Source of the DNA: Bacteroidaceae bacterium
GTDB lineage: Bacteria; Bacteroidota; Bacteroidia; Bacteroidales; Bacteroidaceae
Length of the DNA stretch: 35,901 nucleotides
NCBI GenBank assembly: GCA_017554605.1
Contig: JAFZIA010000008.1
Span: 1-35,901, forward strand
Direction of reading: 5' to 3'
The position numbers and the translations under genes were made by a program. A model generated the notes under the pieces. That model was given only the letters and a program-made list of their open reading frames with translations, was not told where the DNA came from and did no database searches. Positions 1 through 35,901 of this stretch are shown here, in pieces. The first letter of the stretch is position 1. Every line of letters starts with the position of its first letter.

Positions 1-57
1 TAATAAAACATTCCACTTTTGCATTGCGCCAAAATAGGCTGCACTCGCCGAAAAACT

Positions 58-96
58 GCAAGTAAACTTGCGTTTTGCTCGTTGGGACTATTTTTG
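58..96 (+). promoter_or_regulatory. Candidate promoter with hairpin, upstream of the FHA gene
   Basis: TATTTTTG at 89-96 fits the Bacteroidetes -7 consensus TAnnTTTG and would start a transcript near position 103. A short inverted repeat, GCAAGT-AA-ACTTGC, lies just upstream at 58-71. No TTTG box is found at the usual 19-21 nt spacing, so the call is tentative. If real, the FHA-PP2C transcript would have a 5' UTR of about 325 nt. Confidence 0.35.
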
Positions 97-101
97 ACCT
101 A

Positions 102-138
102 TAAAAAACTTAACGATATAAATTTAAACAGCTTCTTA
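102..138. repeat. 37-bp exact repeat, copy 1
   Basis: This 37-bp A/T-rich sequence recurs without mismatch at 35627-35663, in the same orientation. Here it would be the first transcribed bases downstream of the candidate promoter at 89-96. In the other copy it begins with the stop codon of the LRR protein gene. The flanks of the two copies are unrelated on both sides. Its function is unknown. Confidence 0.8.
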
Positions 139-428
139 ATAAATTCCCTGTTCAAATGAGGTTGCCATTACAGCCATCACCAAACAGCAACCTTTAATTT
201 GCGAAGATAAGAAATTATTCACAATATACGGTTATTATAAATAAAAAAAGTAAAGAAACAGCAAAAGCGGACATACATAAACAATTAAACCGGGGACAAC
301 TCTTGCAAATGTCATAAAAAATAACGAATATTGCATAATTGTTAATGGTTTCAAATTGTCCTTTCACAAAGGACGCCAGCATAACCACCTACAATTCAAT
401 ACATTAAAAACATTACAACAAGATAAAT
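139..428 (+). other. Non-coding leader region upstream of the FHA gene
   Basis: No convincing gene is seen here. There are two small inverted repeats: AGGTTGC at 159-165 with GCAACCT at 187-193, and GTCCTTT-CAC-AAAGGAC at 358-374. The second lies about 55 nt before the FHA start and could form a hairpin in the mRNA leader. The rest is A/T-rich. Confidence 0.5.
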
Positions 429-1250
429 ATGCAAGAGAACATAGAATTGACCTGCCCTAATTGTAAAAAAGCAATAGGAAGAATTGCCGAATCGGAATTC
501 AACAATTACATCAAAAGACTCACTTGTCCCGAATGTAAGGAAAATTATCCAAGTGAATACTTCTTACCCGGCTTCAAGGGCGAGGTGGCGAAACCCAAGC
601 CACCCACACAACAACCGGAAACACCCACAATCCCCCCGACTGGATTCCAAGAACCGGAGCAGAAACAAGAGCCCGCGAAACAACAGGTACACGCTGTAAC
701 ACCTGCGGCAGAACCGGCAAGAACTGCCGAGGAGCAAGAACCTGCCAAACAACAGGCACACGCAACGATACCTCCGAGAATAACCCAAAGACCCGAGCTC
801 AAACAGACGGCAACACCCGCCACAACACCGGCACACGACACGACAGCACCATCATCAAAATTCCCCCAGGTGGCACAAATCAACATTTGCACACCCAACG
901 GGAAAGAACTGACAACCAAGCTGGAAGTCAGACGCAACGTCATTGGACGCAACCAGAACTACCCCACCGCATCGGGCAACAATATAAGGACTATGGCCAC
1001 CATATTGATTGACACCGAGCACAAGACAATGAGCCGCGAGCACCTTATAATAGACGTCAATTTGCAAAGAGAAGGCGGCGCAATCAAATACAACTACACC
1101 GCATCGCTATACAAGCAAGATGTAAACGACACGCTCATAAACAACACCAAGATGAAATTCGGCCTCTCATATTTTATGAAGGACAAGGACCAGATCCTGT
1201 TCCCCGACGGCACAAAGCTGACTTTCATAAATCCTGCAGAAGCACAATAA
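429..1250 (+). CDS. FHA-domain protein with N-terminal zinc ribbon
   Basis: This 273-residue protein has three parts. Residues 9-36 carry two CxxC pairs (C9/C12 and C33/C36), as in a zinc ribbon. Residues about 50-147 are a low-complexity Pro/Ala/Gln/Glu linker containing a repeated QEPAKQQ unit. Residues about 148-268 look like a forkhead-associated domain: IGR at 172-174, SREH at 202-205 and an Asn near 238 match the conserved phosphothreonine-binding positions of the family. FHA domains bind phosphothreonine peptides. There is no signal peptide or membrane segment, so it should be cytoplasmic. A PP2C phosphatase starts 50 nt downstream, which suggests a shared Ser/Thr phosphosignalling role, but no kinase gene is in the window. 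The domain call is good; the biological target is unknown. Confidence 0.8.
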   Translation: MQENIELTCPNCKKAIGRIAESEFNNYIKRLTCPECKENYPSEYFLPGFKGEVAKPKPPTQQPETPTIPPTGFQEPEQKQEPAKQQVHAVTPAAEPARTAEEQEPAKQQAHATIPPRITQRPELKQTATPATTPAHDTTAPSSKFPQVAQINICTPNGKELTTKLEVRRNVIGRNQNYPTASGNNIRTMATILIDTEHKTMSREHLIIDVNLQREGGAIKYNYTASLYKQDVNDTLINNTKMKFGLSYFMKDKDQILFPDGTKLTFINPAEAQ

Positions 1251-1300
1251 CAAAGGGCACACAAGCAGAATAAAGACCACGTACACAACAACACCCGGCA

Positions 1301-2260
1301 ATGAAGTACACATTAGAAGTATACGACATTAGAGAGCTTGGACAAAGGGACAACCAAGAAGACGCGCTCTTCCCCGACTACGGACAATCCACAGCCGAGG
1401 ACCGGCTGTTCATTGTGTGCGACGGAATGGGCGGCCATTCATCGGGCGAGGTTGCAAGCAGCACCGTTTGCGACATAATGAGCAGAAGCATACTGGAGAG
1501 CTGCCCCGACCCCGAGGGTCCCTTTGGCTACGAGGACTTCATAAAGGCACAATCGGCAGCACTCGACGAGCTCGACAGGAAGGACGACGGCGCATACAAG
1601 AAGATGGGCACCACTATGACCCTCCTCAAGCTGCACTCCCAGGGCTGCACCGTTGCCCACATTGGCGACAGCAGAGTGTACCACATAAGACCGGGAAAGA
1701 GTCAGGCCGACACCCTCATCATACACCAGACAAGCGACCACTCGCTTGTCAACACCCTTGTAAAGATTGGCGAGCTCACCCCCGAAGAGGCCAAAAAGTC
1801 GAATATGCGCAACGTGATAACACAGGCTATGCAGCCAGGAGTGAAACGGCAGCACATAAAAGCCGACATTTACGAGACAGCCGACATACAGCCCGGAGAC
1901 TATTTTATGCTGTGCACCGACGGCATACTCGAAGAGATGGACGACAACGCCATTATGCAGGTCTTCTCGGACGAGATACCCACGGCACAAGAAAAAAGGG
2001 ACAGGATAAAGGAGCTCACCACAAACAACAAGGACAACCACACAGCCATCATAGTCCACATTACCGATGTAGCCGACCCGACAGGGATTCCATCGGCAAA
2101 AGAGACAACCGATGCAGAGTGCAACAACGGAGAGCTGGCAGCCACAGTACAGGAACAGCCCCGGCAGTGCCCCAATGCCAAGAAACACATTCTGCTTGCA
2201 GCATTGGCCACAATAGCCATCATTCTGTCCGCTATCCTTGCGGTAAAGGCATTCTTATAA
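1301..2260 (+). CDS. PP2C-family protein serine/threonine phosphatase, membrane anchored
   Basis: This 319-residue protein has the full set of bacterial PP2C (PPM, Stp1-like) motifs in order: RDNQEDA near residue 17, CDGMGGHSSGE near 40, MGTTMT near 102, HIGDSRVY near 121, NVITQAM near 166, LCTDGI near 202 and KDNHTAI near 245. The aspartates in DGMGG, CTDG and KDN are the expected Mn/Mg ligands. PP2C enzymes remove phosphate from Ser/Thr residues. A single hydrophobic helix at about 296-317 ends the chain, so it is probably a tail-anchored inner-membrane protein with a cytoplasmic catalytic domain. It follows the FHA gene by 50 nt, probably in one transcript. Confidence 0.88.
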   Translation: MKYTLEVYDIRELGQRDNQEDALFPDYGQSTAEDRLFIVCDGMGGHSSGEVASSTVCDIMSRSILESCPDPEGPFGYEDFIKAQSAALDELDRKDDGAYKKMGTTMTLLKLHSQGCTVAHIGDSRVYHIRPGKSQADTLIIHQTSDHSLVNTLVKIGELTPEEAKKSNMRNVITQAMQPGVKRQHIKADIYETADIQPGDYFMLCTDGILEEMDDNAIMQVFSDEIPTAQEKRDRIKELTTNNKDNHTAIIVHITDVADPTGIPSAKETTDAECNNGELAATVQEQPRQCPNAKKHILLAALATIAIILSAILAVKAFL

Positions 2261-2286
2261 GAAAAACTGCCCGAAAAGAGCATCAT

Positions 2287-2327
2287 AGATTAACCGCAAA
2301 GCCTCAGTGGGGCTTTGCGGTTAATCT
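2287..2327 (+). terminator. Strong hairpin after the PP2C gene
   Basis: A perfect 17-bp inverted repeat (2287-2303 and 2311-2327) with a 7-nt loop begins 26 nt after the PP2C stop codon. No T-run follows on either strand, so it is not a textbook intrinsic terminator. It may terminate imperfectly or protect the mRNA 3' end. Confidence 0.55.
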
Positions 2328-2469
2328 GCGAAAAGCAGATATTTCACCAAAACCAAAAGTAAAAAAAGGAGAAACAGCAGGAAAGCCCCCCGCCGCTGAT
2401 TTTTTGATAAACTAAGAATTTTTCTCATCATTTAACGGTCTTTTATCACTCCCTGTCAACTATAAGATG

Positions 2470-2488
2470 TAACTTTGTCGCAAAGTTA
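2470..2488 (+). promoter_or_regulatory. Candidate promoter of the VanZ-like gene
   Basis: TAACTTTG at 2470-2477 matches the Bacteroidetes -7 box, 45 nt before the start codon. The same box lies on the opposite strand at 2488-2481, giving an AACTTTG-TCG-CAAAGTT inverted repeat. No TTTG is found at the expected distance upstream. Confidence 0.45.
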
Positions 2489-2522
2489 GACAAAAACAAA
2501 CAGAACAACAAAATACAAAAAG

Positions 2523-2963
2523 ATGAACGAATTTTACAGAAGAGTACGCAACACCTTCAAACGCTACCCGCTGTCGTTAACAACAATAGGAGTAATCCTC
2601 TATTTGTCACTTGCCCACATCTCGAGCGAAAAACTCCCCAAAGTAACAAACCTGGACAAGATTGCACACTTTTGTATGTACGCAGGCTTCTGCTCGATCC
2701 TGTGGTTCGAGTACTATACAACCCACAAGGCAACAAACATAAGGAACCTCATTTGGGGAGCTATCATAGCACCTATTACATTCAGCGCAGCGATAGAGAT
2801 TGCGCAGTCGACATTAACCAAATACAGGGGTGCCGACTGGTACGACCTGCTGTTCAACACGCTGGGAGCGCTGTTCGCAGCCCTCCTTGGTGTTTTTGTG
2901 ATAAAGCCTATGGCAGCCAAATACAAACTGAAAAAAATGCAGAAGAAAGCCGGCAATGCTTGA
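2523..2963 (+). CDS. VanZ-like family membrane protein
   Basis: This 146-residue protein is mostly hydrophobic, with about four predicted transmembrane stretches (near 19-33, 48-64, 77-95 and 112-128). The segment around residues 43-57, DKIAHFCMYAGF, matches the conserved core of VanZ-like proteins, whose prototype is an accessory teicoplanin-resistance gene. Most chromosomal members have no known function, so a resistance role should not be inferred. It has its own candidate promoter and terminator, so it appears monocistronic. Confidence 0.7.
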   Translation: MNEFYRRVRNTFKRYPLSLTTIGVILYLSLAHISSEKLPKVTNLDKIAHFCMYAGFCSILWFEYYTTHKATNIRNLIWGAIIAPITFSAAIEIAQSTLTKYRGADWYDLLFNTLGALFAALLGVFVIKPMAAKYKLKKMQKKAGNA

Positions 2964-2994
2964 GCCGCCTTACAGAAGCAGACATATAAAAACG

Positions 2995-3036
2995 ACGAAT
3001 GGCGACCAAAGCAAAATAGGTCACCATTCGTTTTTT
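2995..3036. terminator. Intrinsic terminator between convergent genes
   Basis: The arms at 2995-3007 and 3019-3031 form a 13-bp stem with one mismatch, followed by a T-run at 3031-3036. It ends the VanZ-like gene. It lies just past the 3' end of the convergent CYTH gene, and the other side is fairly A-rich, so it may work in both directions. Confidence 0.8.
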
Positions 3037-3056
3037 ATCAGAACAAATAAAGCCTG

Positions 3057-3527
3057 TTACCAATCCTTGAAGGGAAAGCGCGTAAGGTGCGAATTGTAAT
3101 ATCGTACATCACCCGTCACCTCCTCGCCCAGAAAATCCGGACGCTCAAAAGCCTCATTCTCGCTGTCAAGCTCAACCTCGGCTACTACAAGGCCTTCGTT
3201 GTCGCCGTAGAACTCATCTACCTCGAACGTATGGTCACCGCAGCGCACCAGATAACGGCTCTTGTCAATCTTGGCACTGCCGCACAGCAGCAACAGCTCC
3301 TCGGCCTCGTGGGGAGCAATCTCGCGCTCCCACTCGTAGCGGCTCAACCCGCCGTCCAACGACGGACCTTTTATTGTAAGATAACCCTTGTCCCCACGCA
3401 GACGCACACGCACCGAATTACCGTTCTGCCTGCACAGATAGCCCTGTACAATGCGGTCGCAGGCGTATGCCTGCTCGCGGAAGCTGTCGCTCACGACAAG
3501 GAATTTCCTTTCAATCTCTATTGCCAT
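3057..3527 (-). CDS. CYTH-domain protein (putative triphosphate tunnel metalloenzyme)
   Basis: This 156-residue protein begins MAIEIERKFLV, carrying the ExExK signature at E4, E6 and K8 that defines CYTH proteins. Later alternating charged residues (RVRLRG, LTIKGP, YEWEREI, FEVDEFYG) fit the inward-facing strands of the tunnel fold. The family includes inorganic triphosphatases, thiamine triphosphatases and class IV adenylate cyclases. Short bacterial members like this are most often triphosphatases, but the substrate cannot be read from the sequence. It starts 9 nt after the prfB stop codon and is probably cotranscribed with it. Confidence 0.8.
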   Translation of the reverse strand: MAIEIERKFLVVSDSFREQAYACDRIVQGYLCRQNGNSVRVRLRGDKGYLTIKGPSLDGGLSRYEWEREIAPHEAEELLLLCGSAKIDKSRYLVRCGDHTFEVDEFYGDNEGLVVAEVELDSENEAFERPDFLGEEVTGDVRYYNSHLTRFPFKDW

Positions 3528-3536
3528 AATGCAGAA

Positions 3537-4649
3537 TTACTCCTCGCCGCCAAACTCCATAAGGTAGGCCTTTATAAAGCCGTCAATCTTGCCGTCCATC
3601 ACTCCACCAACGTCCGATGTCTGGAAGCCCGTGCGGTGATCCTTGACACGACGGTCGTCGAACACGTAGCTGCGAATCTGCGAGCCCCACTCGATTTTCT
3701 TTTTGCCGGCCTCAACCTTGGACTGCTCCTCCATACGGTGCTGCATCTCCTTGTTGTAGAGGATTGAGCGCAACTGGCGCATCGCATTCTCCTTGTTCTT
3801 GGGCTGGTCGCGAGTCTCGGTATTCTCGATGAGTATCTCCTCCTCAACGCCTGTATAAGGGTCTTTATACTGATAGCGCAGACGCACACCCGACTCCACC
3901 TTGTTCACATTCTGTCCACCGGCACCGCCGCTTCGGAAAGTATCCCACGACACGCGTGCGGGCTCAATAACAACCTCGATGCTGTCGTCGACAAGAGGGG
4001 TAACGAACACCGAGCTGAAAGAGGTCATTCGCTTGCCCTGTGCATTGTAGGGGCTCACACGCACCAGACGGTGCACGCCATTCTCGCCCTTGAGATAACC
4101 GTAGGCATACTGCCCCTTGAGCTCCAGTGTCACGGTCTTTATTCCCGCGTCCTCGGCCTCCTGAAGGTTGGCAACAGCCACATTATAGCCATTGGCCTCG
4201 GCCCAGCGCATATACATACGCATAAGCATACTTGCCCAGTCCTGAGCCTCGGTACCGCCCGCTCCCGAATTTATCTTGAGCACACAGTCCATCTCGTCGG
4301 CCTCCTGACGCAACATATTCTTGAGCTCAAGCTCCTCTATGGCCGCAATGGCGCGTGCGTAGGCATCGTCAACCTCGGCCTCCTCAATCATCTCCTCGCG
4401 GAAAAGCTCCATTGCAAACTCAACCTCCCCGGTGCGGTTGACAACCTCCTTGTAGCCGTCAATCCACGCCTGCAGAGCCTTTACCTTTTTCATTTGGGCC
4501 TCGGCAACCTTCACGTCGTCCCAGAAACCGGGCGCCTGGGTACGCAACTGCTCCTCCTCAACCTGTATTATCTTTTCGTCAATAGACAGATACTGCTTGA
4601 GCGCATCTGTTCTCTCTTTTATATCCTTAAGTTGGTCCAGAGTTATCAT
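3537..4649 (-). CDS. prfB: Peptide chain release factor 2 (RF2)
   Basis: RF2 recognises UAA and UGA stop codons in the ribosomal A site and triggers peptide release. The 370-residue product has the GGQ catalytic motif in FRSGGAGGQNVNKVESG, near residue 240. The SPY tripeptide occupies the codon-recognition position (SPF in E. coli). The conserved tail EWGSQIRSYVFDD is present. The N-terminus reads ERTDALKQYLSIDEK in one uninterrupted frame. This is where many bacteria have an in-frame UGA and a programmed +1 frameshift, so that autoregulation is absent here. It heads a two-gene unit with the CYTH gene. Confidence 0.96.
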   Translation of the reverse strand: MITLDQLKDIKERTDALKQYLSIDEKIIQVEEEQLRTQAPGFWDDVKVAEAQMKKVKALQAWIDGYKEVVNRTGEVEFAMELFREEMIEEAEVDDAYARAIAAIEELELKNMLRQEADEMDCVLKINSGAGGTEAQDWASMLMRMYMRWAEANGYNVAVANLQEAEDAGIKTVTLELKGQYAYGYLKGENGVHRLVRVSPYNAQGKRMTSFSSVFVTPLVDDSIEVVIEPARVSWDTFRSGGAGGQNVNKVESGVRLRYQYKDPYTGVEEEILIENTETRDQPKNKENAMRQLRSILYNKEMQHRMEEQSKVEAGKKKIEWGSQIRSYVFDDRRVKDHRTGFQTSDVGGVMDGKIDGFIKAYLMEFGGEE

Positions 4650-4679
4650 AACTTTTTGCTATTTCATTAATTCCGGCTG

Positions 4680-4687
4680 CAAAGTTA
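4680..4687 (-). promoter_or_regulatory. Candidate -7 promoter box of prfB
   Basis: TAACTTTG (minus strand, 4687 to 4680) lies 30 nt upstream of the prfB start and matches TAnnTTTG. No TTTG box is seen at 19-21 nt spacing. Confidence 0.5.
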
Positions 4688-4772
4688 CAAATTTTATTCG
4701 ATATTGCACGGGTAAAGAGCCTCCTTTCGGCACATTTGCGACAAATTATCGGAGTATATTAAAATACTTTTG

Positions 4773-4780
4773 TAACTTCG
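4773..4780 (+). promoter_or_regulatory. Candidate -7 promoter box of the M20 deacylase gene
   Basis: TAACTTCG lies 28 nt before the start codon. It has C instead of T at the seventh position of TAnnTTTG. The same TTCG variant stands before recR, engB and priA, which supports it as an accepted form of the box in this genome. Confidence 0.42.
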
Positions 4781-4808
4781 CGTAACAGAACCGAAAAAGA
4801 GTACAAAG

Positions 4809-5882
4809 ATGCAAATACCGCAACCGTACCTCCAACAGGCCATTGAGCTCCTGCAACTGCTCATCAGCACCCCATCGATAAGCCGCGAGGAGAGCGAGGC
4901 AGCCGACAAGCTACAGATGTTCATAGAGAAGGGCGCACCGCTGCGCACAGAAATGCACCGCCACCACAACAATATATGGTGCATCTCGCCCGAGTTCGAC
5001 CCCTCGCGCCCCACACTGCTGCTGGACGCACACATAGACACCGTGAAGCCCGTAGCCGACTGGAGCACGCCTCCCTTCACCCCGATAATAGAGGGCGACA
5101 GGATAACAGGCCTGGGCAGCAACGACGACGGAGGCTCGCTGGTAACTATGCTGCAACTGTTCTATCTGCTGTGCCAGAAGAAACAGAGCTACAATACAGT
5201 ATTCCTCGCCTCGGCCGAGGAGGAGGTATCGGGAAAGAACGGCATTGAGGCCGTGCTGCCTATGCTGCCCGAAATTTCGTGCGCGATAGTGGGCGAACCC
5301 ACCTCGATGCAGCCCGCAATAGCCGAGAAGGGACTGATGGTACTCGACTGCACCGCACACGGCATTGCAGGACACGCAGCACGCAACAACGGCAAGAACG
5401 CGATATACGAGGCAATGGCCGACATAGAGTGGCTGCGCACATACAGGTTCCCCGAGACGTCGCCGCTGCTGGGCAACGTGAACATTAGCGTCACACAGAT
5501 AAACGCCGGCACACAGCACAATGTCATTCCCGACAAATGCACATTCGTGGCAGACGTAAGGAGCAACGAGTGCTACAGCAATGCCCGCCTGCTCTCAATG
5601 ATAAGAGAGAATGTGCAGTGCGACGTTGAGCCACGCTCCCTGCGCCTCAACTCCTCGTCGATAAGCACCGGACACCCGCTGGTACAGCGCGCGATTGAAC
5701 TGGGACTAACCCCCTTCGGCTCGCCCACACTCTCCAACCAGGCGCTGCTCAGCATTCCCACGCTCAAGATGGGCCCCGGCGACTCCCGGCGCTCGCACAC
5801 AGCCAACGAATATATCCTCATCAGCGAGATAAAGAACGCCCTTGTGACATTCACGCAGATGCTCGACGGGCTAAGAATATAA
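4809..5882 (+). CDS. argE: M20-family deacylase, acetylornithine deacetylase (ArgE) type
   Basis: This 357-residue M20 metallopeptidase-fold protein hydrolyses an N-acyl group from an amino acid. Expected zinc ligands are visible: H75 and D77 in LLLDAHIDTV, D106 in GSNDDGGS, E137-E139 in ASAEEEVSG, E163 in VGEPT and a C-terminal His in RRSHTANEY. GHAARNNGKNAI near residue 188 fits the dimerisation (lid) domain. Length and motifs match ArgE/DapE-like enzymes. In some Bacteroidetes the arginine pathway uses N-succinylated or N-acetylcitrulline intermediates, so the acyl group is uncertain. No other arg gene is nearby. A SUMF1-domain lipoprotein gene follows after 21 nt. Confidence 0.78.
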   Translation: MQIPQPYLQQAIELLQLLISTPSISREESEAADKLQMFIEKGAPLRTEMHRHHNNIWCISPEFDPSRPTLLLDAHIDTVKPVADWSTPPFTPIIEGDRITGLGSNDDGGSLVTMLQLFYLLCQKKQSYNTVFLASAEEEVSGKNGIEAVLPMLPEISCAIVGEPTSMQPAIAEKGLMVLDCTAHGIAGHAARNNGKNAIYEAMADIEWLRTYRFPETSPLLGNVNISVTQINAGTQHNVIPDKCTFVADVRSNECYSNARLLSMIRENVQCDVEPRSLRLNSSSISTGHPLVQRAIELGLTPFGSPTLSNQALLSIPTLKMGPGDSRRSHTANEYILISEIKNALVTFTQMLDGLRI

Positions 5883-5903
5883 AATAAAAGCCACCAAAAA
5901 AAT

Positions 5904-6683
5904 ATGAAAAAAACAACTATAGCAACCCTCACACTGCTGCTGGCAACCCTTGCATCGTGCGTTACAGTATCACACAAGGAAAGAAAAGAGAACCCAAGGA
6001 ACTACACTGTCAACGGAGTGACATTCAAGATGATTGCCATTGAAGGCGGCACATTCACGATGGGCTCTGCCGAGGGCTGCCCCGGCGCCGAGAAGGACGA
6101 GTTTCCCGCACACAAGGTAACGGTGGGCAGCTATTTTCTTGCCGAGACAGAGGTTACACAGGAACTGTGGACAGCAGTGATGGGCAGCAACCCGTCGGGA
6201 TACACCGACGACCCCCAGTTGCCCGTAGAGTCGGTCACGTGGGTCGACTGCCAGAATTTCATCGGCAAGCTGAACGCCATCACAGGCGCCTCCTTCCGCC
6301 TGCCCACCGAGGCCGAGTGGGAATATGCTGCACGCGGCGGCAAACGCGCCAAGAACCACCTTTACAGCGGAAGCGACACACTCTCCACCGTAGGCTGGTA
6401 CAAGGAGAATGCAGGCGAACGTCCGCACAAAGTGAAACAGCTTGCCCCCAACGAGCTGGGGCTGTACGATATGAGCGGCAACATCTGGGAGTGGTGCAAC
6501 GACTGGTACACCGATTACAGTGCCGACGAGGCAAACAACCCGCAAGGACCGCAGGAGGGAAAGACACGCGTGGTGCGTGGCGGATGCTGGCTGATGGACG
6601 CCGCCATCTGCCGTCCTGCCGACCGCAGCTCGGGCGCTCCAAGGGGCTGCGGCTGCATCGTAGGACTGCGCCTCGCAATGTGA
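5904..6683 (+). CDS. SUMF1/FGE-sulfatase-domain lipoprotein
   Basis: This 259-residue protein has a lipoprotein signal peptide ending in the lipobox LASC, with lipidation expected at C19. Residues about 35-259 match the formylglycine-generating-enzyme-like (SUMF1) fold: IEGGTFTMGS, ETEVTQELWTAVMG, RLPTEAEWEYAARGG, GLYDMSGNIWEWCNDWY and VVRGGCW. The paired active-site cysteines of true formylglycine-generating enzymes are not clearly placed, so it may be a non-catalytic member. It belongs to the same superfamily as GldK (29194-30615 here) but is much shorter. It probably shares a transcript with the M20 deacylase gene; a functional link is not evident. Confidence 0.8.
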   Translation: MKKTTIATLTLLLATLASCVTVSHKERKENPRNYTVNGVTFKMIAIEGGTFTMGSAEGCPGAEKDEFPAHKVTVGSYFLAETEVTQELWTAVMGSNPSGYTDDPQLPVESVTWVDCQNFIGKLNAITGASFRLPTEAEWEYAARGGKRAKNHLYSGSDTLSTVGWYKENAGERPHKVKQLAPNELGLYDMSGNIWEWCNDWYTDYSADEANNPQGPQEGKTRVVRGGCWLMDAAICRPADRSSGAPRGCGCIVGLRLAM

Positions 6684-6693
6684 CACTGCCACA

Positions 6694-6760
6694 AACAAAA
6701 AAAGAGCAACAGGGTGACTTTTGCCGCAACCGGCAAGAAATTCACCCTGTTGTTTCTTTA
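6694..6760. terminator. Bidirectional terminator between convergent genes
   Basis: The outer stem is 11 bp (6707-6717 with 6742-6752), and an inner TTGCCG/CGGCAA stem extends it. An A-run before it (6694-6703) and a T-rich stretch after it make it plausible on both strands. It would serve the SUMF1 gene on + and fcl on -. Confidence 0.82.
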
Positions 6761-6771
6761 TTCCATCGGAA

Positions 6772-7716
6772 CTATCTTTCGGCCCTCATAGGATTATTGA
6801 GGAAATCCTCGTAAGAGAGACGAACACCCTCCTCGAGTTCGGTAGAATACCTCCACCCGAGCGCAGCACTCTTGGATACGTCGAGCAGCTTGCGCGGTGT
6901 TCCGTTGGGCTTGGTTGTATCCCACTTTATCTCGCCCGTGTACCCTACCACACGAGCCACAATCTCGGTAAGTTCCTTTATCGTAACCTCTTTACCCGTT
7001 CCAGCATTCACCGTCTCGTTACCACTGTAGTTGTTCATAAGGAACACGCACAGATTGGCAAGGTCATCGACATACAGGAATTCACGCATAGGAGTACCAT
7101 CGCCCCAGCATACAACTTCTGTTGCCCCACTTTCCTTGGCCTCGTGGAAGCGGCGTATGAGAGCCGGAAGAACGTGACTGTGCGTGGGGTGATAATTGTC
7201 ATTAGGACCATAGAGATTGGTGGGCATAAGGCTTATATAATCGGTACCATACTGACGGTTGAGATACTCGCAGTATTTGAGTCCCGATATTTTGGCAAGC
7301 GCATAAGCCTCGTTGGTGGGTTCAAGTGCCGATGTAAGCAAACAATCCTCCTTCATAGGCTGCGGTGCCATACGGGGATAAATGCACGATGAACCCAGAA
7401 ACTCGAGTTTCTTGCAACCGTTCTTCCAGGCAGCGTGAATGACATTCATCTCCATCATCATATTATCGTACATAAAATCGGCAAGCGCAGTATGGTTGGC
7501 AATGATACCTCCAACCTTTGCTGCTGCAAGAAAGACATACTCGGGCTTCTCCTGGGCAAAGAACGCCTCTACCTGCTCCTGACGGCAAAGGTCGAGTTCC
7601 TTATGTGTGCGCACAATAATATTGTTGTAACCTTGCCTCTCCAGTTCACGTACAATTGCCGAACCCACCATTCCGCGATGACCGGCAACATATATCTTAG
7701 AATCTTTTTCCATCAT
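6772..7716 (-). CDS. fcl: GDP-L-fucose synthase
   Basis: This enzyme (also called WcaG) epimerises and reduces GDP-4-keto-6-deoxy-D-mannose to GDP-L-fucose using NADPH. The 314-residue product has the short-chain dehydrogenase nucleotide-binding motif GHRGMVG at 12-18. It has the catalytic pair Y138/K142 (AYALAK) preceded by LGSSCIYP, and the family signature [11 protein letters not shown]. The translation opens with two Met codons; either could be the start. It follows gmd by 37 nt, and the pair makes the full route from GDP-mannose to GDP-fucose, the donor for fucosylated surface glycans. Confidence 0.95.
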
Positions 7717-7753
7717 ATAAACAATATAACGGGTAACAATCGAATAAAAGACT

Positions 7754-8842
7754 TTACTTTACAATTCCTCTCTCAAGGAACTCGGCAAGATTGGTGCGTA
7801 CCTTTTCGCCGGCCTTTTCTACAGCCACCTTTGCCATATCGGCATCGACCATAATTCTTACAAGCTCCTCGAATGTGGTCTTTTGAGGATTCCAGCCAAG
7901 TTCGCGGCGCGCCTTTGAGGGGTCGCCCCAGAGATTTACCACATCGGTAGGACGGAAGAAGTCGGGCGACACCTCTATAAGCACCTCGCCTGTATTTGTA
8001 TCTATACCCTTTTCATTCTCTCCCTCGCCCACAAACTCGAGTTCAATACCCACGTGCTTGAAGGCATAGTAGCAGAAGTCGCGCACCGAGTGCTGCACAC
8101 CCGTTGCAATGACAAAATCCTCGGGCTTCTCATTCTGCAACATAAGCCACATACACTCCACATAATCCTTGGCATAACCCCAATCGCGCAACGATGAGAG
8201 GTTGCCCAAATATAGTTTTTTCTGCTTGCCCTGTGCAATGCGTGCAGCAGCAAGGGTTATCTTGCGGGTCACAAAAGTCTCGCCACGGCGCTCACTCTCG
8301 TGATTGAACAGAATACCCGAGCAGCAGAACATATTATATGCCTCGCGATACTCCTTCACAATCCAATGACCGTAGAGCTTGGCAACAGCGTATGGACTAT
8401 AGGGGTGAAAGGGGGTATTCTCGTTCTGCGGAACCTCCTCGACCTTTCCGTACAGCTCCGATGTTGATGCCTGATATATACGACAACTATCGGCAAGACC
8501 ACACATACGTACTGCTTCGAGCACACGCAACACACCCGTTGCATCGACATTCGCGGTAAACTCAGGCGCATCGAAGCTCACCTGCACGTGGCTCTGTGCC
8601 GCAAGATTATATATCTCATCGGGACGCACACTGCCAATCACATTCACAAGGCTCATAGAGTCGCCCAGGTCGGCATAATGGAGGTGGAAACGGGGGTGAC
8701 CCTCAAGATGAGCAATGCGCTCACGAAAATCCACCGACGAACGTCGTATCGTTCCGTGTACATCGTACCCTTTCTCTATCAAAAACTCCGAAAGAAAAGA
8801 ACCGTCCTGGCCGGTTACTCCTGTAATAAGTGCTGTCTTCAT
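7754..8842 (-). CDS. gmd: GDP-mannose 4,6-dehydratase
   Basis: Gmd converts GDP-D-mannose to GDP-4-keto-6-deoxy-D-mannose, the first step of GDP-fucose synthesis. The 362-residue protein starts with the Rossmann motif [11 protein letters not shown] (7-17). Catalytic residues are visible as T127/E129 in QASTSELYG and Y151/K155 in [22 protein letters not shown] is a family signature. The first gene of a two-gene minus-strand unit with fcl, it is preceded by a candidate promoter. Confidence 0.96.
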
Positions 8843-8889
8843 CTGTTACAATTGTTTTAATATTTGAACACTATTATATACATAATGTG

Positions 8890-8897
8890 CAAAAATA
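8890..8897 (-). promoter_or_regulatory. Candidate -7 promoter box of gmd-fcl
   Basis: TATTTTTG on the minus strand (8897 to 8890), 47 nt upstream of the gmd start, fits TAnnTTTG. No well-spaced TTTG partner is visible. Confidence 0.45.
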
Positions 8898-9046
8898 GCT
8901 TATTTGTTTATAAAATATCGGGATTTCGAAAGAAAAGTATACCCGATAGCAAAAAAACATTCACTCCTCCAATTTTCTACCGCTAATAATAGACAGGATT
9001 GTTTTTAAGCCGGCAGCAATTTTCGGCTTGCCACACATACACACAC

Positions 9047-9079
9047 AAACAAAAAGCCTCTCAGCATAACTGAAAGGCT
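9047..9079 (-). terminator. Intrinsic terminator of the tRNA-Asp unit
   Basis: On the minus strand AGCCTTTCAG and CTGAGAGGCT form a 10-bp stem with one mismatch (9079-9070 and 9064-9055). It is followed by TTTTTGTTTG. It begins 6 nt past the second tRNA and ends the tRNA transcript. Confidence 0.85.
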
Positions 9080-9085
9080 CGTTTG

Positions 9086-9159
9086 CGGTGCGTACGGGAC
9101 TCGAACCCGTGACCCCATGCGTGACAGGCATGTATTCTAACCAACTGAACTAACGCACC
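9086..9159 (-). tRNA. tRNA-Asp (GTC), copy 2 in transcription order
   Basis: The 74-nt minus-strand sequence folds as a cloverleaf. The acceptor stem is GGTGCGT/ACGCACC with discriminator G. The anticodon stem CATGC/GCATG encloses loop CTGTCAC, giving anticodon GTC for aspartate. The T-arm is ACGGG-TTCGAGT-CCCGT. The 3' CCA is not encoded. It is identical to the copy at 9206-9279, and the identity extends a few bases into both flanks. Confidence 0.96.
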
Positions 9160-9205
9160 AAAAAATTAAAGAACTATCGGGAGTATTGTAAGAAAATTTG
9201 AAGTG

Positions 9206-9279
9206 CGGTGCGTACGGGACTCGAACCCGTGACCCCATGCGTGACAGGCATGTATTCTAACCAACTGAACTAACGCACC
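9206..9279 (-). tRNA. tRNA-Asp (GTC), copy 1 in transcription order
   Basis: Identical in sequence to the tRNA at 9086-9159 and separated from it by 46 bp. The anticodon is GTC, the discriminator base is G and CCA is not encoded. A canonical promoter lies about 45 nt upstream, so both tRNAs are probably made from one precursor ending at the terminator near 9047-9079. Confidence 0.96.
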
Positions 9280-9324
9280 AAAATTTCAAACTTCTCTTTT
9301 CGCAACCTTCCCGATTGCTGGGTG

Positions 9325-9355
9325 CAAAGATACAAAGAGTTTCTCTATCTGCAAA
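9325..9355 (-). promoter_or_regulatory. Canonical Bacteroidetes promoter of the tRNA-Asp pair
   Basis: On the minus strand TTTG (9355-9352), a 19-nt spacer and TATCTTTG (9332-9325) match TTTG-N19-21-TAnnTTTG exactly. Transcription should start near 9318, about 40 nt before the first tRNA. Confidence 0.78.
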
Positions 9356-9404
9356 TTTTTTCCAAACTTTTTTGCATTAAAGCTACAAAAAAGTACCATT
9401 TCGA

Positions 9405-9953
9405 CTATTTTTTACACTCAAAAGGAGTAAAAACACGCTGAAAAAGGCAAGCATCGTGATATTTTCCGCCACTATAGCCCCAATCTTTAAGGGTTGCCAC
9501 ACTATGAAAGCCGCAACGCTCAAAGAGCGAACAGGCAGCTCGATTATCGGCATATACGTATGCATACAACTGGTGTATATTGAGCATTTGTACAGAATAA
9601 TCACACAAAAGGGTAAGCGCCTCGGTTGCGTATCCCTTGCCACGGCTATCGGCAGCAAGCACAACACCCACCTCGGCACGGTGATGAGAGGGAGAATAGT
9701 CGAACAAATCCAATATGCCTACTACACGGTTGCTCGTGCGTTCCTCTATCATCAGGCGCAACTGCTTGTCGGTGTATATATCGTGGCTGTTCTCCCTTAT
9801 GTAACGCAGCAATCGGTAACGCGAATATGGTACCTTGCAGGCCGATACATACCACAGCCTTGTGTCATTCTCTATGTGCAACATAAAGTCGGCATCGGAG
9901 AGTTCGGGGGCACGCAACAGAATCCTGGACGACTGTAAGAGTTGTTCGCTCAT
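9405..9953 (-). CDS. GNAT-family N-acetyltransferase (RimJ/RimL-like)
   Basis: This 182-residue protein has the GNAT fold. The opening SSRILLRAPELSDADFM is typical of the RimJ/RimL-type group. AEVGVVLAADSRGKGYATEAL near residues 91-111 holds the acetyl-CoA pyrophosphate-binding motif (R/Q-x-x-G-x-G/A form, here RGKGYA). YAYVYADNRAACSLFERCGF is the usual C-terminal substrate-side segment. The family transfers acetyl from acetyl-CoA to an amine, often on a protein N-terminus or small molecule. The substrate here is unknown. It begins 1 nt after the glycosyltransferase stop codon, so the two are likely cotranscribed. Confidence 0.85.
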   Translation of the reverse strand: MSEQLLQSSRILLRAPELSDADFMLHIENDTRLWYVSACKVPYSRYRLLRYIRENSHDIYTDKQLRLMIEERTSNRVVGILDLFDYSPSHHRAEVGVVLAADSRGKGYATEALTLLCDYSVQMLNIHQLYAYVYADNRAACSLFERCGFHSVATLKDWGYSGGKYHDACLFQRVFTPFECKK

Positions 9954-9954
9954 T

Positions 9955-11145
9955 TCACTTATCCTTTCTTTTATAGGTATAACCCTCGGTTATCAGCACT
10001 CCGCTTTTTGTAGAGTATGTCGCTATTTTCAGACGGTTTTGGGGGACCTTCTCAAGAATATTGAATATATCTATATAACTGTAACTATCGGTATCGAAGG
10101 TTATTGTATCATAACCTTTGATACCCTTCTCAGTGAGTTCCTTTTGCAACCGCGTAATATCTTCGGCCACAATATACCTATGGTTGCCAGCGGATTGCTC
10201 TTTTTGCAAAATCTCACGGACCTCATCTACTGCCTTGCTGCCACCGACTACTATGGCGTTTATAATATAAGGTTTGTCGGCACTTCTCCTGCGGTGGCGG
10301 AACTGGTTGCCTACGTATGCCATCATTGCACGCACCCAAATGGCAATGCTGATGGGCAGGCTCACAAGCAGCGAGTAATGGGCATAGTGCTTGTTAAAGA
10401 ACAGCTGCATCGCCTGATAGAAGGTGTACACATAGCGGTAGGAGCTTTTCACTGTACTCTCGCCCTTGTAGTGCAGTATGCGCGAGGGGAGAAAGAAATT
10501 CTTGTATCCCGCCTTCATTATGCGGTAGGAGAGGTCTATGTCCTCGCCATACATAAAGAATGCCTCGTCCAAGAGTCCCGATTTGAGCAACGCCTCGCGA
10601 CGCAGAAACATAAATGCTCCCGAGATAATTTCAATCTCGTTTATCTGCTGCTCGTCGAGGTAACGCATATAGTAGCGTCCCCAGATGCGCGACTTTGGAA
10701 AGAAACCTGCCAAGCCCGACATCTTGGTGAATGCTACAAAGGGTGTGGGCAATCCACGGCGCGACTCAAGCGCAAATTTTCCGTCGGTGCGTAGCATATA
10801 AGCACCTGCACCACCCGCCCGTGGATTGGAGTCCATAAACTCGACAAACCGTTCAAAAGTATCCTCGGCAACAATAGTATCGGGATTCAATAATAGGATA
10901 TACTCTCCCGTCGACATTTGTATAGCCTGGTTGTTGGCCCTTGCAAAGCCGCGATTATCCTTATTCCAAATAAAATGCACATCGGGAAAGAGCGGGGTGA
11001 GGTATTCGCACGAACCGTCGGACGAAGCATTGTCCACTACAAAAACCTCTGTTCTGATATTTTGCGTGGCACGTTGTACCGAGCGCAGACACTGCTCGAT
11101 AAAGTATTTTACATTATAGCTTACTATTACTATTGACAGCTTCAT
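9955..11145 (-). CDS. Family 2 glycosyltransferase with C-terminal extra domain
   Basis: This 396-residue protein starts with the GT2 (GT-A fold) signature MKLSIVIVSYNVKYFIEQCL and VVDNASSDGS near 37-45. A NPDT motif near residue 87 stands where the metal-binding DxD motif lies. ISGAFMFLRREAL and DEAFFMYGEDIDLSYR match the acceptor-side region. Such enzymes usually transfer a sugar, often rhamnose, to a cell-envelope glycan. A hydrophobic stretch near 262-282 precedes a C-terminal region (about 295-385) that looks like a small alpha/beta domain and is not needed for GT activity. It is third in an apparent recR-led unit. Confidence 0.85.
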   Translation of the reverse strand: MKLSIVIVSYNVKYFIEQCLRSVQRATQNIRTEVFVVDNASSDGSCEYLTPLFPDVHFIWNKDNRGFARANNQAIQMSTGEYILLLNPDTIVAEDTFERFVEFMDSNPRAGGAGAYMLRTDGKFALESRRGLPTPFVAFTKMSGLAGFFPKSRIWGRYYMRYLDEQQINEIEIISGAFMFLRREALLKSGLLDEAFFMYGEDIDLSYRIMKAGYKNFFLPSRILHYKGESTVKSSYRYVYTFYQAMQLFFNKHYAHYSLLVSLPISIAIWVRAMMAYVGNQFRHRRRSADKPYIINAIVVGGSKAVDEVREILQKEQSAGNHRYIVAEDITRLQKELTEKGIKGYDTITFDTDSYSYIDIFNILEKVPQNRLKIATYSTKSGVLITEGYTYKRKDK

Positions 11146-11163
11146 CTTGCGACGGGGAATAGG

Positions 11164-11601
11164 TTATTTTGTACTTTTTCCATCCAACAGGGCATCGTAC
11201 TCCTTGCGCGAGGGGTAGCAATAGACGTGCGCCACAAAGCCTATCGCCACGCAATATATTGCACTTTTATAGTCGATAAGGAAATAGGCTGCCGCATTGA
11301 CAATTACGCAAATGGCAGTAGCCGTGCTGCGCATAATGCCCTTAGCACGGTACAGTTTGTCGAATGACTTGACATTGCTTTTATCGGCCTTTTCCAGTTT
11401 TCTGTTAAAATGAACTATTGCAAGGGGAATAAGGACAAGTGTAGCAATGCTCACAAGCTGCATAATATATTCCTTATTATCATCGAATGCAGCCTCACCA
11501 CTACCCGACGAGAAGACGAAGCACAGCAACGCAACAATAAACATTGCAATTGCCGAGTACCAAAAATATTGTTTCAGTTGATTTTGTGCCGAATATTTCA
11601 T
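11164..11601 (-). CDS. Small integral membrane protein, function unknown
   Basis: This 145-residue protein was not recognised. It has four hydrophobic stretches, near residues 12-31, 47-65, 93-110 and 113-128. A charged segment rich in Lys and Asp lies between the second and third (about 67-88), and the tail is charged. It lies between recR (16-nt gap) and the GT2 gene (18-nt gap), all on one strand, so it is probably cotranscribed. The tight spacing supports a real gene. Nothing indicates a specific role. Confidence 0.7.
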   Translation of the reverse strand: MKYSAQNQLKQYFWYSAIAMFIVALLCFVFSSGSGEAAFDDNKEYIMQLVSIATLVLIPLAIVHFNRKLEKADKSNVKSFDKLYRAKGIMRSTATAICVIVNAAAYFLIDYKSAIYCVAIGFVAHVYCYPSRKEYDALLDGKSTK

Positions 11602-11617
11602 TTTCTGTTTGCTTTTT

Positions 11618-12238
11618 TCAATAGGTTTTACCAGTGAAGGGTGTACGGTTCACTATGGAGCGTCCGAGGGTTATCTCGTCGGCATACTCAAGCTCATCGC
11701 CCACAGATATTCCCCTGGCAATAACCGACAGTTTCACATTGTACTGCGACAATTTACGGTAGATATAAAAGTTTGTGGTATCTCCCTCCATCGTTGAGCT
11801 CAGAGCAAGGATAATCTCCTTAACTTCACCCTCGGCCACACGGTTGACGAGACTCTCTATCTTGAGGTCGCCAGGAGAAACTCCGTCCATAGGCGATATT
11901 ACGCCGCCCAGCACGTGGTACACTCCACGGTACTGCATTGTATTCTCCACGGCCATCACGTCCTGAATATTCTCCACCACGCATATAAGCGAGTGGTCGC
12001 GCGAGGGGTTGGCGCAGATGGGACATATCTCGGTATCCGAAATTGAGTGACAGCACTTGCAATATACAGCCTCGCGCTTGAGGCGTATCATAGCATCGGA
12101 GAAGGAGGCAACCTCCTCCTCCTGCCTGCGCAGGAGATGAAGCACAAGACGTGTTGCGGTCTTGCGTCCGATGCCGGGCAGCTTAGTGAACTCATTCACA
12201 GCCCTTTCGAGAAGTTGCGAGGGATATTCCTGACTCAT
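11618..12238 (-). CDS. recR: Recombination mediator protein RecR
   Basis: RecR works with RecO, and RecF in many bacteria, to load RecA on single-stranded gaps. The 206-residue product has a helix-hairpin-helix ([18 protein letters not shown], 19-36), a zinc finger (C60/C63 and C72/C75) and a Toprim domain ([14 protein letters not shown], then [14 protein letters not shown]). The start chosen is the ATG at 12238, giving [10 protein letters not shown]. The open frame runs further upstream, but that part crosses the engB promoter and start and does not match RecR. It is the first gene of a four-gene minus-strand unit. Confidence 0.95.
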
Positions 12239-12258
12239 CGTTTTTTTATTTTCGGCTA

Positions 12259-12318
12259 CGAAGATACTGAAAAATTGCTTACAACAGACTGTTTTTAACG
12301 AAATAAACAGTATCTTCG
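12259..12318. promoter_or_regulatory. Symmetric divergent promoters of recR and engB
   Basis: TATCTTCG on the minus strand (12266-12259) faces recR, and TATCTTCG on the plus strand (12311-12318) faces engB. Each is about 20-30 nt from its start codon. They are part of a perfect 11-bp inverted repeat (12259-12269 and 12308-12318) with a 38-bp centre. Both have the TTCG variant of the -7 box. Confidence 0.55.
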
Positions 12319-12344
12319 CGTCTAAACTGTTATCATAGAAAAGA

Positions 12345-12956
12345 ATGAAAGATTTTGAGATAAAGTCGGCACGCTTTGTGATAAGCAACACCGACATCAA
12401 CAAATGCCCGCAGGACGGCAAGCCCGAGTATGCTTTCATAGGCCGTTCAAATGTCGGAAAATCGAGCCTTATCAACGCTCTCGCCCGCAACAACAAGCTG
12501 GCAATGACCTCGTCTATGCCCGGAAAGACACTGCTCATAAACCATTTTATAGTAAACAACGAGTGGTATCTTGTCGACCTTCCTGGTTACGGATATGCCA
12601 AGCGCAGCAAGTCACAGACAGCCACACTGGAGCAGATAATATCGTCGTATGTACTCGACAGAGAGCAGATGACGTTGCTTTTTGTACTCATCGACTCGCG
12701 CCACGAGCCGCAAAAGATAGACCTCGAATTTTTCGAGTGGCTGGGCGAGAACGGCGTACCCTTTGCCATAGTATTCACAAAAGCCGACAAACTGAAGAAG
12801 ACCCAGCTCGCATCGAACATAAAGGCCTACAAGGAGCGCCTGCTCGAGCAGTGGGAGGAGCTGCCGCCCGTCTTTGTAACCTCGTCGGAGACCGCAATGG
12901 GACGCGAGGAGTTACTGCAATATATTTACGAAATAAACCACACTACAGAACAATAA
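12345..12956 (+). CDS. engB: Ribosome biogenesis GTP-binding protein EngB (YsxC/YihA)
   Basis: EngB is an essential small GTPase in assembly of the large ribosomal subunit in many bacteria. The 203-residue protein shows the G motifs in order: G1 GRSNVGKSS (33-41), switch I region [13 protein letters not shown] (56-68), G3 [12 protein letters not shown] (78-89), G4 TKADK near 145 and G5 TSSETAMG near 185. Length is normal for the family. It is expressed from its own promoter divergently from recR. Its stop codon is 1 nt before the next start, so the downstream thioredoxin-fold lipoprotein is probably in the same operon. Confidence 0.95.
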
Positions 12957-12957
12957 T

Positions 12958-14055
12958 ATGAACCGACTGTTTACCGCCATACTGCTTTTTCTAACCCTCA
13001 CAGCCTGCACAAAGAATGGATACACAATAAAAGGCGAATACCCCGAAGCCCCCGACGGCACAAAAGTCTACCTTGCCCAGCTCGACGAGAATTTTACATA
13101 CGTCGACTCGGCTACAGTGAATAAAGGGCGCTTCACTTTCGTGGGACGGCAGGACACCCCCGTAGTACGTATGCTGCTCTCCTCGGTTGCCCTTGAAGGC
13201 GGTCCCGTTGTAATTGAAAACGGAAACATAAACGTAAAACTTAAATACGGCATACAACGCTGGGGTTCACCCCTCAACAACGACCTTCAGTTGTTCTTCG
13301 ACGAACGTGGCACAATGTCGCACCGCATAGAATCGGCTGTGGCATATATCGCCGCAAACAAGAATATGGGCGAGGCACAGCGCGACAGCCTGCGTATGAT
13401 GATAACAAATGCCCGCCGCGACTTTGTAAACACGCTGCAACACACTATAGGTGGAAATATGGACAATGCACTCGGTGCCTTTCTTCTCACACAGTCCGAA
13501 GAATATTTCTCACCCTCGGAGCTGTATTCCATAATGTCTATGGTACCCGAACATCTGCACGACAAGCGCTTCAATATTATATATGCCCGGGTAAAGGACA
13601 ATGCAGGGCGCAAGATGCGCGCAATAGCAACCTCCGTCGGTTGCAACTATATAAACTTTGAGCTTCCCGACATCAACGGCAACAAGATCCTTTTCTCGGA
13701 CATTATGACCAAGAACCGCTACACCCTGCTCGACTTTTGGGCAAGCTGGTGTCCTCCCTGCCGTCAGGAGATGCCCGCAATAAAGAAGATAGCAAAGGAC
13801 TACTCCGATAAAGGCGTGGCGGTGGTGAGCCTCTCGCTCGACAGCAAAGATAACGAGTGGAAAGAGGGTGTATCCTCGATGCAGATGACCTGGACGCAAC
13901 TGTGCGAACCCAAGAGCGGCAGCGCCGAGGTTGCATCGGTTTACGGAGTGGAGTCTATCCCCGAGCTTATCCTCTTCGACTCGAAAGGAGAGATAATTAT
14001 GCGTGGCGAGCCTGCATACAGAATTGCCGAAAAGCTACAGGAACTGCTTAAGTAA
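12958..14055 (+). CDS. Thioredoxin-fold lipoprotein (DUF4369 plus TlpA/AhpC-type domain)
   Basis: This 365-residue protein has a lipoprotein signal peptide with lipobox LTAC and lipidation expected at C17. The N-terminal region (about 20-115; GYTIKGEYPEAPDGTKVYL) resembles DUF4369, common before thioredoxin domains in Bacteroidetes. The C-terminal domain (about 228-365) is TlpA/thioredoxin-like, with the redox centre WASWCPPC (C265/C268) and a cis-Pro region in VESIPELILF. It likely acts in the periplasm as a disulfide reductase or isomerase. It follows engB by 1 nt and is closed by a strong terminator. Confidence 0.88.
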   Translation: MNRLFTAILLFLTLTACTKNGYTIKGEYPEAPDGTKVYLAQLDENFTYVDSATVNKGRFTFVGRQDTPVVRMLLSSVALEGGPVVIENGNINVKLKYGIQRWGSPLNNDLQLFFDERGTMSHRIESAVAYIAANKNMGEAQRDSLRMMITNARRDFVNTLQHTIGGNMDNALGAFLLTQSEEYFSPSELYSIMSMVPEHLHDKRFNIIYARVKDNAGRKMRAIATSVGCNYINFELPDINGNKILFSDIMTKNRYTLLDFWASWCPPCRQEMPAIKKIAKDYSDKGVAVVSLSLDSKDNEWKEGVSSMQMTWTQLCEPKSGSAEVASVYGVESIPELILFDSKGEIIMRGEPAYRIAEKLQELLK

Positions 14056-14070
14056 TATATTTTACAGTAT

Positions 14071-14111
14071 AATAGGCTGACTAAATATCGTTCTTAGTCA
14101 GCCTATTTTTT
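14071..14111. terminator. Intrinsic terminator between convergent genes
   Basis: A perfect 14-bp stem (14071-14084 and 14094-14107) with a 9-nt loop runs into a T6 tract at 14106-14111. It ends the engB-lipoprotein unit. It also stands 35 nt past priA, and could serve that gene, although the T-rich side on the minus strand is weaker. Confidence 0.88.
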
Positions 14112-14145
14112 GTGGTAAAAAGCATATTTGTTAGCCAGCTAAAAT

Positions 14146-16380
14146 TTACAGCGGATCGACGTCGTAGTACATTGTAATGCTGCGGAATTTCTTCTCCTCG
14201 AGAAGTTCCTTTTGCAACGCCAGGAGCGTCTCGTTAATACGGTATTGCGACAGATTACCCTCGACCTTAAGCACAATCTTGCGTATATACAACTGTTGTA
14301 CACGCGCAACGGGCGGAAGGTCGGGACCAAGCACACGGTGGTCGAAAAGCTGACGCATACGCTCGCCCAGAATATAAGAGAATTCCTCGAGCAAGGAAAG
14401 GTCGCGGTGCTTGGTATATACATATACAAGGCGATAGAACGGCGGATAGTGAAAGAGCATACGCTCCGACAGTTGGCTATCGTAAAACTGCATATAGTTG
14501 TTTGCCACCACCATAGGGAGCACAGGATTGTCGGGCTGCCGCGTTTGCAGATAGACCTTGCCCCGCCCGTTCTTTCTTCCGGCACGTCCTGCCACCTGAG
14601 CCATAAGCTGGAAAGCACGCTCCGAAGCCCTGAAGTCGGGGTAGTTCAACAGAATATCGGCATTGAGTATTCCCACCACTGCAACATTATCAAAATCGAG
14701 TCCCTTGGAAACCATCTGCGTACCAATGAGAATATCGGTCCTACCCTGCTGAAAATCGTTTATTATGCCCTCGTAAGCCGTGCGGGTGCGCGTGGTGTCG
14801 AGGTCCATTCGTGCGGTACGTGCCTCGGGAAATATCTTCAACAGGTCGTCCTCTATCTTCTCTGTGCCATAGCCCAAGTTAACAAAGTTATCAGTCTCGC
14901 AGTTGGGGCACATCTTGGGCGCGGGTATCGTGTATCCGCAATAGTGGCAGGTGAGCTTCGAGGAGTTCTTATGCAGCGTAAGGCTCACGTCGCAATGCTT
15001 GCAGCGTGGCACCCAACCGCAGGTACGGCACTCCATAAGCGGGGAGTATCCGCGGCGGTTCTGGAAAAGTATTATCTGTTTCTTCTCCTTGAGCGCGCGG
15101 CTCATAGCCTCGACGAGAGGGTCGGAGAAAGGACCGGTCATAAGCTTGCGCCGCGCCTGCTCCTTAATATCCACAATCTCAATCTCGGGTAACTGCAACG
15201 AAGAATAACGGCGGTTGAGGTTCACAAGAGCATATTTCCCTGTAGTTGCATTGTAGTAGGTATCTATCGAGGGGGTTGCCGTACCCAGGAGCGTCTTTGC
15301 CCCGAAGAACGATGCAAGCACCATTGCCGCGTTACGAGCATTGTAGCGCGGAGCCGGTTCTTGCTGTTTATAACTGTTCTCGTGTTCCTCGTCAACAATT
15401 ATAAGTCCAAGATTCTTGAAAGGTAAGAATACCGACGAGCGCACACCAAGAATGACATCGTATGGCTCGTCGCCCAACTGCTTTTTCCATATCTCCACAC
15501 GCTCGGCATCGGAGAATTTGGAGTGATATACTCCAATGCGGTTGCCGAACACCCTGCGCAGACGCTCCACAATCTGCTTGGTGAGGGCTATTTCGGGCAG
15601 CATATAAAGTACCTGCTTTCCCTCTCCTAACGCCTGTGTTATAAGATGGATATATACCTCGGTCTTTCCCGCCGACGTTACTCCGTGCAAAAGCACAACA
15701 TTCTTGTTGGCAAAATTCCCGTTTATACTCTCAAGCGCCTGTTGCTGCGCCTCGTTGAGAGTGTTCTGCGGTACAACAGCCGCACACTGCTCTCTTAGGC
15801 GGCCTATTTCTACTTCGTAGCACTCAAACACCCCTTTGTCTATAAGCTCCTTGCATATATTGGGTGATACAGCAGCAATCTCAATAAGACGATGGCGCGA
15901 TATTTCGCTTCCGTCGGCAGTTTGGGCAATAAATGTATTGAGCAGGCGCTTTTGCCGCGGAGCACGGCTCAGGGACTGCAGCATAAGGTTCAGTGCCGTT
16001 GCATTGCTGAAAGACGCTGCGAGACGTATGCGCTGCTCGGTCTTGGGCTTGAACTCACCTTTCAGTCCCTGCGGAACGGCCGCCTTGAAAATTTCGCCCA
16101 TACTACATAGATAGTAACGCGACACCCATTGCCACAGTTTGGTTTGCGTGGGGAGCACAATGGGAGCTTCGTCCAACAGTTCTTCTATAGGACGCACAAC
16201 ATACCCCTCGGGCTCATCGTCGTGCAGGCGTTGTACAAGCGCTGTGTAGTGCTTGCTCTTGCCCAATGGCACGGTGACGCGACACCCCTCGGCTATGCGC
16301 TCCTCAAAACCCTGTGGGACGCTGTACGTAAAGGTGTCGGCTAATGGCAACGGCAATATGACATCGGCAAATTTGGGCAT
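14146..16380 (-). CDS. priA: Primosomal replication restart helicase PriA
   Basis: PriA recognises stalled or repaired replication forks and reloads the replicative helicase. The 744-residue protein has an N-terminal fork-binding region (FADVILPLPLADTFTYSVP), Walker A GVTSAGKTE (233-241), the DEEH box (330-333) and late helicase motifs (GTQMVSKGLDFDNV; QVAGRAGR near 595-602). Eight zinc-binding cysteines are inserted between the helicase lobes at 451, 454, 460, 463, 478, 481, 491 and 494. Every expected part is present. It appears monocistronic. Confidence 0.97.
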   Translation of the reverse strand: MPKFADVILPLPLADTFTYSVPQGFEERIAEGCRVTVPLGKSKHYTALVQRLHDDEPEGYVVRPIEELLDEAPIVLPTQTKLWQWVSRYYLCSMGEIFKAAVPQGLKGEFKPKTEQRIRLAASFSNATALNLMLQSLSRAPRQKRLLNTFIAQTADGSEISRHRLIEIAAVSPNICKELIDKGVFECYEVEIGRLREQCAAVVPQNTLNEAQQQALESINGNFANKNVVLLHGVTSAGKTEVYIHLITQALGEGKQVLYMLPEIALTKQIVERLRRVFGNRIGVYHSKFSDAERVEIWKKQLGDEPYDVILGVRSSVFLPFKNLGLIIVDEEHENSYKQQEPAPRYNARNAAMVLASFFGAKTLLGTATPSIDTYYNATTGKYALVNLNRRYSSLQLPEIEIVDIKEQARRKLMTGPFSDPLVEAMSRALKEKKQIILFQNRRGYSPLMECRTCGWVPRCKHCDVSLTLHKNSSKLTCHYCGYTIPAPKMCPNCETDNFVNLGYGTEKIEDDLLKIFPEARTARMDLDTTRTRTAYEGIINDFQQGRTDILIGTQMVSKGLDFDNVAVVGILNADILLNYPDFRASERAFQLMAQVAGRAGRKNGRGKVYLQTRQPDNPVLPMVVANNYMQFYDSQLSERMLFHYPPFYRLVYVYTKHRDLSLLEEFSYILGERMRQLFDHRVLGPDLPPVARVQQLYIRKIVLKVEGNLSQYRINETLLALQKELLEEKKFRSITMYYDVDPL

Positions 16381-16403
16381 ATTCTTATTTTTTGTACCAG
16401 CTG

Positions 16404-16411
16404 CGAAGATA
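16404..16411 (-). promoter_or_regulatory. Candidate -7 promoter box of priA
   Basis: TATCTTCG on the minus strand, 24 nt upstream of the priA start. It is identical to the boxes of recR and engB and fits TAnnTTTG with one change. Confidence 0.5.
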
Positions 16412-16470
16412 ACTATTTTGCACTTAACTTTCGATTACTTTACACATTTACTTATGCACAAAAATCACAA

Positions 16471-16509
16471 ATAAAAAGATAGCGCACCAGTATATTCCGA
16501 TACGCTATC
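16471..16509 (-). terminator. Intrinsic terminator of the surface-protein operon
   Basis: On the minus strand GATAGCG (16509-16503) pairs with CGCTATC (16484-16478), and a short inner GTAT/ATAC pairing is possible. TTTTTATTTG follows. It lies about 50 nt past the small-protein gene at 16562-16729. Confidence 0.72.
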
Positions 16510-16561
16510 CACTACAAGAATTGAATTATACACCTCGCCGAAACGGGTTATAATCATTATA

Positions 16562-16729
16562 TTACCACATTATATTACTCCACGGATTATTGCCGTTCCA
16601 CCAGCTTTGCCTTGGCGCACCTGCAACAACATTGTCCTCTGATTTATCGGAGATTGTAAAAGATGCTGCAAGTATCTCTTTTGCACAACACTCAATCACC
16701 CTTGCCTCGGGTGCTATATATTTTTTCAT
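16562..16729 (-). CDS. 55-residue small protein, MKKYIAPE-type
   Basis: A complete short ORF (ATG at 16729, TAA at 16564-16562) begins MKKYIAPEARVIECC and ends in a tryptophan-rich tail, WWNGNNPWSNIMW. It starts 8 nt after the stop of the exported-protein gene at 16738, with a purine-rich AAAGGGAT stretch in front. A terminator follows shortly after, so it is the last gene of the operon. From memory, short proteins starting MKKYxxPE are frequent in Bacteroidales and are uncharacterised; this should be checked by search. No signal peptide or membrane helix is evident. The two adjacent cysteines and the W/N/G-rich tail could suggest a processed or metal-binding peptide, but that is speculation. 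Confidence 0.65.
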   Translation of the reverse strand: MKKYIAPEARVIECCAKEILAASFTISDKSEDNVVAGAPRQSWWNGNNPWSNIMW

Positions 16730-16737
16730 AATCCCTT

Positions 16738-18231
16738 TTATTTTGAAATAAAAATTTTCTTTTTTCCAATTATATAAACACCTTCAGGCAGTTTTTCTAA
16801 CGAAAATTCGGAGTTGATATTTGTACGAACAGCCGCCCCTTCCAAAGAATATACATTTTCGGTTTTTTCACTCCCGTGCATAATGTCGGTAATAGTTGTA
16901 TGAGAACCGTCGGAGTGGATTACACTTAGGCTTTTTGCCAATTGAACAGATGATGGCACAGTCAGATAAGATCTGAAAGGAAGAACCTTTGCATTGGCTC
17001 CAACAAGCACAAAATTACCATTGCTTGCATCAAAGACATAATATCGCAGCACAGCATCGCTGTTCAGTATTGCAGTGTTATAGCTTCCAGACATAGCAGC
17101 ATCACCACAATCTACAACAGGCGTTTGAAGAGTAGGCTCTACAGCATCTATTACTATATTTGTAAACGGAGCCATATCTTTGCTGCATTTGATTATATAA
17201 GGCGTATTTGCAAGCATCTCGTCAATTCTGGTAAAGAAAAGCGTTCCGTTGGTAGCATCAAAAGAGGATAAGCATTCAATCTCCACTCCCTGCTCCTTTA
17301 TCTGCTGCACCACCTCGGCAGAGAGCGCAAACGGCAAACAGACAGTAGACCAATACCCCGCTTTGAAAGTACGTTCAAACGAGGCCGAAGTACAGCTTAT
17401 ACCCTGCGGCACAAACAAAGAATACTCCCCATCGTGCAACGTAAGGTGTTTGCAAGTGTAGCCATCTTGGCTGCACTCAACGATATTCCCAGCCGGCATA
17501 TAGTCAAATTCGGCATTCTCCTTTACATAACACAAGGCATTTTTATTTGGCATAATAACAGGGGCACCAACATTATCTGCACCCGAGATATCAAGCCCTA
17601 CAAAATTCTCGTTACTCGAAATATCCTCGTTGACAGAAGTTATAACCCAAGAGGGGATATACCCTGTTAACGAGCTCAAATCGGGCAGGGCATCGGTTGT
17701 CAAAGGAGAATCACCAACGTAGCAATAAGAAGATGACGGGGCGAGCTTGATATCAGAATTACCGTTTATGGTAAGTATCGCATCGCGGATAAGGATTGGA
17801 TACAACCCCTCTTCCATAGTACCGTCGGCAAGATAATAGGCACGCAGAACCTCACCGCTACTTCCGTTTATGCGGTCGGCTTCTGTAGTAATGACAACAA
17901 CCCTCCACCAACCGTCTTCCTGCAATTTATAATTCACAATATGCTTAAAATTCTTCACACCTCCACGACCTATTGTATAGGGACAGCGGTCGCCCAATTC
18001 AAAAGGGTTAAGACCATCGGTGTTATCCAACGTCATACCTGCGGGCAGTAAAATATCGAACTGGAAAGCCCATACATCGGCAGTGGTGTTGTTCATCTCT
18101 ATGCTGAAAGAATAACCGTCAACAGTCGTTGCCCGAGGCTGTGCCTCGAAAGGCACAACCTGCAAAGCGTCCTCGGCACGCAATAAAGTAGCCGAGAAGA
18201 ATATCCAGAATAATAAAAAACACTTCTTCAT
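16738..18231 (-). CDS. Exported protein with cohesin-like domain and T9SS-like C-terminal tail
   Basis: The chosen start is the ATG at 18231 (MKKCFLLFWIFFSATLLRA), which gives a clean Sec signal peptide; an in-frame TTG lies three codons upstream. The product is 497 residues. The segment after the signal (about 25-165; SFSIEMNNTTADVWAFQFDILLPAGMTL is its core region) resembles cohesin-like beta-sandwich domains. The middle (about 285-440), with YWSTVCLPFALS, is a beta-rich type seen in Bacteroidetes surface proteins. The last ~38 residues (VYSLEGAAV, then LPEGVYIIGKKKIFISK) resemble a T9SS sorting tail. It starts 12 nt after the upstream dockerin-containing gene. Probably secreted to the surface; no enzymatic motif seen. 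Confidence 0.7.
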   Translation of the reverse strand: MKKCFLLFWIFFSATLLRAEDALQVVPFEAQPRATTVDGYSFSIEMNNTTADVWAFQFDILLPAGMTLDNTDGLNPFELGDRCPYTIGRGGVKNFKHIVNYKLQEDGWWRVVVITTEADRINGSSGEVLRAYYLADGTMEEGLYPILIRDAILTINGNSDIKLAPSSSYCYVGDSPLTTDALPDLSSLTGYIPSWVITSVNEDISSNENFVGLDISGADNVGAPVIMPNKNALCYVKENAEFDYMPAGNIVECSQDGYTCKHLTLHDGEYSLFVPQGISCTSASFERTFKAGYWSTVCLPFALSAEVVQQIKEQGVEIECLSSFDATNGTLFFTRIDEMLANTPYIIKCSKDMAPFTNIVIDAVEPTLQTPVVDCGDAAMSGSYNTAILNSDAVLRYYVFDASNGNFVLVGANAKVLPFRSYLTVPSSVQLAKSLSVIHSDGSHTTITDIMHGSEKTENVYSLEGAAVRTNINSEFSLEKLPEGVYIIGKKKIFISK

Positions 18232-18243
18232 AAAAAACAATTT

Positions 18244-19698
18244 TTACTCAAGGACGATTTCCACTACTCCCATTGCATCGGTTACATTGAAAGTATCATC
18301 GTCATTCATATCAGAAACCTCATTTATAAAAACCTCGGTCTTTTCCTTAAGTACAAAAGTAACAAGGTTCATAACATCGGTAACATTAACCACATTATCG
18401 CCATTCGTGTCGCCACGCTTATAAATGGCAATGCGTCCGTTACGGGTAGAAGCCGTTATATTTGCACCATCTTTCTCTATTACCGACACCTGATTTATTT
18501 TAGTACGCTCCGACATACCTGTCTTGTAATCGGCAGGAACAGGTATCTTGAAACGCATAAGCTCGGTGTTTCCTGCTTTTATTCTGCCCCCTATCAACGA
18601 AAAGATATAACAAGTGTCACCAACCTCGGTACACGAGACAGAGTAACCTTGTGCCGCTTCATTGAGGTACAATTCGTTCATTTCGGGGCGCAATCTCTCG
18701 GGGAATGTAATCTGAAAACTCATATCACATAATGTGTCGAGGCTTGTCAAATAAAGCGGAATATCGAGAGTGTCGCCAGGCTTACCTATTATTGTCATCA
18801 TATAAAAGGCATACTTGTTATTCTCGGGCATTTGCGGTTCGGAAGGATTAGCAGGGTCAAACTCGAACTTTGCCACAAAATGAATATCCTTTTTACCCAT
18901 TTTGTAGGAGAACTGTGATAACGACGTATAGAGAGTATCGCACACGAACCACCCCTTGAAGCGATAGCCGCTATTAGGGGTAGCCTGTATAGTACAACTC
19001 TCGCCTTCCAACAACCTTGATGCACCGGCTGTTACCGTTCCGCCATCGACTGTGCTCACCTTTACCCTATGTCTTAAAATGGGGTCAGAGGGTTCGGACG
19101 GCGCAGAGGGGTCGAATACAAAATGTGCTGTAAGCGTCTCATTTGCTGGGGTTGTCACGTATGTAAACGAACGGTTCAACGATACCGTATCACCTGCATT
19201 GTTTGTCCAGTTTACAAATACATAACCACTCTCGCACGAGGCACTAAGACTCACCCTTTGTCCTGCCTGATACTTTCCGCCGCCGCTCACGCTTCCTCCT
19301 TTTTCGGCAGCAAGTGTCAATCGGAAATATTGTATAAGCGACGGTTCTTGCGGTTCGGACGGTGCACCCGGGTTGAACCGGAAATGAGCCACAAGAACCT
19401 CGTCCTTATCGCCTTTCTTGAAGTTAAACGATGCAGCCGAAGATACAATCTCGCCTTTTTCGTCGGTCCATTTTTCAAACACATATCCCGTAGCAGCAGA
19501 AACCCGCAAGCCAACAGAAGTCTCGGGTACATAGCGTCCCGCACCATACACCGAACCTCCGTCTGCGGGGGAGGCTTTCAGCATCAGTTTACGTGGCGCA
19601 ACACCCGGCTCGGCAGGGTTCGTGGGGTTGAATTGTCCCAAGGCTGCAATGCTGCACAGCAGCATTGCAATCAGAGACAAATATCTTATTCTTCTCAT
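18244..19698 (-). CDS. Exported protein with InlB-like repeats, cohesin-like and dockerin-like domains
   Basis: This 484-residue protein starts with a Sec signal peptide (1-21, ending IAALGQ). Three InlB B-type beta repeats follow, near 37-108, 125-193 and 210-280, each with a GGSV/GGTV turn and a GYxFxxW core. A linker of the form FxPxxPxEP occurs four times, near 23-31, 108-116, 195-203 and 281-289. Residues about 295-425 resemble a cohesin-like domain (MTIIGKPGDTLDIPLYL). The end has two Ca-binding dockerin-type loops, GDTNGDNVVNVTDVMNLV and SDMNDDDTFNVTDAMGVV. There is no T9SS-like tail. Dockerins bind cohesins, so it could dock to a neighbour or another surface protein. It sits 16 nt after the LRR protein gene. 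Confidence 0.72.
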   Translation of the reverse strand: MRRIRYLSLIAMLLCSIAALGQFNPTNPAEPGVAPRKLMLKASPADGGSVYGAGRYVPETSVGLRVSAATGYVFEKWTDEKGEIVSSAASFNFKKGDKDEVLVAHFRFNPGAPSEPQEPSLIQYFRLTLAAEKGGSVSGGGKYQAGQRVSLSASCESGYVFVNWTNNAGDTVSLNRSFTYVTTPANETLTAHFVFDPSAPSEPSDPILRHRVKVSTVDGGTVTAGASRLLEGESCTIQATPNSGYRFKGWFVCDTLYTSLSQFSYKMGKKDIHFVAKFEFDPANPSEPQMPENNKYAFYMMTIIGKPGDTLDIPLYLTSLDTLCDMSFQITFPERLRPEMNELYLNEAAQGYSVSCTEVGDTCYIFSLIGGRIKAGNTELMRFKIPVPADYKTGMSERTKINQVSVIEKDGANITASTRNGRIAIYKRGDTNGDNVVNVTDVMNLVTFVLKEKTEVFINEVSDMNDDDTFNVTDAMGVVEIVLE

Positions 19699-19714
19699 AG
19701 CCTACCGGGGTTTA

Positions 19715-22700
19715 TCATTTTACAACAACCTTAACAGCACCAGCATTTGTGCACACAATATATGTACCTGCAGAGACAAGAACTGTTCCGTCGCTCTCAA
19801 GCTCGGCTACCGTACGTCCGTCGATAGCTGTTACAGAGACAACACCCTCGGCACCGCTCACCTCAATGCAACCATTGCCTGCTTCCACCTTTATGCCAAG
19901 CTCGGCAAGATTTTCGATGCTTGTAGTTTCGGGAGATTTTGTTACTCCAAGCACAAAGCGGTCTGTGCATATTCCGGCCTCGGCTGTAAACGAGTATTCT
20001 CCATCGGCAAAATTGTGTGTGACTCCAGTTGCATTGTCAAAGAGAACAACCTCACGTGCATTGCAACGCGACAGAGAGAAGGTGTATGTTCCCTTTTGTG
20101 CTATTACAATGCCCAACTGAACATAGCCGCCATTGTAAGGACGCTCGTTTATAGCATACTCTGTACCTTCCTCGTCAATTGTATACAGTTGCGGTGCAAT
20201 ACCCTCGGTTGCAAAGAATTTGCTTGCATCGCACGCAGTCTCATACTCCATAGAAGCAGCATCGTTAAATACCACACGTGTACGGTCGTTAAGTTCTCCA
20301 CACGACAGTATAACATCGACCAACTGACGCGAATTTGCAGCGCTCGCAGCATTGAACAGTGGCGCACTCTGTTGACTCTCAATGACACTTGTCAACTGAC
20401 GACCAGTCTCGGGGAACGATATTGAATTTATATTCTCGGGGCACTGCACAAAGAAAGCCTCGTTGGGAGCTATTGCATAGTCGTCGTCAATTACCGAATA
20501 GGCATTATATTTTTTGTTATTGACATCGTACGTAGTGATGGGCGCAGTAAAGTTCAGCGCGTGAATATTGTACCAGCACTGCCACGGGTTACCCACAAGA
20601 TTCCAACCTCGGTTCGATGCTGTTGAACTTATATTCTCGTCGAGTGCTTTCACAAAAGCTTCGTTCGAAACAACATTTTGCTTGCTCTCGTTTTCAAGAG
20701 CTGTAAAATAGAGCCAGCAATTGGCACTTGTCTGCACAATGAATCCTGTGCCAGCCGCAATAACGGCGTCATCGGCATAATTTTTCCAGTTACCCGATGC
20801 CCCATTTGCAGCACGTGATGCGCCGTCGTAGTAGCGGAACACGAACTTTGTACCCTCTACGCTGGGTGTAACCTCGCTCACCTTGAAATCGAAAGGCAGC
20901 GACACAAAATACCAATATTTTCCGGTTGTATAGTATGCGTGCTTATACTGGCCAAGAATTTTTGTAGCATCGTTGTTCACAAGGATACGGGCATAGGCAT
21001 CATTCGATGTTCCACTATAATAATTATACGAATATGTCCTTATAGTATCGAACAACTGTTGCACATCGCCATTGAGTTTTATTGAACCAGCACTGTTTAT
21101 TGTAAGGTTAGGCTCACCATCGAAACGCTCGCGCACGTTCATTACAAGGTCGTTGTTAAGAGTCCAATTCTTTACATCGCCAGTATTGAAGCCCTCAATC
21201 TTGTAGTTGTACCAATACTCGTCCAGTTTATACGAATTAACAAGGAACGACGGAACTTTAATAACCACATCCTTGGGGCAACCATTAAGGAAGTCGTCTT
21301 TATCACTGCCACCAACCACTGTGGGAGACTTGAATACCAATGTCTTTAAGTTTTCACAAGAACTTATTGGTGATGAATTATTTGAATATGTTTCTTCATA
21401 ATATGATGTTGGAAATTCGGCATAGACAAGCTTATCACAATCGGAAAATATGCTATTAGAAAGACTGACACCCTCGGGAAGAATAAGAGAATCTATTGCT
21501 GTTTCATAAAAAGCCCAGGAACCTATAGATTTTAACGACTTAGGAAAACGGGGATTAAACTTTGTCGCGCGATAAAAAGCATATGAATTAATCACTGTTA
21601 GTCCCTCGGGTAATACAAAGGTCTGAAGATGGCTACAATTATAAAAACAATAACTTGGCACACTTTTTGCATACTTGGGATAATGCACTTTTGTTAAATG
21701 ATGGCAACTGCTAAAAGCATCATCATCTAATGTTGTACTGTCGGGCAAAATAGCCTCGGTTATCATTGCATCGTAAAAAGCATATCTGCCTATAGTTCTT
21801 AGCGTGCTTGGGAAATTCATCTTTTGTATATACGAACCATAGAAAGCGCTTTCTCCAATCTCCTCTAAGCTATCCGGTAAAATAACCTCGTGCAAGAAAG
21901 GCTCATTATAAAATTTATCCTTGGGAATTAATTTTACATCTGTTTCGCTAAGGTCTATAGAGTAGAGGCTTGTCATCATAGAAACCTTACTCCAATCGTC
22001 GTCGTTCATTCTACCCTTTATCTTTATGCGACGTACATCCTTTACGTGGTCTACATTGTAAAGCACCTCGGTACCAAGGCTTCCCGGCTCAACCAAATTA
22101 ACCTCGAAATAGGGAGTCTTTTCTATTCCAATTCCACGAATAGTACCGGTATAATAAGCATTATAAGAATCTTTACGTATATATCTCCATTCTATTTCGT
22201 GTGTTCCGGGAGATAGCTTCTCAAAATAACGAGAATAGTTATTACCTGGAGTTTCTTTTGTCATTGCAGCCTTTATTTCGCGCACAGTTACACCGTCTAT
22301 CAACACCTCGGCTGCCATTGCGCTATAGCCATAAAGGTAATAAGAGAGTGTAGCATCGGCATCGGTCTTTACCCTTGCTTTAAGGCTATATGTACCGGGA
22401 TTATATACACGTACTTCTAAACGTGCGTCATAATCATAACTGCTGGAGATGTAACTCCAATTCTTATCAGCATCATTTATAAAGAAGATAGGATAGTCGC
22501 TCCACTTACGAGCCTCTACTTTAGATGACAAAAGCAAGCCGCCCTCTATGTAATCGGCAGCCTCTTTCAACAGTTCGGTTGTGCTTGAAGGGTCGTTATA
22601 AACCTTTTCAAAATTATCCACTGCATAGAAATAGGTGTCTGTGGTTTGTAGTGCATCGTACAGACGTTTCTTGGCAATGTAATACTCGGCAGAATCTTTT

Positions 22701-23179
22701 TCTAAGAATTTCCAAACGATATTACCCTCGGTGAGGTTGGGGAGAATTTTTGTAGCATCTTCGGAGTAACCCACAAATTGTGTCTCGTTGTAATAGCTGC
22801 TGTTTTTGGGTGCACGTTGTATTGTGTAACCGTCGGCAGTGGCAGCTATTGTAAAGTAAGAAGTGTTATACAACGATGAATGGGTGCTTATCTCTGTAGA
22901 ATTAGCATAAATATAATATTTATCGCTGCTATACTGCAATGTGTAGCTGCTGTCTTCTCTTTGAATTACATCAACAGCAACGGCTTTTGCATATTCACCA
23001 ACCTTCAGTTGGGTTGTAAGGAACTTATCGCAGCCTACATTGTAAAGATAATAGGATTTTCCACTCTCGATGGTGGAATTATTGGGAAATACAGGCGCGG
23101 TGCGCTCTGCTGCACAAACCTGTGCAAACAAGAAAAGGCTTGCCACAAAAATGGCAAGATTACGTTTAATTGTGTCCAT
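19715..23179 (-). CDS. Large BspA-like leucine-rich-repeat surface protein with T9SS-like tail
   Basis: This 1154-residue protein has a Sec signal peptide (1-24). Residues about 30-170 form an N-terminal domain rich in Tyr, Ser and Thr. Residues about 225-350 look like a carbohydrate-binding-type beta-sandwich (YNPGTYSLKARVKTDADATL). Residues about 375-650 carry BspA-type LRR_5 repeats such as LEEIGESAFYGS and LKSIGSWAFYET. A further beta-rich region (about 690-1080) contains YWYFVSLPFDF and NLVGNPWQ. The last ~70 residues (VTAIDGRTVAELES, VSAGTYIVC, KVVVK) resemble a T9SS type A sorting domain. BspA proteins are associated with adhesion. It is the first gene of the operon, behind a long structured leader. 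Confidence 0.82.
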   Translation of the reverse strand: MDTIKRNLAIFVASLFLFAQVCAAERTAPVFPNNSTIESGKSYYLYNVGCDKFLTTQLKVGEYAKAVAVDVIQREDSSYTLQYSSDKYYIYANSTEISTHSSLYNTSYFTIAATADGYTIQRAPKNSSYYNETQFVGYSEDATKILPNLTEGNIVWKFLEKDSAEYYIAKKRLYDALQTTDTYFYAVDNFEKVYNDPSSTTELLKEAADYIEGGLLLSSKVEARKWSDYPIFFINDADKNWSYISSSYDYDARLEVRVYNPGTYSLKARVKTDADATLSYYLYGYSAMAAEVLIDGVTVREIKAAMTKETPGNNYSRYFEKLSPGTHEIEWRYIRKDSYNAYYTGTIRGIGIEKTPYFEVNLVEPGSLGTEVLYNVDHVKDVRRIKIKGRMNDDDWSKVSMMTSLYSIDLSETDVKLIPKDKFYNEPFLHEVILPDSLEEIGESAFYGSYIQKMNFPSTLRTIGRYAFYDAMITEAILPDSTTLDDDAFSSCHHLTKVHYPKYAKSVPSYCFYNCSHLQTFVLPEGLTVINSYAFYRATKFNPRFPKSLKSIGSWAFYETAIDSLILPEGVSLSNSIFSDCDKLVYAEFPTSYYEETYSNNSSPISSCENLKTLVFKSPTVVGGSDKDDFLNGCPKDVVIKVPSFLVNSYKLDEYWYNYKIEGFNTGDVKNWTLNNDLVMNVRERFDGEPNLTINSAGSIKLNGDVQQLFDTIRTYSYNYYSGTSNDAYARILVNNDATKILGQYKHAYYTTGKYWYFVSLPFDFKVSEVTPSVEGTKFVFRYYDGASRAANGASGNWKNYADDAVIAAGTGFIVQTSANCWLYFTALENESKQNVVSNEAFVKALDENISSTASNRGWNLVGNPWQCWYNIHALNFTAPITTYDVNNKKYNAYSVIDDDYAIAPNEAFFVQCPENINSISFPETGRQLTSVIESQQSAPLFNAASAANSRQLVDVILSCGELNDRTRVVFNDAASMEYETACDASKFFATEGIAPQLYTIDEEGTEYAINERPYNGGYVQLGIVIAQKGTYTFSLSRCNAREVVLFDNATGVTHNFADGEYSFTAEAGICTDRFVLGVTKSPETTSIENLAELGIKVEAGNGCIEVSGAEGVVSVTAIDGRTVAELESDGTVLVSAGTYIVCTNAGAVKVVVK

Positions 23180-23236
23180 AACTTTTGTTTTTGGTGGAAA
23201 TTGTGTAGCACACTTGCTTGTAAGTGTGTACTGTGT
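23180..23236 (-). other. Leader segment just before the LRR gene
   Basis: A small hairpin, CACACTT-GCTTGT-AAGTGTG on the plus strand (about 23210-23229), lies 30-50 nt before the start codon of the LRR gene. A/C-rich sequence without a Shine-Dalgarno motif follows. It could affect translation initiation; nothing else is seen. Confidence 0.4.
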
Positions 23237-23449
23237 TTAATAAAATTGGCGGTTTTGATTGGTAAAAACAAGAAGGACGTAAATTGCCCTTATTTGCTTA
23301 TTAACCAATCGGGTACCGCCAAGTAACCTTCCACCTAATAAGCAGAAGCAATCTACGCCCAACGTTGGACGCAGACTCTCATCGTGCTTATTCTCGGTGT
23401 GAAATTGGCGGTTTCGATTGATGAGAACAAGAAACAAAAGCCTCGACAT
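23237..23449 (-). CDS. Possible 70-residue leader ORF in the surface-operon leader
   Basis: An open frame of 70 codons spans the repeats in the leader. The two direct repeats are 159 nt apart, a multiple of three, so both are read in the same frame, as LVLINRNRQF and LLVFTNQNRQF. A Gly-rich CLLGGRLLGGTR lies between. It was not recognised, and no ribosome-binding site is obvious. It may be a translated leader peptide, or simply an open frame through a functional RNA, which I consider more likely. Confidence 0.22.
   Translation of the reverse strand: MSRLLFLVLINRNRQFHTENKHDESLRPTLGVDCFCLLGGRLLGGTRLVNKQIRAIYVLLVFTNQNRQFY
23246..23433 (-). promoter_or_regulatory. Structured leader with two mutually exclusive stems
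   Basis: On the minus-strand transcript an upstream arm (CAATCG...CCGCCAA, 23420-23405) and a downstream arm (CCAATC...CCGCCAA, 23262-23246) belong to two copies of a ~29-nt direct repeat (25 of 29 identical). Both are complementary to one central segment (TTGGCGG...CGATTGG, 23322-23305). The upstream pairing gives 13 bp with a small internal loop and encloses a nested 8-bp AATAAGCA/TGCTTATT stem (23392-23385, 23344-23337) plus a palindromic hairpin at 23354-23373. The downstream pairing gives about 13-14 bp. Only one can form at a time. This is attenuator- or riboswitch-like architecture, inferred from base pairing only. No known class was recognised. Confidence 0.5.
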
Positions 23450-23621
23450 TCATAACGAAGAACCAACAAACGTTATGTTGCAAAAGTTCCTCTTTTTGAA
23501 TATTTTATATAAATACGTACTTCTTTTGAAAAAATAGTACTGTCTGGTTCGTGTATAAAAATTTTATTGGTTAAACTATTATTATTTTATGATTTTTTAG
23601 ATTTATTCCATTTGTACAGGG

Positions 23622-23654
23622 CAAAGATATGTTTTTTTTTCGAAACTCAACAAA
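23622..23654 (-). promoter_or_regulatory. Canonical Bacteroidetes promoter of the surface-protein operon
   Basis: On the minus strand TTTG (23654-23651), a 21-nt spacer containing an A9 run, and TATCTTTG (23629-23622) match TTTG-N19-21-TAnnTTTG. Transcription would start near 23615, leaving a leader of about 435 nt before the LRR gene start at 23179. Confidence 0.7.
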
Positions 23655-23692
23655 CTATCTTTTGTTTAGTTTACAATATAATAACCTTATTA

Positions 23693-24886
23693 TCAATACA
23701 GATGCGAGGGTATGCGCCTGTTATTCAAAAAATCGCTGCCCGAGGGCGCTTGGAAGGCTCTTAATCCAAACTCGGGGAGCACAGCAAACAGATACTCGAA
23801 CACCTCGGCTTGCAGATGCTCGTAGGGCACCCAGTTTATTCCGTCGTAGAAGAAATAGAGCTCAAGGGGCAGGCCCTGTGGCGTAGGTTGCAACTGACGC
23901 ACCAAAAGTGTCATTTTATTGTTTACCGACGGATGGTTGTGCAGCCACTCCTCGAGCCACTCGCGAAAGGCAGTGAGGTTGACGACCTTATCGCCCCTGT
24001 CGGCAGAGAGATAACCCTTCTCAATGAGTTCCTTGCGTTTCTCCTCGCTACAGAAAGCCACGCTGTTCATATCTATGAAAATCGAGCGTTTGATGCGTCT
24101 GCCACCGCTGTCCCACATTCCCCGCCAATTCTGGAACGAATCGCTCACAAGGGCATACGGGGGTATTGTGCTTATGGTATTGTCCCAGTTGCGCACCTTG
24201 ACGGTGGTGAGGGTTACGTCTACAACAAAGCCATCGGCATCGTATTTTGGCATTGTAATCCAGTCGCCGGGACGCAACATATCATTCGCCGACAACTGCA
24301 CACCTGCTACCAGTCCCATAATGCTGTCCTTGAACACCAGCATAAGCACAGCAGCCGAAGCACCGAGTCCGGCAAGCAGCTTCATAGGATTCTTGTCAAT
24401 CACAATGCTTGCGACAATTATTGCGCCTATGCAGATAGCTATTATCTTGAGCATCTGGAACACACCCTGCAATGTATGGTTCTTTGTCCTCTCGGCCTCG
24501 GTGGATATAAGATTGAGCGCTGCAAACAGGCTGCACGCCAACTGCACCGATACGACGGTGAGATAAACCCAGCAGAGCCTTGCTGCAAAAGTGTATATAA
24601 CGCTCTCCTTGCTGAGCACAAAAGGGAGCAGTGCTATGATTATCACTGCCACTATCATATTGCACATAATCCTGAGGGTAGCCTCGTTGAGCAGGATTTC
24701 GTCCCATTTGGTTTCTGTTTTTCGGGTGAGCATCTTCACAAACGGAATGAGCGCCCTGCTGCAGAGAATCCTGCTGCAATATATGAGCAGGACTATTCCC
24801 GTGAGCACTATAACCCAATAGAGAATGGCCACGGTACCACTCTCAATGCCCAAGCTGCGCAATAACGAGGTCAGATAATTTTCCAT
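23693..24886 (-). CDS. MscS-family mechanosensitive ion channel (YbdG-like)
   Basis: The start chosen is the ATG at 24886 (MENYLTSLL); an in-frame ATG further upstream overlaps the terminator of the preceding gene. The 397-residue protein has about five transmembrane helices (near 18-37, 75-92, 100-120, 146-165 and 171-195). The pore-lining MscS helix reads LLAGLGASAAVLMLVFKD, then SIMGLVAGVQL. The cytoplasmic beta domain follows: GDWITM, VTLTTVKVRNWDNT and SFQNWRGM, the last two typical of YbdG-like members. Such channels open on membrane tension and relieve osmotic downshock. No promoter of its own is evident, so read-through from the porin-like gene upstream is possible. Confidence 0.88.
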   Translation of the reverse strand: MENYLTSLLRSLGIESGTVAILYWVIVLTGIVLLIYCSRILCSRALIPFVKMLTRKTETKWDEILLNEATLRIMCNMIVAVIIIALLPFVLSKESVIYTFAARLCWVYLTVVSVQLACSLFAALNLISTEAERTKNHTLQGVFQMLKIIAICIGAIIVASIVIDKNPMKLLAGLGASAAVLMLVFKDSIMGLVAGVQLSANDMLRPGDWITMPKYDADGFVVDVTLTTVKVRNWDNTISTIPPYALVSDSFQNWRGMWDSGGRRIKRSIFIDMNSVAFCSEEKRKELIEKGYLSADRGDKVVNLTAFREWLEEWLHNHPSVNNKMTLLVRQLQPTPQGLPLELYFFYDGINWVPYEHLQAEVFEYLFAVLPEFGLRAFQAPSGSDFLNNRRIPSHLY

Positions 24887-24912
24887 ATAATCGTTTGGTT
24901 TATCAGGAAACT

Positions 24913-24950
24913 TAAAACCGATAGGCGACACAAGCCTCCTATCGGTTTTA
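24913..24950 (-). terminator. Hairpin terminator after the beta-barrel gene
   Basis: A perfect 13-bp inverted repeat (24913-24925 and 24938-24950), with U-rich bases in the 3' arm on the minus strand, begins 27 nt past the beta-barrel gene. The T-tract after the stem is short, so termination may be partial, and the channel gene begins only 27 nt further on. Confidence 0.7.
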
Positions 24951-24977
24951 TTTTGTCAGTCGAGTAAAATGCTTCTC

Positions 24978-25589
24978 TTAGAAGAGGTAAGCCACTGATA
25001 TTTGCCAAGTGTTGGTCTTTGATTTTGTCATTACGTTCCAGACACCGTCTGTAAGCTCCATATATTCGCTTGTGTTGCCCAACGCGATATTGTAGTTTAC
25101 GTGTGCCTGAATATGACTCAACAATACCAAACCTGCACCAACGTTGAAGCTCAACTGGCTCTTGTTGTACTCGTAATATCTGTCAACGTCGAGAGCCTCG
25201 GTAAGGTCGCCGAATGCAAAACCGAACTGGGGGCCTACCGCAACAAAGGGTATTATTACCTTGCTCACTGCGGGGAGCGCAAGGTCGTAGCGCAGATACA
25301 CAGGAATCTCGATACTCTGTTTCTTTACCTTGTCGCCGCCAATCTCGCTGCCGCTCTGCGAATAGAGCACGTCGGCCTCTACACCAAGGCCCACGATGGG
25401 AAGGGTGAACTGTGCCATTGCACCGGCATAAAAACCAGTATAACCCTTTGCATCGGTGTAACTGTCCAAATTGCCACTGGGTTTATCTACCAAGTTTGTA
25501 CCGGCCTTGACACCGAACTTGATTTGTGCTTTCGCGGGAATTGCAGCCAAAAGGCATAGTGCAAAAAGAATTACAAATGTCTTTTTCAT
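24978..25589 (-). CDS. Outer-membrane beta-barrel protein
   Basis: This 203-residue protein has a Sec signal peptide (1-21, ending PAKA) and then alternating strands typical of the PorT/OmpW-like outer membrane protein beta-barrel domain: IKFGVKAGTNL, GYTGFYAGAMAQF and LGVEADVLYSQSG. It ends with an aromatic residue (ISVAYLF), the usual C-terminal signature for BAM-dependent insertion. It lies 128 nt downstream of gldN but is separated from it by a strong terminator and may have its own promoter. The position next to T9SS genes is suggestive only; specific identity with PorT is not supported. Confidence 0.82.
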   Translation of the reverse strand: MKKTFVILFALCLLAAIPAKAQIKFGVKAGTNLVDKPSGNLDSYTDAKGYTGFYAGAMAQFTLPIVGLGVEADVLYSQSGSEIGGDKVKKQSIEIPVYLRYDLALPAVSKVIIPFVAVGPQFGFAFGDLTEALDVDRYYEYNKSQLSFNVGAGLVLLSHIQAHVNYNIALGNTSEYMELTDGVWNVMTKSKTNTWQISVAYLF

Positions 25590-25633
25590 AACAGGAATGT
25601 TTTTAGTTTATTATTTCTTTTAATTCAGTGTGT

Positions 25634-25674
25634 AAAAATTTTTGCGCAAGGCAAAAATACCTTGCGCAAAAATA
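25634..25674 (-). terminator. Strong terminator after gldN, overlapping a possible promoter
   Basis: A perfect 13-bp inverted repeat (25639-25651 and 25660-25672) with an 8-nt loop is followed on the minus strand by a T-run. It lies about 45 nt past gldN and should end the T9SS transcript. The same bases contain TATTTTTG (25674-25667), a fit to the -7 box with a TTTG 17 nt upstream, which could drive the beta-barrel gene. If so, the hairpin sequence sits at the start of that mRNA. Confidence 0.8.
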
Positions 25675-25717
25675 GTCATTTATTTAAGAAACAAACAATT
25701 TATTGCTAAAAAATGTT

Positions 25718-26782
25718 TTATCTGCGCTGACGTCGCACAGAAACTTTTGCTCCTCCGCTGCTCTTGGAGCCACCGCTTTTGCTCTTTTTTGCTTTTGGTT
25801 CCGAGGATTTCTTCTTGCGTGCTGCGCGTGCCGACTGCTTGTCTTTTTTATTGCTGACAACAGCGGTGTCGCTTGCCACAGCAGCAGAATCGGCAGCTAC
25901 TGCTGTAGGCCGGCTTGTACCCCACAGTCCGTTGCGGAAGTCGTCGAGCTGCTTCTCTATCTTGGCCTGCTCGTTGCTCACTGCAGTGGAGTCCTTGCAA
26001 TATTGACTTATGGCAAGATTGCGCAAGTTCACGGTCTTATATATCTCTCCGTCGTAACAGTGCTTGGTAAAATAGTCGTCGAGGCTCATTGACGATACAT
26101 TGTTGTAGCTGCTCGACACCACACCCTGCTGTGCAAGCAAGGGTGCAATCTCGTCGTATTTGAGCCAGAACATAGGGTATTTTGTCACCTCGCTCGAGAA
26201 CTCGCCCGAACGGTGAAGGACAGGGCATATTGCCGTCACACGCTGGTGGAAGGTTGCCGTACGCTGGTCGTAGTAGTAACTCTCCTTTATATAGTAGCTC
26301 AACACCTCGTTGCTCGGCAGGTCCGACGGATTGACCACAAGTACGCCGCCCTCGCCTGTCTCGTAGTATATGCCGTAATTCTCGAGCATCTCGCGCGGAT
26401 TGACGCGGTTGTCGGCTATAAAGCTTTCGTATCCGTCAATATTGTAGTTGTACGCAACTATTGAATTGTCGAGTATATGACCGAAAATGAATGTAAAGAG
26501 ATTCATACTGTTGCCTATTGGCTGCACGGGATAGTAGAGCGAGGCGTTTTTCTCTTTTTTGAGGTCGAGCACGCGGTAAATGTCACGTTTCCACACAACC
26601 TCGGAAGGTGTTTCGTTGGTGGGATACTGGCTCTTTGCCCTCTGTGAGAGGGGTACTTCGTAGGTTGCTGCCTGCTCCTGCTTCTTGGCATCGTCTTTCT
26701 TGCGTGCGGGAGGCTGTGCCACTGCATATTGTCCCAGCATCACTGCCGCTACAAAAAGAGCTGTTCTTGCTATATTCTTCAT
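25718..26782 (-). CDS. gldN: Type IX secretion system protein GldN (PorN)
   Basis: GldN/PorN is a periplasmic T9SS component that interacts with GldK, forming the ring associated with the outer membrane, and with GldM. The 354-residue protein has a Sec signal peptide (1-22) and the expected body: SEVVWKRDIYRVLDL, YYPVQPIGNSMNLF, FIFGHILD and YYIKESYYYDQRTATF. Its C-terminal ~40 residues are a Lys/Ser/Arg-rich tail (ARKKKSSEPKAKKSKSG) that looks disordered and may be lineage specific. It is last in the sprF-gldKLMN operon. Confidence 0.93.
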   Translation of the reverse strand: MKNIARTALFVAAVMLGQYAVAQPPARKKDDAKKQEQAATYEVPLSQRAKSQYPTNETPSEVVWKRDIYRVLDLKKEKNASLYYPVQPIGNSMNLFTFIFGHILDNSIVAYNYNIDGYESFIADNRVNPREMLENYGIYYETGEGGVLVVNPSDLPSNEVLSYYIKESYYYDQRTATFHQRVTAICPVLHRSGEFSSEVTKYPMFWLKYDEIAPLLAQQGVVSSSYNNVSSMSLDDYFTKHCYDGEIYKTVNLRNLAISQYCKDSTAVSNEQAKIEKQLDDFRNGLWGTSRPTAVAADSAAVASDTAVVSNKKDKQSARAARKKKSSEPKAKKSKSGGSKSSGGAKVSVRRQRR

Positions 26783-26809
26783 AATAGATATATGTATTCT
26801 GACTTATAT

Positions 26810-28387
26810 TTAATTTACAATAACCTCGAGCGAGGTGGGCAACTGGCGCTCCACATTGTCGGGTCCCACAGCCTTTACATTAGATATATAGAAGCGTTTA
26901 CCGCGTTGCAGGTTACGCAACATATCCTTTTGTGCCTGGGAGAATAGGCGGCCGTCGGACTTGCGGGGTATCGCATTGCCCATATTGTCGAAGAAGACAA
27001 TATCGAACGACAGCACCCTGAAGCTGATGTTCAGCAATCCGTCGTCTATGGCAGCCACAATACCGTCGGTGCTCATAAGCGCCTGCTTTGAGAATGGCTT
27101 GCCGCCACGGTAGCGTTGTATGTTTCCGTCCTTGTCCTTGTACTCTATGAAGGGGGTCGGGTCGGGCAACTGGCGCACACGGAAGGCATATTGTCCCATA
27201 CTCTGACGGCGGCCTGCCTCGTTTGTAGCGGTAACCTCTATGACAAGCTCGCTGCCAATCTCTGTAGGCACAACAATGAATCCTCCCTTGCCGTCGCTCT
27301 TGAGCGAACCCTTACCCTTGGCTATGCTTGCCGAAATGCGGTTGGCTGCCACTCCCGGAACCGATATGCTCACGGGGTTGTCAAAGCCTGCATACAGCAC
27401 ATTCATAAGCGAGGCGCTCACTGTAGCCGTGGGCTCAACCACTGTGTAGGATTGTGAAAAGTCGTAGCGTGTGGAGGCGCCTGCACCGTCGTTCACGAGC
27501 ATATAGCCGTTGAGGGTATAATCGCCCGTTGCATTGCACAGGCGGCTGTAGTGTCCGTTCTCTGTATCGAGTTTCTCCTCGCCCACATATATCTCGGGAC
27601 GCTGTGTAGAGTCCACTGCTGCAAGGATTATCTGTGCCTCGAATTCGCTTCCGCGGACAACATTCCTGGAGTTTGGAATGACAAGAGCTCGAATTTGGTT
27701 AACACGCACGTCGCCAACGTCAATATTGCGTGCAAGGGTGTGCAGCACCTCGCCCTCGGCGTAACGTACATCATTCTGCAATTTGGTGAGCAGTGTGATT
27801 GCTGCTATTGCCGGCATATTCTCAAAATGGTACTCCTGCCAGTTTTTCATAAGAGAAATATCCTTACGGGGAACCTCGGTACTGAAGTTGTCCTCTATTA
27901 TGCGGCGCTGTACCGAGTCGGTTATCATTGTGAGGATACTCTCGCGGTACGAATTTATTGCCTCGTACAGTTGCTTGCCCTGGCCGCGGCCGGGAGCGAG
28001 CATCACGTATGTAGATGCCTCAAGGTCCTCGCGGTTCTCGAGATTGGAATAATCGCCGTCAGCTCCGTCGGCCTTCTTTGCTATGCGCACTTTAAGACGC
28101 TCGGCAAGATTGTAGAGCGTATCGGACATTGTGCGCACAGTCTGTGCACGCTGATACCACTCGCGTACCTTCTCGGGGTTCTGTGCCATCGACTGCTCAA
28201 AATCGTTGTACATTGCCTTGTTCTGCTCGTTGGCATTGGCTGTACTGCGGGTGAGACTCTCGTCGACAAGCGTAAAGCCGTTGAGCACGTCCGACGATAC
28301 ATTGAGGGCGAGCATTGCCATCAGAAGGACGTACATAAGGTTTATCATCTTCTGACGCGGCGATATTTTGTTTTTCTTAATTTTCAT
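26810..28387 (-). CDS. gldM: Type IX secretion system / gliding motor protein GldM (PorM)
   Basis: GldM pairs with GldL to form the inner-membrane, proton-driven motor that powers T9SS secretion and, in gliding species, motility. The 525-residue protein has one N-terminal transmembrane helix (about 14-32, MINLMYVLLMAMLALNVSSD), matching the family signature, and a long periplasmic part of several beta domains ending in LPTSLEVIVN. It starts 26 nt after gldL. Length agrees with known GldM/PorM proteins. Confidence 0.96.
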   Translation of the reverse strand: MKIKKNKISPRQKMINLMYVLLMAMLALNVSSDVLNGFTLVDESLTRSTANANEQNKAMYNDFEQSMAQNPEKVREWYQRAQTVRTMSDTLYNLAERLKVRIAKKADGADGDYSNLENREDLEASTYVMLAPGRGQGKQLYEAINSYRESILTMITDSVQRRIIEDNFSTEVPRKDISLMKNWQEYHFENMPAIAAITLLTKLQNDVRYAEGEVLHTLARNIDVGDVRVNQIRALVIPNSRNVVRGSEFEAQIILAAVDSTQRPEIYVGEEKLDTENGHYSRLCNATGDYTLNGYMLVNDGAGASTRYDFSQSYTVVEPTATVSASLMNVLYAGFDNPVSISVPGVAANRISASIAKGKGSLKSDGKGGFIVVPTEIGSELVIEVTATNEAGRRQSMGQYAFRVRQLPDPTPFIEYKDKDGNIQRYRGGKPFSKQALMSTDGIVAAIDDGLLNISFRVLSFDIVFFDNMGNAIPRKSDGRLFSQAQKDMLRNLQRGKRFYISNVKAVGPDNVERQLPTSLEVIVN

Positions 28388-28413
28388 CGGTTCTTTTTAC
28401 GGAATTCGGTTCT

Positions 28414-29166
28414 TTACTGCTGACGGTTCATATTGCAGGTCATTGCCTCAAGCATACGCGCATACATAGTGTTGAGCTCCTGAATCTGCTGTGCCATCTT
28501 CTTGGTCTCGGCATTCACAAGGTCGATGTTGCCTACCTGTGAGCTCGCACTGCGCAACTGCACCTCGTAGAGGGCGTTTATTCCCGTTATGTTGCGTGCA
28601 AGAGTATCCATCTCTTCCATATTGCGTCCGAGACTCTCTGTCTGCTCCGAGATGCGCTTTATGGCCTCGTTGAGCGAGCGTATCTTCTCGACATACTCCC
28701 TTGTGGCATCGTCCATTTGTGATACAAGCTCGGCATCGGCGCAGCTTCCGCCGCCTACCGTTCCTCCGCCACCTATAATGACTGTGCCGCCGCCCTGTAC
28801 TGTAGTACTGCCGTTCACTGCCGCATCAGATACTACAGTATTAACAGGTGCACCGCTACCTATTATTATAGGTGCACTGCCCATTGCCTCACCAAGCTCG
28901 GCACGACGCTCGGCACGCTCCTCCTTACGGTCTTCCTCGGCAAGCTCAAAGGGACGTTCGAACGCCGAGAAGAAGAACACGACAACCTCGGCGCCCATTC
29001 CAAGGAACAGCATAATGTTTGCTCCTGCAATGTGGGTAAGCTTGAAGAGTGTACCCAAAATAACGACTGCTGCTCCCCAGCTATATACGTAGTTTGTGTA
29101 TGTTCTGCCCTTGGGCGAGTCCATAAATGTCTGTATGCTGCTTATCAAGCCTCTTTTCTTGCTCAT
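28414..29166 (-). CDS. gldL: Type IX secretion system / gliding motor protein GldL (PorL)
   Basis: GldL forms the cytoplasmic-membrane proton channel of the T9SS motor with GldM. The 250-residue protein has two transmembrane helices (about 27-45 and 50-68). A glutamate, E60, lies within the second in GMGAEVVVFFFSAFERP, the position expected for the conserved channel glutamate. The cytoplasmic part has a Gly/Val/Thr-rich low-complexity stretch (about 98-143) and a predicted coiled coil (about 150-245). It begins 27 nt after gldK. Confidence 0.95.
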   Translation of the reverse strand: MSKKRGLISSIQTFMDSPKGRTYTNYVYSWGAAVVILGTLFKLTHIAGANIMLFLGMGAEVVVFFFSAFERPFELAEEDRKEERAERRAELGEAMGSAPIIIGSGAPVNTVVSDAAVNGSTTVQGGGTVIIGGGGTVGGGSCADAELVSQMDDATREYVEKIRSLNEAIKRISEQTESLGRNMEEMDTLARNITGINALYEVQLRSASSQVGNIDLVNAETKKMAQQIQELNTMYARMLEAMTCNMNRQQ

Positions 29167-29193
29167 AATGGTTGTATTCTTATGTGGTTGATA

Positions 29194-30615
29194 TTATTTT
29201 CGTGATACTCCGCTGTAGCTGCGCACGCATCTGAAGCCGATGTAGGAGCGCGACTCGTTCTGATACTCGTAGGCACGTGTGGCACCCTGAATAAAGCGTA
29301 CAGGGTCTTTCCAGGAGCCTCCGCGAACGGTCTTTTTCTTTATGCTGTAGGGATCTTCCTTTGCTGCCCGGTACTGAAGGTCGGGGTTTATGTCGCTCAT
29401 CTGCAATATGCCCGCCTCGGTATACATTGTCGAGGTCCACTCGGCTACGTTTCCTGCCATATCATAGAGTCCGTTGCTGTTTGCCGAGTATATTCCGCAT
29501 TTCGAGGTTATAAGGTTGCCGTCTTTTGTATAGTTACCCTCTCCGGGCTTGTAGTTGGCATAATAGCAGCCCTTGTCGCTCTTCGTGTCGCCGCTCTCCC
29601 AAGGGAATTTTCCTCCCTCCTTGCCACGTGCAGCATACTCCCACTCGGCCTCCGAGGGGAGACGGTAGCGCTGTATGTATTTTGCCTGACCGCGCATTCC
29701 GCGAAGCAGATAGTCGGTGCGCCAAGCACAAAAGGCGTTAGCCTGCTCCCAGCTTACTCCGACGACAGGATACTCGCTGTAGTTGGGGTGGCTGAAATAG
29801 AGGTTAAGGTAAAGTTCGTTGTTCGAATTGGGAAAATCGTTCACCCAACAGGTTGTATCGGGGTAGATGTTTATGATGTAGGTATTCAGAAAATCGTAAG
29901 GGCTTGACAACGGACGTGTTACCGTCTCGTTTACTATGCGTCCCTCGTCGTCGATGTATGCTGTGTCCTTTGAAATTATCACCTCGGCATAGTCGGTAGG
30001 AACATCGGTGTTGCGGTTGCGCTCCTCGGGATTGAGACGGTGCTTGCGCAGTGCAGCCTGTGTGTAGTCGTAGACCTCATAGCGATAGTTCATCTGCGAT
30101 GCGTCGAGCATCTTGTCGCCCGTGATGGGGTTGATTATATAAACACTCTCAATTGCACGCTGCTCGTCCTCGGTGGGTTTTTTCCAAGGAATAGGTTTGC
30201 TCCAGTTGAGATAAGGAGTAACAGGCTCGCCATACTCGTCTTCGGTTATTTTAAATGTCTCGTCGCCACCGTATGCAGGGTCGGCAAGACGTTCACGGAT
30301 AATGGAGTCGCGAACCCAATATACAAACTGACGGTATTTGGCATTTGAGACCTCTGTCTCGTCCATCCAGAAAGCATCGACCGATATATCCTTTACCGGT
30401 GTCGTTATTCCCCAGAGTGAATCGGCCTCGGCTTCTCCAATTTTTATCGAGCCGCGCTCCACAAGAACCATTCCGTAAGGTGCAGGCTCATTTATGGCTG
30501 TTCCGCTTATTCCGGTTACCTCGCCACCCATTGTGCTGTATTTGCCTGTTCCCATACACGATACAAGCAATGCCGTAGCCAAGATTGTCGACAGACAGAT
30601 TATTTTTCTCATCAT
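29194..30615 (-). CDS. gldK: Type IX secretion system lipoprotein GldK (PorK)
   Basis: GldK/PorK is an outer-membrane-associated lipoprotein that builds the T9SS periplasmic ring with GldN. The 473-residue protein has a lipoprotein signal (lipobox LVSC, C20) and a SUMF1/FGE-like domain through the rest: MVLVERGSIKIGE, MDETEVSNAKYRQFVYWV, GVSWEQANAFCAWR, RLPSEAEWEYAARG and GLYDMAGNVAEW. The fold is used structurally in GldK rather than for formylglycine formation. Its ATG overlaps the stop of the PorP/SprF-like gene by 4 nt, indicating translational coupling. Confidence 0.95.
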   Translation of the reverse strand: MMRKIICLSTILATALLVSCMGTGKYSTMGGEVTGISGTAINEPAPYGMVLVERGSIKIGEAEADSLWGITTPVKDISVDAFWMDETEVSNAKYRQFVYWVRDSIIRERLADPAYGGDETFKITEDEYGEPVTPYLNWSKPIPWKKPTEDEQRAIESVYIINPITGDKMLDASQMNYRYEVYDYTQAALRKHRLNPEERNRNTDVPTDYAEVIISKDTAYIDDEGRIVNETVTRPLSSPYDFLNTYIINIYPDTTCWVNDFPNSNNELYLNLYFSHPNYSEYPVVGVSWEQANAFCAWRTDYLLRGMRGQAKYIQRYRLPSEAEWEYAARGKEGGKFPWESGDTKSDKGCYYANYKPGEGNYTKDGNLITSKCGIYSANSNGLYDMAGNVAEWTSTMYTEAGILQMSDINPDLQYRAAKEDPYSIKKKTVRGGSWKDPVRFIQGATRAYEYQNESRSYIGFRCVRSYSGVSRK

Positions 30616-31556
30616 TTCAATATTCTTATACTGTTATGTTTGTTTTTTCCTTTTTTAGCAAGGTTAAGCTCAATGCCGTAACCTATGTATATGTCGTGAC
30701 TGCCATTCTGCGCCCCTATCCCCGAGGTAAACATCTCGTAGCCGTAGCTCAGGGTTATATTGGAAAATTCCAATCCCGCAAAGAATGTAACCGATGTTGC
30801 AGGGCTGTATGTAACACCGCCGAAGAGCAGTTTACCGTCGTAGGTGTATGTGCCTCTTGCAGTAATATCGGCACGCCAGGCAACAAAGTCGGTCATCAGT
30901 TGCAGTGAGGGCTGTATGCTTATTAACGGATTTTTCAATTTAATATTGCCTCCTGCCATAAAATTAAAATAGGGGTCGACCTGAAACTGGTTGCTCTCGC
31001 CCATTTCTATTAGCGGGGCATTTATGTGCAGTGCCGACAATCCTGCATAGAAATGCTTGTGCTGATAGAATACTCCTGCACCAAAATCCATTTTGTTGCC
31101 GTCCACTGCAGCCGACGGAAAGGCGGGGTCGTCCTTATTCTCGCCCAAATTAAGTTCTTTTGGCTCGAATTTGGCATTCAACAATCCCAGTTGCGCTCCT
31201 ATTACCATACGTCCGCCGTAGAGCTTAATACCGTAGGAATAGTTCATAAAGAGATGCTGGTGCACGAACATTCCAATCTCGTCGTTGAGCACTCCGAGTC
31301 CAAGAGAGTGATCCCCGCGCAGCATCGAAAGGGGCATATCGGCATTTATGAGCATACTCTTGGGGTTGCCTTGAAAGCCCGAAAGCTGATTGCTGTATGC
31401 AGCAAAGGCGTGGAGCTCACGCGCCGCTCCTGCTCCTGCCGGATTATAGAAATTCTGCATCTCCCAATAGTGCGTGAAGTGCGCATCGTATTGTGCCCTC
31501 ACTGTAAGGAAAGAGCAAAATAGGAGGGTAAACAATATGCAGAGTGACTTTTTCAT
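30612..31556 (-). CDS. PorP/SprF-family type IX secretion outer-membrane protein
   Basis: This 314-residue protein has a Sec signal peptide (1-21) followed by the family opening QYDAHFTHYWEMQNFYNPAGAG. The rest has beta-barrel-like alternation, with repeated aromatic strands such as VFYQHKHFYAGLSALHI and LSYGYEMFTSGIG. PorP/SprF proteins are outer-membrane T9SS partners, some of which anchor or help export specific cargo. The gene order porP-gldK-gldL-gldM-gldN matches that known for porPKLMN in Porphyromonas. It is first in the operon, behind a well-spaced promoter. Confidence 0.92.
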   Translation of the reverse strand: MKKSLCILFTLLFCSFLTVRAQYDAHFTHYWEMQNFYNPAGAGAARELHAFAAYSNQLSGFQGNPKSMLINADMPLSMLRGDHSLGLGVLNDEIGMFVHQHLFMNYSYGIKLYGGRMVIGAQLGLLNAKFEPKELNLGENKDDPAFPSAAVDGNKMDFGAGVFYQHKHFYAGLSALHINAPLIEMGESNQFQVDPYFNFMAGGNIKLKNPLISIQPSLQLMTDFVAWRADITARGTYTYDGKLLFGGVTYSPATSVTFFAGLEFSNITLSYGYEMFTSGIGAQNGSHDIYIGYGIELNLAKKGKNKHNSIRILK

Positions 31557-31571
31557 CTACTAAACAACGCA

Positions 31572-31603
31572 AAAAGATAGTTTGTAGTATCTATAAATTC
31601 AAA
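31572..31603 (-). promoter_or_regulatory. Promoter of the T9SS operon
   Basis: On the minus strand TTTG (31603-31600), a 20-nt spacer and TATCTTTT (31579-31572) lie 16 nt upstream of the PorP/SprF start. The -7 box has one change from TAnnTTTG and the spacing is ideal. Confidence 0.6.
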
Positions 31604-31688
31604 AATTTGAGCGAATATCGCATTTTTCTGTTAAAAATACCAATGTTTTTTTGGAAAAATGTACAGATATTAGAAAAAGCCTAAATAG

Positions 31689-31828
31689 GGTTCAGTAGAA
31701 ATTTACTGTGGATAACAATTCTTTCAACCACCTTCCCGGTGTTATTTTACGGCTATTCTCTCGTTCTAGTATTTTCTTCTGCTTTCTTTTTTTGCGAAAA
31801 AAAGAAACAAAAAACCTTGCACAAAAGA
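31689..31828. repeat. Direct repeat of at least 140 bp, copy 1
   Basis: These 140 bp recur at 35762-35901 in the same orientation with one mismatch (31766 versus 35839). The second copy is cut off by the window end, so the true repeat is probably longer. It contains TGTGGATAA at 31707-31715, the complement of a consensus DnaA-box sequence, and an A/T-rich stretch. No coding function is seen. Confidence 0.9.
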
Positions 31829-32650
31829 AATTGTCGCAAGTTCCCTTTGCTCGTGCCGCAGGAATGCATGCACTCGGTCGGGTACTTGCTTGTCATTGCG
31901 GCTTACGGCTGTTTTAAGGGTGCTGCGGATCGCCCTCAGTTAGCCACGCTACGCGCGTCTAACTAGCGGTTAAACATTCACTTCGTGCAAGCTTGGCTGC
32001 GCTCATTGCGTGTGAATGCAAGCATTCACCCATTCGCTTGCACAAGCTTTCTCTCGCACTGTTTCCTTAAAACAGCCTACCCGCAATTAAATTTCTTTTC
32101 GGCGTGCAGTTGTTCTAAGATTTACCTGTTGCAATAGATGAAAAATATTAGTCATTCAATGTGAATTTCCCACACCTTTTTTCTGCTGAGCCCAAAGATG
32201 CCAATCGCTACAAGCACGAATTATAAAGAGTAGTCAGTAAGGGCTACGGATTTAGCACTAAAGGGAAATAAGCGACGCAGGTGCGAAATTGTTATAACGA
32301 GTGAGCTATGCAAGTTTTCCGAACTTCCCACTCCTTCGGGCTGTTTTCGTTCAGAGAAACTATACTTCAGGCATTCTAAAAGTTCAAGCGGCTACTTCTA
32401 CTCCTCACCGCTCCGCGGAGCTCCTCTTCGCACGAGGAGCACTCAAGTCTATTTTTTAGATTTTTACTTAACAAGCAAACGTAAGCAATTGAAACAAAAG
32501 AATATAATTTTCCTCAAAAGAAGGAAGGGTTGTTTGCGTCAGAGGTATTAAAATGAACTATTTCGCGCACCTGTCACCCTGACAGAACATCGAGACATAA
32601 TCACCCCTTTTCCAACCCCACAATTACAGCGCTACTATTTGCCTACATTA
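31829..32650. other. Long non-coding, palindrome-rich intergenic region
   Basis: About 800 bp without a credible gene. It holds several inverted repeats: GTGAATGC-AA-GCATTCAC near 32010-32030, the 12-bp palindrome GCTCCGCGGAGC at 32410-32421, GCTCCTC/GAGGAGC at 32420-32440 and CTGTCA-CCC-TGACAG at 32571-32585. Composition changes abruptly along it. It is probably a mosaic of dispersed repeats and may hold the rarA terminator. No known RNA was recognised. Confidence 0.55.
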
Positions 32651-33928
32651 TTATTTTGAGAAGGGCTTGTCATCGCCCCAGCACTGGTGCATCCACGCCT
32701 TTGTCTTTTGCTCGGCAGCATTGTCCTGCGGAATCCAGAAACTGAAATCGCACCCGTCGGGCAGGAATTGCTGCTTTACGAAATTACCCTGATAGTTATG
32801 TGAATATTTATAGTCCTTGGCGTAGCCGAGTTCTTTCATAAGCTTGGTGGGAGCATTGCGCAGATGCAACGGCACGGGCAGGTTACCCGTCTGCTGTACG
32901 GTTTCTATGGCGCTGTTCACACCCATATATGCCGAGTTGCTCTTGGGCGAGGTTGCCAGATAGACAGTAGCCTCGGCAAGGGGGATACGTCCCTCGGGCC
33001 AGCCAATCTTCATCACAGCATCGAACGCAGCGTTGGCAAGGAGCAGCGCATTGGGGTTGGCAAGGCCAATATCCTCGGCAGCCGATATTATGAGACGGCG
33101 GGCGATGAAGGCAGGGTCCTCGCCACCCTCAATCATACGGGCAAGCCAATAGAGCGCCGCATCGGGGTCGCTGCCGCGTATCGACTTTATGAATGCCGAT
33201 ATTATATCGTAGTGCATCTCTCCACCCTTGTCGTAGGCAGCAGGATTCTGTTGCAGACACTCCACCACCCTTTCGTCGGTAACAACGACTGGCGAGCAGG
33301 CAGCAGCCTCCACCACAAGCTCCAGAATATTGAGCAGCTTGCGGGCATCGCCGCCGCTGTAACGCAAGAGAGCGTCGGTCTCAACAAGCTGCACATTGCG
33401 TTTTTTGAGTTCCTCGTCGGTGGTTATCGCGTGCTGCAAGAGACGCAGGAGGTCGGCCTTTTCGAGCGACTTGAGGACATACAACTGACAGCGCGAGAGC
33501 AACGGACGTATAACCTCGAACGAAGGGTTCTCGGTTGTAGCACCAATGAGCGTCACCACTCCCGTCTCCACCGCGCTGAGCAGCGAATCCTGCTGCGACT
33601 TGTTGAAGCGGTGAATCTCGTCGATGAAGAGTATCGCTCCACCGTTGGAGAAGAGGGGCGACGACTTTGACTTTTCAATAACCTCGCGCACCTCCTTTAC
33701 ACCCGACGACACAGCGTTGAGCGTGTAGAAAGGACGCTTGAGACGGTTGGCTATGATTTTTGCAATAGTAGTCTTTCCCGTTCCCGGAGGACCCCACAGG
33801 ATAAAAGAGAGTATCCTGCCCCCGTCAATCATACGACGCAGGACAGCACCCTCGCCCACAAGATGCTCCTGCCCCACAAAACCATCAAAATCATTCGGTC
33901 GCAAACGCTCAGCCAAAGGTCGTGCCAT
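32651..33928 (-). CDS. rarA: Replication-associated recombination protein RarA (MgsA)
   Basis: RarA is an AAA+ ATPase that acts at stalled replication forks. The start chosen is the ATG at 33928 (MARPLAERLRPNDFDGFVGQEHL), which matches the usual N-terminus; the open frame upstream includes promoter sequence. The 425-residue product has Walker A GPPGTGKTT (46-54), Walker B FIDEIHRFNKSQQD (about 101-114), a sensor 1 region GATTENPSFE and the C-terminal RarA domain (YHNYQGNFV-like, here YSHNYQGNFVKQQFLP). It stands alone on its transcript. Confidence 0.95.
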   Translation of the reverse strand: MARPLAERLRPNDFDGFVGQEHLVGEGAVLRRMIDGGRILSFILWGPPGTGKTTIAKIIANRLKRPFYTLNAVSSGVKEVREVIEKSKSSPLFSNGGAILFIDEIHRFNKSQQDSLLSAVETGVVTLIGATTENPSFEVIRPLLSRCQLYVLKSLEKADLLRLLQHAITTDEELKKRNVQLVETDALLRYSGGDARKLLNILELVVEAAACSPVVVTDERVVECLQQNPAAYDKGGEMHYDIISAFIKSIRGSDPDAALYWLARMIEGGEDPAFIARRLIISAAEDIGLANPNALLLANAAFDAVMKIGWPEGRIPLAEATVYLATSPKSNSAYMGVNSAIETVQQTGNLPVPLHLRNAPTKLMKELGYAKDYKYSHNYQGNFVKQQFLPDGCDFSFWIPQDNAAEQKTKAWMHQCWGDDKPFSK

Positions 33929-33955
33929 AATCTTTTCCTCAATTGTTTGTCTGTG

Positions 33956-33963
33956 CAAAAATA
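33956..33963 (-). promoter_or_regulatory. Candidate -7 promoter box of rarA
   Basis: TATTTTTG on the minus strand (33963-33956) lies 27 nt upstream of the chosen rarA start and fits TAnnTTTG. Its position inside the longer open frame supports the shorter start. Confidence 0.48.
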
Positions 33964-34076
33964 CAATCTTTATCGTCACAATGCAATATTCTCTATTACT
34001 GTTTGACTTTTTTCGGCTATTTTTACATTTTAAGAGAGATTAACAAATTAAGAAAAGTAATTTGACACATTTTCAC

Positions 34077-34091
34077 TAACTTTGCAAAGTT
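34077..34091 (+). promoter_or_regulatory. Candidate promoter of the second LRR surface protein
   Basis: TAACTTTG at 34077-34084 matches the -7 box and lies 43 nt before the chosen start. It overlaps a 14-bp perfect palindrome, AACTTTGCAAAGTT (34078-34091). A TTTG at 34061 is only 12 nt away, too close for the usual spacing. Confidence 0.5.
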
Positions 34092-34126
34092 TTTCAAAAA
34101 ACGACATCTCATTAACAAATAATCCA

Positions 34127-35629
34127 ATGAAAAATTTCAGAACAATTCTTGCAGCAGTCCTTATGCTTTGCTGCGCGACATTGAGTGCCCACGACTTTGA
34201 AGTTGAAGGCATCTATTACAACATTTTATCCGAAGAAGATAGAACAGTTGAAGTTACTTACAAAGGAAGTTACAGCGGCGAATATTCTGGGGAATATAGC
34301 GGCAATGTGGCAATCCCTGCAAATGTCACTTACGAGGGTACAACTTACAGCGTAACAACGATTGGAGAAGAGGCGTTCTACGATTGCAATTACCTTACAA
34401 GTATAGAAATACCCAACAGCGTAACAACAATTGGAGAAATTGGAAAAAGCGCGTTCTGCGGTTGCGATGGCCTTACAAGCATTGTAGTGGCAGAGGATAA
34501 CACCATCTATGATAGTCGCGAGGATTGCAATGCTATTATTGAGACTGCAACAAATACACTTATCACAGGTTGTAAAAATACAGTAATCCCTAACAGCGTA
34601 ACAACAATTGGAGCTTCTGCGTTCTGCGGTTGCTGGTATCTTACAAGTATAGAAATACCCAACAGCGTAACAACAATTGGAGAAAGCGCGTTCGAATTTT
34701 GCAATTACCTTACAAGTATAGAAATACCCAACAGCGTAACAACAATTGGAGATCGCGCGTTCGAATATTGCAGCAGCCTTACAAGCATAGAAATACCCAA
34801 CAGCGTAACAACTATTGGAGATAACGCGTTCTATCAATGCAACAGGCTTACAAGTGTAACATCACTTATCAGCGCCAATGAATTATTTTCAATAGGAAAT
34901 AATGTATTCAAAGGGGTTGATAAAAACGCTTGTACTCTTTATGTACCCTACGGAGCAAAGGAGACATACGCAGCAACCGACGGCTGGAACGAATATACAA
35001 ATATTGTAGAAATAAAAGGCTACGACCTTACCGTATCGGCTGCAAACTACGCTACACTTTATTTGGATTATAACGCAACAATCCCCGAGGGAGTTGAGGT
35101 TTACACCGCAAGCACCGTAGACGGCAACCGCCTTATGATGCAAGAGGTAACAGGTATACTGCCCGCAAACACAGGTGTAATTGTGAGAGCAGAGCAAGGC
35201 ACATATACATTTGAGCAAACCTTTGAGAAAGTTGATGCTATTGAGAGTAACCTCTTGCGCGGTTCTGTCGAGGACGTGTATATCACCCCCGCAAAAGATG
35301 CAAAATACTACGTTCTTGCGATGAAGGACGGCGTTGTTGGAATGTACGAGGACGCGCTCAGCGGCGGTACATTCAAGAACAATGCCCACAAAGCATACTT
35401 GGTACTGGGCGAGAAGAACCTGGGCATCTACGACGAGGAGGTTGACACCGAGGACCCCGGAATGCAGCTCAGCAACAGCTACTACTTCGACTTTGGCGGC
35501 ACAACGGCTATAGACCCAGTTGTTACCGAGGTTAACGACAACATTTACTACGACCTCAGCGGCCGTCGCGTAGAGAATCCCGTACAAGGCATTTACATTG
35601 TTAATGGTAAAAAGAGATTGGTAAAGTAA
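34127..35629 (+). CDS. BspA-like leucine-rich-repeat surface protein with T9SS-like tail
   Basis: The start chosen is the ATG at 34127 (MKNFRTILAAVLMLCCATLSA), giving a Sec signal peptide of about 21 residues; 15 upstream codons are probably not translated. The product is 500 residues. Residues 47-59 have a YSGE tandem repeat. Residues about 75-260 form LRR_5 repeats of 23 residues (SVTTIGESAFEFCNYLTSIE), one with an insertion (YDSREDCNAIIETATNTL) typical of BspA proteins. A beta-rich domain follows, and the last ~29 residues (YYDLSGRRVENPVQGIYIV) resemble a T9SS tail. Probably a surface adhesin. Confidence 0.85.
   Translation: MKNFRTILAAVLMLCCATLSAHDFEVEGIYYNILSEEDRTVEVTYKGSYSGEYSGEYSGNVAIPANVTYEGTTYSVTTIGEEAFYDCNYLTSIEIPNSVTTIGEIGKSAFCGCDGLTSIVVAEDNTIYDSREDCNAIIETATNTLITGCKNTVIPNSVTTIGASAFCGCWYLTSIEIPNSVTTIGESAFEFCNYLTSIEIPNSVTTIGDRAFEYCSSLTSIEIPNSVTTIGDNAFYQCNRLTSVTSLISANELFSIGNNVFKGVDKNACTLYVPYGAKETYAATDGWNEYTNIVEIKGYDLTVSAANYATLYLDYNATIPEGVEVYTASTVDGNRLMMQEVTGILPANTGVIVRAEQGTYTFEQTFEKVDAIESNLLRGSVEDVYITPAKDAKYYVLAMKDGVVGMYEDALSGGTFKNNAHKAYLVLGEKNLGIYDEEVDTEDPGMQLSNSYYFDFGGTTAIDPVVTEVNDNIYYDLSGRRVENPVQGIYIVNGKKRLVK
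34349..34870 (+). repeat. Near-identical 69-bp tandem repeats within the LRR gene
   Basis: The motif AGCGTAACAAC recurs at 34349, 34418, 34595, 34664, 34733 and 34802. Spacing is exactly 69 bp except where one unit holds a 108-bp insertion. Units encode 23-residue leucine-rich repeats and are nearly identical in DNA, far more than needed for the protein fold. This favours expansion or contraction by slippage or recombination. Confidence 0.9.
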
Positions 35630-35663
35630 AAAACTTAACGATATAAATTTAAACAGCTTCTTA
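35627..35663. repeat. 37-bp exact repeat, copy 2
   Basis: Identical to 102-138 and in the same orientation. Its first three bases are the TAA stop of the LRR protein gene; the rest is 3' untranslated sequence upstream of the terminator. Confidence 0.8.
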
Positions 35664-35675
35664 CTATAACAGATT

Positions 35676-35716
35676 ATCCGCGAGCCTTTTCTTCATCGAA
35701 GGGCTCGCGGATTTTT
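35676..35716 (+). terminator. Intrinsic terminator of the LRR surface-protein gene
   Basis: A perfect 11-bp G/C-rich stem (ATCCGCGAGCC, 35676-35686, with 35702-35712) is followed by a T5 tract. It lies 47 nt past the stop codon. A second, imperfect hairpin (CAAACT...AGTTTG, about 35717-35746) follows directly. Confidence 0.88.
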
Positions 35717-35761
35717 CAAACTCCTCAGTCACTACGTGAGAGTTTGCCTTCGGCGGATTTT

Positions 35762-35901
35762 GGTTCAGTAGAAATTTACTGTGGATAACAATTCTTTCAA
35801 CCACCTTCCCGGTGTTATTTTACGGCTATTCTCTCGTTGTAGTATTTTCTTCTGCTTTCTTTTTTTGCGAAAAAAAGAAACAAAAAACCTTGCACAAAAG
35901 A
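35762..35901. repeat. Direct repeat of at least 140 bp, copy 2 (cut by window end)
   Basis: Matches 31689-31828 with one mismatch and runs to the last base, so its true right end is unseen. With copy 1 it flanks a 4.07-kb segment carrying most of the long intergenic region, rarA and the LRR protein gene. Confidence 0.9.

Follow-up and report, generated by a model that had tools for sequence, protein, structure and literature searches.

A candidate bistable transcription attenuator ahead of a surface-protein operon in a Bacteroidaceae bacterium, and its apparently undescribed relatives in Bacteroidota

The window analysed here is a stretch of 35,901 nucleotides of a Bacteroidaceae bacterium (GCA_017554605.1, contig JAFZIA010000008.1, positions 1 to 35,901). 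On its minus strand, between an MscS-like gene and three closely spaced genes, lies a switch leader of about 200 nt (approximately 23444-23241) ahead of a surface-protein operon (Table 1). A sequence-only reading of the same DNA had placed a canonical promoter upstream of the leader, and a promoter-like TTG-N18-TATCTTTG is indeed present there, a form that we take to be the Bacteroidota promoter consensus. In an excerpt of PMC9723704, TAnnTTTG is given as the promoter form for a flavobacterium. Predicted folding of 23440-23180 (261 nt) gives -85.8 kcal/mol, whereas dinucleotide shuffles give -51.2 +- 4.6 kcal/mol (z = -7.5), none of the 200 being equally stable. Elsewhere in the window, two tandem tRNA matches of equal score occur at 9086-9159 and 9206-9279, also on the minus strand.

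Table 1. Genes, promoter-like sequence and leader strands in the window.
Feature	Position	Strand	Pairing or description	Basis or remark
MscS-like gene	23693-24931	minus	adjoins the leader on its 5' side
Promoter-like TTG-N18-TATCTTTG	23622..23650	minus	about 180-190 nt 5' of the switch	from sequence
5' arm GAGGCUUUUGUUU	23432..23444	minus	counterpart of the family's GAGCUUUU-GCUC element; predicted as a local hairpin in fold 1 and pairing towards S1/B1 in fold 2	predicted folds only
S1' (CUUGUUCUC)	23423..23431	minus	partner of S1 in fold 2
A1	23400..23422	minus	upstream arm of the sequence-only reading; 5' strands of P1 and P2	P1 covariation; P2 varies between lineages
P3 5' strand (ACACC)	23396..23400	minus	first base is the last base of A1
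S1 (GAGAAUAAG)	23387..23395	minus	with S2' (fold 1) or S1' (fold 2)
B1	23365..23377	minus	5' strand of the central hairpin, fold 1	covariation
B1'	23346..23360	minus	with B1 (fold 1) or B2 (fold 2, predicted terminator)
S2' (UGCUUAUU)	23337..23344	minus	with S1 (fold 1) or S2 (fold 2)
A1'	23304..23324	minus	central segment of the sequence-only reading; with A1 (fold 1); alternatively, core as a small local hairpin within the terminator (fold 2), or pairing with A2
S2 (AAUAAGC)	23296..23302	minus	with S2' (fold 2)	fold 2 covariation
B2	23275..23291	minus	15-bp partner of B1', 3' side of the terminator stem
U-rich tract UUCUUGUUUUU	23264..23274	minus	after the terminator stem	interrupted in the window
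A2	23241..23263	minus	downstream arm of the sequence-only reading; third partner of A1'
Gene 1	19715..23179	minus	1154-aa BspA-type LRR protein, signal-peptide-like start	start judged by eye
Gene 2	18244..19698	minus	InlB-B-like repeats	dockerin I match slightly under the Pfam cut-off
Gene 3	16738..18240	minus		without Pfam match

The leader can be read as the succession S1'-A1-S1-B1 / B1'-S2'-A1'-S2-B2-U-tract, from which two folds may be drawn. Fold 1 is one long hairpin with arms 23422-23400 and 23324-23304. The central segment had been proposed to pair with either an upstream or a downstream arm, and 23324-23304 is predicted to pair equally well with 23422-23400 and with 23263-23241 (-22.4 kcal/mol each); the nested stem and the palindromic hairpin described inside the upstream pairing are both present as well. 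Moreover, the two arms, taken for direct-repeat copies separated by four transitions, belong to a repeat of 32 nt (23243-23274 and 23402-23433) with 88% identity, in which all four differences are transitions. That reading had missed the partner of B1' at 23291-23275 and the U-rich tract at 23274-23264, which belong to fold 2. The latter consists of a 5' hairpin and of a 3' hairpin (23360-23346 with 23291-23275, 15 bp) that has S2'-S2 inside and is followed by the tract. Since the strands of S1'-S1, S2'-S2 and B1'-B2 are needed by fold 1 too, the two folds are mutually exclusive.

Relatives of the leader were found well beyond the window. The genome from which the window comes carries a second copy, located before a small helix-turn-helix (HTH) gene, and of 44 genomes of the genus, 11 matched in a DNA search. 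At E <= 0.001, a covariance model built from 14 sequences found the element in 152 of the 301 genomes sampled from the family, representing 20 of 30 genera, and in 67 of the 247 sampled from the order, representing 53 of 174 genera, own genome counted in both, tallies that are unaffected by the scoring of the opposite strand of the near-palindromic core, because of which the copy numbers from this model are too high. A second model, of 99 sequences, matched 28 of the 44 genus genomes at E <= 1e-8 and 16 of 296 genomes across the phylum at E <= 1e-6, its specificity being judged from the 280 of 296 genomes without a match and from 11 loci inspected of the 21 matches besides the own genome. In addition, a pattern scan of named genomes returned at least 117 stretches; among the 80 titles listed, most are Prevotella, Prevotellaceae or Bacteroidaceae, together with Paraprevotella clara, Leyella stercorea, Xylanibacter, Palleniella, Alistipes, an Ignavibacteria bin, and two records of one bin named Bacillota. 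Two copies of equal score in opposite orientation on one contig (G042:C59, 1620-1744 and 264399-264523) are possibly a repeat. Furthermore, some Prevotella-like loci (L094, L159, L161) seem to have a further 5' domain upstream of the core, with a possible helix, in an alignment that is weak, and a two-codon open reading frame AUG-NNN-UAR after GCCN; GCCNATG occurs in 42 of the 126 loci with enough upstream sequence and is absent from 84, and 32 of the 42 reach a stop after 0-1 further codon.

The core matches no Rfam 15 family, T-box, ribosomal leaders, Bacteroidales-1 and Flavo-1 included, at the gathering score in the window or in 43 further loci (12, 20 and 11), and the weak hits under the threshold were judged to be due to chance. 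The 224 motifs of a 2017 survey are reportedly largely in Rfam. DUF805 RNA (RF03081) does occur near the element in two loci: directly behind the switch in L199 (2390-2458, minus strand), where the gene that follows has a signal-peptide-like start, and approximately 1 kb from it in L077 (7671-7738, minus strand).

Pairing in the two folds was compared in an alignment (A3) of 60 sequences, hand-picked from the 116 remaining after a similarity filter of 135 loci; a model-aligned alignment (A5) served solely for building R2. In fold 1, the helices P2, P4 and B1-B1' are paired in 98.4% of cells, with two-sided changes at 10 pairs (37 cells), and their covariation score of 0.209 exceeds both that of shuffled alignments (0.170 +- 0.004), a control that leaves the relatedness among sequences in place, and the maximum obtained by sliding the strands (0.080). 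For further pair types in P4 and the B hairpin, the count is unremarkable, 52 of 500 shuffles reaching it. Within this fold, B1-B1' is 99.6% paired and has two-sided changes at six of nine pairs, and P3 binds its own partner at -5.3 kcal/mol compared with -1.7 kcal/mol for swapped partners (123 loci). P2 is invariant throughout the 60 sequences; in distant loci it changes as a whole helix with compensation on both strands (UCGCCAA/UUGGCGA, CGACCAA/UUGGUCG and CUGGUA/UACCAG). In L267 and L270, the two P2 strands are exchanged, with GUUUGGCG on the 5' side, while the remaining element is unchanged. P1, an 8-bp helix, was counted solely where the spacing is fixed, in 85 of 135 loci (80 distinct sequences); it is paired in 594 of 640 cells (92.8%), against a mean of 52.2% with swapped partners (500 swaps, maximum 57.5%), and all four Watson-Crick pairs occur at seven of its eight positions.

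Two-sided changes are commoner in the helices of fold 2 than in those of fold 1. S1'-S1, S2'-S2 and B1'-B2 are 95.7% paired, with 13 pairs and 97 cells changed on both sides, and score 0.386, above shuffled alignments in which relatedness is likewise retained (0.282 +- 0.008) and above the slid maximum of 0.161; sliding by -3 gives an equal 13 two-sided pairs, but only 32 cells instead of 97. S1'-S1 is 98% paired with two-sided changes at four of nine pairs, and B1' binds its own B2 better than swapped ones by a mean of 2.4 kcal/mol (108 loci), with about one third of the swapped partners binding equally well. In three loci (L041, L050, L141), S2' is CUUUUC and matches S2 (GAAAAG or GAAAGG), while S1 stays AGAACA, which makes full pairing with S2' impossible. 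A T-run follows the fold 2 hairpin in 188 of 196 loci, a recognisable one being absent from the other eight, and the hairpin of the 3' half ends at the T-run in 185 of these 188. This 3' half is more stable than its shuffles (-33.3 versus -20.2 kcal/mol, 94 loci), as is the local hairpin of the A1' core (-4.77 versus -2.70 kcal/mol, 196 loci). A kissing-loop arrangement, in which a local hairpin of A1 would face that of A1', was rejected, A1 being no more stable than its shuffles (-0.54 versus -0.43 kcal/mol).

The 3' hairpin of fold 2 with its U-tract looks like an intrinsic terminator, which would stop transcription in the cell. A hairpin and U-tract before the gene, and an exclusive antiterminator that uses the 5' strand of the terminator, both conserved, are features of an attenuator that the family shows, and from these sequence comparisons the leader is quite probably a cis-acting, bistable transcription attenuator. 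The sequence-only reading had described a switch-like leader of no recognised class, which agrees with the result of the Rfam search and with the covariation of two exclusive folds; compensatory changes, whose absence from the stems would have spoken against that description, occur in both folds. Two points of that reading need correction: the competitor seen across the family is the intrinsic terminator, and the downstream repeat is a local third arm.

Which molecule is selected could be judged from mismatched pairs. In S1'-S1, B1-B1', P4, S2'-S2 and B1'-B2 of the 60 sequences, G-U pairs number 319 and A-C pairs 14, strands shared by two helices being entered in both; this large excess of G-U indicates that the selected molecule is the RNA strand transcribed toward the gene. 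It also bears on the possibility that the family is a palindromic mobile DNA element (REP-, MITE- or attC-like) that by chance lies upstream of genes. In its favour, the family is multi-copy and near-palindromic, as the scoring of the reverse strand indicates, and stands before accessory-looking genes. P1, unlike the five other helices counted, is also what a DNA-level process would give: its seven positions hold 521 Watson-Crick, nine G-U and eight A-C pairs, and P1 alone shows no strand preference. Its 5' strands are all different among the copies of one genome (eight of eight) and of another (seven of seven). However, the ratio in the five other helices, the covariation of fold 2, part of which falls outside the palindrome, the narrow distance to the ATG and the T-run on one side all argue against a mobile element. 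The exact pattern was unmatched in viral contigs, one query found no similar phage record, and two queries of plasmid records returned none and one similar record, respectively. The mobile-element origin is, on this evidence, highly improbable, and the concern raised earlier that the leader might be a remnant of one meets indirect evidence to the contrary. Comparison across the family shows selection for both folds, a T-run after the fold 2 hairpin, and selection on the RNA strand.

The genes behind the element are mostly those of exported proteins. The ATG follows the GGCGG core at a median distance of 59 nt (130 loci), and 107 loci have a distinct downstream open reading frame (11 of 118 pattern matches have none). 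By a home-made hydrophobicity rule, the same for targets and controls, a signal-peptide-like start is found in 79 of 97 non-HTH targets compared with 144 of 413 other open reading frames of the same contigs (odds ratio 8.2, p 4e-17). Small HTH genes form the next group, with 10 of the 107 downstream frames. As judged by eye, genes behind copies outside the Bacteroidaceae resemble subunits of type I and III restriction-modification systems, methyltransferases, an acyltransferase and HTH proteins, and in L220, L221, L171 and L174 the element precedes genes resembling restriction-modification methylases or subunits. Pfam searches of 110 N-termini (chosen from 122) gave 42 families, of which LRR_5 is the commonest, with 14. 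This lack of an obvious common pathway weighs against a classical metabolite riboswitch, in which the conserved internal-loop bases of fold 1 would form the predicted ligand pocket. The conserved bases around P2 (GAAU / AACC and AUAUUC / AGGUCAC) and the multiple copies per genome fit a riboswitch, but much of the 3' conservation can be put down to the A1' hairpin that forms locally in fold 2, and we consider this explanation rather unlikely.

The leader could instead be a protein-binding one, under the control of the small IHIG-type HTH protein often encoded behind one copy, which would bind it. In three multi-copy genomes, one or two HTH copies do stand beside copies before other, mostly exported proteins. 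However, among the 44 genus genomes, RNA and HTH gene occur together in 19, the RNA only in nine, the HTH gene only in 10 and neither in six, which gives no association; the tally includes many incomplete genomes, and a single HTH query at E <= 1e-6 could overlook divergent members. The HTH protein was rejected as a trans factor since its presence does not track that of the RNA, and control of this kind seems improbable.

In the attenuator that we favour, the pairings A1-A1', S1-S2' and B1-B1' would form the long hairpin of fold 1, hiding B1' and S2', so that the polymerase would continue into the gene. In fold 2, S1'-S1 would close the 5' hairpin and B1'-B2 with S2'-S2 would form the hairpin immediately before the U-tract, causing an early stop. 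Fold 2 would thus terminate transcription in the cell, and a signal would tip the balance. Mean predicted energies are -64.7 kcal/mol for fold 1 and -57.2 kcal/mol for fold 2 (188 loci), with fold 1 favoured by a median of 7 kcal/mol. In minimum-energy folds of growing window transcripts, S1'-S1 appears first and fold 1 after A1' emerges. Fold 1, whose predicted energy is lower in 174 of 188 loci, may be the default state. The same preference would suit a long hairpin that merely protects the mRNA or holds back ribosomes, with no switching; this, however, leaves unexplained the covariation of S1'-S1, S2'-S2 and B1'-B2 and the T-run, and the ATG stands about 60 nt beyond the core, so we regard a non-switching hairpin as very improbable. 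For the attenuator, the energies favouring fold 1 suggest that termination may need help, from a signal or from fast transcription. As no pathway obviously links the downstream genes, our preferred guess for the input is a general cell-state signal or factor, which could act on the A1' hairpin or on the A1 strand exposed in the 5' hairpin. More speculatively, and with clearly less than even confidence, the family could be a phylum-wide class of switch RNA without a separate aptamer, built from mirror-image arms with two folds of similar energy, in which P1, rewritten almost only by Watson-Crick changes, would be a per-copy key against cross-pairing, and accessory exported, regulatory and restriction genes would be under shared kinetic or trans-acting control.

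The third arm, A2, has a narrower distribution. A complete A2 that matches A1' is present in seven of 66 distinct elements, all seven in the genus of the window. In all of them, A2-A1' is within 1 kcal/mol of A1-A1' (e.g., -22.4/-22.4 and -24.2/-24.1), and the P1 part of A2 tracks A1' between species. The word ACCGCCA occurs downstream in three further elements, two of them inside an HTH coding sequence and one of unclear status. Six of the seven leaders with A2 precede a protein that is 56-100% identical to the window LRR protein (matched part of the first 300 residues), and the protein behind the seventh (L007) has no match to it. The leaders of three remoter homologues, 36-41% identical (L046, L246, and L113/L239 counted as one), lack the CCGCC part of A2; behind the U-tract of L239 there is a stretch that resembles the P1 part of the arm alone. 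A2 was, therefore, rejected as a mark of the leaders of all LRR orthologues, and seems proper to close relatives of the window leader. In the window, A2, matched in strength, would add competition for A1'.

Terminator/antiterminator attenuators and transcriptional riboswitches likewise have two exclusive stems, one of them an intrinsic terminator before a coding gene; the family described here differs in being mirror-built, with one partner per fold for most segments, covariation in both folds and no evident separate aptamer. T-box leaders share with it a long leader, a terminator/antiterminator choice and a G-rich conserved strand, whereas the core of this family had no Rfam match in the searches run. 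In hok-type metastable mRNA leaders, early hairpins refold into a long-range pairing; the present family, by contrast, has no toxin gene as a common target and has a terminator-like end. DUF805 RNA is also a cis-regulatory RNA, but it differs in sequence and position, and the window core does not match it. Fremin and Bhatt (2021; PMC8040213) described palindromic Bacteroidetes candidates of 80-132 bp, several of them predicted terminators. These might include parts of this family; they differ in their named neighbours, which are phage domains, TPR, RuvA and TonB genes. For one flavobacterium, PMC9723704 describes 64 structured 5' regions, part of them conserved and without Rfam hits. In the available portions of the literature searched (including PMC2864571, PMC7366714, PMC8040213, PMC9723704 and PMC2965389), no description of this leader family was found. 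The family is real, widespread in Bacteroidota and apparently undescribed.

If this interpretation is right, many Bacteroidales (half of the sampled genomes of the family and about one quarter of those of the order), including gut and rumen bacteria, would use an unrecorded RNA switch that gates surface and secreted proteins, small regulators and some restriction genes. With sequence support for both states and many natural variants to draw on, how co-transcriptional folding is coupled to termination could be tested directly, and a shared input for a regulon of exported proteins could be looked for.
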